The notes under the pieces are model-generated. The model saw only the letters and a list, made by a program, of their open reading frames with translations, did no database searches and had not been told where the DNA came from. DNA of 64,000 nt from Candidatus Zhuqueibacterota bacterium (lineage in GTDB: Bacteria > Zhuqueibacterota > Zhuqueibacteria > Oceanimicrobiales > Oceanimicrobiaceae), in the NCBI GenBank assembly GCA_029262005.1, contig JAJDAG010000086.1, positions 94,344 through 158,343 of the forward strand, in the 5' to 3' direction. Numbering within the stretch: the first letter of the stretch is position 1; each line of letters starts with the position of its first letter. The position numbers and the translations under genes were made by a program. Positions 1-64,000 of this stretch are shown here, in pieces.

Positions 1-132
1 AAGCTCTTCAGGAGTGCAAATTCCTTTACGAATCAGGATATTCACAACAGACTCAAGCGAAACCAAGTCGGCAATGGGAAAGCTCTGGCTTGAACCCTGG
101 TTATCATTATCAGTGGGAAATAGGGAATCCAT
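1..132 (-). CDS. Hypothetical protein, N-terminal 44 residues only
   Basis: This reading frame is too short for the ORF track and runs off the left edge of the window. It starts at the ATG whose complement is at 130-132, preceded by a plausible ribosome site (GAGGT, about 10 bases upstream), and stays open for 44 codons to base 1. The visible part begins MDSLFPTDND, is polar for about 20 residues, then has a helix-like stretch ending VNILIRKGICTPEEL. That ending resembles the 'xxKGIxTxEEL' segment of many small cytoplasmic hypothetical proteins. I do not recognise a family and assign no function. A promoter-like sequence lies about 330 bases upstream on the same strand. The open frame, ribosome site and sensible composition make a real gene likely. 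Confidence 0.55.
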   Translation of the reverse strand, partial: MDSLFPTDNDNQGSSQSFPIADLVSLESVVNILIRKGICTPEEL

Positions 133-576
133 GAATTAACTTACCTCACTCATTTGTGACTTTTCGTATCGCAGCAAAGCTCCGACCTAGCTCACTTAAT
201 TCAATGGCTAAGTCAAAGAATAAAATATAGAGGCGATATGCACCAAGTATTGGCTAAAATTAAAAATACTACCATCAAAATTATGTGTCGGATTTTCTCG
301 CGTAAATTGAGGCGAGCAGCAGTGTAAAATCTTACAAAAATCACACTCCTGATAGGCTATCGGGGTAGATTTTTTCCGTTCCCCCAACAATGTCCAGAAT
401 GCTTTTCTTAATTCTTTATATAATCGCTGTCCCCTGTTTGCTGGAAAAAATTGCTTTGAATTTAGACTATGAAAGAATGAAAGTCAAGAAGATTGATCCC
501 TGAATTTAATGACGCGGAACGAACAACATCCGGTCTGAAATTTATCCACTAAGTCAGGCAAATAAGCAGGCTGAAC
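133..576. other. Intergenic stretch, 444 bases
   Basis: The gap lies between the stop of the metalloprotease gene and the start of the partial gene at the left edge. It is AT-rich. It holds a promoter-like sequence on the minus strand (459-487) and a 60-codon minus ORF (208-390) that opens only with TTG and has no ribosome site. I see no RNA gene or convincing terminator in it. Confidence 0.5.
459..487 (-). promoter_or_regulatory. Sigma70-like promoter candidate
   Basis: On the minus strand TTGACT is followed after 17 bases by TAAATT. The spacing is ideal, and the -35 hexamer matches those upstream of glnA, mscS, the TonB receptor and the nuo operon in this window. It would read toward the partial gene at the left edge, with a leader of over 300 bases, so the target is uncertain. 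Confidence 0.35.
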
Positions 577-1713
577 TTACCGCGAAATTTGCCGAACTCT
601 GAAAACAATTTTGTCATTAAGAACACGTATTTTGCTTACTTCAAGTTTGCCCTGTCGGGTATGAATGAGCTGGTGATCGGCGGTTTCATCAAGTCTGCGC
701 AGCAGTTTGAGCCGAACACCTTTCTTTTGCCAAATCAACAAACCCTGGTCGAGATAAACGTTATCGAAAGCATTGTCATTATGCCTGTGAAAAGAGAAGT
801 AAATATGTTCTCGTTGATTCGGCAAATCGACACGAGCTAATACATGTCCAGTCAGGCTGCGTAGCTGCTTCAGCACGACTTGTTTATCCATCGAATCAAC
901 TGAAAAAGCCAGGACGCGCGATGAATCATCTTCATTTAGCCAGCCAAGTGTCATAATATGAAAGGGATCAAGTGGCGCCGGACCAAATTGCGGCGTTCCT
1001 TTAACTGCTTGGCGACGAAGCGTCATCAAAGAGTAAATACCGAGGTTGTTGGAGCGATGCCCAAGACCGAGCCAATGCCCATATTCATGCGCCATTGTCC
1101 AGTGAATGTCGGCCAATTTCAGCAAAATATCATCATCCGGGTTGGATGTGCCCACATCCGACCCCATTTCAAATGTGAGCCCGCCTTGCCTCTGGCCCCG
1201 CTTGAACAATTTACCTCCCCCTGCAAAATCGCACCCGAGCATACCAAATCCGGTCGCATTAGCCCGGCGAACATACCAGTCCGGGCCGGCATCAGTACCA
1301 ACCACAATTACAATGTCCACACTCTGAAAAACCGCATCGCCATGTCGTGCTTTTACTTTGTTGAGAATCTCTTCGTTAAACATACCAAAGCCGCGTACGT
1401 GACGCTTCCTGTCGTAATGATTTCTGTAATAGTCGGCAGGGTGGTCTGAAACAAAGTACCGACCATTATCGTGCACTTCTTCAAAACTCAGAATATGCTT
1501 GCCATAAGACATGGTTTTGTAGAAAGAGGAAATGCGGGAATACAATGAATCCCGCATGCCCTGCTGCGGAAAACGGTAATGATCATCGGCGTCGCAGGCG
1601 TAAACAACGAGGGCGTGGACGCTGTCTGGTACCGTTTGGGAAAAGGCTTCTGTTACAAAAAACGCCAGACAGGCAGTGAAAATACTCATTGTGCTGAGAA
1701 TAAGATTAAACAT
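577..1713 (-). CDS. Secreted zinc metalloprotease, M6/metzincin-like
   Basis: The 378-residue product has a signal peptide (residues 1-26, ending EAFSQ) and so is probably exported. Residues 209-219 read HEYGHWLGLGH, the HExxHxxGxxH zinc-binding signature of metzincins. The downstream SLM at 228-230 could be the Met-turn, and 'PFHIMTLGWL' near 250 resembles the segment after the active site in M6 immune-inhibitor-A-like peptidases. The C-terminal third is beta-rich and may be a lectin-like or Ig-like domain. The gene lies 74 bases downstream of the PCuAC gene on the same strand and could be the last gene of that transcript, although no functional link is evident. Protease assignment is firm from the motif; the exact family and substrate are inferred. 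Confidence 0.8.
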   Translation of the reverse strand: MFNLILSTMSIFTACLAFFVTEAFSQTVPDSVHALVVYACDADDHYRFPQQGMRDSLYSRISSFYKTMSYGKHILSFEEVHDNGRYFVSDHPADYYRNHYDRKRHVRGFGMFNEEILNKVKARHGDAVFQSVDIVIVVGTDAGPDWYVRRANATGFGMLGCDFAGGGKLFKRGQRQGGLTFEMGSDVGTSNPDDDILLKLADIHWTMAHEYGHWLGLGHRSNNLGIYSLMTLRRQAVKGTPQFGPAPLDPFHIMTLGWLNEDDSSRVLAFSVDSMDKQVVLKQLRSLTGHVLARVDLPNQREHIYFSFHRHNDNAFDNVYLDQGLLIWQKKGVRLKLLRRLDETADHQLIHTRQGKLEVSKIRVLNDKIVFRVRQISR

Positions 1714-1787
1714 TGTACCAACTCTGACAATTTGCCATTAAACTTGCCGGCATTGTCAAAACCAAAAATATTTTTGCTTACAGCGTT

Positions 1788-2294
1788 TCATAACGCCCTG
1801 ATTTCTGAAGCCACCTTGATAAGACCGGCTCTTTCAAAATACAGTTCCAATGCAATCTCATCACCGGCTACAAGGGATTGAGTCAACTCAATTAGCATGA
1901 CATGATAATCGCGCGGCTTAAGAACAACGGTTCCGCCGGCTGGAATTTCCAAACTGCTTTCAATTTTTTTCATCATCATGGTTTCATCTTCCATGGTGGT
2001 GCGATGAATTTCTGCAACTTCACAAACATCGGTAAGCACAGAGAGCAAACGGTCTGCCTCACTACCCTTGTTGCGAATTGTCAGATAAACAACACCGTTA
2101 CTGCTGCCATGGTGGCCGCCGTGGCCCTCGTGGGCGCCCATGGCGCGCGCCATTTCACCATCCATTTTGTGAATCTGTACGGGCAAGGACCAGACATCCT
2201 CAACCGTAATGCCTGAAGAGGAATTGCCACAGGCGGGCAACAAACAAATGGCGCTCAAAAACAAACCACACCAACATCTAACCAAGCTATTCAT
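1788..2294 (-). CDS. Copper chaperone PCu(A)C-type lipoprotein
   Basis: The 168-residue product belongs to the PCu(A)C (DUF461) family of periplasmic copper carriers that help load the CuA centre of cytochrome oxidase. A lipobox, LLPAC, ends the signal peptide, so it is probably membrane-anchored. Candidate copper ligands are the His and Met residues of IHRTTMEDETMMM and the HVM of DYHVML, corresponding to the family's H...M...HxM pattern. An extra His-rich stretch, HEGHGGHH, sits before the core. I chose the ATG at 2294 rather than the track's TTG at 2309 because GGGAG lies 8 bases before the ATG. Its upstream neighbours are SCO1 and a cytochrome c, which supports the copper/oxidase role. 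Confidence 0.85.
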   Translation of the reverse strand: MNSLVRCWCGLFLSAICLLPACGNSSSGITVEDVWSLPVQIHKMDGEMARAMGAHEGHGGHHGSSNGVVYLTIRNKGSEADRLLSVLTDVCEVAEIHRTTMEDETMMMKKIESSLEIPAGGTVVLKPRDYHVMLIELTQSLVAGDEIALELYFERAGLIKVASEIRAL

Positions 2295-2397
2295 CTTAAC
2301 TTCTCCCAAAAATTAGACTCTTCATCAGTGTCAAACGACTCCGGCAGCGCTTATTTTTTCTCTGCACAAACAAAATTGTATGCTGTACAAAAAAAAC

Positions 2398-3009
2398 CTA
2401 GGGAATGTCAGGCAACCGGGATTGCAACAACAATTTGATATCATGCACAATATCTTCGGGCAAAGCATCATTCGAATGCTTCAGCCGCCAGACGCCTGTT
2501 TTATCCAGCAAGAACATACTCGCTGTGTGGTTCATTAAATAGCCGGCAGCGCTTTCAGCGATTTCCACCCTCTCCCTGTAAACACCAAAACCAGAATAGA
2601 CAGATCGCAAATTTTCCTCGGTGCCACTGAGCCCAATGATTTTATCGCTAAAATTGGCAAGGTGACTCTTTAGTTGTTCCGGGGTGTCACGTTCCGGATC
2701 CACAGTGATGTAGAGGAAATTAACATTTTCTGCTTTTTCTCCAAGAGAAGACGCCACCTTTTTCCAGGTCGAAAGTGTCAAGGGGCAAACATCGGGGCAA
2801 TACGTGAAGCCAAAAAACATAAGCGTTACATCGTCTTTATGCTCGCTGAGCGTAAAGCCATTTCCATTTTGATCAGTCAGCTTAATATCCACAAATGGTA
2901 GTTCAGGAAGTTCCGTACCGCGAAAAGTCTCATCTGCTTGACAACCGAAGTGGCTCAAATTCGCAACCAACATGAACAATATAAAAACCCGCGTAAAACG
3001 GTAAAACAT
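2398..3009 (-). CDS. SCO1/SenC copper-binding thioredoxin-fold lipoprotein
   Basis: The 203-residue product has the SCO1 hallmarks. FTYCPDVCPLT carries the CxxxC copper/thiol pair, and MNHTASMFLLD supplies the conserved distal His. SCO proteins deliver copper to, or reduce the cysteines of, the CuA site of cytochrome c oxidase in the periplasm. The signal peptide ends in HFGC, consistent with a lipoprotein. The track starts earlier, but the ATG at 3009 has AAAGGAAG at good spacing and leaves a compact signal peptide; ATG 3015 lies too close to that site. The gene sits between the PCuAC and cytochrome c genes with short gaps, as expected for an oxidase-assembly operon. No oxidase subunit is in the window. 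Confidence 0.9.
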   Translation of the reverse strand: MFYRFTRVFILFMLVANLSHFGCQADETFRGTELPELPFVDIKLTDQNGNGFTLSEHKDDVTLMFFGFTYCPDVCPLTLSTWKKVASSLGEKAENVNFLYITVDPERDTPEQLKSHLANFSDKIIGLSGTEENLRSVYSGFGVYRERVEIAESAAGYLMNHTASMFLLDKTGVWRLKHSNDALPEDIVHDIKLLLQSRLPDIP

Positions 3010-3059
3010 AATCATCTTCCTTTCTGATTTACGGAAAAATTGCACTGCGAGAATACAGG

Positions 3060-3524
3060 TCAGCGCTCTTTCTTTAGAGATTTAATGTAGTGATACAACG
3101 CTAAAATATCACTTTCAGGCAACACTTTCATCCACCCCACCATTGCTGTGCCTGGCACACCATTTTCAATAATGTAAACACGTGCCATTTCCGATAGATA
3201 GCTTGCCTCAATTGGGTCGGTAAAATTCGAAGGTCGGCCCAAAATTGCATCAGCATTATGGCCGGCGCCATCGCCGCGACCACCGTGGCAGGGAGCACAT
3301 AGTTGAGGGTATAATTTCCCCCCACGTTTTATCTGCTCAGCCGTTGCTGCCGGGACAGGTTCTTCATAAAGAGGGCCTAGTGCCTGTTTCACTCGTTCGC
3401 GGAGCTGTTCCCTGTGCTGAAGATGTTCCAGGCTCATCGGCTTTGAATCGTGCTCACACCTCAAAAACAAAAGAGCTATCGTATAAACAAGAAACGTGAC
3501 GGTGTACTTCGCTCGTGATCTCAA
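3060..3524 (-). CDS. Class I c-type cytochrome lipoprotein
   Basis: The 154-residue product has a hydrophobic N-terminus ending LFLRC, a probable lipobox, followed by a linker and one cytochrome c domain. The haem attachment motif is CAPCH, and the likely axial methionine is in GTAMVGWMK. The C-terminus ALYHYIKSLKK is the usual terminal helix. It is probably a periplasmic electron carrier tethered to the inner membrane, similar to the c-type cytochromes encoded beside SCO1 and cytochrome oxidase genes. It is followed 50 bases later by SCO1 on the same strand. Cytochrome c identity is firm; its redox partner is unknown. Confidence 0.88.
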   Translation of the reverse strand: MRSRAKYTVTFLVYTIALLFLRCEHDSKPMSLEHLQHREQLRERVKQALGPLYEEPVPAATAEQIKRGGKLYPQLCAPCHGGRGDGAGHNADAILGRPSNFTDPIEASYLSEMARVYIIENGVPGTAMVGWMKVLPESDILALYHYIKSLKKER

Positions 3525-3584
3525 AAGAAAACTGGGTTAAATAGTTGCCAAAACGGACTTACCCAAAATACAACCCTCTCTCAC

Positions 3585-3869
3585 CTAAAAACCACGCTTC
3601 GTGTGTTTATGAATGTGACGACATTCATAACAGTACTTTTGGTAGAAAAAGTCAGGCTTTCCGACCAGGCATTCGTTAAACGATTTTACAAAACAGGAGC
3701 GCAATATAGAGAAGATTTTACAAAATTGCAAGTAACGATCCGTGGCACTGAACAACCTCAAAGTAACATCTTGTTTTGCGGCAACGGGCCGGACTTCGGC
3801 GAAAGCCAAAAGGCTGAGCAGCCATCTATCCGCAGACCCTAAAAACGCATAACGGCATCTTAGCTTCAT
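3585..3869 (-). pseudogene. Doubtful small Cys-rich ORF, possibly a decayed cytochrome c
   Basis: The 94-codon frame starts at an ATG with a strong ribosome site (AGGAAGGA, 5 bases away) and lies 60 bases upstream of the cytochrome c gene. The product does not look like an intact protein. It has a poor signal-peptide-like start, scattered cysteines and a C-terminus CYECRHIHKHTK, which would be a haem motif if one residue were lost. Another frame of the same strand reads VVQCHGS, also cytochrome-like. A frameshifted or degraded small multihaem cytochrome would explain the good ribosome site and broken motifs, as would a sequence error. It may equally be a chance frame. No function is claimed. 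Confidence 0.3.
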
Positions 3870-3989
3870 CGTCCTTCCTGGAGAGTCAAACAGTCCGACA
3901 ATGTTGTTTTTGTAAGAAACTGCACACCAATCAATGCAAGCCGATTCTTACTATGTTTACACATAAAACGAATCATAGCATTATTTTGC

Positions 3990-4017
3990 TTGACTTTATT
4001 AAGTGAATTAATATATT
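3990..4017 (+). promoter_or_regulatory. glnA promoter
   Basis: TTGACT (3990-3995) and TATATT (4012-4017) are separated by 16 bases, 55 bases before the glnA ATG. The region is very AT-rich. GGAGAAAAC just before the start serves as ribosome site. I see no obvious nitrogen-regulator (sigma54) site. Confidence 0.55.
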
Positions 4018-4071
4018 TGCTTATCTTTTTAAGTTAAAAAACTAAATAAACCTAAGTTTGGAGAAAACTTC

Positions 4072-5490
4072 ATGTCCAAAAAGATTTCAGCTGTATTTGA
4101 ACTTGCAAAAAAAAGTGGTGCAAAAATACTTGATGTCAAATTTATGGACTTCCCGGGGCTTTGGCAACACTTTACAACTCCTATTTCACTTCTGACCGAA
4201 GATCTTTTCGAAGAAGGATTCGGTTTCGACGGTTCCAGCATTCGTGGCTGGCAAGCCATCAACGAGAGCGACATGATTGTCATTCCCGATCCGAGCACAG
4301 CCCTGGTCGATCCTTTCATGCAACCAACGACCTTAAGTCTGATTGGTGATGTGCATAGCCCTCTTACAAAGGAAAGATACTCTCGCTGCCCCCGTCACAT
4401 TGCGCAGAAAGCGGAGGCATACCTCAAGGCCAGTGGCATTGCTGATACCGCTTATTTTGGCCCAGAAGCTGAATTTTTTATTTTTGATGATATTCGTTAT
4501 GATCAGAATGAACACTCAGGATATTATTATGTTGATTCTGTGGAAGGCACCTGGAACTCAGGCCGGGATGAAGGGCCAAACCTTGGCTATAAGCCGCGGT
4601 ACAAAGAAGGATATTTTCCGGTGCCGCCAACAGATGCTTTTCATGATATGCGCAGTGAAATGATCTTGACTATGATAGATTGCGGTCTCGACGTGGAATG
4701 CCATCACCATGAAGTTGCAACCGGTGGGCAGGCAGAAATCGACCTCAAATATGGGCCATTGGTGGCCACCGCGGACAATATGCTGCTCTATAAATATATC
4801 GTCAAAAACACGGCACGAAAGTATGGCAAAACCGTCACTTTCATGCCCAAGCCTTTGTTCAACGACAACGGCTCCGGCATGCACGTGCATCAGAGTCTGT
4901 GGCAAGAGGGCAAACCGATGTTTGCCGGCTCCGGCTATGCCGGCTTGAGCGAGATGGCGCTGCACTACATCGGTGGCATTCTCAAACATGCGCCTGCACT
5001 CATTGCCCTGACCAATCCAACCACAAACTCATTTAAACGCCTGGTACCAGGTTATGAAGCGCCGGTGAACCTGGCTTACTCAAGGAGTAATCGTAGTGCA
5101 GCCTGTCGCATTCCGGTTTATTCAGATAGCCCGAATTCGAAGCGTATCGAGTTCCGATGTCCAGATCCGAGCTGCAATCCGTATCTCGCTTTCAGCGCCA
5201 TGCTCATGGCAGGCCTTGATGGCATCACCAACAAAATTGACCCGGGCGAGCCGCTTGAAAAGGACATCTATGATTTATCGCCAGAAGAGCTTGCCGATGT
5301 GCCATCTACTCCGGGCACACTTTCGGACGCACTCGATGCCCTGGAAAATGATCACGAATTCCTGCTCAGGGGTGATGTTTTCACAGATGATGTCATCGAA
5401 ACCTGGATTCAGTACAAACGCGAAAACGAGGTGGATGCTATGCGCCTGCGACCACATCCGTACGAATTTACCCTTTATTACGACATATAA
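4072..5490 (+). CDS. glnA: Glutamine synthetase type I
   Basis: The 472-residue product is a GSI, which forms glutamine from glutamate, ammonia and ATP in the cytoplasm. It has the GSI length and signatures: [16 protein letters not shown] near residue 50, the metal/ATP block [12 protein letters not shown] near 265, and NRSAACRIP in the substrate region. DIYDLSPEE near residue 400 matches the Tyr loop that GlnE adenylylates, so this enzyme looks like the adenylylation-controlled GSI-beta class. The gene directly downstream encodes a GlnE-type enzyme, which agrees. Its own promoter and a strong terminator flank it, so glnA is probably transcribed mainly as a single-gene unit. Confidence 0.97.
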
Positions 5491-5513
5491 ATCCGCCTGA
5501 CTAAAACCCAATA

Positions 5514-5553
5514 AACGCCCGGCGAATAACGACCAACGCCGGGCGTTTTATTT
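5514..5553 (+). terminator. Rho-independent terminator after glnA
   Basis: AACGCCCGGCG pairs perfectly with CGCCGGGCGTT (11 bp, 12-base loop) and is followed by TTATTTA. It lies 23 bases past the glnA stop and separates it from glnE. Confidence 0.85.
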
Positions 5554-5690
5554 AGCACCTGAAGCGGCCAATTTGCGGAGAGCAACATTTTGCATTAAAA
5601 TCAACATTACAACTCGACTTTGTCTGGTGGTATTCGCATTATGACAATTGCAAATGACTCTCACTTTTCGTAGATTTCCCGCACTTACTC

Positions 5691-8600
5691 ATGCTATTGC
5701 TTGAATCTGAAAAAATCAAATCTCTGCTCCTCACCGACAGAAAAATCGACGCGGCCGAAATTGAGCCGCTTCTTTTCCCTTTCGGATTTGAGGATTGGCG
5801 CACGGCATACAAAAGTCTTTGCCGGCTTATGGCCACCGTTCGGGCGCAAACAGCACTAGCAGACATTTTACCAGCTATTCTTTCTGCGATAGCCGACTCA
5901 GCCAACCCGGATCGAGCGCTGCTCAACCTGGAGCGCTTTGCTGATAGCGTTCCCGACAAGGCTGCGCTGTTCAGTTTTCTCCAGGACAACCCCCGCACCA
6001 TTGAAATGCTGGTTATCTTGTTCGCAGGCAGTCAATTCCTCACCGATATTCTGCTGCGCAATCCAGACCACTTTGAGCAAATAAAGGAACACAAGCGCCT
6101 CACACATGTAAAAAATCGCCTCCAACTCACCACTGAAGGCCGCGATGCAGCAATGGCCTTTGCAACACCTGAACAAAAATTGGAAGCGCTGCGGCGCTTT
6201 CAACGCTGGGAATTTTTGCGTATCGGCACCGGCGATTTGTTCGGCTCTATCGATTTGCAGGCCGTTACTTCCCAATTATCAAACCTGGCCAGAGCAATCA
6301 TTCAAATCTCTCTGGATATTGCCGCAACTGAACTTGAAATCCCAACCGAGGGATTTACGGTTTTAGCCCTGGGAAAACTGGGTGGACGAGAACTAAACTA
6401 CAGCTCAGATATCGACCTGATCTTTCTGTGCCGAAGTCAAAGTGCGCAAACCCAAAAACTGGGAAGGCACCTCATTGCCGCCCTGGCGCAAGCCACACCA
6501 GAGGGATTTCTCTACCGCGTAGACATGCGATTGCGCCCATGGGGTGGCGTCGGCACGCTCGTTCCTACGATTTCAGAGCATGTTTCGTACATCGAAAACA
6601 AGGCGCAACTTTGGGAGAAACAGGCCTTGTATAAAGCGCGGGTCGTAGCTGGCGATGGTGTGCTTGGCATCGATTTTCTCCAACAAATACGCCCGCACAT
6701 TTTGAACCTGCCAAAGGCGGAACTGAGTGAGGAAATCCGGGGGATGAAGAAAAAAATCGAAGACAGGTTAAAGCGGCGCGGCAAAAGCTGGGGTGAAGTA
6801 AAATCAGGCTCAGGTTCAATTAGAGACATAGAATTTGTAACGCAATTTCTGCAGTTGGTGAACGGTGTCACCTTCCCAGAAGTGCATAGCCGCAACACCG
6901 TTGACGGTCTTGCCAGACTGACTGCCTGCAAAATATTGTCGGCACATGACTATCGTGTTGCTGCAGATGGCTACGTCTTTCTCCGATCCGTGGAACACCA
7001 TTTGCAAATCATGCATAATCGCCAGACTCACCAACTACCAAATGAGCCAAGAGAATTAGCTTACCTTGCACGCAGGCTTGGGTTTCAAGGACAGGGAGTT
7101 GGAAGTCAATTTGTGCAGCGATACGAGCAGCACAGCGCCGCTTTGCGTTACTTGTATGAACGCCACCTCGGTGCCGACCAGAAGCAAACCACGCTAAATC
7201 TGGAACCTCAGCAGAGCATTGCAGCATCAGCTTCTGAAATCACAAAACATGTTTCCCGCATGGACAAAGCCTATGCTGTGACCTTCACCCGAAAGGAAAT
7301 CGAACTGCATGCAATGTTAGCCGGAAGCCTGAGCATTGAGAAGCCAGTGGCTTTTGAAGCAAGAAAAATTAACGAAACTGATTGGCAGGTCACCATCGTT
7401 GGCTATGACTACCTTGGCGAATTAGCATTGATTTGCGGACTTTTTTGCGATTACAAGCTCAACATTCTTCAGGGCGCTGTTTTCACTTACGGGCCGAAAG
7501 AAGAACAACAAGCCAAGGTTAACAATTCTCGTTCTTTTAGAAGTTCAAAACGGCGGCCTAAACAAAACCCAACAGAAAATGGGAAAAGAAAAATCGTTGA
7601 CGTCTTTCGGGTACAGCCGGTCGGCAGAAAAGTAAGTGCCGAAACCTGGCTACAGTATTCTGAGGAACTCACCAAGTTTCTGACGGACTTAAGCAAAAAG
7701 AAACAGAATGAAGTTCAGGGAGAAATCGCCCGGAGAGTAGCACTAAAAGTGCACGAAGCGAAAAAAGCAACCGAGACCCTGCTCCCGGTCGAGATTGCCA
7801 TTGACAACACATTGTCGCGGCAGTACACTGTTCTCAGAATTGACGGCGCCGATACAATGGGTTTTTTGTACGAACTTACAAATGCATTGTCGCTAAACAG
7901 CATTCACCTCGTGCGCGTGATGGTAACATCCATAAGAAGCCGCGTTCACGACACACTATTTCTTACGGACGTGCATGGCAACAAGATAATCGATCCGGAA
8001 AGACTCTACAAACTGAGGGTGGCAACAGTTCTGGTTAAGCATTTTACACACATCTTACCCCAGTCTCCAAACCCGCAATCGGCCATGTTGCACTTCAGGG
8101 AATTCGTGTCACACCTTTTTAAGCAACAGGACTGGTCAAATGCGATAGCTTCACTTGAACGGCCGGATGTTCTCGACGCCCTGGCAAAATTGCTTGGAGG
8201 CAGCGATTTTTTGTGGAATGACTTTTTACGCATGCAACATGAAAATCTTTTCCCTGTGGTGGAAAACTTACAAGCACTCGGGCATGCCAAAAGCAAAAAA
8301 ATGTTGCAGGTAGAGTTGGATGCATTCTTGTTGAAAGAGAAAAACTTTTCTGATAAAAAAAAGCGGTTGAATGCATTCAAAGATCGTGAAATGTTTCGTA
8401 TTGATATGCGCTACATTCAGGGTGCATTGCCTGACTTTAAACAATTCTCACGTGAACTCTCAGAACTGGCTGAATCCGTGGTAGAGTCAGCAATTCACCT
8501 TGCGTTCGAAAACCTGGTTTCACAATTTGGAAAACCGACTCTTGAGGATAATACGGACTGTCCATGGACGATGTGTGCTCTGGGTAAGTTTGGTGGCCAG

Positions 8601-9410
8601 GGACTCGGGTTTGCATCAGATATCGAATTAATGTTCATTTACAAAGGAGCCGGCACAACCACAGGAAAAACAGAAATGCCAAACAGCCTGTTCTTTGAAA
8701 AACTCGTTCATTTAATTTGTAATACCATTATTTCGAAGCATGAAGGCATATTCGAAGTTGATTTGAGATTACGGCCTTACGGCAAAGCAGGGAGCTTTGC
8801 AGTTTCCCAGAACTCTTTCCAGAAGTACTATGCAGCGGGCGGACCCGCCTGGGATTATGAACGCCAGGCACTGGTTCGGTTGCGCCCCATTGCAGGAAAC
8901 GCACATTTCTCAGCCCGGGTGGTTGTCTTACGGGACACCTGCGTGTACACAGGCATGACACCGGATGTCCAAACCATGCGCGCCATGCGCGAACGCCAGT
9001 TACGGCAATTGGTGGCCGGCGGTGCTGTCAATGCCAAATTCAGCCCGGGCGCCCTCGTGGATCTGGAATATTTGGTGCAACATCTGCAAATAAAATATGG
9101 TTGCGACAACCCTGATTTACGTTTAACCAATACCAACGATGCCATAAACGCGCTAAGTCTGGCAGGTATCATCGGCGAATCTGACTTCAAACAACTTCAA
9201 GAGGCGCATAATTTTATCAGAAAGCTCATTGAGGCTTTACGTATGGTTCGCGGAAATGCTAAAGATTTGAACGTGCCGCCGGAGGACAGCAAAGAATTTT
9301 CTTTTCTTGCAAGACGTTTGGGCTACGGCAAAACGCCATCAGAGCTAAAGGAAGACTTGATTCAACATACTTCGCAGGTACTAATAATTAGCGAAAGGTT
9401 ACTAGGCTAA
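5691..9410 (+). CDS. glnE: Glutamine synthetase adenylyltransferase/adenylyl-removase with internal ACT pair
   Basis: The 1,239-residue product has two GlnE nucleotidyltransferase halves. The N-terminal one carries GKLGGRELNYSSDIDLIF near residue 230 and GSGSIRDIEF near 372. The C-terminal one carries GKFGGQGLGFASDIELMF near 965 and GALVDLEYLVQHLQ near 1120. By family knowledge the first half removes AMP from GlnA and the second adds it. The protein is about 290 residues longer than ordinary GlnE. The excess lies between the halves and looks like two ACT domains, at about 565-600 and 711-770. The second (FLYELTNALSLNSIHLVRV... DPERL) closely resembles the C-terminal ACT domains of GlnD. A basic low-complexity linker separates them. 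The second catalytic half has DIE where DxD is usual. Adjacency to glnA supports the role. Confidence 0.9.
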   Translation: MLLLESEKIKSLLLTDRKIDAAEIEPLLFPFGFEDWRTAYKSLCRLMATVRAQTALADILPAILSAIADSANPDRALLNLERFADSVPDKAALFSFLQDNPRTIEMLVILFAGSQFLTDILLRNPDHFEQIKEHKRLTHVKNRLQLTTEGRDAAMAFATPEQKLEALRRFQRWEFLRIGTGDLFGSIDLQAVTSQLSNLARAIIQISLDIAATELEIPTEGFTVLALGKLGGRELNYSSDIDLIFLCRSQSAQTQKLGRHLIAALAQATPEGFLYRVDMRLRPWGGVGTLVPTISEHVSYIENKAQLWEKQALYKARVVAGDGVLGIDFLQQIRPHILNLPKAELSEEIRGMKKKIEDRLKRRGKSWGEVKSGSGSIRDIEFVTQFLQLVNGVTFPEVHSRNTVDGLARLTACKILSAHDYRVAADGYVFLRSVEHHLQIMHNRQTHQLPNEPRELAYLARRLGFQGQGVGSQFVQRYEQHSAALRYLYERHLGADQKQTTLNLEPQQSIAASASEITKHVSRMDKAYAVTFTRKEIELHAMLAGSLSIEKPVAFEARKINETDWQVTIVGYDYLGELALICGLFCDYKLNILQGAVFTYGPKEEQQAKVNNSRSFRSSKRRPKQNPTENGKRKIVDVFRVQPVGRKVSAETWLQYSEELTKFLTDLSKKKQNEVQGEIARRVALKVHEAKKATETLLPVEIAIDNTLSRQYTVLRIDGADTMGFLYELTNALSLNSIHLVRVMVTSIRSRVHDTLFLTDVHGNKIIDPERLYKLRVATVLVKHFTHILPQSPNPQSAMLHFREFVSHLFKQQDWSNAIASLERPDVLDALAKLLGGSDFLWNDFLRMQHENLFPVVENLQALGHAKSKKMLQVELDAFLLKEKNFSDKKKRLNAFKDREMFRIDMRYIQGALPDFKQFSRELSELAESVVESAIHLAFENLVSQFGKPTLEDNTDCPWTMCALGKFGGQGLGFASDIELMFIYKGAGTTTGKTEMPNSLFFEKLVHLICNTIISKHEGIFEVDLRLRPYGKAGSFAVSQNSFQKYYAAGGPAWDYERQALVRLRPIAGNAHFSARVVVLRDTCVYTGMTPDVQTMRAMRERQLRQLVAGGAVNAKFSPGALVDLEYLVQHLQIKYGCDNPDLRLTNTNDAINALSLAGIIGESDFKQLQEAHNFIRKLIEALRMVRGNAKDLNVPPEDSKEFSFLARRLGYGKTPSELKEDLIQHTSQVLIISERLLG

Positions 9411-9512
9411 GACTCTCACCGGTATCGGCACTTACATGTCTGTAAACAATTCAGGCAAAAGTCGTGATTCTTTTCGCGAATTCTTTGCAAAACGTCTTTG
9501 CATTTCACTTAG

Positions 9513-9983
9513 TTACTTATGATATTTCTCGCCGTGAATAATCGACATGGAACGATAAATCTGTTCCATGAGAAACACTTTTGCCAATTCGTGGGGTAGC
9601 GTCATTTTTGATAACGACAACACACTATTGGCTTGAGTGATAAAATCGTCTTCCAGGCCCAGCGGACCACCTATAACAAAACAAAATCTGCTTTTTCCAT
9701 GCAATGTCTTCCTGCGAAAAAAATCTGCAAATTCAACAGAAGAAAACTGCTTTCCACGCGAATCCATCGCGACAACGAACTCACCGGTTGTAATGCGCTT
9801 TCTGATTTCCCCGGCCTCAGCTCGCTTAACAAGTTCAGTGTTTCGCAACGAATTTTGCGGGGCATCCTTGACCTCCACCAGCGCTATCTCTGCATATCTT
9901 TTAATCCGCCTGGCGTAATCTTCTTGCGCCTGTTGCAGATAGCCAGTACGGATTTTACCAACTGTCAGCAGCTTAATTTTCAA
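9513..9983 (-). CDS. rlmH: 23S rRNA (pseudouridine1915-N3)-methyltransferase
   Basis: The 156-residue product is a SPOUT methyltransferase of the RlmH (YbeA) family, which methylates pseudouridine 1915 in helix 69 of 23S rRNA on the assembled 70S ribosome. The start MKIKLLTVGK, the cofactor-site FVIGGPLGL and the end LMEQIYRSMSIIHGEKYHK are all family hallmarks, and the length is typical. The start codon is TTG (9981-9983); no in-frame ATG gives the conserved N-terminus. It is convergent with glnE, with 100 bases between them and no clear terminator. Confidence 0.95.
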   Translation of the reverse strand: MKIKLLTVGKIRTGYLQQAQEDYARRIKRYAEIALVEVKDAPQNSLRNTELVKRAEAGEIRKRITTGEFVVAMDSRGKQFSSVEFADFFRRKTLHGKSRFCFVIGGPLGLEDDFITQANSVLSLSKMTLPHELAKVFLMEQIYRSMSIIHGEKYHK

Positions 9984-10158
9984 AACTCAGTCTCAATAAA
10001 ATTCTGTGGGAGTGTCATTGGGATGGGCAAAAAATTACACAAAAAACCTGCCCAAAATCACTAAAAAACAATCGTCGGTGTGATTCTACGTTTGGAATAA
10101 AACAACCATCAAAGTGGAAACAATGAAGAATTGGAAATGGGAATATTTTATAACCGAT

Positions 10159-10629
10159 TCAATTCCTGTGACTTAATCGCTCAAAAAACGTCTTATTCTT
10201 TTTAAGAACATGAACTTCTTTTTCATCCTCGCCGGAATAGCCACCCAATAATCCCAGAATACCACCAACGCCATCCGAGACAATCACCTCCACCTGGCCG
10301 GCCGTAGCACAATATATTTGACTGATGTCAGGAACATGCTTCAAGGCTTTCATTGCGGGTACGGGACTCGACTCACCCAGGAACAAAACAAATGTATCTT
10401 GTGCGCCAATGTTATCAGCATTTTTTCTGGCAAGATCAATCAATGAATTGTCCGTGCCAGCAGATCGAACCGTTACCGGTTGTGAAGTTTCATTAAAAGC
10501 TAAGCCAAACTTAATCCCTGGCACTGATTCGACCAACACGTGGTGGATTTCATCAATCGTCTTGATATACGGAAACTGACCCACAACCATATTAAACGAA
10601 TTCGGATTATCGACCTTAATTGTGTGCAT
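10159..10629 (-). CDS. Adenosine-specific kinase family protein (DUF355)
   Basis: The 156-residue product matches the Adenosine_kin (DUF355) family in length and sequence order: the N-terminal VGQFPYIKTIDEIHHVLVES, then GIKFGLAFNE, the central FVLFLGE, and YCATAGQVEVIVSD followed by a Gly-rich GGILGLLGGYSG. Family members bind adenosine and AMP; a kinase activity has been reported for an archaeal member. The physiological role here is unknown. The gene has its own promoter and an upstream GGAGG, and no neighbour suggests a pathway. Family assignment is confident; the function is not. Confidence 0.8.
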   Translation of the reverse strand: MHTIKVDNPNSFNMVVGQFPYIKTIDEIHHVLVESVPGIKFGLAFNETSQPVTVRSAGTDNSLIDLARKNADNIGAQDTFVLFLGESSPVPAMKALKHVPDISQIYCATAGQVEVIVSDGVGGILGLLGGYSGEDEKEVHVLKKNKTFFERLSHRN

Positions 10630-10697
10630 TTTCAGCGTTGGCCTCCGAAAGGAAAGGTGTTTAAAATAGTATAAGGACTGACTGGAATGTCATACTA

Positions 10698-10726
10698 TAT
10701 TTACAAAAACTTCACTGAAATGTCAA
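10698..10726 (-). promoter_or_regulatory. Promoter of the DUF355 gene
   Basis: On the minus strand a consensus TTGACA is followed after 17 bases by TAAATA. The predicted leader is about 60 bases and contains GGAGG before the start codon. Confidence 0.55.
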
Positions 10727-10839
10727 CAGAATATTTGAAAGAAAAGCAGCTTGGAAAGACGAATTAAAGATCTGGTACCTTTATCGCAGCGAACACAAAT
10801 ATATAAAATGAGAGAATCGGAGACGGTGGGAGAAGATGC

Positions 10840-10881
10840 AGAAAAAATAAGGAGAAACGAAAATTACTCTCCGTTTCTCCT
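10840..10881 (-). terminator. Terminator of the ffh-rplS gene cluster
   Basis: Read on the minus strand, AGGAGAAACG pairs with CGTTTCTCCT (10 bp, 12-base loop) and is followed by TTATTTTTTC. It lies about 90 bases past the rplS stop. Confidence 0.8.
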
Positions 10882-10971
10882 AATTCTCAATTTCTTGCAC
10901 TTTGGGCAAAACTTCAACGCCCCCACAATCGAAGGACAGTTCTTCTGGCTTGCAGGAAAGCCCAACAGAGA

Positions 10972-11313
10972 TTATCTTTTTTCAGCGATACGAGCAGCCT
11001 TGCCTCTAAGCTCACGCAGATAATAGATCTTCGAACGACGAACCTTGCCTGAACGCAACTTTACGATCTTGTCAATGTTGGGCGAATGAAGTGGAAATAT
11101 TCTCTCCACACCGATACCATTCGATATCTTACGAATAGTAAACGTTGCATTGATGCCCGCCCCTTTTCTTTTAATAACCACGCCCTCAAAAACCTGAATT
11201 CTTTCTTTGTTACCTTCTCTGACTTTCGCATGAACCGAAAGCGTGTCGCCCGCTCCAAAATCAGGCATATCATCTTTCAGTTGATCTGCAACCAACGCAT
11301 CTACTTTGCTCAT
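10972..11313 (-). CDS. rplS: 50S ribosomal protein L19
   Basis: The 113-residue product is L19, located at the 30S-50S interface. [20 protein letters not shown], the central [12 protein letters not shown] and the C-terminal [13 protein letters not shown] are diagnostic. The track extends to 11334, but the ATG at 11313 is preceded by GGAGGT at 8 bases and gives the usual N-terminus, MSKVDALV. It is last in the rpsP-khpA-rimM-trmD-rplS order that is conserved in many bacteria, and a terminator follows. Confidence 0.98.
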
Positions 11314-11347
11314 TGTTATTAACCTCCAAACCAATCCATAAATGACA

Positions 11348-12034
11348 CTATTCGTTATTTAAAAGGTCTGCCCGCACAGCCTTGGTTTTTTCAAGCGCTT
11401 TGTTCAGGCGCCATTCTTCAATTCTCGCATGATGGCCTGACAGAAGCACTTCCGGCACTTTCATGCCCCGATATTCTTCAGGCCGGGTGTAATGCGGACA
11501 ATCCAATCGGTTATTTTCAAATGAATCGGACAACGCCGAATCCACATCTCCAATCGCCCCCGGCAATAATCTTACCACTGCATCAATAATAACTGCTGCT
11601 GCCAATTCACCCCCGGTTAACACATAGTCGCCAATAGACAACTCGTCTGTCACCAGATGTTCCAGCACTCTTTCATCCACACCTTTATAATGACCACAGA
11701 GAAAAATCAGGTTATCTAAACGCGAAAATTCCTTTGCAAGCCCCTGATTGAATCGTTTTCCCTGAGGCGTCATTTGCAGTACCCTCGGGTTAACAAGCTT
11801 GCCTTTTTTCTCTATCGCCTCTACTGCTCTAAAAAACGGCTCCGGTTTCAATATCATTCCCGGACCGCCGCCATACGGATAATCGTCAACTTGTCTGTGC
11901 TTGTCAGTAGTAAAATCCCGCAAGTCAACCAGCTCTATCTGAACAATCCCACTTTCCTGAGCAAGCCTGATGATGCTTTCAGCAAGTGGTCCTGATAGCA
12001 AACCCGGGAAAGCAGTAACGACGAAAATCTTCAT
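11348..12034 (-). CDS. trmD: tRNA (guanine37-N1)-methyltransferase
   Basis: The 228-residue product is TrmD, the knotted SPOUT enzyme that makes m1G37 in tRNAs to prevent frameshifting. The start [11 protein letters not shown], the [17 protein letters not shown] block and the knot sequence [13 protein letters not shown] are all present, followed by [24 protein letters not shown]-type C-terminal motifs. It starts 2 bases after rimM ends, so the two are probably translationally coupled. Confidence 0.98.
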
Positions 12035-12036
12035 GC

Positions 12037-12567
12037 TTAATCCAGCAACCCATCAATCGGATTAACAACCACTCTGCCGCTTTCTCTATTAACCTGCTCA
12101 ATTACATCAGGAATGACGGGTATTAAATGTTCTTTGTCTTGCGTTGTCACCCGCAGTACTGCATTTGCAGGCATGTCCAAAACTTCTTCTATCAAACCCA
12201 AGCTGCGCCCGGCATTGGTAACAACTTCAAACCCAACAACCTCAAAAAAATAAAACTCTCCTTCATCAAGCGGGAGAATCTCGGCTCTTGGAATATTCAG
12301 ATACGCACCTCTTAAAGATTCCGCCGCATCTCGCGAGTCTAATCCTTGTAATTTCAGGTAAACACTATTCCCCTGCAACGAAACCTGCTCTATTTGATAC
12401 TCGGATATCTGACCCGTGCGCCGCTCAACCTGCAAAGAAGTCAATTCTTTGAAGCGCGGCGGATAGTCCGTCAACGGTCTCACCTTAAGGCCACCCTGAA
12501 CGCCATGAACTTTTTCGACATGACCAATGGTGATAAACTCTGGTAATTCGTTGCGCAAAAATTCCAT
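12037..12567 (-). CDS. rimM: 16S rRNA processing/maturation protein RimM
   Basis: The 176-residue product matches RimM, which binds S19 and assists maturation of the 30S head. The N-terminal IGHVEKVHGVQGGLKVRPLT is typical of the RimM N-domain. The second half has the PRC-barrel with EFYFFEVVGFEV, and the C-terminus LIPVIPDVIEQV...GRVVVNPIDGLLD is canonical. It begins 6 bases after khpA ends with AAGGTG before the ATG, and sits between khpA and trmD as in many genomes. Confidence 0.95.
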   Translation of the reverse strand: MEFLRNELPEFITIGHVEKVHGVQGGLKVRPLTDYPPRFKELTSLQVERRTGQISEYQIEQVSLQGNSVYLKLQGLDSRDAAESLRGAYLNIPRAEILPLDEGEFYFFEVVGFEVVTNAGRSLGLIEEVLDMPANAVLRVTTQDKEHLIPVIPDVIEQVNRESGRVVVNPIDGLLD

Positions 12568-12573
12568 TACACC

Positions 12574-12804
12574 TTAATCCAGAAATTCCAGAACTGCGCG
12601 TTTTCCATTTTTTGCCGATGCAGCAGCCAAAATTGTACGAAGCGATCTTGCCGTTTTCCCTCGCCGTCCGATCACTTTCCCCATATCTCCATCACCAACT
12701 CGAAGTTCGAATACCATAGTCCGCTCACCGTCGATCACATTTACACTGACCTCCTCCGGCTTGTCGACTAAATGCTGCACGAGAAAAACAAAAAACTCCT
12801 TCAT
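12574..12804 (-). CDS. khpA: KH-domain RNA-binding protein KhpA
   Basis: The 76-residue product is the small single-KH protein KhpA (YlqC), which in other bacteria pairs with KhpB and binds many RNAs. The RNA-binding GxxG loop is in MGKVIGRRGKTARSLR. The length and its position between rpsP and rimM are typical. Its ribosome site is unusually extended, so high translation is expected. Confidence 0.93.
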   Translation of the reverse strand: MKEFFVFLVQHLVDKPEEVSVNVIDGERTMVFELRVGDGDMGKVIGRRGKTARSLRTILAAASAKNGKRAVLEFLD

Positions 12805-12812
12805 TTAAGCGG

Positions 12813-12824
12813 TCACCTCCTTTT
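12813..12824 (-). promoter_or_regulatory. Extended Shine-Dalgarno of khpA
   Basis: On the minus strand AAAAGGAGGTGA precedes the khpA ATG with 8 bases between. It would pair with about the last 10-12 bases of a typical 16S 3' end, far more than its neighbours. The 220-base gap to rpsP contains no other clear element. Confidence 0.6.
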
Positions 12825-13025
12825 GAATAGCATCTTCGCTCACAGAAGCAAAAAAGGTTGTACTTTCAATGCGCTAATATACCATTCGCATCGGCAGCAC
12901 ACAGCAGGTGGGGAGCGGTAGACAACCCTATCCTGATTTTTTCGTCCTCTTCTGTATCTGTGTCTCCTTGACTATCCCCGGTGGCAGGAGCACAATATGT
13001 TACAGATTCCGCTTCTTACTATCGC

Positions 13026-13661
13026 CTATTCGGTTGCTGCACGAGAACCATCTGCCGCTTTTTCAGCTTTCACTTCCTCAACAGCTTCAGTTTCGGCGGC
13101 CTTGGGCTCCTCTGCTGGTTTGGCTTCAGCCTCAGCAGTTGCCTTAGCTTCCCCTGCTGCTTTGGCTTCAGCCTCAGCAGTTGCCTTAGCTTCCTCTGCT
13201 GCTTTGGATTCAGCGTCAGCAGTTGCTTTGGCGTCAGCGGCTACTTTGGATTCAGTGGCTGCTTTGGCTTCAGCATCTTTAGTCTTTTTTTCTTCTCGCT
13301 GCTCTTGCTGAGATAAAGCCTCAGCCTTCTTCACACGCTCTTCTTGCTGGGTTGCCCATTTTTGCATCCCTTCCTCGATAGCAGCATCATCTGCTCCATT
13401 TCTGATCAGATGCCACTTGTGCAGAATACCTTTTCTCCGGAAAAAACTTTTGACAGTGTCGGAAGGTATCGCACCCTGACCCAGCCAATACAGGACCCGC
13501 TCCTCCTTGACATCGACTTCAACTGGAGAGACAAGTGGATTATAAGTACCCAGCGACTCGATGAAACGTCCATCGCGTGCTTTCCTGGAATCTATCGCAA
13601 CAATTCGATAGAATGGCCTTTTTTTTCTACCTATACGCGTTAAACGCAGACTTACTGACAA
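13026..13661 (-). CDS. rpsP: 30S ribosomal protein S16 with long Ala/Lys/Glu repeat tail
   Basis: Residues 1-85 of the 211-residue product are ordinary S16 (SLRLTRIGRKKRPFYRIV, the central RFIESLGTYNP, and GAIPSDTVKSFFRRKG). A charged region (about 90-125) and then about 85 residues of Ala/Lys/Glu repeats follow, with a 14-residue unit such as EAKATAEAEAKAAG. S16 is normally 80-120 residues, so most of this tail is extra. It has no aromatic residue, and it could form a single helix or stay disordered outside the ribosome. The start codon is TTG, preceded by AAGGAGG. S16 identity is certain; the tail's role is unknown. Confidence 0.96.
   Translation of the reverse strand: MSVSLRLTRIGRKKRPFYRIVAIDSRKARDGRFIESLGTYNPLVSPVEVDVKEERVLYWLGQGAIPSDTVKSFFRRKGILHKWHLIRNGADDAAIEEGMQKWATQQEERVKKAEALSQQEQREEKKTKDAEAKAATESKVAADAKATADAESKAAEEAKATAEAEAKAAGEAKATAEAEAKPAEEPKAAETEAVEEVKAEKAADGSRAATE
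13119..13290. repeat. 42-bp imperfect tandem repeat inside rpsP
   Basis: Copies beginning TTTGGCTTCAGCCTCAGCAG (plus strand) start at 13119 and 13161. A more diverged copy starts at 13203, and shorter derivatives continue to about 13290. The period is exactly 42 bases, so the repeat keeps the S16 frame. Slippage here could change the tail length between strains. Confidence 0.8.
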
Positions 13662-13767
13662 AATAACCTCCTTCGTAAATTAATAAACACTAAACTCTAT
13701 CATAACAATGGTTTATCATTTCGAACAGATACCGGATTAATCGGTTACCATTTCAAAAATGATTATT

Positions 13768-15087
13768 CTAAAATTTGAGTCCCTGCATACCGCGCAAACC
13801 ACCTTTACCAAGGCGCTTTGCCATTTTTTGCATCGCTTGAAATTGCTTCAAAAGTTTGTTCACATCCTGCACGGAAGTGCCGCTACCCAGAGCAATTCGC
13901 TTTCTCCGGCTGCCGTTCAGTATATTGGGACGTCGGCGCTCTTCTTTTGTCATGGAATTGATTACAGCCTCTACTACAACCAACGCCCGATCATCAACCT
14001 TTAAACCTCTGGTTGCTTTGCCACTCATGCCGGGCATCATCTTAAGCAACTCATCGAGAGGCCCCATATTTTTTATTTGTTGTAACTGGTCGTAAAAATC
14101 TTCAAGTGTAAATTCTTGTCGCCGGAGTTTCTTCTCAAGCGTTCGTGCTTTTTCATCGTCAAAATTTTGCTGAGCACGCTCAACCAATGTCACAACATCA
14201 CCCATTCCTAGAATCCTCGAGGCCATCCGGTCAGGGTGAAATTTTTCAAAAGCGCCAAACCGCTCACCGACGCTAATAAACTTTATGGGTTTACCGGTGA
14301 CCGCCCTGATTGAAAGAGCAGCTCCGCCCCTTGCATCTCCGTCAAGCTTGGTGAGCACGATCCCCGTAAAATCCAGACGCTCCTGGAATTCCTTAGCAGT
14401 ATTAACGGCATCCTGCCCGGTCATACCATCGGCCACAAACAAAATCTCATGCGGTTTTGTATTCTTTTTGATTTCTGCCAATTCTTGCATCAATGCGTCA
14501 TCAAGATGGAGGCGACCTGCAGTATCCAAAATAACAACATCTTTATAAGACTTACGAGCGTGGGAAATGGAGCGTTTACAAATCTCAACCGGTGTGCTAT
14601 CCAAATCTGCCAGCACATCTGCACCGACTTGACCGGCAACAACCTCCAATTGTTTTACCGCTGCCGGACGTTGCAAATCCGCAGCTACCAGAAGTGAACT
14701 CTTTCCCTGTGCTTTTAAATGTTTTGCCAACTTTCCGGCCAAAGTCGTTTTGCCGCAACCTTGCAATCCGCAAAGCATAATGACCAATGGAGGGATACCG
14801 GTTTGTTTGAGGCCGGTTTCAGAACCACCCATCAAGTGGGCAAGCTGATCTTGAATAATCTTTATTAGTTGCTGAGCCGGCGTAATGCTTGCCAAAACGG
14901 TGTGGCCGAGTGCTTTTTCCTGAACCTTCCCAGTAAAGTCCTTCGCTACTTTAAAATTAACATCTGCCTCAAGCAAAACCCGACGCAACTCACGCATTGT
15001 CTCAGCAACATTTTTCTCTGTCAGCTTGCCGTGGCCGCGAAGTTTCTTAAAAACGCCTTCGAATCTGTCTGTAAGATCTTGAAACAT
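13768..15087 (-). CDS. ffh: Signal recognition particle protein Ffh
   Basis: The 439-residue product is the SRP54 GTPase that binds signal sequences on nascent inner-membrane proteins. It has the N-domain MFQDLTDRFEGVFKKLRG, the P-loop GLQGCGKTTLAGKLAKHL, DTAGRLHLDD, TKLDGDARGG and a Met-rich M-domain (MMPGMSG, QAMQKMAKRLGKGGLRGM). Length and order are standard. The ATG is fixed by the conserved N-terminus, yet no Shine-Dalgarno precedes it, and a terminator-like hairpin ends about 10 bases upstream. It begins the ffh-rpsP-...-rplS cluster. Confidence 0.97.
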   Translation of the reverse strand: MFQDLTDRFEGVFKKLRGHGKLTEKNVAETMRELRRVLLEADVNFKVAKDFTGKVQEKALGHTVLASITPAQQLIKIIQDQLAHLMGGSETGLKQTGIPPLVIMLCGLQGCGKTTLAGKLAKHLKAQGKSSLLVAADLQRPAAVKQLEVVAGQVGADVLADLDSTPVEICKRSISHARKSYKDVVILDTAGRLHLDDALMQELAEIKKNTKPHEILFVADGMTGQDAVNTAKEFQERLDFTGIVLTKLDGDARGGAALSIRAVTGKPIKFISVGERFGAFEKFHPDRMASRILGMGDVVTLVERAQQNFDDEKARTLEKKLRRQEFTLEDFYDQLQQIKNMGPLDELLKMMPGMSGKATRGLKVDDRALVVVEAVINSMTKEERRRPNILNGSRRKRIALGSGTSVQDVNKLLKQFQAMQKMAKRLGKGGLRGMQGLKF

Positions 15088-15095
15088 AATCGGGT

Positions 15096-15129
15096 ATAAA
15101 AAAAGAATTCACAGGCAATCCTGTGAATT
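15096..15129 (-). terminator. Terminator-like hairpin abutting the ffh start
   Basis: AATTCACAGG pairs perfectly with CCTGTGAATT around a 4-base loop. On the minus strand it is followed by CTTTTTTTATA, a canonical intrinsic terminator. The ffh ATG begins only about 9 bases after the T-run. Confidence 0.75.
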
Positions 15130-15186
15130 TCCTCAAAATGACTAAAATCAACGGTTTCGTATAAAGCACGAAAATGTAAATAAATA

Positions 15187-15217
15187 CAAGACCAAATGCA
15201 AGATGTTTTTGGTCTTG
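15187..15217 (-). terminator. Hairpin downstream of the eIF-2B-like gene
   Basis: CAAGACCAAA pairs with TTTGGTCTTG (10 bp, 11-base loop). On the minus strand it is followed by TATTTATTTACATTTT, a moderately U-rich tract. It probably ends the nuo operon transcript. Confidence 0.5.
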
Positions 15218-15426
15218 ATCATCTAGCGGCGAGCAATTTAAATTTAACCAATGGCCCGACCCAAATACACGCGATTGCAGTGCAAAGTACCGAGCCATCC
15301 AAAGAGACAACCTTAGCAAGACACAACAGCGAATGACACATCTGGCTCACAGCGCCTCAACTTGAAAGGAGCCAGGCAAGGCACAACTGGTCACGAAAGT
15401 GATTTGTCACAAATTTCTGTCACGTC

Positions 15427-16353
15427 TTATTTTAACATTTCCAGCAGTCGTTTATTCATTTTTTGAGATAAGATCCGGCTACCGATCTCATCCGGAGTCA
15501 GCACGCCTTCTTCGGTGATAACACCGGTAAAAAGCTCTGCTGAAATCTCATCAAAATAGTAATTCTCAACTGTCACTTCCTCTGGCGGGGCAGCCCAAAC
15601 TTCATCAGGATCACGCGGCTTTTCTTTTCTCTGTCCAAGGGCCTTGGGCAAAAATTTGCTTGACTCACAGGCAGCGTAACAAGGCACAACCAACTCACGG
15701 GCCAAAAGACAAATCGCCTTGGAGCCAGCTTTATTGACCAATAAAACCTCGGACAATGAATCAGCGCCCAGCAGAACGACATCGGCACGCTCCATGCCTT
15801 TAGCAGCCGTAGCATCGACAAAATAAGAGCAGGCAACGCCCATTTTTGACAACTCAATTGCGAATGCCTGTCCTTCACGACCAGGGCGAGATTCGGTGAG
15901 AATAACTTGAAACGTTTTTCCAGCATGACAGGCATTGGCGATTATTTCCAAAATTGTGCTGCTGTTGCTGTGAACAAAAACCTGACTATCCTCATCAATA
16001 AGCTCCGCGCCGAACTCGGCAACCCGCGCAACAGCCCCGGTACATTGTTCATAAAACCGGCGCACTTCTCCGGACAACTTTCTGCGAAGCACGACAGCCC
16101 CGCCTGACTCAGAACTCTCCGCCGTATCTAAAACCGTATTAAAAAAATTTGTGAGTTGAGCCATTCCAGGCTGCGCCTTCAAAATTTCCTGGGCTGTTTT
16201 GTCAATCCCCTGCTTAAGCTCTTCAACAGAACTCCCGCCCGTTTCCTTGATAAGAGCTTCCATGCACTTGATGGCTTTTCGGGCAACAACCCAGGCACCG
16301 GAGAAACGGTCACCCTTAATGTCATTTAAAATATTTTGATAATTCTCTGCCAT
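15427..16353 (-). CDS. eIF-2B alpha/beta/delta-related protein (IF-2B family)
   Basis: The 308-residue product has the IF-2B fold shared by eukaryotic eIF2B regulatory subunits, methylthioribose-1-phosphate isomerases and ribose-1,5-bisphosphate isomerases. FVHSNSSTILEII near 135, TESRPGREGQAFAIEL and the VLLGADSLSEVLLVNKAGSK stretch near 215 are the family core. The N-terminal third is helical, as in the archaeal/bacterial R15P-isomerase-like group. In a bacterium the likely role is isomerisation of a sugar phosphate, but the substrate cannot be read from the sequence. It starts 14 bases after nuoN and probably shares its transcript. Confidence 0.75.
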   Translation of the reverse strand: MAENYQNILNDIKGDRFSGAWVVARKAIKCMEALIKETGGSSVEELKQGIDKTAQEILKAQPGMAQLTNFFNTVLDTAESSESGGAVVLRRKLSGEVRRFYEQCTGAVARVAEFGAELIDEDSQVFVHSNSSTILEIIANACHAGKTFQVILTESRPGREGQAFAIELSKMGVACSYFVDATAAKGMERADVVLLGADSLSEVLLVNKAGSKAICLLARELVVPCYAACESSKFLPKALGQRKEKPRDPDEVWAAPPEEVTVENYYFDEISAELFTGVITEEGVLTPDEIGSRILSQKMNKRLLEMLK

Positions 16354-16367
16354 GGGTCAATAGAATG

Positions 16368-17816
16368 TTAGAGGAGGTGCACAGCAAAATGCTCAATTGT
16401 ATCCATCAAATAGGACGGAAACAGGCCTAAAGCACAAGAAGCAAGCACCGCTACCAGCAGGGCGCATGCAATTAAAGGAACAGTCGGCGGGATGCTTAGC
16501 GTCCTTAAAGTTTTTCGCATAAACATCATAACGACCACACCCAAATAATAGTAAAGCGAAATTACAGAATTAACAACTGCAAATACGACAAGAGGCGTAT
16601 GCCCTGCTTTGACTGCGGCTGAAAAAAGATAAAACTTCCCAACGAAGCCGGCAGTTGGAGGCAGGCCGGCCAGAGAGAACATGAAAACAGCCATGGCCAA
16701 AGCCACCGCCGGTTTGCGGAAAGCCAAACCTCTAAAGTCGTCTAACATCACAAACTCGCTCTGTCGGGAACTCAAAAACGACAATACTGCAAATGCGCCA
16801 ACAGTCATAAACATGTACACGAGCAGATAAAAAAGCACGCCGGCGGTTCCGGCGTCACTCCAGGCGATGAGGCCAATCAAAACGTAGCCTGCATGTGCTA
16901 CTGAAGAATAGGCAAGCATTCGCTTGACGTTTGCTTGCGCAATGGCCGCCAGGTTGCCAACAAACATTGTGAGCACTGCCAAAACCGATAAAATGACCAT
17001 CCAGTCAGTAGAAGCACCGTCAAACAATGAATGCAAAACGCGCAGCAAAGCTGCAAATGCAGCAGCCTTGGAACCTGTCGCCATAAAGGCAGTAACCGGG
17101 GTTGCCGCCCCTTCATAAACATCAGGCGCCCACATGTGAAACGGAAACATAACTACCTTGAACCCCAGGCCAGCTACCACAAGCAGACCTCCCAAAAGCA
17201 GCAACGGCTGACTGGCAAGCGGTGCCGATGATATGAAATTGGAAATGTACCGAAGGCTCAAACTGCCGGTAACCCCATAAATAAAAGCGATTCCATACAG
17301 CAGAAAAGCACTTGAAAAAGCACCGAGCAAAAAATATTTAAAGGCCGCTTCCAGGGATTTGGGTTCCGTACGCTTTATTCCCGCGAGAACATAGAGAGAA
17401 ATCGAGAGCGTCTCCAGGCCAAGAAAAAGAACCAGCAAATTACTGCCGGCTGCCATTAGAACCATACCCACAGTCGCAAACAACATCAGGGCGAAATATT
17501 CGGCATTGAGCAGATGGCCCTGCTCATGCTCGCCCTGAGACAACAACATACTCAAGGCTGCGCTAATTAGAAAGATAAAATTAAAAAAAAGCGCATAATT
17601 GTCAGCAACCACCATCCCACCAAACGCAATTGTATTGCTGTTCCAAAGCGATGTTGTAAACCAGAAGCTCAGACCAAGGCCGAGCAAAGAAAGCAACAAG
17701 AACACGTGGCGCGACACCTTAGACCAAATCAGGCTAACCCCAACAATCACAAAGCCCGTAAGACTCAACGTGATGACCGGTGCTACAACGGGTAAATTTA
17801 GTGATGACAAAGACAA
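16368..17816 (-). CDS. nuoN: NADH-quinone oxidoreductase subunit N
   Basis: The 482-residue product is a Mrp-antiporter-like membrane subunit of complex I, with about 14 transmembrane helices. Helix sequences such as FLGLETLSISLYVLAGI, KYFLLGAFSSAFLLYGI, FPFHMWAPDVYEGAATPV and RMLAYSSVAHAGYVLIGL carry the Glu and Lys residues used in proton pumping. It is the final Nuo gene of the run, 141 bases after nuoM. The start is TTG, with only a weak ribosome site. The first ATG would remove part of helix 1. Confidence 0.95.
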   Translation of the reverse strand: MSLSSLNLPVVAPVITLSLTGFVIVGVSLIWSKVSRHVFLLLSLLGLGLSFWFTTSLWNSNTIAFGGMVVADNYALFFNFIFLISAALSMLLSQGEHEQGHLLNAEYFALMLFATVGMVLMAAGSNLLVLFLGLETLSISLYVLAGIKRTEPKSLEAAFKYFLLGAFSSAFLLYGIAFIYGVTGSLSLRYISNFISSAPLASQPLLLLGGLLVVAGLGFKVVMFPFHMWAPDVYEGAATPVTAFMATGSKAAAFAALLRVLHSLFDGASTDWMVILSVLAVLTMFVGNLAAIAQANVKRMLAYSSVAHAGYVLIGLIAWSDAGTAGVLFYLLVYMFMTVGAFAVLSFLSSRQSEFVMLDDFRGLAFRKPAVALAMAVFMFSLAGLPPTAGFVGKFYLFSAAVKAGHTPLVVFAVVNSVISLYYYLGVVVMMFMRKTLRTLSIPPTVPLIACALLVAVLASCALGLFPSYLMDTIEHFAVHLL

Positions 17817-17957
17817 ATTAATTTTGCTCTAATGTGAAAAATATTTTGCTTGACAAATAATTGTTTTCCCTTATCAAACTCTGCTAAACGCCACCCTTCA
17901 ACAAATAACAATGATATTCATCCTAAAAAAATGAGCCAAATTCATACAGAAAAATTT

Positions 17958-19493
17958 CTAGCGTTCATCCAGATGTGACACACCTGCTACGGCCTCTACC
18001 AGAGCCATATTTTCCCTCTGGATCTGAACCTTCTCGATGAGAGAATTGACCGTGGGTTCCATTTTACTTAAAATGAAATTTGGATAAACGCCAATAACAA
18101 TAATGAGCGCGACAATCGGCAACAACAGACTAATTTCCCTAGCGGACAAATCCTTCAACCGGGCATTTTCCTTATTTTCAAGTTTGCCGAACATCACCCG
18201 CTGAAACATCAGAAGCATATAAACCGCCGCTAAGATAACACCTAAAGCAGCGAAAACGGCAAAAGTTTTCTGACTCAAAAACGCACCAAGGAGAATAAGA
18301 TATTCGCCAACAAAACCGTTGAGTCCGGGCAATCCAATTGAAGACAACGTTACAATCATAAAAAAGACGGTAAAGACAGGGAGCTGTTTCGCCAGTCCAC
18401 CAAAATCAGCTATCAAGCGTGTTTGCCGTCTTTCGTAAATCATGCCAACAATCAAGAACAAAGCACCCGTAGAGAGTCCGTGATTCACCATTTGAATGAG
18501 TCCTCCCTGAATGCCCTCGGTATTGAGCGCGAATATTCCTACCACCACAAATCCAAGATGGCTCACGCTGGAATAGGCAACCAGTTTTTTCATGTCCGGT
18601 TGCACCATGGCCACCAGCGCTCCATATATAATACCAACAACTCCAAGCGTAAGCATGAGCGGCACAAATTGCACAACCGCATGTGGAAAAAACGGCAGGC
18701 AGAAACGCAAAAAACCGTATGTGCCCATTTTTAATAAGACCCCGGCCAGAATCACACTGCCGCCGGTTGGCGCCTCCACATGTGCGTCCGGCAGCCATGT
18801 GTGAAAAGGAAACATCGGGATCTTGATCGCAAAGCTCAAACCAAATGCGAGAAAAAGCCAGGTCTGATAACCAAGAGGAATATAAATCTGTTGCAGTCTC
18901 AAAATATCGAACGTATAATTTCCGGTCAGGCCACCGTGATAGAAATAAATAAACAGAATGGCCACCAACATGAGCAGGCTTCCAAAAATTGTATAGATAA
19001 TAAACTTAATGGCTGCATATATTCGGCGCTCGCCACCCCAAATTCCAATGATAAAATACATTGGAATCAGCACAACTTCCCAAAACACATAGAACAAAAA
19101 CAAGTCGAGAGCCGCAAAAACGCCGAGGATGCCGGTCTCAAGAATCAGCATCGAAATCATGTAGCCCTTTATATTTCGCGACACTGAGTTCCAGGAAGAT
19201 AAAACAACAATTGGCGTCAAAAATGTCGTGAGCAAAATCATGAACAGACTGATACCATCAATGCCGAGTTGATAATTAGCGCCAATGGCAGGAATCCAGA
19301 TGGTGTGCTCAACGAATTGCATCGAAGATACAGGCTCAAACAAAAAATAAAGTGGCAGAGACAAGAAAAATACCAGCAGCGAGCCTATGAGCCCGACAAG
19401 CTTGATTCCCTGCTCATTTTTTACAAACAACAAGACACCTGAAAAAACAAGCGGTAGCATAATGATTGTTGTCAGCACGGGAAAATTCATCAT
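17958..19493 (-). CDS. nuoM: NADH-quinone oxidoreductase subunit M
   Basis: The 511-residue product is NuoM (ND4-like), one of the three proton-pumping antiporter-like subunits of complex I. FWEVVLIPMYFIIGIWGG, FPFHTWLPDAHVEAPTGGSV, KMGTYGFLRFCLPFFP and KKLVAYSSVSHLGFVVVGIF carry the conserved Glu, Lys and His positions. The ATG overlaps the nuoL stop, indicating translational coupling. Length is normal. Confidence 0.97.
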   Translation of the reverse strand: MMNFPVLTTIIMLPLVFSGVLLFVKNEQGIKLVGLIGSLLVFFLSLPLYFLFEPVSSMQFVEHTIWIPAIGANYQLGIDGISLFMILLTTFLTPIVVLSSWNSVSRNIKGYMISMLILETGILGVFAALDLFLFYVFWEVVLIPMYFIIGIWGGERRIYAAIKFIIYTIFGSLLMLVAILFIYFYHGGLTGNYTFDILRLQQIYIPLGYQTWLFLAFGLSFAIKIPMFPFHTWLPDAHVEAPTGGSVILAGVLLKMGTYGFLRFCLPFFPHAVVQFVPLMLTLGVVGIIYGALVAMVQPDMKKLVAYSSVSHLGFVVVGIFALNTEGIQGGLIQMVNHGLSTGALFLIVGMIYERRQTRLIADFGGLAKQLPVFTVFFMIVTLSSIGLPGLNGFVGEYLILLGAFLSQKTFAVFAALGVILAAVYMLLMFQRVMFGKLENKENARLKDLSAREISLLLPIVALIIVIGVYPNFILSKMEPTVNSLIEKVQIQRENMALVEAVAGVSHLDER

Positions 19494-21415
19494 TCCATCG
19501 ATTTCAATAAAAAGTAACCAGCCAGAACAACCACACCAACAACAATGGAAAGTGCATAGTTTTGCACAAAACCTGTTTCCATTTTCCGGACACGTCCACC
19601 TAATTTTCCCGTAGCCGTTGCCACTGAGTTAACAAACCCATCAATAAACTTCACATCACACCAGCGCCATAACACGCGATCTGAAAATCGATTCAACGGG
19701 TGAACCAACAGAGCCTGGTAAAGCTCATCCACGTACCATTTGTGAACAAAGAAATTATAGAATCCCTGCGTTCTTGCAACCACATGTGCGGGCAAATCAG
19801 GTTTTGCAACATACAATAGATAGGCGAAACCAATGCCCAGAATAGCAATCAAAGATGAAATGGCCATGAATGTCGTTTCCGGCCCAACCAACTCATGTGT
19901 TTGCTCAAAAAAGCCAATGGTGCCATATTGATTAAACACCGGGCCTAAAAAATGCTCGAATTGGTTGAACAAATGTGGAACACCTAGCCAGCCGCCGGCG
20001 ATGGCCAGAAATGCAAGAATGCCGAGAGGGATTGTCATGACTGAGGGCGATTCGTGAATTTGCGTTTCAATTTCCTTTGGCACGCGTGACTCACCGTAAA
20101 ACACCAAAAATATCATTCTGAAGGTATAAAAAGCGGTTAGACCAGCCACAGCAGCGGCAATAAACCAGAGTTCAAAACCGCCATAAGGACTGTTCAAAAC
20201 CTTCCAGAGAATTTCATCCTTAGAGAAGAAGCCGGAGAGCAACGGAAAGCCGGCAAGCGCCAGGGCGCCAATAAAAAAAACACGAAAAGTCACCGGCAGT
20301 TTACTACGGAGATTCCCCATCCGTGTCATGTCTGTTTCGTTTTGCAAAGCATGCATGACACTGCCTGCGCTCATAAATAATAACGCCTTAAAATAGGCAT
20401 GAGTATTAACATGAAAAACACCGGCGCTAAAAGCCCCGACGCCGCAAGCGAGAAACATATAGCCCAATTGACTGATGGTAGAATAGGCGAGGACTTTTTT
20501 AATATCATTACTAACCAACGCAATGGTTGCCGCCAGAAAAGCAGTTGCAACGCCCACCAGAGCTACAACCGTCATGGCCACCTCCGAATGCAAAAACAAA
20601 ACATGGCAGCGGGCTACCATATAAACACCAGCAGTTACCATGGTTGCAGCATGAATGAGCGCTGAAACCGGTGTTGGGCCGGCCATGGCGTCCGGCAGCC
20701 AGACAAATAATGGAATTTGCGCCGACTTCCCCATCGCACCAACGAACAAGAGCAGGCATATTGACGTTGCAACACCAGCGGTCAAAACATGGGACGCATT
20801 GCCAAACACCGTGACAAAATTCAAAGAATTAAAATGGGTAAAAATTAGAAACATACCAAGCAGAAAACCAAAATCACCGATCCGGTTCACAACAAACGCT
20901 TTTCGACCGGCATAAGCATATTCTTTGTTTTCAAACCAGAAGCCGATGAGCAGATAGGAGCACAAGCCAACACCTTCCCAGCCAACAAAAAGCAAAAGAA
21001 AATTATCCGCCAGAACCAGCAGAAGCATTGAGAATGTAAAGAGATTGAGAAACGCAAAATATCTCGCGAAACCTTTGTCGCCATGCATGTAGCCAATAGA
21101 ATAGACATGAATGAGCAGACCCACGCCGGTCACAATCAGCAGCATCACCATGGAAAGCGGATCGAGCAGGAAGCTGACATTTGCTTCGAAAGAGCCGGCC
21201 CGGATCCATGTGTAGACTTGCTTTGCTATGAAGCGTTCGGATTCAGGCAGGCCAACGAGCTGCAGAAAAAGCCAGACTGTACCAGCAAAAGAAAGTCCAA
21301 CTGCAGCCACGCCAACAGCCCCAATCTGCGGTTCAGTAAATTTATTGCCGAACAGACCGTTTACAACAAATCCGACAAAAGGAAAGAGAGGAATAAGCCA
21401 GAGATATTCGAACAT
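19490..21415 (-). CDS. nuoL: NADH-quinone oxidoreductase subunit L
   Basis: The 641-residue product is NuoL (ND5-like), the distal proton-pumping subunit of complex I with the long lateral helix. FVGWEGVGLCSYLLIGFW, IPLFVWLPDAMAGPTPVSAL and KKVLAYSTISQLGYMFLACG are canonical. The C-terminal extension with a final helix near 615-635 fits the lateral-helix anchor. The ATG at 21415 overlaps the nuoK stop as TGATG; the track's earlier GTG (21421) is an alternative. It ends overlapping nuoM. Confidence 0.97.
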   Translation of the reverse strand: MFEYLWLIPLFPFVGFVVNGLFGNKFTEPQIGAVGVAAVGLSFAGTVWLFLQLVGLPESERFIAKQVYTWIRAGSFEANVSFLLDPLSMVMLLIVTGVGLLIHVYSIGYMHGDKGFARYFAFLNLFTFSMLLLVLADNFLLLFVGWEGVGLCSYLLIGFWFENKEYAYAGRKAFVVNRIGDFGFLLGMFLIFTHFNSLNFVTVFGNASHVLTAGVATSICLLLFVGAMGKSAQIPLFVWLPDAMAGPTPVSALIHAATMVTAGVYMVARCHVLFLHSEVAMTVVALVGVATAFLAATIALVSNDIKKVLAYSTISQLGYMFLACGVGAFSAGVFHVNTHAYFKALLFMSAGSVMHALQNETDMTRMGNLRSKLPVTFRVFFIGALALAGFPLLSGFFSKDEILWKVLNSPYGGFELWFIAAAVAGLTAFYTFRMIFLVFYGESRVPKEIETQIHESPSVMTIPLGILAFLAIAGGWLGVPHLFNQFEHFLGPVFNQYGTIGFFEQTHELVGPETTFMAISSLIAILGIGFAYLLYVAKPDLPAHVVARTQGFYNFFVHKWYVDELYQALLVHPLNRFSDRVLWRWCDVKFIDGFVNSVATATGKLGGRVRKMETGFVQNYALSIVVGVVVLAGYFLLKSME

Positions 21416-21720
21416 CACCACTTCAACAAATTAAATTCATCAACATTGACCGTGTTCTTTGTTCTAAAGATGGCGACAACCAGTGCCAGGCCAACAGCAA
21501 CTTCGGCAGCAGCCACAACCATTACAAAAAAAACAAAGACTTGTCCTTCAAGTGAGTTGAGGTGATTCGAAAACGAAACAAGCGTCAAGTTCACTGCATT
21601 GAGCATCAATTCAATAGACATGAAAATAACGATAGCGTTGCGCCGAGTCAGAACTCCTACCACGCCGATAGTAAAAAGAATGCCACCAAGAAACAAATAG
21701 TAGGATGTAGGCACAATCAT
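21415..21720 (-). CDS. nuoK: NADH-quinone oxidoreductase subunit K
   Basis: The 101-residue product has the three transmembrane helices of NuoK (ND4L). [20 protein letters not shown] carries the conserved membrane Glu of helix 2, and [20 protein letters not shown] holds the second Glu. It overlaps nuoJ upstream and nuoL downstream, so the operon is tightly coupled. Confidence 0.97.
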
Positions 21721-22220
21721 GTCTGCAACTTCAATTTGGCCAAAATCACGGAGCCGATAATGGCCGCCAAGAGCAACACCGAAGCAATCTCAAAGGGAAA
21801 CAGATATTCTGTAAAAAGCAATCCGCCAATAGAACTTGTGTCGCCGGCAGACAACCCGACAGGCCCTATCTCTAAGCCAATACCGGACTTTACAAAAATT
21901 GCAAGTTCAACAAACAGCACTCCTGCCAGACATAGAGCAGCAATTTGCGGCCAACCACGGTTTGATTCCTTCAACGCATTGTCCCCGCCATCGAGCAGCA
22001 TGACCACAAAAAGGAAGAGGACCATAATGGCGCCGGCGTATACAATAATATGAATGGCGGCGATAAACGGGGCATTGAGCAAAACATAAAGACCCGCGAT
22101 GGCAAACATTGTCAAAATTAAAAACAAGGCACAATACACTGGATTTCTGTGACTGATCATCATCACTGCCGCAGCCACGGCAATGGCGGCAAATATAAAA
22201 AATAGCACAAATGCCATCAT
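21717..22220 (-). CDS. nuoJ: NADH-quinone oxidoreductase subunit J
   Basis: The 167-residue product is NuoJ (ND6-like) with five predicted membrane helices. [20 protein letters not shown] and the following [20 protein letters not shown] match the ND6 helix that contains the pi-bulge. It overlaps the antiporter stop upstream by four bases and nuoK downstream. Subunits A to I of complex I are not in this window. Confidence 0.96.
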
Positions 22221-23734
22221 TGCAGAAAATAGACCAGCGTTGTGGCAACAAACAATGGAATGAGGATGAGCAAAGAGTAACGCATGTAGCCAAAGAAGCT
22301 GGGCATCTTAATGCCCGACTGCTCGGAAATCGATTTTACCATAAAGTTGGGAGCATTGCCGATATAAGTCATCGCGCCAAAAAAAACCGCGCCACAACTG
22401 ATTGCCTTGAGAAAAATACCACCATCGGCCATAAGCCATTGAACGGTTTCGCCTGCCTGGCCAAGTATGGTGTTAAAAAAAACAAGGTAAGTTGGCGCAT
22501 TGTCAAGGAAGCTGGAGAGGATTCCAGTAATCCAAAAATAATGAACAGGGTTCTTGACTGATTCGACAATAAAAGCCAGAGCGCCGTTTTCACCAGCGCG
22601 CAACATGGTCAGAGCCGGAATGATCGTTATAAAAATACCGGCAAAGAGCTTGGCCACTTCCATAATCGGGAACCAGTTGAACTCGTTACCCTCGCGGTAT
22701 GGCGTTGGGGTTAATTTCAAAGAGAGGAATCCGAGACCAATCAACAAAACATCGCGGACTATGTTTTGCCACTCCATGTGAATGCCAAGCACGGTCACTT
22801 CACCGAGATGCACTTTGCCGCTAAAGAGAACAGCGCCGATAACACCGCCAAGAATAAAAAAGTTAAACATACCTTTGATTGTCATGGTGTAGGTTTTGGT
22901 TTTCATTTTATGCGTGACAGCATCTTCAACTTCTACTTCTTCCTCAATAACAAGATCATCGATCATGTCATCCGGCGCATCAAAATGTGACTCCTTTAAA
23001 TGCATTTTTTCGTGCCAGCCTTCTTTGCGGAACATGTAGGTGTCCCAAATAAAAAATGCCAAGAGCAGCCACGAAACAACAAACAGGAATTGCGGCATCA
23101 ACTGAAAAGTCCAGAAGAACTCAACGCCTTGCAAAAAACCGAGGAACAGGGGTGGATCGCCAAGTGGGGTCAAAGAACCTCCAACGTTGGCAACCAGAAA
23201 AATAAAGAAAACAATCAAATGAATTTTTGACTTGCGGTACTTGTTCATGCGGATAAGTGGACGAATCAGGACCATGGCCGCGCCGGTGGTGCCAATCCAG
23301 GATGCCAGGGCAGTTCCAATTACCAGCAGAAACAAATTATTGACCGGCACACCAACAGGGGCTCCTTGTATTAGAATGCCGCCGGAAATCGTGTAAAGCG
23401 CCCACAATAATATAATGAAAGGAAAATACTCCAGGAAATAGACGTGCAAAATTTCATGGACAGCAGCGCCACCATACCCAAACACAAATGGAACTGCGAA
23501 CAAAAGTGCCCAAAATGCCGACACTTTACCAAAATGGTGATGCCAAAAATCTTCAGCAACCAGTGGAAAAATTGCAATGGAGAGCAAGATACCGACAAAC
23601 GGAATAACACTCCACAGAGGCAACTCTGCACCGAGTTCCCCCTGTGCAGCACCGCCCTCTACAGCACCTGCGAATAGTGATGAAAATGCACCCAGAATCA
23701 GAACAGCGACGCACACAACAATGGTCTTACGCAT
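22217..23734 (-). CDS. Sodium:proton antiporter, NhaD/CitMHS-type ion transporter
   Basis: The 505-residue product is an inner-membrane transporter of the ion transporter superfamily with about 12 helices after a signal-like N-terminus. GGSLTPLGDPPLFLGFL (about 185-200) and SSFLDNAPTYLVFFN (about 415) resemble the paired helix-break motifs of NhaD-like Na+/H+ antiporters; AMTYIGNAPNFMVKS follows near 470. An acidic cytoplasmic loop (DDLVIEEEVEVED, about 255-270) splits the halves. Its TGA overlaps the nuoJ ATG, so it is the first gene of the nuoJKLMN operon. Substrate (Na+ against H+) is inferred from the family; a citrate-type substrate is less likely. Confidence 0.82.
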   Translation of the reverse strand: MRKTIVVCVAVLILGAFSSLFAGAVEGGAAQGELGAELPLWSVIPFVGILLSIAIFPLVAEDFWHHHFGKVSAFWALLFAVPFVFGYGGAAVHEILHVYFLEYFPFIILLWALYTISGGILIQGAPVGVPVNNLFLLVIGTALASWIGTTGAAMVLIRPLIRMNKYRKSKIHLIVFFIFLVANVGGSLTPLGDPPLFLGFLQGVEFFWTFQLMPQFLFVVSWLLLAFFIWDTYMFRKEGWHEKMHLKESHFDAPDDMIDDLVIEEEVEVEDAVTHKMKTKTYTMTIKGMFNFFILGGVIGAVLFSGKVHLGEVTVLGIHMEWQNIVRDVLLIGLGFLSLKLTPTPYREGNEFNWFPIMEVAKLFAGIFITIIPALTMLRAGENGALAFIVESVKNPVHYFWITGILSSFLDNAPTYLVFFNTILGQAGETVQWLMADGGIFLKAISCGAVFFGAMTYIGNAPNFMVKSISEQSGIKMPSFFGYMRYSLLILIPLFVATTLVYFLQ

Positions 23735-23852
23735 AATTGCCCTTTAGCTTATTCAGAATAATTTGTTAGCAGTTCCCTGGAAATGTCTCCGCCCCGTAGA
23801 ACGTTATGGCTTTGATGGTGACAATTTTGGTGGTAGGTTTGAACCAAGGCTA

Positions 23853-23880
23853 AGTATAAGAATTCTCCACAAAAAGTCAA
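23853..23880 (-). promoter_or_regulatory. Promoter of the antiporter-nuo operon
   Basis: On the minus strand TTGACT is followed after 16 bases by TATACT, about 120 bases before the antiporter ATG. Confidence 0.5.
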
Positions 23881-24036
23881 AGAAAAATTTGTACAAGCTA
23901 CATGTATGTCATCTGAGAGCAAAAGTGCTTCGACGGTATTTTGTTGTCCACAGCCAATTCACAGAAAAAGCTTACACGATAAAAAGCACGAACCCAAAAC
24001 CCACTGAGAACTGTCCGCGGCAAAAGACCCAAAAGC

Positions 24037-24065
24037 TTGACTTTATCAAAAACAATTCCTAATAT
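24037..24065 (+). promoter_or_regulatory. Promoter of the TonB-receptor operon
   Basis: TTGACT and TAATAT are separated by 17 bases, about 108 bases before the chosen receptor start. It is one of the best consensus matches in the window. Confidence 0.55.
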
Positions 24066-24172
24066 ACCACGTTCCCCAAACTTTTTAAAAAAAACTACTC
24101 ACCTGGAATAAGTAGAACATCCAAATTGTATGAATGGAGAAACCACCTTCCACCAAAAATCGCGAGAACAAT

Positions 24173-26401
24173 ATGCAGCCAAAATCCATAGGGCAGAGAG
24201 GCTTAATCGTCCTTCTGGCATTATTAACAGTTGCTTCACACGGTAATGCCCAGGAAGTCACTATCAATGGCACTGTGCGTGATTTGAACGCACACTATGA
24301 AATTCGCAATGTCAACATCTTCATCAAGGACACCAGTACGGGTGTCAGCAACAGCTCCTCCGGCAGATATTCCCTCACAATTATGCCCGGCGACCTCGAC
24401 AAATCTGTCGTTTTTCGACATGTTGCCTACGAAACAAGGGAAATATCAATTGATACGCTCCGGCATACAAAAGTCGTTTATCTGCAACCACGTGTCATTC
24501 CGCTTCAGGGTGTTGAGATTAGCGGTGAAGGCTTCCCAGGCTCCAAAATCAAGAATGACATTCCACTGGTTCTTTCAGTTATTGACAACGAAGCTTTCGA
24601 AATCCAGGGATTTGTTGACGCCGGCGATCTTTTAAAAACAGATTACAGCATCCAGATTGAGGAAGACCTGAGCGGCCAGAAAACCGCCGCGATACGAGGC
24701 GGCAACCCTGAAGAGGTCGTAGTCCTTTACAATGGTATCAAACTAAACAATTCCTTTGATAAGGTTTTTGATTTCTCGCTTATTAATCTTGAAGATGTAG
24801 ATAGATTCGAAATCATCAAGGGCAGCAATTCCGCGCTGTATGGCGCCGAGGGCTTTTCCGGTGTCATCAACATTGTGCCAAAACTGGAAAAAGACTACAA
24901 AATTCGCTTCCAGCAAAAACTGGGAACCTATCAAGCCGGAAACTGGGGCTTGCATTTGCACAATAATCTCGGCCCGCTTTTTGGCAGCTACAGCATAAAA
25001 CAAGGTGGATACCAAAGGCAATTCGCGAACCAAGACACGATCTCGGGTATTCTTGACAATGCCTCTCTTCACCATGAAGCCAATCTAAGCTATGTCTTTG
25101 GTTCCGATGAAATAAAAAAGAACACACTGTCGACAATGTGGTTTTATACTAAACTGGACCACCAGAATTCCAGAGACAACAGAACTTTGGACAACAGCAA
25201 TCAACTATTTTCAATGAGATATACAGGCGACCTGTTTTTCATAAAAGGGCTGGACTTTTCAATGTCCCACCATGAGCTGGATGAGGCGCTACTAACGGCA
25301 AGCAACAAAGATAAAGTGGTAGATGATCGCTCGACACAAATAAACACAGAAAAACAATTTGGCTTCAAAAATGTCGATTGGGTGATGTCCTATCAGTTTC
25401 AACACACAAATACCGACTACGATAGAACTCGCAACCAGACGTTATTAACAACACATCTGCAACGCGACCATCATGGTCTGGCCACGGTTATCAAATATCA
25501 TGGAAAAACTGCATCCGAGTTTGTTAAGACTATGGACTTCGACTTAAGCCTGCGATATGATCGGATCGATGATGGCGGTACTTTCCCCGGAGAGAACGGC
25601 ATCACCAACCTGGAAAATCAAGACAACGCCTGGCGTGAAACAACCGCCAAATTCGCATTGAACATAAGTGGATATAAAGATGATCTGACGGTTGACGGGT
25701 TCATGAGCATTGGCAGCAACACCATGTTTCCAACCCTTTTGCAAATGTCAAGTGTGGCAAACAATGCAGCCACCCCAACTTCAACACCCAACCTCAATCC
25801 ACAAAAAAATCAGGGGCTTGAAATCGGCTTCGATCTTACCAAAGATATGGCGAGCAACTCTGCGCTTGACGGGCTTCAGTTCAGCGCCACATATTTCAGA
25901 AACAGCTATGAAAACAAACTTAGAACTTTCCATACCATTGGCACCCCCGATCTTTTCTACGACAATGTGAAATTTGCCGACATCACCGGCCTGGAATCCA
26001 AATCATCGGCTTTTCTATTTCATAAAAAACTCACACTGGAACTCGGATACTCTCGATATTTTGTTTCCGAGAAAGCCGCATTTCCATTCAAGTTCGATTT
26101 CAAACGCACAGTTAACATGCTTATTGAACACGTGGGATATTCACTAAGACTACTCTGGTTCAAAGAGGGAGAACAAGTCGGCTGGTTCCGCGACATAAAA
26201 AATGTCAATGAATTTGACCAGGTTACTTTGCCAAGTAACAGCGACATTGATATACACCTGAGCAAAACTCTGTCTTTTGGCAAGCTCAAGATATTCAGCA
26301 ATTTCAGCGGGCGCAACCTGTTTAACAACGGTGCCACCGAGCTGCAAGGCCTGGCAATTCATGACCGCCGTTTCTATATAACGGTTGGAGCACAGTACTG
26401 A
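24173..26401 (+). CDS. TonB-dependent outer-membrane receptor with CarboxypepD_reg-like N-terminus
   Basis: The 742-residue product has a signal peptide ending SHGNAQ, a carboxypeptidase-regulatory-like beta domain (about 28-105, INGTVRDLNAHYEIRNVNIF), a plug domain (about 125-235, with AAIRGGNPEEVVVLYNG and IIKGSNSALYGAEGFSGVIN) and a beta-barrel ending in aromatic Tyr (YITVGAQY). It would import a scarce ligand across the outer membrane using TonB energy. I moved the start from the track's 24134 to the ATG at 24173, which opens directly on a standard signal peptide. Two lipoprotein genes follow, the first overlapping its stop. The ligand is unknown and no SusD homologue is present. Confidence 0.88.
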   Translation: MQPKSIGQRGLIVLLALLTVASHGNAQEVTINGTVRDLNAHYEIRNVNIFIKDTSTGVSNSSSGRYSLTIMPGDLDKSVVFRHVAYETREISIDTLRHTKVVYLQPRVIPLQGVEISGEGFPGSKIKNDIPLVLSVIDNEAFEIQGFVDAGDLLKTDYSIQIEEDLSGQKTAAIRGGNPEEVVVLYNGIKLNNSFDKVFDFSLINLEDVDRFEIIKGSNSALYGAEGFSGVINIVPKLEKDYKIRFQQKLGTYQAGNWGLHLHNNLGPLFGSYSIKQGGYQRQFANQDTISGILDNASLHHEANLSYVFGSDEIKKNTLSTMWFYTKLDHQNSRDNRTLDNSNQLFSMRYTGDLFFIKGLDFSMSHHELDEALLTASNKDKVVDDRSTQINTEKQFGFKNVDWVMSYQFQHTNTDYDRTRNQTLLTTHLQRDHHGLATVIKYHGKTASEFVKTMDFDLSLRYDRIDDGGTFPGENGITNLENQDNAWRETTAKFALNISGYKDDLTVDGFMSIGSNTMFPTLLQMSSVANNAATPTSTPNLNPQKNQGLEIGFDLTKDMASNSALDGLQFSATYFRNSYENKLRTFHTIGTPDLFYDNVKFADITGLESKSSAFLFHKKLTLELGYSRYFVSEKAAFPFKFDFKRTVNMLIEHVGYSLRLLWFKEGEQVGWFRDIKNVNEFDQVTLPSNSDIDIHLSKTLSFGKLKIFSNFSGRNLFNNGATELQGLAIHDRRFYITVGAQY

Positions 26402-27366
26402 TGTTATACCAAAACCTAACATTGACACGCTGGGTAATGCCGGCCATCCTGTTTTTATTTTCATTGAGCCTTACCGGCTGCACCAACAGTCCACTCGGCA
26501 GCAACGAAATTTCAGGTGGCAATCGACAAATAACCGGCAAAGTGGTTATAACCGATCACCCGAGCGCTGAGGACGCTTTCGTCTGGCTTGAAGGCTTTAA
26601 CGTTGGCACCCGAACAGACGCAGAAGGAAAGTTCACCCTGGCACTGCCGGCACCGCAGAATCAAAATTCACAAGGAGGAATCAACGGCATTTTTAAGCTT
26701 TATGCTTATGTTGCCAACTATGCTTTAGACATTGCAACCACCGTCATCAAAGAGGGGGAGTTTGTCTACTCAAAAGAAGATATCGGTGCAAAAGGGGAAC
26801 TAAAACGCCACCTGTTTTTAGCCAAAAAGTTTGAAGTTGACATCGTCGTATTCCCACCGACCTTCAACTGCATCCCTGACCCATTGCTCAATCTTCCCAA
26901 CTTCACTCAAGTCACATTATCACTGAAATCTATTTCAGGGGACCCGGTCACAGCTATTCTCAGAAAACCAGGACAGATCTACGCAGAAAAATTTTATCTC
27001 AAAAACATTGAAACGCGGGAAATCTATTTGCAAACGGCTTTCAAAACAGGCTCTGATTTCAGAAATGAGATCCAGGTTTCGGAGATTCCACACTCTGAAA
27101 CCTACAACTTTGAGCTCAGTCGGGTTGAGACCGACAGCACAACCATACTGCCGCCAGGCGATTATGAACTATTTCCATACTTTCTTGTGGTCGATGAAGC
27201 AGTGCCGGTTGAATTAATTGAAAGTATAGGCGACAATGTTGAGAGCCCTGATGGTGAATTTTTCAAAATTCCAGCGAAACGAAGCGGGGCACCGCTTCAC
27301 ATTCTTTGTGAAAATTCAGACAACCAGGCCTCCAAATTCAATCCAGACAGATCAATTCACAATTGA
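26401..27366 (+). CDS. Lipoprotein A, paralogue of the next gene, TonB-receptor partner candidate
   Basis: The 321-residue product is a lipoprotein (signal ending SLTGC). Residues about 43-80 form a small regulatory-like beta domain (ITGKVVITDHPSAEDAFVWL, then GTRTDAEGKFTLALP). The rest is beta-rich with no recognised family. GIFKLYAYVANY and GDYELFPYFLVV recur nearly unchanged in the next gene's product, so the two arose by duplication. Its ATG overlaps the receptor stop as TGATG, which implies coupled translation and probably a joint function at the cell surface. Substrate capture for the receptor is inference only. Confidence 0.75.
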   Translation: MLYQNLTLTRWVMPAILFLFSLSLTGCTNSPLGSNEISGGNRQITGKVVITDHPSAEDAFVWLEGFNVGTRTDAEGKFTLALPAPQNQNSQGGINGIFKLYAYVANYALDIATTVIKEGEFVYSKEDIGAKGELKRHLFLAKKFEVDIVVFPPTFNCIPDPLLNLPNFTQVTLSLKSISGDPVTAILRKPGQIYAEKFYLKNIETREIYLQTAFKTGSDFRNEIQVSEIPHSETYNFELSRVETDSTTILPPGDYELFPYFLVVDEAVPVELIESIGDNVESPDGEFFKIPAKRSGAPLHILCENSDNQASKFNPDRSIHN

Positions 27367-27446
27367 AAGGGATCGGGCGCAAGTCCCAGTTTCTCTGCAA
27401 AAAAAGCATGCAAGGCATGACAAAAAAAACAAACCAAGATCACACC

Positions 27447-28346
27447 ATGAAAAACTACAGCAATAAACCAACATCAGTAGTCCGGTCTCTTTTTACAACC
27501 ACACTATCCTTCATCGCCATTTGTCTTTTGGGCTGCACCAGCAGTCCTGTGGAAAACAATGCGGTTTCCGAGGCAAACCGGGAAATCAGCGGCCTGGTAC
27601 TTTTCCCCGGAGGCGCACCGGCTGAAGATGTGTTTCTCTGGCTTGAGGTATTGGACATCAACACCCGAACAAACGCGAGTGGCGCCTTCACAATCACCAT
27701 CCCCAAACCATCGGAGCAAGGCTTGCCCGATGGCTTGAGCGGCGTGTTCAAGCTTTATGCCTACGTTGCCAACTATTCCGTGCAAACAATCAATGTCATC
27801 ATTAGAAATGGCAGCATTTTATATTCAAATGCAGATGTTGGAAAAAACGGTGTGTTGCTGCAGACAGTTGTTTTGCAAAAAAAACTCGCCATCAATATTT
27901 CCACTCTCCCGGCTGAAGTGAATCGTTTTTCACAAACCACCATCCAGGCCCAGGTGACTTTGCAGGCAACCACAGAAGAACCGATTACTGTTATTTACAG
28001 AAAATCAGGGCAAGCTTACTCCACCCGGATATTTCTGAAAAACATTCAGACAAAACAAATCTATTCACGGCAAACGTTCACCAATGGCCTTAATATAGTT
28101 GAACAAATAACGGTTGAGCAAACACCACAAACTCACACCATCTTATTCAGGGCCGCTGCCCAAGATGACGATGACGCCAGTGCGCTGCCTTTGGGTGAAT
28201 ACGAGCTCATCCCCTACATGCTCATTGAAAATAATGACATACCCACAGAACTGTTTGAAAGCATGGGCGAAGAAGTCCTAAACGCGACGGGCGAATTCTT
28301 CAAAGTGCCGTACCAACGTACCGGCGCATCATTCAAAATTCTCTAG
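27447..28346 (+). CDS. Lipoprotein B, paralogue of the preceding gene
   Basis: The 299-residue product is a lipoprotein (ICLLGC lipobox) with the same layout as lipoprotein A: a regulatory-like domain (ISGLVLFPGGAPAEDVFLWL), then GVFKLYAYVANY near 100 and GEYELIPYMLIE near 260. An acidic run, DDDDAS, marks one loop. The track begins at 27363, but the intervening codons encode a poor basic leader. I prefer the ATG at 27447, although its ribosome site is weak. It is the last gene of the receptor operon. Confidence 0.72.
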   Translation: MKNYSNKPTSVVRSLFTTTLSFIAICLLGCTSSPVENNAVSEANREISGLVLFPGGAPAEDVFLWLEVLDINTRTNASGAFTITIPKPSEQGLPDGLSGVFKLYAYVANYSVQTINVIIRNGSILYSNADVGKNGVLLQTVVLQKKLAINISTLPAEVNRFSQTTIQAQVTLQATTEEPITVIYRKSGQAYSTRIFLKNIQTKQIYSRQTFTNGLNIVEQITVEQTPQTHTILFRAAAQDDDDASALPLGEYELIPYMLIENNDIPTELFESMGEEVLNATGEFFKVPYQRTGASFKIL

Positions 28347-28356
28347 CAAAAAAGAA

Positions 28357-28387
28357 AAGCCGTTTCTGAAATTCTCAGAAACGGCTT
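28357..28387. terminator. 13-bp hairpin between converging transcripts
   Basis: AAGCCGTTTCTGA pairs perfectly with TCAGAAACGGCTT. A T-rich tract (CTTTTCTTTTTT) follows only on the minus strand, so it would act as a second stop for the giant gene more readily than for the lipoproteins. Confidence 0.6.
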
Positions 28388-28520
28388 CCAGCCTAGGGGA
28401 GGGAATAAAAGAGGAGGTAATATTGCTTCATTAATATAGACACTTGAAACGGTCAAAAACTCTCAAAATTATTAAAAAAAATTTTCGGCAATGGTTTCCT
28501 CCCGTGGCAAGCTGCAAACA

Positions 28521-28554
28521 AAAAAGGCCGACATTGAAAAATCGGCCTTTTTTT
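28521..28554. terminator. Bidirectional intrinsic terminator
   Basis: AAAAAGGCCGA pairs with TCGGCCTTTTT around a 10-base loop. T-runs flank it on both strands, so it can end both the giant gene and the receptor operon. Confidence 0.8.
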
Positions 28555-28576
28555 AACTTAAAAAACAGACTTAAAC

Positions 28577-31500
28577 CTACTTCAGCAAAGTCATCATTTT
28601 CGAGTCCTTCCACTTTCCTGCTCTGATGCGGTAAACATAAACGCCGGATGCCACTCGCGAACCGCGTGTGTTACGGCCATCCCAGGCGATCTTATGCCGC
28701 CCCGGCTTCATTTCTTTATTAAGAAGGGTTGTCACCAACTCCCCTTTCAAGTTGTAAACATGAATCGACACTTTTGATTTTGCCGGCAGGTGATAATTGA
28801 TCTGCGTTTTGGGATTAAATGGATTCGGGTAGTTTTGCAACAAAGCAAATTCAGATGGAATCGCTGCATCAAGCGCCTCATTTTTCACATCGGAAGTAGC
28901 GATGGACAAACGGTTCCTGGAGACAAACAGAACATCGGTAATTTGCACATCAGCATAACCATCAAAACCGGCCGGCACATGGCCATCCAGCTCAACGAGT
29001 GTGCCGTTGATCGCCTTTGCACTATTCTGCTTTTCCAAATAGCCAATAACAGTGATGCTGTTGGCATCTTTGTGTGCTTCAAGTCGCATGCCGAACATAT
29101 TCTCATACGGCACGATTTTGCTTAAATCGATCATGCTGCTGTCATAACGAATGGTAAACTGAAATCCACGAATAAGCTGATCTCCTGAAATCTCCACAGG
29201 GATGCGAACCCGGCTGCCGGCTGTAGCCTGTACAGGCGGCAAAGTTACAGTGAGTTGCCCGGCTGCCTCAGCATCAATGCCAGTTTGCACGGTTGATTTC
29301 AATCTTTCCAGATCCGCGTTGCCCAGATCAAGTAAGTTGACATAATCAATAAGATTAACAACGCCATCGCCATTCAGGTCGCTGCGCAGCATATTTTCCC
29401 GGGTCGTGGTTTCGGTTGCAAAGAGCGCATCTCTCAATTCAAACACATTAGGAATAGCCGGCAGCGTTTGAACTTTCTGAACAAAAGCTTCACCCTCATT
29501 CACACTGTGTGTGCTTTGCTTGTCAGCGTCAGAAATTCTAAACCGGTAACGACCTGTTTTTTGGGAGGGAGCGCGCCACACAAACCGGCCTTTATTTGGC
29601 GTGCGTTCGCTCAGTACGGCCCAGGTAGCGCCGTCGTCGACAGAGCACTCTAGTTTGACATGTTCAATTTCACCCAGTGTTTTCCACTGCAAGCTGTGCG
29701 TACTCCCCGCTTCCCAGGATGGCGCCTTCCGTAAATTCGAGAATTCGAGAGCAGCCACAGTTGACGACAAAACCGTAAAGTCGTTCGCGCTCTGAGCGCT
29801 GCCGTAATTGTTGCTCACCATAATTTTACCGGAAGTAGCCCCAGACGGCACATTGGTCCGCAGTTGCGTGTTTGAGTCTACTGTAACACGGGTGGCTTGC
29901 ACACCATCAAAGGCCACCGTTGTGGCACCGCCGCTCAGAATGCTCTGGATGACATCGAACCAAACACCGGCCATAACGCCGTAACCTGTATCATTGGGAT
30001 GAATGTTATCGGTTGACGGAAAGTAATCATTCTGCCAATTTGAATGGTCCTTAAACGTTTCGTTTATGGGTGCGTAATAAACCCGCTCACCCGCCTGCTG
30101 CCGCTGCGTTACCAGGTTCTTGATTGAATTGACCAAATTGGTGGTCGTGCTGTTCTTTGAGTCTTTCCTCGGAATAATACCTGCCAAAATTGTGATGATA
30201 TTTGAATCGAAATTTCGAATATGATCCAGGTTCTGACCGATCTCATTGATGGTACTCGAATTGGATTGTTGAGAAGAAATATCATTCGTTCCGATGTGGA
30301 AAAGAATCATGTCCGGCGGATTGTCGTTCAGGAAATCGTCTATTTCGGCGAGCGTTTCGTCTGCCCAATAACCGTTGTGACCTTCATGCTCATTGTCAAA
30401 GCCGGAACCATTTTGATCGGAGCCGACAAAGTTGTAGGCAATACCCGCGCCGTCAAGCAGACTGGCCAGGTCATTGCGATAGCCAGCATTGTCAGTTGAA
30501 CCCGTAACACCCTTGGTAATGGAGTTACCCAGCGGCATAATACGAATCGTGCCCTGGCTCGAAGCGCCACCAACTGTGGTCGCGAAATTCTGACCATGAA
30601 CCGTGATTTCGCTCCCAACAAGACCGCTCGCGGGTGTGAACGAACTAATTTGTGGTGTTCCGGCGAAAAAACTGCCACGCAGATAGACCGTCAAATCATC
30701 GTTGCTCGAACTCCAAATCCAGCTTGCAGTGCTCCCGGATGGGAAATTGGTAATATTGCGGTTCCAGGGAGCCACGCCGTACTGACCGTTGTCAGTTGCA
30801 GCATTCCAGGCGGAATCGTTAAAGCCAGGCGTTTGCCAGCCACTTTCATTGTTTAAGGTCATCCGCCAGGAGTCATCAGTTCGCAACGCCAAATCACCAT
30901 TCACGCGAACTTCGAGAATGAGGCCGGCCACACCACCGCCATTAATGCCTTTTGCCGCCACAACATTCTCTCCGGAAACAACCGGGGCGGAAAAACTTTG
31001 GGCAAGGTTCCACTGATTGTCGCTGCCCACGAGGGCGCCATTTACGTAAAGTTCATATTCATCATCGGCGTTTACAACAATGTCCATCGTACCGAGATCC
31101 GCTGCAATTGTAAACGATGCGGCACTAACATCTGAGGGCACGCCATCTGCCGCATCGGAGATACGCACGAAACAGTCACTTGAAGCATTGCTGCCTGCCG
31201 GAACGCTCTGGCTACCATCGTTTGCAGTTGCGTTTTCCAGCACATTCCAATTGCTGCCACCATCTGTGGACAGCTCAACCTTGACAGTGTTTATGGCGCC
31301 GGAGGATGTCCAGGAAACCGTTTGCGAATTACTAACCGTCCAGACTTCACCGCCGTTTGGCGACGTAAGTGTCAGTTGCTCTGGCGGCGGCGTGCCACCA
31401 GCCGTTATCACCAATTCCGGTACTGGATTCGAACCATTCAGCGTAGAAAATTCCGCTTGATTATCGGAACCACTTTTTAGAGCAAAGCTGTAAGTGCCGT

Positions 31501-34500
31501 TACCATTGACAGCGGATGTTACATCCAGATCAACGATTGTGCCCCCTGTAACAATCCCTAAATTACCCAACGCAACACCGTTGATCACGGGCGCGTTTCC
31601 AGCATTTAGTCCTTCATCCAACCAGGGTGTGTTGGTACCAGCATAGTCATTGCCAACCTGATAAACCGAGCCTCCGTCATCACTGGAACCGACCACATAC
31701 AAACGCAAAGTGGCGCTTTGTACAGCACCGGTTAATCCGTTAACATCAAATTTTAGATAAGAACGATATCTACCCACTTCGACTTTCATGGTGCTTTTTG
31801 AGCCATAATTTCTTGCCGGCTCAATGACTTTTATCTGATTATCCTCAACCGATGAAAATGTGTAGGTAGTGGTTTGCCCACCCGCTTCATCAATTGTCAC
31901 CGTAGCAATATTTGAAGTTGCGCCGTCGTTGTCCTTTACACTATAAGTAAAACTGTCTGAACCGGAAAAACCGCTGTCTGGGCTGTAAGTAACAATACCG
32001 GAAAAAGGATTGACGCCGACACTGCCTTGCGCTGGCGCATTAATAATATTGACTGTTGCAGGATTAAGTGTGCCGTCCACGTCCGAATCATTCTGCATAA
32101 CATTCAGAACAACATTTGTCGCGCCATCAGTTTCACCCTGGTCGGCGATGGCCAGCGGTGCATCATTCACTGGATCAACGGCAATTAAAACAAGCGCTGC
32201 ATTCGAAACTGCGCCGCCATCATCCTGAACCGTGTATTTCAAACTGTCCGAGCCGAAAAAATCCTGTTCAGGCGTGAATGTAATTTCACCGGTAGACGCA
32301 TTCACTGCGGCGCTTCCGTGTGTCTGTGGCGTTGTAATGGTAACCGTGCCAATATTTATGGCGCCATCCGGGTCAGAATCATTTGACGTCACATCAATAG
32401 TGATGGCCACATCTTCATCGGTTGTCACAGTGTCATTAACTGCGACGGGTGGGATATTGGTGCCGGCCACCTGAACAGTCACGGTTGCCACATTTGAGAC
32501 CGCGCCCAAATTATCTTCAATCGTGTAAGTAAACGTGTCCGTTCCTTGAAACCCGTTTGTCGGTGAATAGGTGATGGCGCCAGTGGCGTTATTCACGAAC
32601 GTGGTGCCTTGGGCAGGCGGTGTCACAGCCGTCACACTTGAAAGAACAAGTGTACCATCAGAATCGCTGTCATTCTGCGTGACATTAATCACCACGGAAA
32701 TGCCATCGCTGGTGGCTGCGCTATCATTCTGCGCAACCGGAGGCACATTCTGACCGCCAGCTCCACCGGTAACAACAACGAGTTCCGGCGGCGTTGAGCC
32801 TTCTTTTGTGTAATATTTAATCTGATTTCCGGAGTTCGGCTGAATGCTAAAGCTAAACGTTCCATCTGCAGTAACGGCAGACGTAACATCAAATTCAACC
32901 GTTTCTCCAGGAGAAATAGCGCCCAGTGTGCTCAATGCTGAGCCCGAGAGATCGGGCGCATTACCGGCAGTCAGAGTTGACTCAACCCAGGGTGTGTTGC
33001 TACCGGAGAAATCATTTGAGGTCACAAAAATGGAACCGCCGTTGTCACCGCCATCGCTACTGCCGTCGGCAACTAGCAAACGAACAACTGCGCTTTGCAC
33101 AGTGCCGCTCAGACCGGTCACCAGAAACTTCAAGTAGCTGGCAAATTTGCCAGCCTCGACTTTCATTGAACTTTTACTACCATAATTCGAACTGCCATCT
33201 GTTATTTTTACCTGGCCGTCATGAATCGGCTGAAAACTCAGCGATTGACCACCGCCACTACCGGCAACTGTGACTGTCACTGTTGCAATGTTGGAACTTG
33301 CCCCGGCATTATCTTTGACGGTGTATGTAAAAATATCTGTTCCTGAAAAACCTGTATTGGGCGTGTATGTAACGACGCCGGAAAACGGATTCACGCCCAC
33401 TGCGCCATTTGCCGGGTTGGCTGCAATGGCAACCGTAGTCGGGTCGATGCTGCCATCCGCATCCGTGTCGTTGGTCAAAACATCGATCGGAATGGCTGCG
33501 CCTGTCGATGTGCCGGCATTGTCATCAACAGCAACGGGGGGTAGATTCCCAGCCGAGACCGTTACCGTCACAGTGGCTGTGTTGGACACCGCGCCCTGAT
33601 CATCTTTGACAGTATAAGTAAATGTGTCAACCCCGGAATACCCACTGTTGGGTGCATACGTAATCACACCACTGACAGCATTAACCGTTGTCACGCCGTT
33701 TGCCGGTGCGGAAACAACGCTGACCGTTGTTATATCAATGCTGCCATCTGAATCGGTGTCATTGGCAGTCACGGTAATTGGTAGAGAAATACCCTGGCCC
33801 GTTGTGCCACTGTCATCATTTGCAACCGGCGGAACATTGCTGCCCCCACCGGAACCAAATGTAACCAGCAGTTCAGGAGGTGTAGAACCCTCCTTTGTAT
33901 AATACTTCACTTGATTTCCAGAGCTTGGCGTCAGCCGAAAACTGATTGTGCCATTACCCGTAACCGCGCTTGTAACATCAAAGTCAACGATTTCTCCAGA
34001 GGTAACAGCGCCAAGATTGCTCAAAGCAGAACCGGTGCTCGGCGGTGCATTGCCGGAAGTCAGCGTGCTCTCAACCCAGGGCGTACTTGTTCCATCAAAA
34101 TCGTTGGACACCAAATAAATTGAACCGCCGCTGTCGCCGCCATCACTGCTGCCTGTACCAACCCGCAGCCGCACGATGGCATTTTGCACTGGTCCAGTCA
34201 GGCCACTGACTGCAAACTTGATATAAGAGGCGAATTTACCGGACTCCAACTTCATCGTTGACTTGCTGCCGTAATTGCTTCCAGGCTCGGTCAGTTTGAC
34301 CTGTGCGTCTTGTGTGGAGCTAAACCCTAAAGTCTGGCCGCCACCACCGGAACCTGTAATCGTAATCGTCACTGTGGCAACATTGGAAGCAGCGCCCAAA
34401 TTGTCCTTAACTGTATAAGTGAAGGAATCACTGCCGGAAAATCCACTGTTGGGAGTGTAAGTCACAACACCGTTGTTAACGTTCACGCTCGCTGTGCCAT

Positions 34501-37500
34501 TCGCAGGGCCGCTGGCAATGGCCACAGAGGTTGGGTCAATGGTTCCATCCGGATCACTATCATTAGAAGTGACCGTAATGACAACAGAATTTCCCGGTAC
34601 AGTTGTGGCATTATCATCAACTGCCAAAGGCGATTGGTTGCCCGAGCCAGAGCCTGTTACCACAATCAACTCAGGTACAGTCGAACCTTCCTTAGTATAG
34701 TACTTCACTGTATTTCCACTGACGCCGAGAATGCAAAAACTATAGGTCGCATCGCCGTTAACAGCCGCTGTAACATCAAAATCCACAATTGCATTCGGCG
34801 CAACAGAGCCGATTGTCTGCAGCGGCGATCCGCTCGCGAGGGGCGAATTTCCCGAAGTCAGTGTAGATTCAACCCATGGGATGGCTGTTGCGGCAAAATT
34901 GTTGGAGACCAGGTAAATCGCACCACCACTATCGCCCCCATCGCTGGCGCCATCGGATACTTTGAGGCGCAGGGTGGCGCTTTGAACCGAGCCTGCCAAA
35001 CCGGTGACAGAAAATTTATAATAGGTTGAAAACTTATTCTGCTCAACCTTGGTCGTGCTTTTTGAACCGTAATTAGCCCCATTATCCGTCAGCTTAACCT
35101 GACCATCCTCGATGGGGTTAAATGAAAAACTGCTGGTAGGAATTATGACATCAAAATCAGAGGCGGTTATACCGGTACCAAAACTGTTTACCACGCTTAT
35201 TTTGCCGCTGGTTGCGCCTGCCGGCACATTAACACGAATCTGCGTGTTCGAGTCAATCGTGAAACTCGGTGCTGTTAAGCCATTAAATATAACCGAGGTT
35301 GCATTATTAAAATTGTATCCTGCAATAGTGACTTCAATTCCCACTTCACCACTCAAAGGAGAAAACGACAAGATCCCAGGTAAGTCCGAAACAACAAAAT
35401 CGTTAACGCTTGAGCCGATACCGAGATTGTTTGTCACTGAAATCGAACCGGTGGCAGCGCCGACCGGCACATCCGCGGTTAGCAATTGATCGGTAATGAC
35501 CGTAAATGCCGTTGCCTGCACACCATTAAATTTAACGGCCGTGGAGCCGGTAAAACCGACGCCTGAAATACTGACACTCGTGCCGGCGCCACCGCCCGCA
35601 GGGGTAAAGGAATTAACCAGCGGTTGCCCGGTTATAGCGAAAAAAGTTGAACTTGTGCCCGAACCTTTATTTGTTGCAACTCGAACAGGACCAGATGTAA
35701 CACCCACAGGTGCTTGTACTTGAATTTCAGAATCGGAAATCACAGTAAAGCTTGGGACAGACAAACCATTAAAAGCAACATCAATGGCGTTGGTGAAGTT
35801 TGTGCCGGAAACAGTGACGAGGGTCCCGGCAAGCCCCGAGCCTGGCGTAAACGAGTTCACGATGGGTGTCAAAGGCTGCAATCCGGAAGCATCTATTGTG
35901 ATGGTCTGATTTACCGGTACACCGGTTTGAGTTACTTTTCTACCATCAAGAAAAATAACTTCAACATCAACAGATGTATTTCCGCCGAGCCCGACATGCA
36001 TAACCGGTTCGTTTTGCCCCAGGTAACCATTATTTGAGCGTGCCTCTCTAAAGGCCAACAATTGACCGCCAAGCTGGCCGAAAGGATAAACTTTGAGCTT
36101 TGCGCCAAATGCACCAGCTTGTCCAAAAGGCGAAATCAGCTTAATTTTCAACCAGTTACCGCTGCCACTAAGATCATTCCTGATTAGATAGTTACGCGAG
36201 CGTTTAGCACCAATGGCAAAATCCAGATCACCGTCATTGTCAATATCAGCCAGACCGATGCCGCGCGGGTCATCAATGCCGGTAACCGGCACGGCTGGTC
36301 CTACGGAAAAATTTCCGCTGCCGTCATTTATATAAACAATTTGATCGCCCGAAAAGACAATGTCGAGATCACCGTCATTATCGAAGTCGCCAAATGCCCC
36401 CATGTAACCATCGGTTTGGGAAAAAGTCGAATGGAAAGTAAAGGTGCCGTTGCCATTGTTTACATAAAGATGCTCCATGGCGAAGTTGGCCGTGTCATTA
36501 TAATCCGACAGCAACACATCGAGGTGACCGTCATTGTTGACATCGCCAAAAGTAGCGCCTTCACGGCCTTGATGCGTGATGCCAATTGATGCAGGTGAAA
36601 TAAGGGTAAAATTGCCCAGGCCATCATTCTGTATAATGTTCAGATCACCGGTTCGATTGCCGGCAAAAATATCAATATCACCATCACCGTCATAGTCGAT
36701 GTCGGTTGCGCCCTGGCCGGCCGGAGCCGTGTAAAGCGGCCCAGATTCAATTGCGGTAAATTTTAAGCCGCCATCGTTGCGGTAAAACTCGTTTCGTTCT
36801 CCCGGAGGATCGTTTGTCCCCAGATAGTTGGTGATTGCCAACAGATCGAGATCGCCATCGCGATCCATGTCAAAAGCCAGAACTCCACGTGTTGGTTCCT
36901 GCCGCCCTAATAGTCCTGCCTGGCTGGTGACATCCGTAAAGAATCCGGTGCCATCATTGCGATACACATTGTTTGACTCGGGCAGTGTATCACTGCCGGT
37001 TGTACCATTAAAAAGATCAAAATCGCCATCATTATCGAGGTCAGAAAATGTCGAACCGTGCGACCCCCCATCAAAATCATTAATGCCGCGGGCAACGCCT
37101 TCATCGGCGAAAACATTGTTACCGGTATTATGAAAAAACAAATCACTCATGTCTGATTTAAAGAGCATGGTGTGGTAAAGGTCAGTAAGACCGTCACCAT
37201 CAACATCTGAGAATATGGCAGCGTGGCCGCCCGTCTGCCCGGAAGCAGTCGGACCACCGGTGCCCGCAGACAGGGTGATATCGAAAAAATTCAAGCCCGG
37301 CGGAGGCGGTACAATAATTGAAAATGCCGCATCGCTGACATCAGCGAGACTGCTGTTTGCGGCATCTGTTACCCGCACAAGCACATCGGTACTTGTAACA
37401 ACCGGCACGACCCAACTATGCAGGCCGTCATTCAATGTGGACGCGAGGACGCTATTCCAGTTAGAACCGCCATTGATGGAATATTCAATATTCACAAGCG

Positions 37501-38347
37501 AACCAGCGCCACCAGACGTCCAAACGATTGTGTGTGTGGAACCTTGTTTAAGACTCTCACCACCATTTGGAGACGTCACGGTGATAAAGGCACCGCTGTT
37601 CAACGGCGCTGTGGACACAGTCCAACCCGCACCCTGAGCCGCACTTTGTTCAAATTGACCATCAAGACCATTTCCGGAAAGATCGTGAATGGTTGTGCCG
37701 GAGCCCTCATCAAAATTGTAGTAGGCAATTAGTCCCAGTTCAGTGCCGGCAAGCGCCAGATTCATCGATGCCTGCAACTCACTGGCGGTTTTTGCATAAT
37801 TCCAAATTCGAACTTCGTCCAGCTCCCCCATATAGTGCCGGGTCGTCACATACTGATGGCGGCCGATCAGTACCGGGGCATTTGTATCAGGCATGCCGTC
37901 AACCGCAACTGCACCCGTTCCGTATTCAACGCCATTAATAAAAATTCGTACGGTTTTGCTGACCCAATCATAAGTCATGGCAATGTGGTACCATTGGCCC
38001 GCTTGAATGACATTTCCGCCCGCAACATACTCAAAATTGTTGCCATTATACTCAATGGCCACCTCGACTGCATTTTGATTATCGCCATCAATCAGAAGAC
38101 TCCATTCTTTCCATGACTTGTCCAACCATTTCTGAATAACCGGGCGGTCTACGCTTAGAGTATCAATATTTACCCAAGCCTCAACGGTAATGCTCTTGCC
38201 GGTGCCACCACTTAAGAGCGGCGAATCACTTATGATAATGCTGTCATCCTGACCATCGAAATCGAGGGCAAATCCCGCATTTTGCGCAGACAAGTGCTGC
38301 GGATAAAACGCTAAAATTGCTGTCACCAATAAAGCAAAGTGTCTCAT
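28577..38347 (-). CDS. Giant secreted multidomain protein with nested SGNH esterase and T9SS-type sorting domain
   Basis: The approximately 3,256-residue product is exported and probably surface-attached. Approximate order: signal peptide (1-22); LamG-like (25-255); SPNGGE Ig-like (257-345); FG-GAP/VCBS repeats with an ASPIC/UnbV-like end (350-820); three IPT/TIG (825-1070); four DNRLRE/CBM96-like modules interleaved with six cadherin-like/Big_9 modules (1075-2315); a second SPNGGE domain (2322-2415); a galactose-binding-like domain (2420-2560); an IPT/TIG split by an SGNH/GDSL hydrolase (2565-2860); a third Ig-like domain; one dockerin-like repeat (DLNGDGVVNLIDYVNLLD, about 2985); a cohesin-like domain (3025-3150); and a sorting domain with NYPNPFNPKTQINY. 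SGNH blocks are PLGNSITKG, HIGTNDIS and DNIHPND. I use the ATG at 38347 for its signal peptide; a GTG at 38389 is possible. A polysaccharide-binding deacetylase/esterase role is inferred. Confidence 0.88.
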   Translation of the reverse strand: MRHFALLVTAILAFYPQHLSAQNAGFALDFDGQDDSIIISDSPLLSGGTGKSITVEAWVNIDTLSVDRPVIQKWLDKSWKEWSLLIDGDNQNAVEVAIEYNGNNFEYVAGGNVIQAGQWYHIAMTYDWVSKTVRIFINGVEYGTGAVAVDGMPDTNAPVLIGRHQYVTTRHYMGELDEVRIWNYAKTASELQASMNLALAGTELGLIAYYNFDEGSGTTIHDLSGNGLDGQFEQSAAQGAGWTVSTAPLNSGAFITVTSPNGGESLKQGSTHTIVWTSGGAGSLVNIEYSINGGSNWNSVLASTLNDGLHSWVVPVVTSTDVLVRVTDAANSSLADVSDAAFSIIVPPPPGLNFFDITLSAGTGGPTASGQTGGHAAIFSDVDGDGLTDLYHTMLFKSDMSDLFFHNTGNNVFADEGVARGINDFDGGSHGSTFSDLDNDGDFDLFNGTTGSDTLPESNNVYRNDGTGFFTDVTSQAGLLGRQEPTRGVLAFDMDRDGDLDLLAITNYLGTNDPPGERNEFYRNDGGLKFTAIESGPLYTAPAGQGATDIDYDGDGDIDIFAGNRTGDLNIIQNDGLGNFTLISPASIGITHQGREGATFGDVNNDGHLDVLLSDYNDTANFAMEHLYVNNGNGTFTFHSTFSQTDGYMGAFGDFDNDGDLDIVFSGDQIVYINDGSGNFSVGPAVPVTGIDDPRGIGLADIDNDGDLDFAIGAKRSRNYLIRNDLSGSGNWLKIKLISPFGQAGAFGAKLKVYPFGQLGGQLLAFREARSNNGYLGQNEPVMHVGLGGNTSVDVEVIFLDGRKVTQTGVPVNQTITIDASGLQPLTPIVNSFTPGSGLAGTLVTVSGTNFTNAIDVAFNGLSVPSFTVISDSEIQVQAPVGVTSGPVRVATNKGSGTSSTFFAITGQPLVNSFTPAGGGAGTSVSISGVGFTGSTAVKFNGVQATAFTVITDQLLTADVPVGAATGSISVTNNLGIGSSVNDFVVSDLPGILSFSPLSGEVGIEVTIAGYNFNNATSVIFNGLTAPSFTIDSNTQIRVNVPAGATSGKISVVNSFGTGITASDFDVIIPTSSFSFNPIEDGQVKLTDNGANYGSKSTTKVEQNKFSTYYKFSVTGLAGSVQSATLRLKVSDGASDGGDSGGAIYLVSNNFAATAIPWVESTLTSGNSPLASGSPLQTIGSVAPNAIVDFDVTAAVNGDATYSFCILGVSGNTVKYYTKEGSTVPELIVVTGSGSGNQSPLAVDDNATTVPGNSVVITVTSNDSDPDGTIDPTSVAIASGPANGTASVNVNNGVVTYTPNSGFSGSDSFTYTVKDNLGAASNVATVTITITGSGGGGQTLGFSSTQDAQVKLTEPGSNYGSKSTMKLESGKFASYIKFAVSGLTGPVQNAIVRLRVGTGSSDGGDSGGSIYLVSNDFDGTSTPWVESTLTSGNAPPSTGSALSNLGAVTSGEIVDFDVTSAVTGNGTISFRLTPSSGNQVKYYTKEGSTPPELLVTFGSGGGSNVPPVANDDSGTTGQGISLPITVTANDTDSDGSIDITTVSVVSAPANGVTTVNAVSGVITYAPNSGYSGVDTFTYTVKDDQGAVSNTATVTVTVSAGNLPPVAVDDNAGTSTGAAIPIDVLTNDTDADGSIDPTTVAIAANPANGAVGVNPFSGVVTYTPNTGFSGTDIFTYTVKDNAGASSNIATVTVTVAGSGGGQSLSFQPIHDGQVKITDGSSNYGSKSSMKVEAGKFASYLKFLVTGLSGTVQSAVVRLLVADGSSDGGDNGGSIFVTSNDFSGSNTPWVESTLTAGNAPDLSGSALSTLGAISPGETVEFDVTSAVTADGTFSFSIQPNSGNQIKYYTKEGSTPPELVVVTGGAGGQNVPPVAQNDSAATSDGISVVINVTQNDSDSDGTLVLSSVTAVTPPAQGTTFVNNATGAITYSPTNGFQGTDTFTYTIEDNLGAVSNVATVTVQVAGTNIPPVAVNDTVTTDEDVAITIDVTSNDSDPDGAINIGTVTITTPQTHGSAAVNASTGEITFTPEQDFFGSDSLKYTVQDDGGAVSNAALVLIAVDPVNDAPLAIADQGETDGATNVVLNVMQNDSDVDGTLNPATVNIINAPAQGSVGVNPFSGIVTYSPDSGFSGSDSFTYSVKDNDGATSNIATVTIDEAGGQTTTYTFSSVEDNQIKVIEPARNYGSKSTMKVEVGRYRSYLKFDVNGLTGAVQSATLRLYVVGSSDDGGSVYQVGNDYAGTNTPWLDEGLNAGNAPVINGVALGNLGIVTGGTIVDLDVTSAVNGNGTYSFALKSGSDNQAEFSTLNGSNPVPELVITAGGTPPPEQLTLTSPNGGEVWTVSNSQTVSWTSSGAINTVKVELSTDGGSNWNVLENATANDGSQSVPAGSNASSDCFVRISDAADGVPSDVSAASFTIAADLGTMDIVVNADDEYELYVNGALVGSDNQWNLAQSFSAPVVSGENVVAAKGINGGGVAGLILEVRVNGDLALRTDDSWRMTLNNESGWQTPGFNDSAWNAATDNGQYGVAPWNRNITNFPSGSTASWIWSSSNDDLTVYLRGSFFAGTPQISSFTPASGLVGSEITVHGQNFATTVGGASSQGTIRIMPLGNSITKGVTGSTDNAGYRNDLASLLDGAGIAYNFVGSDQNGSGFDNEHEGHNGYWADETLAEIDDFLNDNPPDMILFHIGTNDISSQQSNSSTINEIGQNLDHIRNFDSNIITILAGIIPRKDSKNSTTTNLVNSIKNLVTQRQQAGERVYYAPINETFKDHSNWQNDYFPSTDNIHPNDTGYGVMAGVWFDVIQSILSGGATTVAFDGVQATRVTVDSNTQLRTNVPSGATSGKIMVSNNYGSAQSANDFTVLSSTVAALEFSNLRKAPSWEAGSTHSLQWKTLGEIEHVKLECSVDDGATWAVLSERTPNKGRFVWRAPSQKTGRYRFRISDADKQSTHSVNEGEAFVQKVQTLPAIPNVFELRDALFATETTTRENMLRSDLNGDGVVNLIDYVNLLDLGNADLERLKSTVQTGIDAEAAGQLTVTLPPVQATAGSRVRIPVEISGDQLIRGFQFTIRYDSSMIDLSKIVPYENMFGMRLEAHKDANSITVIGYLEKQNSAKAINGTLVELDGHVPAGFDGYADVQITDVLFVSRNRLSIATSDVKNEALDAAIPSEFALLQNYPNPFNPKTQINYHLPAKSKVSIHVYNLKGELVTTLLNKEMKPGRHKIAWDGRNTRGSRVASGVYVYRIRAGKWKDSKMMTLLK
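31400..35120 (-). repeat. Interleaved repeat block in the giant gene
   Basis: Four modules of about 470 bp (DNRLRE-like; each has NYGSKSxxK and, in the first three, KYYTKEGS) alternate with six of about 280 bp (Big_9-like; each has a PNxGFxGxDxFTYxVxD-type ending). The order is D-B-D-BB-D-BBB-D. Approximate D positions are 34650-35120, 33850-34330, 32770-33240 and 31400-31870. Protein similarity is high, and the DNA has diverged enough that the copies are not recent. Confidence 0.8.
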
Positions 38348-38932
38348 CTTCGAAAAAGTGTCCGCTGTTGATATCACAATCATCCCCACTATTTTAAATC
38401 ACATTCACTTATTAACAAACTTGGATTGAAACAAGGCAGTCACTAGCATGAATTAATGCGTTTAATTTCAACCATTTAGCACAACCCCCAACAAAGATAA
38501 AATATACAGAACTTCGCAGGAAACTAAAACTTCCCACCAGTGAGTCGGAAAAGCCGTTAAGAGAAGCAATTTCTTTGCCATAAATAAACCGGGTGAATCA
38601 GGCTAATGGCGCGCGTGCAATATCATGATATGATGCATTTGCATTGCATCCAAGTCAACACATTTTCAAATTCGGTATCTGGTATTTCGCGAGAGACAGC
38701 CAGGCCAAACTCAGGATGAATATATTGACTTTGTTATTTCTCTGTTTTATATTAGCAACGCATTTTCCTACCTGAATTGCCTGCTGTTATCGCATGCAGG
38801 TGAGGTTTCTACACCGCGGCAAGTTAAGACGCAAGTGAGTATTTTCATTTAGCGAAAAAACGACAGCCTTTTTCAGGTTTCGAATGACTGCAAATGAATT
38901 ATACACAATATTAAATGTTTGAAGGAGAATTC
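38348..38932. other. Divergent intergenic region between giant gene and mscS
   Basis: These 585 bases hold a plus-strand promoter (38725-38753) and, near 38632-38655, palindromic AT-rich words (ATCATGATATGAT, TGCATTTGCATTGCA) that could bind a regulator. A CCTGC...GCAGG hairpin lies near 38790-38812 inside the presumed mscS leader. I find no ORF of note and no RNA gene. No clear promoter for the giant gene was found. Confidence 0.45.
38725..38753 (+). promoter_or_regulatory. mscS promoter
   Basis: TTGACT and TATATT are separated by exactly 17 bases. The predicted transcript would have a leader of about 170 bases before the mscS ATG. Confidence 0.5.
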
Positions 38933-40003
38933 ATGGATTCGTTTATGGAAATCATTAACTCAACCTATTTCAGCAACACACTTTATGACTACCTGCTTTT
39001 TTTTGGTTGTATTCTAATCGGTGTCATTTTAGGAAAGTCGTTTTATTTTCTCTGTAAAACCAGGCTAAGAAAACTGGCTGAACAATCCACCACCAACATT
39101 GATGACTACTTAATTGACATCATCGAGGAACCCCTGGTTCTGGTTATTATGACGGCCGGCTTTTGGGTTGGCACTTTTTTCCTGACGCTCAATGCATCAG
39201 CAGAAAAACTCTTTAATAATATCACCTTGATTCTTCTGGCAATTTCACTGACCTGGTTTTTGCTCCGATTTATTGATGTCCTCGTCAAAGTTTATGCCGC
39301 CCCTCTGGCGAAACAATCAGAAAGTAAATTGGATGACCAGCTTCTGCCACTCATCCGAAAATTCCTGAAAGCCGTGATTGCAATTTTAGCAACCATGATT
39401 GTGCTTTCAAACCTAGGGTATGATATTCTCTCACTGATCGCCGGCCTTGGCATCGGTGGCCTCGCGCTTGCGCTTGCGTCACAGGACGCGGTGAAAAATA
39501 TCATCGGTGGCATCACCATTTTCTGGGATAAACCATTTCAAATTGATGACTATATTGAAATCAACGGCAGTGCAGGTACCGTGTCAGAAGTTGGCTTGAG
39601 AAGCACACGACTAAAATCTGTCGGCGGAACCACTTACGTTCTCCCCAACAGCCAGGTGGCAGACACCATGCTGCAAAACTACTCAACACGCAAAGCCAGA
39701 AGAGTTGTTATCAACATCGGTTTGACTTATGAAACCAAAGCCGCCCAAATGGATGAAGCCATAAAAATCATCGAAGCGTCCATCAACAGCATTGATGGTA
39801 CACGCAACAACGATGTGATGATCAGATTTATCAATTTTGGCGCCTTTTCTCTTGACCTCGAAGTTGTTTACTGGATCACTAAAATGTCCGATTGGAAAAT
39901 GATCATCCACAATGTCAACATGTCGATAAAACGCGATCTTGATGAGGCGGGCATTGACATGGCTTTTCCAACTGAAACTCATTATGTGATCAATCAATCA
40001 TAA
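38933..40003 (+). CDS. MscS-family mechanosensitive ion channel
   Basis: The 356-residue product is a small-conductance mechanosensitive channel that opens under membrane tension to release solutes on osmotic downshock. Four hydrophobic segments precede the pore helix LIAGLGIGGLALALASQDAVKN (near 165-185). The beta domain follows: FWDKPFQIDDYIEINGSAGT, VSEVGLRSTRLKS, and YVLPNSQVADTMLQNYS. I chose the ATG at 38933 because GAAGGAGAATTC sits just upstream; the track's 38915 start adds six residues without a ribosome site. The C-terminal alpha/beta domain is complete. Confidence 0.93.
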   Translation: MDSFMEIINSTYFSNTLYDYLLFFGCILIGVILGKSFYFLCKTRLRKLAEQSTTNIDDYLIDIIEEPLVLVIMTAGFWVGTFFLTLNASAEKLFNNITLILLAISLTWFLLRFIDVLVKVYAAPLAKQSESKLDDQLLPLIRKFLKAVIAILATMIVLSNLGYDILSLIAGLGIGGLALALASQDAVKNIIGGITIFWDKPFQIDDYIEINGSAGTVSEVGLRSTRLKSVGGTTYVLPNSQVADTMLQNYSTRKARRVVINIGLTYETKAAQMDEAIKIIEASINSIDGTRNNDVMIRFINFGAFSLDLEVVYWITKMSDWKMIIHNVNMSIKRDLDEAGIDMAFPTETHYVINQS

Positions 40004-40054
40004 GCACGAAGAAAAGATACAGGGCAAATACGCACCCACTCCAAGGAATATGCT

Positions 40055-41125
40055 GTGAAAAAAGAATCATTAAAATTTCTCAAAAGCCTGATGACCGCGC
40101 CATCGCCCTCAGGCTATGAAGATAAAGTCCGAAAGCTGTGGCACGATGAAGTGAAATCGTTTGCTGAAAATATACGAACCGATGTGCACGGCAATGTAAT
40201 TGCTTCTGTGGGTGGAACTAATTCCACCCGGATAATGCTCGCAGGCCACATGGATGAACTTGGGTTTCAGGTTAAATACATCGATGAAAAAGGCTTCATC
40301 TATTTCAACACGCTGGGCGGATTTGACATCTCGATTCTCCCCGGCCGCAAAGTGCGTATCAACACCAGGGACGGCGAAGTACTGGGCGTTCTCGGTAAAA
40401 AAGCCATTCACCTCATGTCGGAAGCTGATAGGGAAAAAGCACCCAAACTTCACCAGCTTTATATTGACATTGGCGCGAAAGACAAAGAAGAGGCTGAAAA
40501 ACTGGTGGCAATCGGCGATGCTGCTACCTACGAGCCTAATTTCGATTGCCTGCAAAATGACCTGTGTGTGTCCCGGGCCTTTGACAACAAAGTCGGCGCT
40601 TTTGTTGTTGCGGAAGTTTTAAAAAATGTCTCTCTGAAAAAAAGTAAACTCAAGGCCTGTGTTTTCGGAGTTGCGACTGTGCAGGAGGAAGTTGGCCTGC
40701 GTGGCGCCGCCACGGCCGCGTATGGCATCGATCCGCAAGTGGGCATTGCCATTGATGTGACGCACGCGACAGATACACCGGATGTCGATATTAAGAAAGA
40801 AGGCGAAGTAAAAGCAGGATTTGGAGTGGCTATTTCCAGAGGACCAAACACCAACCCGAAAGTCTTTGATTTACTGCAAAGCCTGGCACAGGAGAATAAA
40901 GTATTACACCAAATTGAGGCTGACCCGCGACCAACGGGAACCGATGCCAATGTTATCCAGGTCAGTAGAGAAGGTACGGCAACAGGTCTTCTTTCCGTGC
41001 CATGTCGTTACATGCACACCAACACGGAAGTGATTTCTCTGACAGATGTAAAAAGCACCATCGCGCTTCTAACTGCATTTTGCCTGGCGATAAACGATGA
41101 AATAGAACTAACGCCGTCCATGTAA
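40055..41125 (+). CDS. M42-family metallo-aminopeptidase
   Basis: The 356-residue product is a cytoplasmic M42 (TET-like/FrvX) aminopeptidase, a dinuclear-metal enzyme forming large hollow assemblies. Metal and catalytic residues are visible in MLAGHMDELGF, in CVSRAFDNKVGA, in ATVQEEVGLRGAATAA (the EE general base) and in AIDVTHATDTPD; the last ligand is in VPCRYMHTNTEVI. It starts with GTG after AAGGAA at good spacing. It follows mscS by 51 bases and ends at a strong terminator, so the two may share a message. Confidence 0.93.
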   Translation: MKKESLKFLKSLMTAPSPSGYEDKVRKLWHDEVKSFAENIRTDVHGNVIASVGGTNSTRIMLAGHMDELGFQVKYIDEKGFIYFNTLGGFDISILPGRKVRINTRDGEVLGVLGKKAIHLMSEADREKAPKLHQLYIDIGAKDKEEAEKLVAIGDAATYEPNFDCLQNDLCVSRAFDNKVGAFVVAEVLKNVSLKKSKLKACVFGVATVQEEVGLRGAATAAYGIDPQVGIAIDVTHATDTPDVDIKKEGEVKAGFGVAISRGPNTNPKVFDLLQSLAQENKVLHQIEADPRPTGTDANVIQVSREGTATGLLSVPCRYMHTNTEVISLTDVKSTIALLTAFCLAINDEIELTPSM

Positions 41126-41145
41126 GCGACGGTATTCGAAGTACA

Positions 41146-41188
41146 AAAAAAGCTGAACCTGAGTTGCACCACCGGGTTCAGCTTTTTT
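41146..41188. terminator. Bidirectional terminator
   Basis: AAAAAAGCTGAACC pairs with GGTTCAGCTTTTTT (14 bp). It lies 20 bases past the M42 stop and about 60 bases past the end of the convergent caspase-fold gene. Confidence 0.85.
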
Positions 41189-41247
41189 CTTGTCGCCATC
41201 CTGAACAAACTTTGTTTGGAAAAAACAAATGGTTCCCACTTGTCCCG

Positions 41248-42330
41248 TCAAAGTGAGTCCCTGCCTGTTTCCGCCTCGCTATTGCTCTGAAGCGCTTTCA
41301 ATTTCTTGCTGGTGCGCGCCAACTCAATCAGTAGTTTTTCAAGCTGTTTGGCATAATCTGACCTGGGAAGCTGTTGCTTCATCGCCTTCAGTTCATTTAT
41401 TTCCTGTTCAAGCTTGAGCTTCCGGAGCGACAGCTTGTCGTATTCAGATGCGTTAATTGCCTGCGCCCGCTGCATGGCAGCCTCCAACTCTCTTGAGACC
41501 ACACCCAGGTAAATCCGGCTCGCAAGCAAACCATCTTCGGCATCTTCCAAATGCTGACTGCCCGTGCCATCGCCGTTGTCATCAATGAGCGGGTGTTCCG
41601 CCCGCACCCGCCGTTGTTCTTCAAACCACTTGTCCTGGCTCGTGCGCGCATGCTGAAACACTTCCTGCACGCTCACTTTGTTGTCTTTGTTAAAATCAGA
41701 TTCACCTGTGGCCAGAGCATCGATAAAAAAATCAGCAAAATTTGTTTCATAAAATTGCCCGCCGCTTTTAGTGGCCGTGATAACAACACGTGCCTCAGCG
41801 CTCAAATTCGCAATGAACGCACCGCTGGCGCTGGCCGTGTTGACAAAAACAATTTTTTTCGTGGGCAGTCCGGATAGGAGTTCGGCGTAGTCAAGGTCTG
41901 TCAGGTCCGGGCCAACCAGATTGAATTTTCCCCAGTCGCCATCAAATGAGCCGTGGCCAAGCATGAAAATGAAAAGTTGATCTCTGAAAGTCATTTTCTG
42001 TTGCAGGGCTGCAAATGCCCGCCGCACAATTGCAGCCGTGGCAAGGCCAAATACGTCGAGAGAATCCGGCGCAGGCGCGCCAAACAAGCAAATGACTTGC
42101 TCACGGTTGTACCCAAGACGTTCAATGAGCAAATCGTCCAGTCGGCGTGTTTGCGCGAGATACTTTTCAGTAAAGACCGCTTCGCCACCCGGACCAGCGA
42201 TAATCATGGCGAAATGCCGCCCCCCTGCTGCAGTTGAATTTTGCTTTCCAGAAGCAAATTCGGTTTGAACCAGAAGTGAAACAATTAGCACCAGGGGAAA
42301 CCAGGCCCGCGTTGCATTTTTCATAGGCAT
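41248..42330 (-). CDS. Secreted caspase-fold protein with EF-hand-like loop, catalytic Cys apparently replaced
   Basis: The 360-residue product has a signal peptide ending FASG and a C13/C14-like fold. The His motif is FMLGHGSFDGDWGKF (near 130). At the nucleophile position, where DSCYSG or DACHSG is expected, the sequence reads NTASASGAFI, so Cys seems to be Ser or Ala. Residues 210-225 resemble a calcium loop (DFNKDNKVSVQE), with a second acidic motif DDNGDGTGS near 255. The last 90 residues are a coiled coil. The track begins at a TTG; I use the ATG at 42330 before the signal peptide. It is the last gene after the BatA/DUF4175/VWA genes. It may be a non-peptidase scaffold, or a Ser-variant enzyme. 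Confidence 0.72.
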   Translation of the reverse strand: MPMKNATRAWFPLVLIVSLLVQTEFASGKQNSTAAGGRHFAMIIAGPGGEAVFTEKYLAQTRRLDDLLIERLGYNREQVICLFGAPAPDSLDVFGLATAAIVRRAFAALQQKMTFRDQLFIFMLGHGSFDGDWGKFNLVGPDLTDLDYAELLSGLPTKKIVFVNTASASGAFIANLSAEARVVITATKSGGQFYETNFADFFIDALATGESDFNKDNKVSVQEVFQHARTSQDKWFEEQRRVRAEHPLIDDNGDGTGSQHLEDAEDGLLASRIYLGVVSRELEAAMQRAQAINASEYDKLSLRKLKLEQEINELKAMKQQLPRSDYAKQLEKLLIELARTSKKLKALQSNSEAETGRDSL

Positions 42331-42434
42331 TATCTTAAATCTCGATTTATAAGCACCTGTCGCATTGTGAAGAACCGGCTTTAAATGCGCCAAAAGATCT
42401 CCGCAGGAGCACGAACGCTGATTTATTTTTCAGG

Positions 42435-44717
42435 TTATGAGAGCCCATAATGCCGTCTCACATACCATTCGACGCAAAGAATGACGAGTACGAGCGCAAA
42501 CCAGAACGGCATGTCCCACAAATCATGATCCATGAGCTTGGAGTAACTGCTTTTCCTGACTGAAATTTCCGCAGGCAGACTCAACGCTTCGTCCTGATGA
42601 TAATACTTGCCGCCGCTCACTTCCGCAATCCGCTTTAAAAATGATGACTGTAGCTGTGCATTATTAAACTCAGCTTTTGACTCTTCAACCAAAAACGCTG
42701 TTTCTGTTCGGCCGAGCAACTCATTTTCCCTGGTACGGGCCTCAACTTCAACAACATACACGCCTTCGTTATCTGGAGAAAATTTGCTTTCATAACTCAG
42801 CTTGCCGCCGGCAGCCCATTTAAAATTAAGCTCGGCGCTATCTCCCCCCGGCTTTTTGATGCGCGCCGTCACTTTAGCATCGCGAACAGGTTGAAAAGTA
42901 CTGTCCCGTACATCCGTGTGCAGTGTCACCATTTGACCCGGAACATAAGTTTCCCGATCGGCTTTTGCTTCTACCGGTTCAGGTGTGGGCAATGCCAGCC
43001 AACGTAACATCTGCCGCCAGAAACGCTCATGACTCATATCTGTGTGCGGCATGCTCATTTGCCAGAACCAGGAGCTTGATGTGGCAAAAACCATGGAACG
43101 GCCGCGGCCAAAACGCTGCTGGGCCAAAATAACGCGCGGGTTATCCGATTCACTAAACGGATGTACCGCGAGAATTGTCGCGCCCGGCTTAGCCCTGCCC
43201 AGAGCATTATATCCTTCCAGGTTGGGCAAACGATCCCAGAGCGCCCGGTTCTCGCCCGGCTCAGACGCCAATCGCATAACTGCACTGCGGTAACCATCCG
43301 GGGTCAAAAGCAGCCTGTAAGTATCACGAAATTGACTTGCAGAATTATGCGATGTTTCATCGCTTGAAAGGAGTTGCACGGGCAGAATCTTGTCAATTGG
43401 AGAACCTGCATAGCCACCGCGGCTAAATGCCTGAGCCCCGCCCAGCATTAAAAAACCACCGCCACGCCGGGCAACAAACTCCGCCGTAAGTTCCAACTGC
43501 GCCTCGGTGAAAAAACGACGCTCAATGCTTCCAAACAGAATTGCATCATACTCAAACAATGCCTCTCTGCTTGCAGGATACCCGTCTTTCAATTCATCCT
43601 GACTCGAGATGCCCTGCCGGTAAAACTTGTCCTCGCCTGTTCTCAGAAGTGAAACCAGTTCAATACCGGCATCCCCATCAAGTGCACGCCGCAAAAATTT
43701 GAATTCAGCACGCGGATGCCCCTCCACGTAAAGAACCCGTGTTTTTTTCTTGCGATTATCAATCAAAAAACTTCGGGTATTGTTATCCGGAATCGTCTCG
43801 TTCTCACCGGCAATTACCTTCATTGAGTATTGTACAAAACCTTTTTTTCGAGGAGAAAACTTCAACGTTGAGCGCGTAGCTGAGCCTTTCATCCGAACCG
43901 TTTGTTTTCTCAAAATAGCGCCGTCCTCGCGCAATTCCAATTCAACGGCTCGTTCTCCAACACCATGGCTTTTCAACAATGAAGCGACTTCCACAACAGA
44001 ATTTTCAATCACAGAACGGTTTGCCGTTACTTTAGACAGCTCCACATCTTTGCTGTCTTCACTGCCAATGCCAATTGTGAAAACCGGCAGCTTGTTATTT
44101 TTCATCAGCGCAGCAACTTCAAGCGGGTCAGCTCCGCCATTATTGACGCCATCGGTGAGGACAACCACACCAGAGACGGCCCCGGCTTTTCCAATATCCG
44201 CAGCAAAGCTTAACCCTTCCGCCAAATCGGTTGCACTGCCATCGGTGGACAAATCACTGGTTTGTTCCAGATGGTCAACCCCGGCAGAAAATTTGTACAC
44301 CTGCATCTTAAAGTTCCGGCTAAACTCATGCAACAGGCCCGGAGACTCAGCGTTGCCAAGCAATGCCTGAGCATAATCGCTGCGTTTTTTCCCAGCGCGA
44401 CTGTCCTGAATGGACATACTTCCGGAGTCATCGACCAGAACAATCAGCGAGCTTTTGCGCGGCACCACCGATGAAATTGTCACGTAAGGCTCGAGCAATA
44501 AAAACAAAAGCACTGCAAGTGCCAGGAACTTCAGACTGATGAGCGTCACCCTGAGAGGATTGCTTATTTCAATGGTTGTCTTGCTGTAAATCACCCACAA
44601 ACTTAGAACAAAAACAAACATAACCGCCAGAAGCATGAAAACAGACAACCGGTAGTTTGACGCCAATGTGCCTTGAGAAAATACGACCGGGCTGTATTTG
44701 AAAAAAAACTCAAACAT
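42435..44717 (-). CDS. Membrane protein with VWA domain and glutamine-amidotransferase-like domain
   Basis: The 760-residue product has two N-terminal membrane helices (about 25-45 and 58-80), a VWA domain (about 88-275) with an intact MIDAS start DDSGSMS and TDG later, and an Ig-like segment. A class I glutamine amidotransferase-like domain (about 345-560, beginning RVLYVEGHPRAEFKFL) comes next, then a beta domain and a final helix FWFALVLVILCVEWYV. The GATase-like domain lacks an obvious catalytic Cys and is probably structural. This architecture is known from BatA/DUF4175-type clusters. It begins two bases after the DUF4175 gene ends. The function is unknown; the MIDAS suggests metal-dependent protein binding on the periplasmic side. 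Confidence 0.82.
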   Translation of the reverse strand: MFEFFFKYSPVVFSQGTLASNYRLSVFMLLAVMFVFVLSLWVIYSKTTIEISNPLRVTLISLKFLALAVLLFLLLEPYVTISSVVPRKSSLIVLVDDSGSMSIQDSRAGKKRSDYAQALLGNAESPGLLHEFSRNFKMQVYKFSAGVDHLEQTSDLSTDGSATDLAEGLSFAADIGKAGAVSGVVVLTDGVNNGGADPLEVAALMKNNKLPVFTIGIGSEDSKDVELSKVTANRSVIENSVVEVASLLKSHGVGERAVELELREDGAILRKQTVRMKGSATRSTLKFSPRKKGFVQYSMKVIAGENETIPDNNTRSFLIDNRKKKTRVLYVEGHPRAEFKFLRRALDGDAGIELVSLLRTGEDKFYRQGISSQDELKDGYPASREALFEYDAILFGSIERRFFTEAQLELTAEFVARRGGGFLMLGGAQAFSRGGYAGSPIDKILPVQLLSSDETSHNSASQFRDTYRLLLTPDGYRSAVMRLASEPGENRALWDRLPNLEGYNALGRAKPGATILAVHPFSESDNPRVILAQQRFGRGRSMVFATSSSWFWQMSMPHTDMSHERFWRQMLRWLALPTPEPVEAKADRETYVPGQMVTLHTDVRDSTFQPVRDAKVTARIKKPGGDSAELNFKWAAGGKLSYESKFSPDNEGVYVVEVEARTRENELLGRTETAFLVEESKAEFNNAQLQSSFLKRIAEVSGGKYYHQDEALSLPAEISVRKSSYSKLMDHDLWDMPFWFALVLVILCVEWYVRRHYGLS

Positions 44718-44719
44718 GG

Positions 44720-47700
44720 CTACTTTTCATTTTTTGAAAGCGCTTCGTAATATTTTTCAACCAGTTCTTCATAACCTTGTGGTACCTTTTCTTCACGCGC
44801 TATAAAAAATTTCTCCTTGCTGCGAAGCAATTCCAGTTTTTGTGCCAGCTCTGCTTCAAGCCCTTTTAGAGGAAACAGTATTCGTTGCTCGAGAAACTGC
44901 ATACGGCCGGGTGCACCGCCCCCAAACGATTTAAGCAATCCACGCATGCTCTGATTCAGCCCGCCGGCAGTTTTCGCCAAACTGGAATCGGCTTGCAGTG
45001 ATTGTTCAATTTGCTTGATCTCCTTCAGGCTTCGGGCCAGGTCCTCATTTATTCTGTTTTGCTGACCAGCCCGGTTTGACGGTGATTCTCCAAGAGCATC
45101 TTTGTTTCCCGCTTCACTCAGCTTCTTTGTTTGTTGCTGCAACGATTCAAGCTGTTCGCGCAAGCGTCGCGTTTGCTCAAGCGCAAGACCCAGTTTCTCC
45201 TCTTCAGTACCGGACAGAGCGCCCCGTATTTTGGTAAGCTGTTCGCTGGACCGCTCCAGTTTAGACAAAATATCTTTTTCCGCCTGGAATGCTGAGTTGA
45301 ACCTTTTCTTTTTAAGCAATTCTTGAGCGACCTGCATCTTGTCGCCAATGCCGTCTTTCTCAAATTTTTGTCCCAGTTTCCGGATGTGATTGGAGAGTTC
45401 ACTGCTTTCATGTTGCGCTTGAGTTTGCAGCGACTTAACCTGTTCGCCGGCCCTTTTCAGCCCCTCACGCAAATTTTCTTGTTGGCGCTCGGCCGCAGTC
45501 AACGCATCGGCATTTTGCCCTTTTGCAGCAGAGAGTGTTTCAACATCCCGGGTCAGCCCGCGTTGCTTGCGGGTCAACTCCTGAAACTGTTCTTCGAGCT
45601 CGTTTACCTGGCGGCGCGAAGACGCCTTCTGATTGCGCTGCAGCAAATCTTCGAGACGGTTCAAGCGGTTTAAGGCGCGAGTGCCCTTGGTGGCTGCCAA
45701 TTCCGTGTTATCATTTTGTAAATTATGAGAGGCGTTGCTCATCTCAGAAGTCGCCCGCCTGAGATCATCCTGAACTTGCCGCGGTAGTGGCTTGTTCTCC
45801 CCACCAGCCTGTTGTATTTTTCGGGATAACGCCTGGGTCTCACTTTGAATTTGTTCCTGCTCGCGCCGCAGCTCTTTAATTTTCCGTTTTTTTTCTTCTT
45901 CCTTTAAGTCATTTTTTGCAAAATTCTGCATCTGCCGGTTGAATTTTTGTTGACGATCGGCAAGCTCTTTTACTTTATTCAGCGCTTCGTTAACCGCTTC
46001 TTCACCCGGAGTCTGGCGGGCTTGATTCAAGGTCTCGTACTTGTTTTTAAGCTTGTCCATTTCCTTCTCAAACAACTGAGAAAGTTCATCCAACGCTGAG
46101 TTGCTGCCGCCTGCCTGGCCACGTGACTGTTGAACCTGCACCTGACGGATTTGCGCTTCTGCCTGCAGTAGCCTTTGTAATGCGTCCCTTTGCGGTCCCT
46201 GTGCTTCCCCGAGCTTGCCACTGCTCAATTCCGTAAGCGCTTTGTCCATGGCCTTCACCGCCTCTGCGTAGTGGCTTGTCATACTTTTGTTGGTATCCCG
46301 GGTAAATGTTGAACGCTGTTCAATTTGCATCAAAGTGCTTTGCGTAACATCCTGTAAATTTTTTTGGCTCTCAACCAGTACAGCAACATTTTCTTTCAGT
46401 TTGCCGGCATCGAGTTTCGATTTTTTTTGCTGCGTTTTCCAGGTGGCGACAATGATTTCTTTTTGTGTTTGTGACAAACGTCCGCCCGGGCTACTGCCAC
46501 CGGCTTGTCCTTGAGATAGCGGACGAGTAAATTCTGCTTCAAACGGACGTATTTCAATGAAAAATATATCTGAACGAATGGACTCGCTTTTGGTGTTGAC
46601 ATCACCGGTCTCCACGTAGTAGCCAAGAAAGTCCCCGGGTTTTAACTGCAAATCTTCAAGATAAAACAAGTGCCGGGCAGAAAAATTTCTGCTGCTGCCG
46701 GAAAGACCCGAGCCACCCGGGCTGGTGGCCCTCAGCGAAAGTTTTACTTCCTTTTCATCTGAACTATTTATCACATATTTAAGTCTGGCAACCGGCACGC
46801 CATAATCATCCTGAATGGAAACTCGAATGGGCAACTCCTCTAACATGGTCGCACGGACATCTCGTGCGGGTCGCTCAATCGTTAAAGAAGGCGGTTGATC
46901 AGGCAGTGCGTGCACGTAATACTCCGGGGGCGAAGCATTCTCCAACCCGTCGATGCCGGTGATGTGAATTTTGTAGAAAGTGTCGCGGTTGACTTTCAAC
47001 CTGGCTGTTACAACGGAATCGGCGACCACACTGGTTTTCAGCGTATGGGTTTCAGCCACAACAATTCCGGCCGATTTTAGCGCTTTATCTGCATAGGCTT
47101 TAATGGTTACGGTTGTCCCTTCCGGCGCCCAAATGTCACCTGAATCTATTTCCTTTCTGGATGAAAGTCCGGTATAGCCCGGGAAATTGTAGCTCAAATC
47201 AACTCGGGTTATCCGCGGTGCTGCAAAAACATTGAACTCAAAAATATCGGATATTTCGTTTCCGGCTTTCACATAATAGCGCGTGTCCGTCTGCAAATCG
47301 AACAGATTAAAAACAAATATGTTCGCCCTGTTTGTCAAATCCATCTCAACTTTGTTCCAGGTCGAATCATCCGGAGAGTAGTAAAGAACCACTGATTGAG
47401 CATCGAGGCCAGTCAATTCAGCGCTGATCTGCTGCGGCAAACCTGTCTGCACCCGTGCATTACCGGGCTTCACCAACAACGATGGTTTGGCCGTCACTTT
47501 TGGATAATCCCACGGCTGAATCAAACGATTGGTTCGCAAGCGAAAAGCAGGCATATTTGCAAAAAAAACACCTGCCGCCACCAAAAACAAAAGCACGGCG
47601 ATGTTGCCCCAAACCAGCGAACTCCTGGACTTAATAGAACGGGTCAGATTAAGCGGGTCAATATGAAATCGCGTGTCTTCAATAAGCTTATCAAAAAGTG

Positions 47701-48064
47701 ACTTCGAAGCACTTTCTTGTGAACCTTCAGAAAGTGGCATTTCAATGGCGGTGACGAGGCGATCTTGCAGATGCGGGTGTTGCTCCTCGAGAAAACGTGC
47801 CATCTGATCTCGAGTTGGCATTTTGCGAAGAGGCCGCACCAGTTCGCCATAAAACAACAAAACAGCCAGCACGGCAACAAGACCAAGCAAACTCTGGCGC
47901 ACAGCCGGCGCAAAATTCAGAAAAGCATCCAGAGCAAAAGCAGCCAGCAAACCCAACAGGGTAAATACAAATAGCTTGGCAAGCCCCTTGAGCAGGAGAA
48001 GCCGTTTCCACTGACTGCAAGCCCGGTCTACCCGGCCTCTGATTATTTCATGCTCATGACTCAT
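44720..48064 (-). CDS. DUF4175-like membrane protein with very long coiled coil
   Basis: The 1,114-residue product has two N-terminal helices (about 27-48 and 55-75), a cytoplasmic-type loop with ARFLEEQHPHLQDRLVTA, a third helix near 150-168, Ig-like beta domains (about 180-510) and then about 500 residues of charged heptad-like sequence rich in Gln, Glu, Lys and Leu. That tail would form a long periplasmic rod. The N-terminus and length match DUF4175-type proteins encoded beside BatA genes. It overlaps no neighbour but sits 11 and 2 bases from them, indicating one transcript. I infer a structural role in an envelope-spanning complex. Confidence 0.78.
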   Translation of the reverse strand: MSHEHEIIRGRVDRACSQWKRLLLLKGLAKLFVFTLLGLLAAFALDAFLNFAPAVRQSLLGLVAVLAVLLFYGELVRPLRKMPTRDQMARFLEEQHPHLQDRLVTAIEMPLSEGSQESASKSLFDKLIEDTRFHIDPLNLTRSIKSRSSLVWGNIAVLLFLVAAGVFFANMPAFRLRTNRLIQPWDYPKVTAKPSLLVKPGNARVQTGLPQQISAELTGLDAQSVVLYYSPDDSTWNKVEMDLTNRANIFVFNLFDLQTDTRYYVKAGNEISDIFEFNVFAAPRITRVDLSYNFPGYTGLSSRKEIDSGDIWAPEGTTVTIKAYADKALKSAGIVVAETHTLKTSVVADSVVTARLKVNRDTFYKIHITGIDGLENASPPEYYVHALPDQPPSLTIERPARDVRATMLEELPIRVSIQDDYGVPVARLKYVINSSDEKEVKLSLRATSPGGSGLSGSSRNFSARHLFYLEDLQLKPGDFLGYYVETGDVNTKSESIRSDIFFIEIRPFEAEFTRPLSQGQAGGSSPGGRLSQTQKEIIVATWKTQQKKSKLDAGKLKENVAVLVESQKNLQDVTQSTLMQIEQRSTFTRDTNKSMTSHYAEAVKAMDKALTELSSGKLGEAQGPQRDALQRLLQAEAQIRQVQVQQSRGQAGGSNSALDELSQLFEKEMDKLKNKYETLNQARQTPGEEAVNEALNKVKELADRQQKFNRQMQNFAKNDLKEEEKKRKIKELRREQEQIQSETQALSRKIQQAGGENKPLPRQVQDDLRRATSEMSNASHNLQNDNTELAATKGTRALNRLNRLEDLLQRNQKASSRRQVNELEEQFQELTRKQRGLTRDVETLSAAKGQNADALTAAERQQENLREGLKRAGEQVKSLQTQAQHESSELSNHIRKLGQKFEKDGIGDKMQVAQELLKKKRFNSAFQAEKDILSKLERSSEQLTKIRGALSGTEEEKLGLALEQTRRLREQLESLQQQTKKLSEAGNKDALGESPSNRAGQQNRINEDLARSLKEIKQIEQSLQADSSLAKTAGGLNQSMRGLLKSFGGGAPGRMQFLEQRILFPLKGLEAELAQKLELLRSKEKFFIAREEKVPQGYEELVEKYYEALSKNEK

Positions 48065-48075
48065 TGTTTTATCCT

Positions 48076-50151
48076 TCAGCGATAAGTCCGGTTGGCAAGC
48101 CAGGTCTCACCCACGAGCAGCAAAATCCCCAGCAAAATCCCCAAACGCCACAATTTCTGAGCACGTTCCTGCTGCTCGCCCAGTTGGCCGGTTACCAGAG
48201 AGGCCTCTTGCACCGGGCCTTTGGTAACATCCGCCACTCTTGCCTCTAATTTATCGGGTGTCTCTGCATGTAAGTCAGATTCATCCGGATTGAGATTAAC
48301 TGCAAAATAGGCAACCGGCTTCTTGCGAGCGTTAGAAAATACTTCATAAATACCGGGCGCGTCTGTGCGCTGAAAATAATCGTTTTCTACCGAAATCCGC
48401 TCACCTGACGGTGTTTGAATGACTATGGCACGCTCTTTCTCAGGCCTTTTGAAATAGCTGCGCAGCGCAACCGGATGCCCGACTAAAAAGGCGTCCTGAC
48501 CTTTTGTTTCAGCGGCTACATAATTCAATGTTTGGTAAAGCAGAGGCAAATACATTGCTTTGACGGGCAAGTTATTCCACTCACTATCAATGGAAGAAGT
48601 AAGCAGAATCACTTTGCCCGCGCCAATTTTTCTCTCCAAAATTGCCGGGCTGCCATCGTCAAATGAAGCAAGAACCGCCTCAGGGCCCCCCGGTGTTACG
48701 TGAAAATACTGATAAAATTCAGCGATGCCGGGATCTCCCTGACCAGGTTCAGCAAACGGTTTGAAAATGGGGTGCAGAAAGTCAACTTCAGCGAGAATAA
48801 CGCTGTTGTCTCGGTCAACGGAATTAAAGGCGCGATTGTTTAATCGTGCCGGAGAGATGTTAGAAAACAAGCTGTTAAAAATGTTCGGGGCGACCTGGTC
48901 GCCAAGCGCGATGATCAAACCACCACCGCCGCGAACATAATAAGACAAACGTTCAACCTGACTGCGACTGAGCTCCTTTACATTGGCCAGGACCACTGCG
49001 CGATAGGCACGCAGATCCATTTTCGGCAAATTAGAAGCGCGTCCTTCAACCAGCGTAAACCGTGCGACTTTCGGCAAATTAATAGCCTGTGCGAAAAAAA
49101 ATAGTTCATCGCGGGGCTGGTCGCGATGCGGCTCACCATTGATGGCGAGTATTTCAGATTTTGACGTATTACGCAGCACAAAGAAGTAGCGATTGTCCGG
49201 GAGCATGGCATCATCCGCTAGTTCTAGCGCAACCGAGCCTCTCACGTACTTTCTCGGCAGCGAAACCTGAAGAAAGGTCACCACCATTTCATCGCCGGAA
49301 TTAATTTTCACCTGGCGCTGTGATTTTTTCTTGCCGTTTACTGTTAGAACGACTTTTGTTTGCTTGGCTTTATCTGAGAAATTTTCGACCCGGATAAGAA
49401 AATCACCTTTTCTAGCCGTCTGCCCGGCCCTGACAATACGAACATCCTGCACCGCCACATTGGGCTGCTCATTTTTTCCTACGCTAATGAAATCCACATC
49501 AATGCCCGTGCGGAGGTCCCAGTGCGGATTCAGGCTTTGCCAACCATTGGTTTGAAAATCGGAAATGAGATAGATCTGCTTCCTGGTCAAAGGCGATTCC
49601 ATCAAAATGGATTCGGCCAATTGCAAAGCCTGCATATAGTCTGTTGCCTCATAACTTGAGAGAATTCGCTCCGGTAGATGCCTGGCCAGTGTTGCAAAAT
49701 CCACCTCTGCTTCAGCCACCACTTTTGCTGTTTCAGCAAATTGCACAATCGTGGCGTGGTCATATTTGCGGCATGCCTGCAGCAAATCACTGGCTTTGTT
49801 CAGGGCTGCCGGCAAATTGTTGCCAACTTGCATGCTCAGTGAGTTGTCAATCAAAATCACTTTTGCTGTCGGTTCATCCCCCCAAAAAGCAGCGGTTTCC
49901 TGGTTTTCAAGAAAAGGACGGGCAAAAGCGAGCGCAAGCACTGCCAGAGCAACAATCCGCATGAGCAGCAAGAGAAACTGCTTCAGATTTTGTATTTTAA
50001 CTTTCTTATTGGGATCAACCTGAAGAAACCGCATGGCGGCAAACGGCAGTTTCACCGCCCGATTTCTTTTGATCAGGTGAATGATAACCGGCACCAATCC
50101 GGCAATCAAGCCCCAAAGAAACAAAGAATTTAAAAACGTAAGTCCGAACAT
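48076..50151 (-). CDS. BatA-like protein with aerotolerance-type N-terminus and VWA domain
   Basis: The 691-residue product begins with the BatA N-terminal domain (two helices: LWGLIAGLVPVIIHLIKRN and LLLMRIVALAVLALAFARPF), then a VWA domain with MIDAS-like VILIDNSLSMQ, Ig-like segments, a GATase-like region (about 345-540) and a C-terminal helix (LGILLGILLLVGETWLA). Bat proteins were named for Bacteroides aerotolerance, though their molecular role is unsettled. It follows DUF58 by 6 bases. The layout repeats that of the 760-residue VWA protein downstream, so the two may be distant paralogues and partners. Confidence 0.85.
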   Translation of the reverse strand: MFGLTFLNSLFLWGLIAGLVPVIIHLIKRNRAVKLPFAAMRFLQVDPNKKVKIQNLKQFLLLLMRIVALAVLALAFARPFLENQETAAFWGDEPTAKVILIDNSLSMQVGNNLPAALNKASDLLQACRKYDHATIVQFAETAKVVAEAEVDFATLARHLPERILSSYEATDYMQALQLAESILMESPLTRKQIYLISDFQTNGWQSLNPHWDLRTGIDVDFISVGKNEQPNVAVQDVRIVRAGQTARKGDFLIRVENFSDKAKQTKVVLTVNGKKKSQRQVKINSGDEMVVTFLQVSLPRKYVRGSVALELADDAMLPDNRYFFVLRNTSKSEILAINGEPHRDQPRDELFFFAQAINLPKVARFTLVEGRASNLPKMDLRAYRAVVLANVKELSRSQVERLSYYVRGGGGLIIALGDQVAPNIFNSLFSNISPARLNNRAFNSVDRDNSVILAEVDFLHPIFKPFAEPGQGDPGIAEFYQYFHVTPGGPEAVLASFDDGSPAILERKIGAGKVILLTSSIDSEWNNLPVKAMYLPLLYQTLNYVAAETKGQDAFLVGHPVALRSYFKRPEKERAIVIQTPSGERISVENDYFQRTDAPGIYEVFSNARKKPVAYFAVNLNPDESDLHAETPDKLEARVADVTKGPVQEASLVTGQLGEQQERAQKLWRLGILLGILLLVGETWLANRTYR

Positions 50152-50157
50152 CAGCGC

Positions 50158-51051
50158 TTACCCTTTGCCAGCACGATTCGTCAAATAGCTAAACAAGGCG
50201 AAATCCAACGGTTTGGAAGTATTGAGCAAGTGGTAATCAATCTGCAATTGCCCACAGCCCTTTTTAAATGCATCGATATGCGCATTCAGCCGTTTCATGT
50301 AAGTGTCCCGCACCATGGCTGGAATAGCCAGGTACTCCGCGGGACTCTCCATATCCATGAATCGTGTGGCGTTTTGAAACGGAAAATTGAGCTCAGTTTC
50401 ATCCATGACGTGAAAAACAACCAGGTCGTGTCCTTTAAAACGAATGTGCTGCAGGCCGTCAAGAACAGATTCCGGTTCATCCAGCAGATCGGAAATCAAA
50501 ATAATCAGGCCCTTCTTTTTAATGGTCTCTCCGATTTGATGCAGCGGCAGAGAAAGCTCTGTTTGCTCCACGGCTTCAATGGTTTCAAGGTGACGCAGGA
50601 TAGAAAATAAATGTCCGCGGCGGCTGCGAGCCGGGATAAATTCACGGATCTCGTTATCGAAAGTCAAGAGGCCGATGCCATCGCTTTGTCGAACCGCAAG
50701 ATAACTGAGGCTGGCCGCCAAATAGGAGGCATATTCCAGTTTGGAAATGCCCTCGCCGGCATATTTCATTGAAGCACTGGTATCGAGTAGAATGTGGCAA
50801 TTGAGATTGGTTTCCTCCTCAAATTCCTTGAGAAAAAAACGATCCGAGCGTGCGAAAACTTTCCAGTCAATGAAGCGAATATCATCACCCGGCGTGTACT
50901 CGCGATATTCGGCAAACTCCACACTGAATCCGCGATATGGACTGCGATGTAACCCAAAGATAAAGCCCTCCACTACTGTGCGGGCGCGCAGCTCCATTCC
51001 GGATATTTTCGAAAGAATTTTTGGCTCAAGAAATCTTAAGGTATTTGCCAC
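50158..51051 (-). CDS. DUF58 domain-containing protein
   Basis: The 297-residue product is a soluble DUF58/VWA-type protein that almost always accompanies MoxR ATPases. YREYTPGDDIRFIDWKVFAR (about 48-67) is the DUF58 hallmark. It continues into a VWA fold with LLDTSASMKYAGEG, a partial MIDAS, and ends FALFSYLTNRAGKG. It is the presumed client or adaptor of MoxR, whose gene lies 73 bases upstream. No signal peptide or helix is evident, so it acts in the cytoplasm. Confidence 0.92.
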   Translation of the reverse strand: MANTLRFLEPKILSKISGMELRARTVVEGFIFGLHRSPYRGFSVEFAEYREYTPGDDIRFIDWKVFARSDRFFLKEFEEETNLNCHILLDTSASMKYAGEGISKLEYASYLAASLSYLAVRQSDGIGLLTFDNEIREFIPARSRRGHLFSILRHLETIEAVEQTELSLPLHQIGETIKKKGLIILISDLLDEPESVLDGLQHIRFKGHDLVVFHVMDETELNFPFQNATRFMDMESPAEYLAIPAMVRDTYMKRLNAHIDAFKKGCGQLQIDYHLLNTSKPLDFALFSYLTNRAGKG

Positions 51052-51124
51052 TGTTTCGCCTTATTTCCCATGTTTGAAAATTTGCTCCCGATTTATCTCT
51101 GTCAATCTATATTTTCAAGTGCAT

Positions 51125-52153
51125 TTATAAACCTGATTTGGGCTCCGGCACCACTTCAAGCAGGCGCCGGACGATATCCTCTGAGGTTACTTTTTCTGAT
51201 TCAGCGTAAAAATTAGTCAAGATTCGATGGCGCAAAACCGGCAACGCCAACGTTTTAATGTCATCAACTGCCACGTTGTACCGGCCTTGCATAATGGCCC
51301 GTGCCTTGGCGCCCAGAATGAGATTTTGTGAGGCCCGCAGACCTGCTCCCCAGCTAACCCAGTTTTTCACAAAGTCGGGGGCGTTGTGCGTTGTCGGTCT
51401 ACTCGCAGCCACAAGCCGAACCGCATATTGTGCCACCTGTTCCGCAAGAGGTACTTTCCGCACAACCTCTTGAAACGCAATGACTTCCGGGCCGGTCACC
51501 ACGCGCCGCAGTTGTGGAGTATAATTCGAAGTAGTTGCTGTCACCACCTGGACTTCATCCTCTTCTTTGAGATAATCAACAACAATATTAAACATGAAAC
51601 GATCCAATTGTGCCTCAGGCAAAGGGTAGGTTCCCTCCAGCTCAATTGGGTTTTGTGTGGCAAGAACAAAAAACGGTTCATCAAGTTCATAGGTTTTACC
51701 GCCTGCCGTAACCTGGTGTTCCTGCATGGCTTCCAGCAGCGCCGCCTGCGTTTTCGGTGGCGTTCGGTTGATTTCATCTGCCAGAACAATGTTAGCGAAG
51801 ACCGGCCCTTTTACAAATTGAAATTGCCGTCGCCCGGTTGTTCTATCCTCTTCAATAACATCCGTGCCAACAATGTCCGAAGGCATCAAGTCCGGTGTAA
51901 ACTGAATCCGCTTAAACTTCAAATCGAGAATCTGGGCAATTGTGCGAATAAGCAATGTCTTTGCCAGACCGGGCACACCCGTTATCAAACAATGGCCGCC
52001 GGTGAACAGCGCCAGCAGCACATGCTCAATGACTTTGTCCTGGCCAACAATTACTTTTCTCAATTCATCACGAATTCGCCGGCTGCCTTCCCTGAGTTTT
52101 TCAGCGTAAATCAGGTCATCTGTTTCTTTATTTTGAGAGATAGTTTCGAACAT
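51125..52153 (-). CDS. MoxR-family AAA+ ATPase
   Basis: The 342-residue product is a MoxR AAA+ chaperone-type ATPase. Walker A is GVPGLAKT (near 61), Walker B with sensor context is VLADEINRTPPKTQAALLEAMQEH, sensor 1 is FVLATQNPIELEGTYPLPEAQ, and the lid carries the family's ILGAKARAIMQGRY. MoxR enzymes work with VWA proteins to insert metals or assemble complexes. AAGGAG precedes the ATG, and a TATAAT box lies about 32 bases upstream. It heads the MoxR-DUF58-BatA-DUF4175-VWA run. Confidence 0.95.
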   Translation of the reverse strand: MFETISQNKETDDLIYAEKLREGSRRIRDELRKVIVGQDKVIEHVLLALFTGGHCLITGVPGLAKTLLIRTIAQILDLKFKRIQFTPDLMPSDIVGTDVIEEDRTTGRRQFQFVKGPVFANIVLADEINRTPPKTQAALLEAMQEHQVTAGGKTYELDEPFFVLATQNPIELEGTYPLPEAQLDRFMFNIVVDYLKEEDEVQVVTATTSNYTPQLRRVVTGPEVIAFQEVVRKVPLAEQVAQYAVRLVAASRPTTHNAPDFVKNWVSWGAGLRASQNLILGAKARAIMQGRYNVAVDDIKTLALPVLRHRILTNFYAESEKVTSEDIVRRLLEVVPEPKSGL

Positions 52154-52184
52154 TTCAACTCCTTGTCAAGGGTAAAATCTGAAT

Positions 52185-52190
52185 ATTATA
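52185..52190 (-). promoter_or_regulatory. -10 box of a possible MoxR promoter
   Basis: On the minus strand a perfect TATAAT lies about 32 bases before the moxR-type start. The -35 at 17 bases (TTATTT) is poor, so the site is tentative. Confidence 0.35.
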
Positions 52191-52384
52191 AAGCAGTGGT
52201 TCGACGAAATAATTAACCTTGGCTATTCATGAACTTTTGTAAAACAGTCACTTTTCAGGTATGGTAAGCTTTGGAGTGCTAAATTTTAGTTTTGCTTTGC
52301 ATAGACAAAAATCGCAACGCGAAAGTGTGGTACTCCAATATTATTGGCTGAAAATAGTTACTACAACATGGGCAATCGCTGCGG

Positions 52385-53149
52385 CTAATGCGTCAGAGCA
52401 TAAATCACAAAATTAATGCCCAGGCGGTAAGCCTCAGCGGAATACTCCGGCGGATAACGCGGATCATAAGTATGTTCCCAGGCATCGCCCATATCCATAT
52501 TCCGAATCACTAAAACCATCAACCGACCAGCATCATCAAACATTCCCATGCAACGTTGATTGATGCCACCTTTTTCATGAGTGCGCCCGTTGAGCCAGGA
52601 GCCCAAGCCTGGAATTTGCGTTAAATTTTCAAAATCATAAAAACAATGAAAAACAGGATGCTCAAGCGGGATATCGACGATGTGGCGTTCCGGAAAAACC
52701 TTGCGCATCTGTTCGATAAAATTTTGCCATTCAAACGGACCGTGGAAATCATCCACCATGAGGAAGCCGCCACGGTTGAGCCACTCCTTCAGACTGTCTG
52801 CTTCAAGCTGTGACAGCTCCATAAAACCGACTTCAACGATGTAGGCAAATGGATAGCGATAAAATTCAAGATCCGTTAAAGACAGCGAAACCGCTTTGTC
52901 CGCAACATTGAGCGTGGTCCAGTTTTCCAGACCACGCATGAAATTTTCTTCGGCAGTGGGATAGTCAACCGTCCAGCTTTCCCAACGTGGGCCAAAGTAA
53001 TTTCGTGTGCGGAAATTGACGCCGCCCGACTTATAGCGAACTCGCAGAAATGTAAATTCATCGCCGCTGTTTCCCAGAGCACTCTCAGGTTCGGCCAAAG
53101 GTAAAGCTCCGAGCAAAATCAGGTTAAAAAAAACAATGAATCCCTTCAT
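52385..53149 (-). CDS. DUF4159 secreted protein, copy 2
   Basis: The 254-residue product has a signal peptide (about 1-25) and a DUF4159 domain, GATase-like in fold: YPFAYIVEVGFMELSQLEAD, LNRGGFLMVDDFHGPFEW and HPVFHCFYDF. The function of DUF4159 is unknown; such proteins are often encoded beside MoxR/BatA genes. It is a paralogue of the gene just upstream (shared GGFLMVDDF, HPxFHCFxD and GINxxIYxxxH). I use the ATG at 53149, not the track's GTG at 53158. A 231-base gap with a -10 box separates it from MoxR. Confidence 0.85.
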   Translation of the reverse strand: MKGFIVFFNLILLGALPLAEPESALGNSGDEFTFLRVRYKSGGVNFRTRNYFGPRWESWTVDYPTAEENFMRGLENWTTLNVADKAVSLSLTDLEFYRYPFAYIVEVGFMELSQLEADSLKEWLNRGGFLMVDDFHGPFEWQNFIEQMRKVFPERHIVDIPLEHPVFHCFYDFENLTQIPGLGSWLNGRTHEKGGINQRCMGMFDDAGRLMVLVIRNMDMGDAWEHTYDPRYPPEYSAEAYRLGINFVIYALTH

Positions 53150-53158
53150 TATTACCAC

Positions 53159-53875
53159 TTAATGACTGTAGGAATAGATCAAATAGTTAATGCCAAGTTT
53201 GTAGGATCTCGTTGAAAAATTCGGTACTTCTTCCGGCATTTCCCAGCCATCACCGACATCGTTATTAAAATTTACCAGCACCATCATGCGGCCCTGCTCA
53301 TCGAAAATACCGTAATATTGCGGCAACACACCTTCCAGGAAAGGCGTTGGCGCATGCACATCATTCAAGTCGAAAAAGCAATGAAAAATCGGATGACTTT
53401 CGGGCAACCTGCGTATTTTAGCATTGGGTAGTACTTTTCGGATTTCACTCATCCAGGTGCGCCATTCCATGAACCAGCGAAAATCATCAACCATTAGAAA
53501 CCCGCCCCTGAGCAGGTATTTGCGTAAATTCTCAACCTCCGCATCCGCCAGAGTCAGATAGCCAATTTCGCAAGCATAAATAAAAGGATACCTGAAAATT
53601 TTTTCGTCAGCAAAAGAGAGAACTTGGTGTTTTTCAGAAACTTTAATATTCGTGCCGGCCTTCAAAGCAACATACAAATTTTCCTCTGCCACAGGATAGT
53701 CATGCGCCCAAAGTTCAACAGGCGTTGAAAAGTCATAACCGTGACGCTGACCGTTGTCCGTCCAACGAATTCGGATGAACTCAAACTCATCGCCGGGGTA
53801 CTCCTGAGCCTGGCCCAAACCGCTTGTGCCCAGAACTAAAAATAAAATTAATAGTGGATGTCGCTTCGTCAACAT
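53159..53875 (-). CDS. DUF4159 secreted protein, copy 1
   Basis: The 238-residue product opens with a signal peptide (MLTKRHPLLILFLVLG... QAQ). YPFIYACEIGYLTLADAEVE, LLRGGFLMVDDFRWFMEW and HPIFHCFFDLND then define DUF4159. The track's longer start (53914) adds 13 polar residues before the signal; the ATG at 53875 gives a normal export signal. Its stop lies 9 bases before the next DUF4159 gene, a tandem duplication in one transcript. Function unknown. Confidence 0.85.
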   Translation of the reverse strand: MLTKRHPLLILFLVLGTSGLGQAQEYPGDEFEFIRIRWTDNGQRHGYDFSTPVELWAHDYPVAEENLYVALKAGTNIKVSEKHQVLSFADEKIFRYPFIYACEIGYLTLADAEVENLRKYLLRGGFLMVDDFRWFMEWRTWMSEIRKVLPNAKIRRLPESHPIFHCFFDLNDVHAPTPFLEGVLPQYYGIFDEQGRMMVLVNFNNDVGDGWEMPEEVPNFSTRSYKLGINYLIYSYSH

Positions 53876-54149
53876 AGATTTGCCTGAATAATTTCCCGGG
53901 CCGCTGTCCGCCATGCCTCTGCGTGTGCCTTTTGCTTTTGTTCCAGCTATCCGAATTGAGTTATAATGCCTTATTGTGATTTACTTGATGAAAATAATGC
54001 ACAGTCCGAGCATGCAGTTAGAGTATCCTGTCGGTCTGGTTAATCCTGTAAAAAAGAATTTTTCACCCACAGAAAACGATATAGAGCCTGAGTTTTGCTT
54101 CCGATTTCATTCCCCAAAAATGCAATGATTTAGAAAGTCTGCCAACGAC

Positions 54150-56765
54150 CTAGTCGATGGTCGCAAGCAAAATCTCCTGGGCACGCTCAAAACCAGGCGC
54201 GATTTCCAGGGCAGACAAAGCATTCTTTTTCGCTTCTGACTTTTTCCCAGCCAACAAATAAGCAGCAGCCAGGTCGCAGTAGGCACCGGCCATATCCTGC
54301 GGCTTTGTGAAAAGGTTCATTTGCAACTCGCTGATGGCTGCTGCGGTCAGTTTGTTGGCAAGATAGGCTTTGGCCAATTTCTGGTGAACTGCCGATTCAA
54401 ACGGGTTGATGTAAGTTATTTTGCGTAAGGCCGCTATGGCGGTTTTATAGTCTTTGTGCTGCATGCTCAAATCCGCCAGCCTGTGCAGAGTACCGGCATC
54501 TTTGGCGCTCAAAGCAGTCAATTGCCGTAATTCTTGAATTGCCTTGTCCGTGGCCCCTTGCTGCATATAAATCTCAGACAGTGCCTTATACGGATTCTCT
54601 TTATCAACAAAAGCAGGAAACAATGTTTTCGCCTTTTGAAGATAGATGATTGCCTGCTCAAAGTCGCCTTTATTTTTCCAATACATGCCAAATCGAAAAT
54701 TCAGGAATGGATTATTCGGATTGGTTTTGATTTTCCTGGTCAGCTTTTTTGAAACAACTTCAGAATTACCGGTGAAGTCCTGCGGGTCATAAGCATAATC
54801 GACTTGCCCAAGCCGGTATTTTTGCTTGACGAATTTATGAAACTCCCGATCGAATTGTTCGAGGTTTTTGCCAAATACTTGCTTAACGACTTCTGCGGTT
54901 TTTTCTCCATTTTTAAACAGTGGGAACATTTTTACAAGTTTTTCACGCCCATGCTTGCTGACAATAAACTCGACAATGATTGAGGCCTGAAAGTAAGACA
55001 ACGACACTTGCCCCGGACTGGTAGGGCGACTAAATCCTGAATCCAGATCTTTTAACGGCAGCAGACGGTCATGCAAAAAAGCCATGACAAATGGCCAGTC
55101 AAGGTGCATTGCCCAGAACGGCTTCGCCCGTGTGGTTTCAAAAACCGCGATGCCCTCGGCCAGCCAGCGCGGAATGCGATTGCCGGTCAGACGCAAATGC
55201 GTTACATGAACCAGTTCGTGCCAGAGCGTTTCGCCCCAGACAAAACCGCCTTTGGCCCGGGCCCGGGGTGAATCCATGGCAACAACATTGCCAAAGCAGA
55301 TGCCGAGAAAATTCTGGGCCCCGGGGAGACCAAAACACCGCACGGCGAAATCATCGTGTGAGGGAAACACTTCAAGAATGATCTCCTCATCCGTAGAAAT
55401 GGGGTACAGCTTCATCAGTCGAGAAAAACTTTCATCAACCAGAGCAGTGGCATAAGGCGCCAAAATCGGCTCTTCTTCCTTGTGCAATTTAACCGTAATA
55501 TACTTGGTTTTATACGTTTTGTAATCAGGCAGTTCATCAAAAAGCGTCAGCAGATTGCCAACATATTTGTTGTAAGCATCTTTGGCGAAAGCACGTTCAA
55601 GTTGTTTTTTGGCCTCGGCTTCCCTGCCGAGACGGCTCAAACTGGTGCCAAGTCCAGCGTACGCCGGCCAATGCTCGGGATCCAACTTAATAGCTTTGCG
55701 GTAATACCCGGTTGACTCAGCAAACAAATAGTGTTTGCTCAACAGTTCTGCAAGCTGAAAATAGAGCTCTCCGTACTTTGGATTAATCGCCAAAACCCGT
55801 CTTTCTTCATTGTGAAATTTGAGGGTGTCACCAAGGAAGAAAAAAGTCACCGCCCTTAAGCTGAGCGAAGTTAACGAATTCGGATTCACAACCAGCGCTT
55901 TGTCAAGCCTGGTGATGACCTCGCTATAATTCCCGTGCGCCAGGTCAAGTTCGGCCAGATAATCGAGAGCGGGCACAAAATTGGGGTTTACCTTCAACGC
56001 CTTTTCAGCCGATGCCCTTTCGTAAGGGGTATTTCTTGAGGATTTAGCCAGGCCAAGCAGCGCTCCCACTGAATTAGGATTTATCTGTAAAGCATCTTCA
56101 AAAATACCCCTGGCATGCGCCGTATTGTATTTTGCCAACATCAATTCGCCCCACGGCACCAACCCTTGCCAGAACAACGTATCCACCTTGCCGGCCTCGA
56201 AATAAAGATTGTTGGCATCGGTAATACGGTTGAGATGAACACAGGCCTGAGCGATAAAACTCAATTGATTTGCAGAAAAATTGCGGTGAGTTTGATAATA
56301 AGAAATCAGACCCTGGAAGAACTTGCGAGCAGTCACTCTTTTCCCCAACAACCACTCTGTTTCACCCAGACCAAGCAGAGCTTCAAGGTAAAATGGCTGC
56401 ATGGTCAACACTTTTTCATATCGCGCGCGCGCAGCATCATATTGTCCCGTGACCTTGAAAACATTGGCAAGACAAGTTATTGCTTCAAATTGATTTGGTA
56501 ATTTTGTCAAAACCTGTTGGTAAACTACTTTGGCGCGATTGTACTCCCCTTTTTCAAACAACACACGCCCAAGGCCAATACTTGCTTTTACAAAATAGGT
56601 TTTATCCTTCGCAGCCGTTTCAAAAAGTTTAATTGCTTCGTCGTAAGCTCCCTTCCGAAAACGCCCTTGTGCTTGCTCAAAAGCGCTGCTTGCAGAACCT
56701 GCCGCAACGAACGACTCTGTTCCAAAAAATAAAATAAGTAGAACGAGGCACTGCTGCTTTCTCAA
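54150..56765 (-). CDS. Secreted TPR protein with HExxH metallopeptidase domain
   Basis: The 871-residue product has a signal peptide (1-22), many TPR repeats (about 25-400), a peptidase-MA-like zinc domain and further TPR repeats (about 660-870). The zinc site is WHELVHVTHLRLTGNRIPRW followed by LAEGIAVFE, giving HExxH with a downstream Glu ligand. The start is a TTG at 56765 preceded by GGAGAT at 7 bases. It opens directly on the signal peptide, whereas the track's TTG at 56801 adds a basic leader. It lies 275 bases upstream of the DUF4159 pair on the same strand. Proteolysis of envelope proteins, guided by TPR contacts, is inferred. Confidence 0.82.
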   Translation of the reverse strand: MRKQQCLVLLILFFGTESFVAAGSASSAFEQAQGRFRKGAYDEAIKLFETAAKDKTYFVKASIGLGRVLFEKGEYNRAKVVYQQVLTKLPNQFEAITCLANVFKVTGQYDAARARYEKVLTMQPFYLEALLGLGETEWLLGKRVTARKFFQGLISYYQTHRNFSANQLSFIAQACVHLNRITDANNLYFEAGKVDTLFWQGLVPWGELMLAKYNTAHARGIFEDALQINPNSVGALLGLAKSSRNTPYERASAEKALKVNPNFVPALDYLAELDLAHGNYSEVITRLDKALVVNPNSLTSLSLRAVTFFFLGDTLKFHNEERRVLAINPKYGELYFQLAELLSKHYLFAESTGYYRKAIKLDPEHWPAYAGLGTSLSRLGREAEAKKQLERAFAKDAYNKYVGNLLTLFDELPDYKTYKTKYITVKLHKEEEPILAPYATALVDESFSRLMKLYPISTDEEIILEVFPSHDDFAVRCFGLPGAQNFLGICFGNVVAMDSPRARAKGGFVWGETLWHELVHVTHLRLTGNRIPRWLAEGIAVFETTRAKPFWAMHLDWPFVMAFLHDRLLPLKDLDSGFSRPTSPGQVSLSYFQASIIVEFIVSKHGREKLVKMFPLFKNGEKTAEVVKQVFGKNLEQFDREFHKFVKQKYRLGQVDYAYDPQDFTGNSEVVSKKLTRKIKTNPNNPFLNFRFGMYWKNKGDFEQAIIYLQKAKTLFPAFVDKENPYKALSEIYMQQGATDKAIQELRQLTALSAKDAGTLHRLADLSMQHKDYKTAIAALRKITYINPFESAVHQKLAKAYLANKLTAAAISELQMNLFTKPQDMAGAYCDLAAAYLLAGKKSEAKKNALSALEIAPGFERAQEILLATID

Positions 56766-56910
56766 TTTCGATCTCCGGTTCCAGTTTTTTATATAGAACA
56801 AGTCAATTTTCCGAATTAATTCCGTCCGTGATAATTGGTAAATATGCTAAAACGACACATCGCTCGGACAGCGAGGGGGAAAAACAGCATGAATTTATTG
56901 AATATACTGT

Positions 56911-56976
56911 ACGCCCGCAAAGGAGGTTCCTGACTATCTCGTAAAATAATTGCAACTTACAAAGACAGTCGGGCGT
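56911..56976 (+). ncRNA. Possible structured leader upstream of the PDZ gene
   Basis: ACGCCC (56911-56916) can pair with GGGCGT (56971-56976). Inside, GACTATCT (56932-56939) pairs with AGACAGTC (56963-56970) with one mismatch. The bulge between carries AAAGGAGGTTCC, a free-standing Shine-Dalgarno-like run with no start codon nearby. A TATACT box lies just upstream. This could be a cis-regulatory leader, but it was found by eye and may be chance. Confidence 0.3.
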
Positions 56977-57036
56977 CAAATCATTTGTACTTGCAAAACA
57001 CCACTCTGAGGAATACCCAAACAAGGAGGGTTTAAA

Positions 57037-57945
57037 ATGAACGGCTTAGCAAACCGCGCGACTTCCATATTGATTCTGGCACTTTTGTTATCGAGTTGTG
57101 GACGCTCAGGGCCACGTGCATACGAACGCGAACGCAACATACGCGAGGAAGGCTGGATTGGTGTTTATGCGCAGGATATTGACCGGGAAATGCAGCGATA
57201 TCTTGAATTAGAATCACGCCGGGGCGTTCTGATCAGCGAGGTCGTTGAAGACAGTCCGGCCAAATATGCCGGACTGCGCGAAGAGGATATCATTGTTGAA
57301 TTTGACAGCAGAGTCATCCGCAACACACGCGATTTGACCAAACTGGTTCAGAGAGCCCGGCCCGGGGAAAAAGTTCGTATAGAAATTTATCGCGATGGCG
57401 ACACTGAAAGTCTAACCGTTCGTGTGGAAGAAAAGCCGTCAAGATTTGGGGATGACCGGGGCAGCTCACCTCGAGTGCCGGAGAGACCCCAACCGCCACG
57501 ACCCGACAATCAACGCACCGGCCATGCCTGGCTCGGGGTGCAGACCGCCAACATGAACGAGGATCTTGCCAGCTATTTTGATGCAGGTCACAACGGTGGC
57601 GTGCTCATTCTGTCTATCGTTGAAGGCAGCCCGGCTGAAGATGCCGGTATCAGAGCCGGCGATGTGATTGTCAAAATTGACAATATCCGCATGCAAAGTG
57701 CTGAAGGGTTGAGTGATCTCCTGCGTGACATGGATGCAGGGGACCAGGTCAGAATCGAGATAATACGAAAACGCCGTACACGCACCGTAACTGCAGAGCT
57801 TGGGGCAGCAAAAAATTACCCCAATTTCCACCTCGATCCTGAAGATGTAGAAAGATGGAAAGAAAAACTCCGCGAGTGGAGAAATGGGCTACGAGAATGG
57901 AAAGATCGCTCTAAAAGCCAACGTGAGAGTGAATCTTTTAACTAA
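57037..57945 (+). CDS. Periplasmic lipoprotein with two PDZ domains
   Basis: The 302-residue product has a lipobox (LALLLSSC) and two PDZ domains. The first (about 36-125) contains GVLISEVVEDSPAKYAGLRE, and the second (about 163-255) contains GVLILSIVEGSPAEDAGIRA. A Pro/Arg-rich linker separates them, and a charged tail rich in Glu, Trp, Lys and Arg follows. There is no Ser-protease domain, so it is a DegP-PDZ-like binding protein and not a HtrA enzyme. AAGGAGG lies 7 bases before the ATG. It is divergent from the TPR-peptidase gene and may share its regulatory region. Partner proteins are unknown. Confidence 0.85.
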   Translation: MNGLANRATSILILALLLSSCGRSGPRAYERERNIREEGWIGVYAQDIDREMQRYLELESRRGVLISEVVEDSPAKYAGLREEDIIVEFDSRVIRNTRDLTKLVQRARPGEKVRIEIYRDGDTESLTVRVEEKPSRFGDDRGSSPRVPERPQPPRPDNQRTGHAWLGVQTANMNEDLASYFDAGHNGGVLILSIVEGSPAEDAGIRAGDVIVKIDNIRMQSAEGLSDLLRDMDAGDQVRIEIIRKRRTRTVTAELGAAKNYPNFHLDPEDVERWKEKLREWRNGLREWKDRSKSQRESESFN

Positions 57946-57980
57946 ATCCCCGCAGCATAGACAGCTCCAGGCTCAAAGCC

Positions 57981-59153
57981 TTATGCTGCATCGGGCAAAA
58001 CTTGCAACAGAACTCTGCGCACATTTCCACCCATAATCAGGACGATTTCTTCGGCTGTAAAACCGTCGCTTAGCAGCGCTTCCGTCAAACTAACCATGCC
58101 GGCAGCATCAAAAGGTGTTTGCACCGCCCCATCAAAATCAGAGCCAAGGGCAACATGCCCGACTCCAACAAGCTCAACAGCGTAACGAATGGCCTTGACA
58201 ATAGCAGCAATGTCACTGCCACAGGTTGCCTGCGAAAAAAACGCGATGCCAACAACACCGCCGGTGGCTGCAATCTCCAGCAGATGTTTATCGCTGAGAT
58301 TGCGTACATTGTCGCAAGTGCCTTTCACACCTGTGTGCGAAACAAACACAGGTCGGGTGGCCATCGCAAGCACATCATCCACAGTCTGAGGCGACGCGTG
58401 CGCCAAATCGACAATCATTCCCAACCGCTCCATTTCCTGCACAACCCGGTGGCCAAAATCAGTCAGGCCGCCTTTAATTACACCATGTGCGGAACCTCCC
58501 ACTTCATTATCAAAAAAATGGGTTGGCGCCATCATCCTGAAACCGGCGTTAAATAAAACGCTGACATTTGTCAAATCACCCTCAAGTACTTGTGCCCCCT
58601 CAATACCCAGAAATGCTGCGGTTAAATTCGGATTGTTACGCCTTCTGGCATTGAATTCCACCAACCCGCTTCTTGTTGTGATAAGCGCTAGCTTTCCACT
58701 TGATTTTTCAACAAACCTGCTGAGTTTTTCTGCCTGGTAAAGGGCCCGCTCCTTCAGGCTGAACCAGGTTCTAACAGGCCACCTCTGCAACACTGCAGCC
58801 AGCGTGATCATGTCGGAAGAGTCATCGTTCTGCTCAAAGTTCAGGCCATACGGTGTTTTGGAAACAATTGTGAATGCTTGTAAAGCAAAATTGCCTTCAA
58901 GCATGCGAGGCAGGTCAACATGGCCATACGAATTCCTTTGCAGCAAATCACGATTCCAGAGCAGAGCATCGCAATGCAGATCTGCGATCCAGAGTTTTTC
59001 GTGCAATTGTCCGGCCGAGTCGGAGACTGTGGTAGCCATTGTCCCCTCAAGAACACGATTTGCACTGCGATCCAGGAGCGACGGCGCAACAACAAATGCA
59101 GCACCTAGCAAAACAAAAAGCACAACTGACAGGTATTTCAGTATTCTTTTCAC
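57981..59153 (-). CDS. Membrane dipeptidase, M19 (renal dipeptidase) family
   Basis: The 390-residue product has an N-terminal membrane anchor or signal (about 7-27) and an amidohydrolase-fold M19 domain. The metal ligands are the HxD of WIADLHCDALLWNRD (near 60), a Glu in LGIEGAQVLEGD (near 195), His in VDLAHASP and in VFVSHTGVKG, and an Asp in ALGSDFDGAVQTPFD near the end. It would hydrolyse dipeptides, including D- or dehydro-forms, at the outer face of the inner membrane. Its end meets the convergent PDZ gene 35 bases away. Confidence 0.93.
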   Translation of the reverse strand: MKRILKYLSVVLFVLLGAAFVVAPSLLDRSANRVLEGTMATTVSDSAGQLHEKLWIADLHCDALLWNRDLLQRNSYGHVDLPRMLEGNFALQAFTIVSKTPYGLNFEQNDDSSDMITLAAVLQRWPVRTWFSLKERALYQAEKLSRFVEKSSGKLALITTRSGLVEFNARRRNNPNLTAAFLGIEGAQVLEGDLTNVSVLFNAGFRMMAPTHFFDNEVGGSAHGVIKGGLTDFGHRVVQEMERLGMIVDLAHASPQTVDDVLAMATRPVFVSHTGVKGTCDNVRNLSDKHLLEIAATGGVVGIAFFSQATCGSDIAAIVKAIRYAVELVGVGHVALGSDFDGAVQTPFDAAGMVSLTEALLSDGFTAEEIVLIMGGNVRRVLLQVLPDAA

Positions 59154-59672
59154 AGTAACTCTCCCCGGTATCTCCGTATGTCGGAATATGCTCTGCCATA
59201 GCTAATTTTAATGACTGAACTATTCGCGTTTTCGATCAGACACTAAATAACCCAGGCTACATTCGTGGTGACTAAAAATAGCACAAATTACCACCATTTA
59301 CAACCGAAGTTCCGCGTCAATCCAGCCACCATTGCATAAACCTGTCTGATTAATATAAATGATACCATCCCGGAATATTTATTCCCCTTCCCTTGAAGGG
59401 ATAATTTTTCCTGAAAAATCTGAAAATTCATGTAAAAATCGCACATCATACCGCGGACAAATTATGACAATTCTGTCGATTATCCCATACCTGAAACCAT
59501 TTGACATTTGCCATTTTTTTTATATATTTAGGTCAAATTTTTTGTAACTGTTCAGCTTGCCAAGCAAGGGTAGTTTTCTGCAGAAATTCAAAATGCTTTT
59601 GGTAACATGGCAGTCAAGCCGAACAGTTACATTTTAAAAATAGTTTATCCTGGCCATGGAGCATTTTTATAT
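59154..59672. other. Divergent intergenic region between the dipeptidase and mrp
   Basis: These 519 bases are AT-rich and contain the mrp promoter (59501-59528). The track starts mrp at an ATG at 59607, within this region, but that extension has no ribosome site and is not part of the family. I see no RNA gene or other ORF. Confidence 0.5.
59501..59528 (+). promoter_or_regulatory. mrp promoter
   Basis: A consensus TTGACA is followed after 16 bases by TATATT. A T-tract fills the spacer. The leader to the chosen ATG is about 135 bases. Confidence 0.6.
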
Positions 59673-60806
59673 ATGAGTACGCTTTCAGAAAATGATATTC
59701 TGGCGGTATTAGAAGAGGTGCGGGACCCACAGTCCGGCAAAAGCCTTATCGCCAACAAAATGATAAAAGACATACATTTAAATAATGGTTCAGTCCGTTT
59801 CAGCATTGAATTTCGCGACCCCAATTTCCCGCACAAAGAAACGGTAACCAAGAGCGCTGAAAATGCTGTCCGTGCCCTTGACGGCGTGGCTTCAGTCGAA
59901 GCCCGAATAATTATGAACGACCCACTTAAAGTTATCCAGCCGGCTGTGCCACAAGCACCGCCGCCGGGTATGCAACCGCAGGCGCCGGCACAGCCGCCAA
60001 AACTGACCAAAGCAAAATACACAATCGCGGTAGCCAGTGGCAAAGGCGGGGTCGGCAAAACAACTGTCTCGGTTAACCTGGCAGTCTCCCTGGCAAAAAC
60101 AGGCGCAAAAGTGGGTTTGCTCGATGCCGACATTTACGGGCCCAACGTACCCATTATGATGGGCGTGAACCAGAAACTAGGCACGCGCAACGACAAAATT
60201 GCACCTTTACGCAAGTATGATGTCGATATGGTGTCTGTCGGGTTTATCTCGCAGGGCGATGCAGCCATTATTTGGCGTGGACCATTGGTCGGGCGCATGA
60301 TTCAGCAATTTCTTACCGATGTCGACTGGGGCGATTTGGATTATCTTATTATAGATATGCCTCCGGGAACCGGCGACGCTCAATTGACATTAACCCAGAC
60401 TTTGGCTTTAACCGGTTCAGTGATCGTATGCACACCGCAGGAAGTGGCTCTGGCCGATGCCAGAAAAGGCATTAATATGTTCGAGAAAGTTGAAGTGCCA
60501 ATCCTGGGTGTGGTTGAAAACATGAGTTATTTTATCGCACCGGACACAGGCAATACTTACGACATTTTCGGCCAGGGCGGCGGGAAAAAAATGGCTGACA
60601 GCATGTCTGTTCCTTTTCTGGGCGAAATTCCGCTTGAAACCGCAACCAGACAAGGCGGTGACAATGGCACACCTATTGTTGTATCCAGCCCAGAATCACC
60701 TGTGTCAAAAGCATTCGCAAGTATGACTGAGTCGCTAATCGCACAACTTGAGCAAAAGGACGAAAAAGATCCCGGCCTGCTGAAACGAGTTTTCAAAATC
60801 AAGTAG
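59673..60806 (+). CDS. mrp: Mrp/NBP35-family iron-sulfur carrier ATPase
   Basis: The 377-residue product has an N-terminal MIP18 (DUF59) domain (about 5-85), a Pro/Gln-rich linker, and a ParA-like P-loop ATPase with the deviant Walker A SGKGGVGKTTVSVNLA, LLDADIYGPNVP and IDMPPGTGDAQLTL. Mrp/ApbC proteins carry or insert Fe-S clusters. The CxxC cluster-binding motif usually found after VENMSYF is absent here (FIAPDTGNTYDIFG), as in several Bacteroidota homologues I recall. I moved the start to 59673, where the family's N-terminus MSTLSENDIL begins; GGAG lies 12 bases upstream. Confidence 0.92.
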   Translation: MSTLSENDILAVLEEVRDPQSGKSLIANKMIKDIHLNNGSVRFSIEFRDPNFPHKETVTKSAENAVRALDGVASVEARIIMNDPLKVIQPAVPQAPPPGMQPQAPAQPPKLTKAKYTIAVASGKGGVGKTTVSVNLAVSLAKTGAKVGLLDADIYGPNVPIMMGVNQKLGTRNDKIAPLRKYDVDMVSVGFISQGDAAIIWRGPLVGRMIQQFLTDVDWGDLDYLIIDMPPGTGDAQLTLTQTLALTGSVIVCTPQEVALADARKGINMFEKVEVPILGVVENMSYFIAPDTGNTYDIFGQGGGKKMADSMSVPFLGEIPLETATRQGGDNGTPIVVSSPESPVSKAFASMTESLIAQLEQKDEKDPGLLKRVFKIK

Positions 60807-60869
60807 TCTGACAAGAACATCGATGAAAACAGCATGCAACCAGGGTAACATCACTAAAGGAAATCATCT

Positions 60870-61778
60870 ATGGCCGGCAAACAACTAAGTGTGAATTTTT
60901 GGGGAGTCAGGGGCAGTTATCCCGTTCCCGGCCAGGGCACAGCGCGTTATGGTGGCAATACTTCCTGCGTGGAAATTCAGGCCGGCGAGCACATTATTAT
61001 TCTTGACGCAGGCACTGGTATTATCGATCTTGGTCATAAACTGGTTCAAGATTTTAAGAGCCAGCCACCAGACAAAACGAAAATTATCAATCTACTTTTT
61101 TCACACACGCATCACGACCACGTTCAGGGGTTACCATATTTTGCGCCAACTTTTCGTGACGACTGCGCACTTAATATTTTCGGGCAAAAATCATTTTCGC
61201 AAGGAATCAACGAGAGTTTGTCACTCTATATGGCAGCGCAATTCAGCCCAATCGAATTTGACGAACTCACTTGCAGTCTGAGTTTCACCAATATAAATGA
61301 AAACAACATACTCGTTTTTCGCGATGATGAAGCGGAACCGGTTATAACCACCCGAAGCCAGGCCGGTGATTTAACTCAGAAAAACGCAGTCGTTTCGCTG
61401 ATGCGAAATTATGCACATCCCAAGATTGGTACGTTTGTTATTAAAGTCGAACTGAATGGAAAAAGTGTTGTTTATGCCACTGACACCGAAGGTTATGTAG
61501 GCGGCGACACACGCCTGGCGCAATTCGCCAAAAATGCCAGCGTGCTCATTCATGACGCGCAATACACTCCTGACGAGTATTTGAAAACACAAGGTTTCGG
61601 ACACAGCACCTACGAAATGGCTGCACAAGTAGCAAAGGCAGCCAATGTTGAAAACCTCGTCCTTTTTCACCATGATCCCAACCACGATGACGAGCAACTG
61701 GCTGCCATGGAGGCCAAAGCAAAAAAGATTTTCCCCAATGCTATCATGGGAGCTGAAGGACTGGGCTTCGACTTCTAA
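60870..61778 (+). CDS. MBL-fold metallo-hydrolase
   Basis: The 302-residue product is a metallo-beta-lactamase-fold hydrolase. The zinc motif is SHTHHDHVQGLP (near 91-102); further ligands lie in VYATDTEGY, FGHSTYEMA and LFHHDPNHDD. The N-terminus FWGVRGSYPVPG and RYGGNTSCVEI are typical of a PhnP/RNase Z-related group often annotated as cAMP-phosphodiesterase-like. AAAGGAA precedes the ATG. The substrate is unknown; a cyclic phosphodiester or phosphonate-pathway intermediate would suit the fold. Confidence 0.88.
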   Translation: MAGKQLSVNFWGVRGSYPVPGQGTARYGGNTSCVEIQAGEHIIILDAGTGIIDLGHKLVQDFKSQPPDKTKIINLLFSHTHHDHVQGLPYFAPTFRDDCALNIFGQKSFSQGINESLSLYMAAQFSPIEFDELTCSLSFTNINENNILVFRDDEAEPVITTRSQAGDLTQKNAVVSLMRNYAHPKIGTFVIKVELNGKSVVYATDTEGYVGGDTRLAQFAKNASVLIHDAQYTPDEYLKTQGFGHSTYEMAAQVAKAANVENLVLFHHDPNHDDEQLAAMEAKAKKIFPNAIMGAEGLGFDF

Positions 61779-61847
61779 CCCCAAAAAAACCACAACGCTC
61801 CGGGCAAAGGGCGACCCAGCTTTACAACCAATACTTGAAAGGCTCCC

Positions 61848-62351
61848 ATGGCAGAAAAACCAAGCACACCCGAGATCAAGACGGTGAGTGCCACGTGCAC
61901 GCACATGTCTGAAATTGTCTTACCAAACGATGCCAATACACTTGGCAACATTCTTGGTGGCAAAGTGATGCACATGATCGATATTGCCTGCGCAGTAGCA
62001 GCGCATCGCCACTGCCGCAAACCAGTTGTCACAGCTTCCATGGATTCCCTGGATTTTCGCCACCCCATAAAAGTCGGTGAATTAATCATTATCAAAGCAT
62101 CGGTAAACCGGGCATTTCGAACGTCTATGGAATGTGGCGCCAAAGTATTCTCAGAAAACCTGACCACCGGCGAACAAAAGCACACCAGCACTGCCTATTT
62201 AACCTTTGTCGCTTTGAATGAAAACAAAAAACCAACCGCTGTGGAGTGCATCACTCCAGAAACTGAAGACGAAATCAGACGTTGGAAGGATGCAGAAATC
62301 AGGCGTGACCTCCGCATGCAGCAAAAAACATTGTTGACTAAAAAAAGCTAA
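61848..62351 (+). CDS. Acyl-CoA thioesterase, hotdog fold (YciA-like)
   Basis: The 167-residue product is a single hotdog domain. LPNDANTLGNILGGKVMHMI contains the N-terminal catalytic Asn/Asp-Gly block of acyl-CoA hydrolases. PVVTASMDSLDFRHPIKVGE forms the central strand, and a charged helix ends the protein. It would cleave acyl-CoA to free acid and CoA in the cytoplasm. GAAAGG lies upstream of the ATG. It is 69 bases after the MBL gene, probably on the same transcript. Confidence 0.9.
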   Translation: MAEKPSTPEIKTVSATCTHMSEIVLPNDANTLGNILGGKVMHMIDIACAVAAHRHCRKPVVTASMDSLDFRHPIKVGELIIIKASVNRAFRTSMECGAKVFSENLTTGEQKHTSTAYLTFVALNENKKPTAVECITPETEDEIRRWKDAEIRRDLRMQQKTLLTKKS

Positions 62352-62404
62352 GCAAACCCTTGAAACAAAACCGGCGGCCAGACCAGTCTAAAGTCAATTT
62401 GGCC

Positions 62405-62433
62405 TTGAACTTTACACGGGCGTTGGCTATATT
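62405..62433 (+). promoter_or_regulatory. queG promoter
   Basis: TTGAAC and TATATT are separated by 17 bases. They lie about 130 bases before the queG ATG. Confidence 0.5.
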
Positions 62434-62563
62434 TATATTCACAAATCAAATAGTGAATCGGCAATTTTTCAGTTAATTTTATTAAGCGCTGCAACGCTTT
62501 CTCAGGGAAATCAAATCGTCTTTGCAGGTAACGAATAGCAGGGTTTCCCGCATAAACGGACCC

Positions 62564-63604
62564 ATGTCACTTACGCAAGCAATTAAACAGCAAGCGCAGA
62601 AACTGGGATTTGAGTTGGTTGGCGTGGCTCCTGTTGGCCCTGTTCCGGAGTTGAATTTCTACAAAAAGTGGATAGAGGACGGTCATGCCGGTGAAATGAC
62701 CTACCTGCAGCGCAACGCAGAAAAAAAACTCGACATTAAACTCGTTGTTCCTGAGGCTAAATCCGTGCTCGTTTGCGGAAAAATATACCACACGGACAAG
62801 CCACTTTCAGTGGCGTGCGGGGATGTCACACGCGGTTGGATTTCCCGATATGGCTGGGGCGATGACTATCACGACATTCTCACTAAAAAGCTCTTTGATT
62901 TAGTCGATTTTTTAAAGTCAGAGACAGGGGAACAAACGCTCGGCCGTGTCTACACCGACACCGGTCCGATCATAGACAGGGTTTATGCCAAATATGCAGG
63001 CATTGGCTGGTATGGAAAAAACACCTGTATCATCAATCAGGAAAAAGGCTCCTGGTTTTTCCTCGGAGAAATTATCACCAACCTCGAACTTGAGTATGAT
63101 GAGCCCGCTCCGGACAGATGCGGCAGTTGTCAGCGATGCATAGATGCTTGCCCCACAGATGCACTTTTGGAGCCCTATCTCCTGGATGCAAGGCGATGCA
63201 TTTCATACCTAACAATCGAGCTAAAAGGCGCCATTCCGGAATCCATGCGCGACGGGATTGGCAACCACATTTATGGTTGCGACATTTGTCAGGATGTCTG
63301 CCCCTGGAACAAGAAAGCCGAACAAACAACAGAGGCGTATTTTATGCCGCGGCAGGGCTTGTTTAATCCGGATTTGACCGAAGTCGGTTCCTGGACAATG
63401 GAAGATTTTCGTCTGTACCTTCGCAGGAACCCCATAAAAAGAACAAAATTCCGTGGCCTGATGAGAAATGTAGCCGTGGCCATGGGCAACTCAGGTAAAC
63501 AGTTGTTTTTACCTGTTTTGCGACAAATGGCCAAAAGCGATGAACCGCTTATCACGGAACATGCTGTATGGGCAATTAACAAAATAGAAATCACAAACAG
63601 GTAA
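62564..63604 (+). CDS. queG: Epoxyqueuosine reductase
   Basis: The 346-residue product reduces epoxyqueuosine to queuosine in tRNA, the last step of Q synthesis, with a cobalamin and two 4Fe-4S clusters. The N-terminal domain has GHAGEMTYLQRN; YTDTGPIIDRVYAKYAGIGW precedes the binding region; the cluster motifs are CGSCQRCIDACPTDAL and CDICQDVCPWN. A HEAT-like tail (LPVLRQMAKSDEPLITEHAV) follows. I use the ATG at 62564 over the track's TTG at 62522. Other queuosine genes are not in view. Confidence 0.95.
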   Translation: MSLTQAIKQQAQKLGFELVGVAPVGPVPELNFYKKWIEDGHAGEMTYLQRNAEKKLDIKLVVPEAKSVLVCGKIYHTDKPLSVACGDVTRGWISRYGWGDDYHDILTKKLFDLVDFLKSETGEQTLGRVYTDTGPIIDRVYAKYAGIGWYGKNTCIINQEKGSWFFLGEIITNLELEYDEPAPDRCGSCQRCIDACPTDALLEPYLLDARRCISYLTIELKGAIPESMRDGIGNHIYGCDICQDVCPWNKKAEQTTEAYFMPRQGLFNPDLTEVGSWTMEDFRLYLRRNPIKRTKFRGLMRNVAVAMGNSGKQLFLPVLRQMAKSDEPLITEHAVWAINKIEITNR

Positions 63605-63607
63605 ATT

Positions 63608-64000
63608 TTGCAAAAAAACAAAACAGCTATTATCAAGGAAGTTCCTGTTTTTCCTTTACCAAACATGGTTCTCTTTCCGAAGACGTTGTTGCCGTTACAT
63701 ATCTTCGAAAAGCGGTATCGCCGGATGATACAGGATGCCACAGCAGGCAATAATTTAATTTGTGTCGGGCTCTTAAAAGAGGGTTGGGAAAAAACATATT
63801 TTGAACAACCGGAAGTGCACGGAATAGCAGGCATTGGCAAAATTCAACAAACCGAAAAACTCTATGACGGCAAATACAACATTATGCTGTACGGCCTGGC
63901 AAGAGTAAAGATAGAAAAATTCATTCAGGAAAAGCCCTATAGAATAGCAAAAGTCAAATATTTGAAGGACATCAACTTTGATCGCGCCAGCTTTAATGAG
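63608..64000 (+). CDS. LON substrate-binding-domain protein, N-terminal part
   Basis: This frame is open for 131 codons to the window edge and is missing from the ORF track. It starts with TTG three bases after the queG stop codon, with AGG at 7 bases. The sequence VPVFPLPNMVLFPKTLLPLH, then IFEKRYRRMIQDA near residue 30, is the Lon N-terminal (LAN/LON-SB) domain. It could be the first domain of an ATP-dependent Lon protease or, more probably from its start and context, a stand-alone LON-domain protein; the missing part decides. It is likely co-transcribed with queG. Confidence 0.82.
   Translation, partial: MQKNKTAIIKEVPVFPLPNMVLFPKTLLPLHIFEKRYRRMIQDATAGNNLICVGLLKEGWEKTYFEQPEVHGIAGIGKIQQTEKLYDGKYNIMLYGLARVKIEKFIQEKPYRIAKVKYLKDINFDRASFNE

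Follow-up and report, generated by a model that had tools for sequence, protein, structure and literature searches.

Can a glutamine synthetase (GS) adenylyltransferase carry its own amino-acid sensor, that is, rather than rely on one that is located elsewhere? The GlnD-PII-GlnE cascade is textbook covalent-modification signaling. With E. coli the amino-acid sensor is found on a separate protein, GlnD, with PII serving as its messenger, and in canonical GlnE the N-terminal half is responsible for deadenylylation and the C-terminal half for adenylylation. The question is raised here by an open reading frame at positions 5691-9410 of the window, i.e., the whole stretch of 64,000 nucleotides that was analyzed. 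This reading frame, which is on the plus strand as are its features described below, encodes 1239 amino acids. It consists, as based on Pfam and NCBIfam matches, of a GlnE half, two ACT domains, and then another GlnE half, and is described here as ACT-GlnE.

Both GlnE halves are complete, as the Pfam families GlnE (PF03710; 2.6e-98) and GlnD_UR_UTase (PF08335; 2.4e-36) each match the protein twice, thereby bearing out what the original prediction had said of them. The N-terminal half spans approximately residues 95-500 (5973-7190), with PF03710 at residues 106-331, PF08335 at 351-490, and the catalytic motif GKLGGRELNYSSDID at 6372-6419. The C-terminal half spans residues 795-1239 (8073-9407), with its catalytic motif, GKFGGQGLGFASDIE, at 8583-8630, and there a Glu replaces the second catalytic Asp. 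In Foldseek comparisons this C-terminal half resembles both solved domains of E. coli GlnE (3k7d, TMt 0.74; 1v4a, TMt 0.81). There thus are two nucleotidyltransferase halves, each with a helical domain of the GlnD_UR_UTase type, as seen from Pfam and, for the C-terminal half, also from its fold. ACT-GlnE nevertheless falls below the cut-off of every matching NCBIfam GlnE model (472, 448, and 376 bits versus 625, 487, and 724, respectively).

What lies between these halves are about 290 extra residues, which the original prediction had described as containing ACT-like segments, the second resembling the ACT of GlnD. They consist of a lead-in of about 45 residues (7248-7379; HVSRMDKAYAVTFTRKEIELH...), ACT1 (approximately residues 565-668; 7383-7694), and ACT2 (approximately residues 701-785; 7791-8045, with the motif GFLYELTNAL at residues 724-733), and are homologous to the regulatory module at the C-terminus of GlnD. 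Pfam's generic ACT family, PF01842, matches weakly (0.16 with the whole protein, 0.022 with the middle region alone), such that ordinary annotation could overlook the pair, while another ACT family, PF24931, matches above its cut-off (1.3e-6, residues 702-775). Far stronger on the middle region are the NCBIfam models of GlnD, i.e., PRK05092 (2.7e-31) and TIGR01693 (1.5e-27), with the latter aligning residues 510-776 to model positions 614-842 of 850, if with a score well below its cut-off. By hhalign, a profile of eight relatives matches a GlnD from the same phylum with 99.2% probability (E 8.8e-20) over GlnD residues 641-863 of 874, that is, from the lead-in onward. A profile built from 78 middle regions in turn retrieves seven GlnD entries, from five genomes, with E values of 1e-23 to 2e-37. 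The segment HVSRMDKAY..F...EI..H, which precedes ACT1 in GlnD, is present as well in the ACT-GlnE lead-in. As homology begins upstream of ACT1, the middle region corresponds as one block to the C-terminal regulatory part of GlnD.

Structure prediction agrees. In an AlphaFold model of residues 515-790 one ACT-type fold follows another (pLDDT 79, or 87 if modeled together with the C-terminal half), with the last helix of ACT2 continuing into the C-terminal half. The first ACT, at which the original prediction had hinted, thus is a real fold, but one that is interrupted, in its beta3-beta4 loop, by a disordered insert of about 32 residues (601-632; 7491-7586) with pLDDT below 50 over most of its length. 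Across 72 family members this insert varies in length, with a median of 30. It is 28% Lys/Arg in the window's protein. A strongly basic insert as a family trait is weak, however, with a mean Lys plus Arg content of 17% versus 12% overall. Between the GlnD models, the profile comparison, and the AlphaFold model, an ACT assignment due to chance or misreading is ruled out, and the reading of this protein as an ordinary GlnE with a filler linker is rejected. Nor is the protein a GlnD: Pfam matches no HD domain in ACT-GlnE, and the NT-HD-ACT-ACT order of GlnD is not seen.

The presumed substrate is encoded next door, as had also been claimed originally. That is, glnA, a type I glutamine synthetase of 472 amino acids (4072-5490, plus strand; TIGR00653, 4.8e-203), lies upstream on the same strand, with the ACT-GlnE reading frame starting 200 bp downstream. 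By alignment its adenylylation tyrosine is Tyr400 (nucleotides 5269-5271). That tyrosine is kept in all 27 GlnA-type synthetases (at least 57% identity) from related loci, most of which are directly beside ACT-GlnE. Elsewhere in the window's genome is a second, divergent GS-like gene (G000:C8:3583-4908; L164), scoring 225 bits, below the GlnA cut-off, and without the KDIYDL adenylylation motif. A search with Rfam for regulatory RNAs near glnA and glnE found none.

The architecture is not restricted to this genome. Among 82 surveyed genomes of the window's phylum (KSB1/Calditrichaeota), the ACT form is found in eight, of which one is truncated at a contig end, and canonical GlnE in four. A wider scan, employing one genome per species, yielded 159 relatives of the middle region, the best 80 of which were analyzed. 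The order GlnE half, ACT, ACT, GlnE half is seen in 64 of those best 80 loci, including some that are cut by contig ends and two that are broken by a frame change, which rules out a one-genome oddity or an assembly error. Carriers of this fused form among the best 80 are mostly Chloroflexi, and mostly Anaerolineae among these, but also KSB1/Calditrichaeota, Planctomycetes, one member of the Spirochaetales, and one Thermoanaerobaculia MAG. Any GlnE at all is found in just five of 151 sampled Chloroflexota genomes, and the three with both halves are all of the fused size. In the ACT-GlnE genomes examined, including the window's, ACT-GlnE is the sole GlnE.

The remaining 16 of the best 80 loci encode only ACT, ACT, and one GlnE half. 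For 14 of these 16, all from Nitrospira or its relatives among the Nitrospirae, the neighboring gene is divergent and encodes a single GlnE half, e.g., as seen at locus L107 with stop-to-stop frames that overlap (4029-5849, minus strand, and 5704-8184, plus strand). Likewise divergent halves, with stop-to-stop frames overlapping or nearly touching, occur at L105, L109-L112, L115-L118, L120, and L121. The other GlnE half lies at a different place in the genome in a Latescibacterota case, and in a Glassbacteria case a search of the genome for a second half found none. GlnE reading frames of other Nitrospirota are mostly canonical in size. The ACT pair thus belongs to the C-terminal half, in fused and split forms alike. 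The original prediction of what was a single protein therefore was too narrow, with the architecture present in at least five phylum-level groups in addition to its split form.

Two further kinds of loci were encountered in the course of these surveys. At L143 (G002:C35:58000-65500), a canonical-system relative, glnD and glnE lie next to each other and converge, which could have favored transfer of the ACT module. GlnD-like matches of about 1000 amino acids in the phylum (G056, G061, G062, and others) were found to represent a different, GlnE-like protein beside folE2, and were left out of the counts. This divergent GlnE/GlnD-related protein (about 990-1030 amino acids; L021, L020, and L019 in G056, G061, and G062, respectively), similar frames of which are present in many of the phylum's genomes, matches PF08335 at about 6e-21 and PF03710 marginally. 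Its gene is directly upstream of a putative FolE2-type GTP cyclohydrolase.

In the classical pathway a GlnE is reached via GlnD and PII, and the original prediction had suggested that this relay could here be bypassed. The gene content of the window's genome is consistent with this suggestion: at 98.7% completeness it contains neither a PII match, with a model that finds matches in 13 of 14 control genomes, nor a full GlnD, i.e., not the pair on which the classical cascade depends. Neither of two outcomes that would speak at the sequence level against the original prediction thus was found, these being a middle region without an ACT match or a complete glnD-glnB system. Within the phylum, genomes with ACT-GlnE lack GlnD in eight of eight cases and PII in six of eight (one of these six being 67% complete), versus GlnD above cut-off in four of four and PII in three of four genomes with canonical GlnE. 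A single family (f16) contains both situations, with one genome (G004) possessing canonical GlnE, GlnD, and five PII matches and another (G005; 98% complete) possessing ACT-GlnE and neither GlnD nor PII. Two members of the window's own family (G028 and G029) are without both GlnE and PII, however, so in that family the absence of PII is in part a trait of the lineage.

As a general rule the bypass does not hold. Fifty genomes, MAGs without stated completeness, stand behind the wider set of loci, 41 with fused and nine with split forms, and five of the 50 overlap with the phylum survey. GlnD is missing from 36 of the 41 fused-form genomes. Of those 36, 30 are without a PII match at E<1e-10, with eight of the 30 displaying weak PII matches. 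As most carriers thus are without GlnD and PII, the nitrogen relay may be condensed in them into one protein. The five fused-form genomes that do have GlnD, from Planctomycetes, Thermoanaerobaculia, and Spirochaetales, all have PII as well. GlnD is present also in five of nine split-form genomes, with Nitrospira keeping both GlnD and PII beside the ACT form. Given this persistence in Nitrospira, Planctomycetes, Thermoanaerobaculia, and Spirochaetales, bypass is confined, at most, to lineages like KSB1/Calditrichaeota and Chloroflexi.

Which half does what is addressed by catalytic motifs, profiles, and trees. In the window's protein the motif is SDID in the N-terminal half and SDIE in the C-terminal half, with the third acidic residue and GKxGG in both. 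SDIE is found in 34 of 34 ACT-linked halves versus SDLD in 18 of 18 canonical C-terminal halves, and across 66 aligned ACT-linked halves the Glu is invariant. In trees of GlnE halves (FastTree, plus a more careful tree of 47 rows), the ACT-linked halves, fused and split, form one fully supported clade on a long branch. The best trees group that clade with canonical C-terminal halves (0.82 with FastTree, 58/46 with IQ-TREE), though an AU test does not reject the reverse (p 0.30), and the same grouping attains 92/92 with two divergent rows excluded. By profile score the C-terminal half leans to the adenylylation side, while the N-terminal half of fused forms is equivocal. Sequence comparison thus leans toward a C-terminal half of the adenylylation type. 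A Glu that is fixed on so long a branch, and that occurs in none of the 18 canonical C-terminal halves, might instead mark altered catalysis, e.g., use of another nucleotide, another target, or one direction only, in which case ACT-GlnE would not be an ordinary bifunctional GS adenylyltransferase. We consider that improbable, as Asp-x-Glu supplies the metal ligands of other nucleotidyltransferases such as kanamycin nucleotidyltransferase, as the remaining catalytic residues of the ACT-linked halves (GKxGG and D-R-RP) are invariant or nearly so, and as a glnA with the target tyrosine adjoins.

The ACT pair may similarly be asked what it senses, if anything. The amino acids bound by ACT domains are, across the class, many, and dimerization is common among these domains. 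The two ACTs of GlnD are considered to be its glutamine sensor (PMC3173338), and glutamine governs GlnD activity through a single site (PMC4285133). By homology to GlnD, glutamine most likely is the ligand of the ACT-GlnE pair also, that is, it is the leading candidate. The beta1-alpha1 loop glycine of ACT domains lies where PGDH has its serine site (PMC3173338), and the equivalent, putative ligand-site glycines are conserved among 62 fused sequences, G576 of ACT1 in 98% and G724 of ACT2 in 100%, with the GFLYE motif nearly invariant as well. This near invariance, along with retention of the pair on the C-terminal half even where the halves are separate genes, speaks against a pair that is mainly structural, i.e., a connector or dimerization element, with regulation arriving from elsewhere. 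Such a role nonetheless could account for the modeled continuation of the last ACT2 helix into the C-terminal half as well as for the loss of the ligand-site glycines, mostly to Ser or Ala, in split forms; overall we give it little credence. Somewhat better placed, if still unlikely, is that the pair senses another amino acid, e.g., glycine, serine, or alanine, which are themselves feedback signals for GS, so that the enzyme would integrate a different nitrogen signal. Consistent with this are the breadth of ligands of ACT domains generally and the divergence of this pair from that of GlnD, i.e., 29% identity, the ACT1 insert, and DT-GFLYE standing where GlnD has its ACT2 signature. The clearest relatives within curated families nevertheless are the ACTs of GlnD, which are considered to sense glutamine.

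The preferred reading, to which we assign a probability of roughly 0.6, is that ACT-GlnE is a GS adenylyltransferase/deadenylylase that is regulated in-house by an amino acid, most likely glutamine, and here without GlnD or PII. The GlnD-like C-terminal regulatory module, placed ahead of the C-terminal catalytic half, would bind that amino acid. When abundant, the ligand would cause the ACT pair to turn on AMP transfer to Tyr400 of GlnA, to turn off AMP removal, or both, thereby lowering GS activity, and when scarce the balance between adenylylation and removal would reverse. In the window's genome this switching would involve neither GlnD nor PII, while ACT-GlnE may receive both inputs where GlnD and PII persist. 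In GlnD this module toggles between the NT and HD sites, and in ACT-GlnE the same module would bias two GlnE sites. E. coli GlnE responds to glutamine in vitro although it has no ACT domains. Direct glutamine control of GlnE thus is not new in principle, and some other effector could be the one to which the ACT pair responds. Extending the preferred reading, we view it as about an even bet that a GlnD ACT pair was joined to a GS adenylyltransferase to form a one-protein nitrogen sensor-effector, taking the place of the whole GlnD-PII relay in lineages of KSB1/Calditrichaeota and of Chloroflexi, with the split in Nitrospira tying the sensor to one catalytic half.

A sensor that is found inside its effector, where the bacterium has neither GlnD nor PII, is a natural minimal version of the cascade. 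With the relay removed, what is lost, i.e., the sensing by PII of 2-oxoglutarate and energy, versus what is kept becomes a testable question. Ready comparisons are supplied by fused versus split forms and by lineages with versus without GlnD and PII, and the separate Nitrospira halves are a case of a bifunctional enzyme that is naturally split. The architecture surely is already in sequence databases, as the original prediction had allowed; no description of an ACT domain within GlnE was found in the open-access literature. The novelty lies in finding the sensor domain of GlnD within GlnE and in its persistence without the relay.

Among known systems, a sequence search of a PDB copy found no solved structure of a close relative of the ACT pair. 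The best structural matches are therefore the nearest available, rather than the closest relatives, and are to the 180-kDa glutamate dehydrogenase of Mycobacterium (7jsr; E 1.9e-5), likewise a nitrogen enzyme with ACT-like domains but with a low TM-score (0.26) and an unrelated catalytic part. Plant ACR11 and ACR12 are GlnD-like proteins consisting only of ACT domains, with ACR11 co-expressed with GS2 (PMC3173338). They too associate a GlnD-type ACT pair with glutamine synthetase without GlnD, but as separate chloroplast proteins that possess no catalytic domain. GlnD itself, the PII uridylyltransferase/uridylyl-removing enzyme, is like ACT-GlnE a nucleotidyltransferase with an ACT pair, homologous across lead-in, ACT1, and ACT2. 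It differs in possessing the uridylyl-removing HD domain, behind which its ACT pair is located, whereas in ACT-GlnE the pair is instead ahead of a GlnE half. E. coli GlnE shares with ACT-GlnE two halves in the same order, both with PF03710 and PF08335, and solved domains like which the ACT-GlnE C-terminal half folds. ACT-GlnE differs from that enzyme in its GlnD-type ACT pair, in the SDIE of its C-terminal half, and in belonging, in the window's genome, to a bacterium with neither partner, PII or GlnD.
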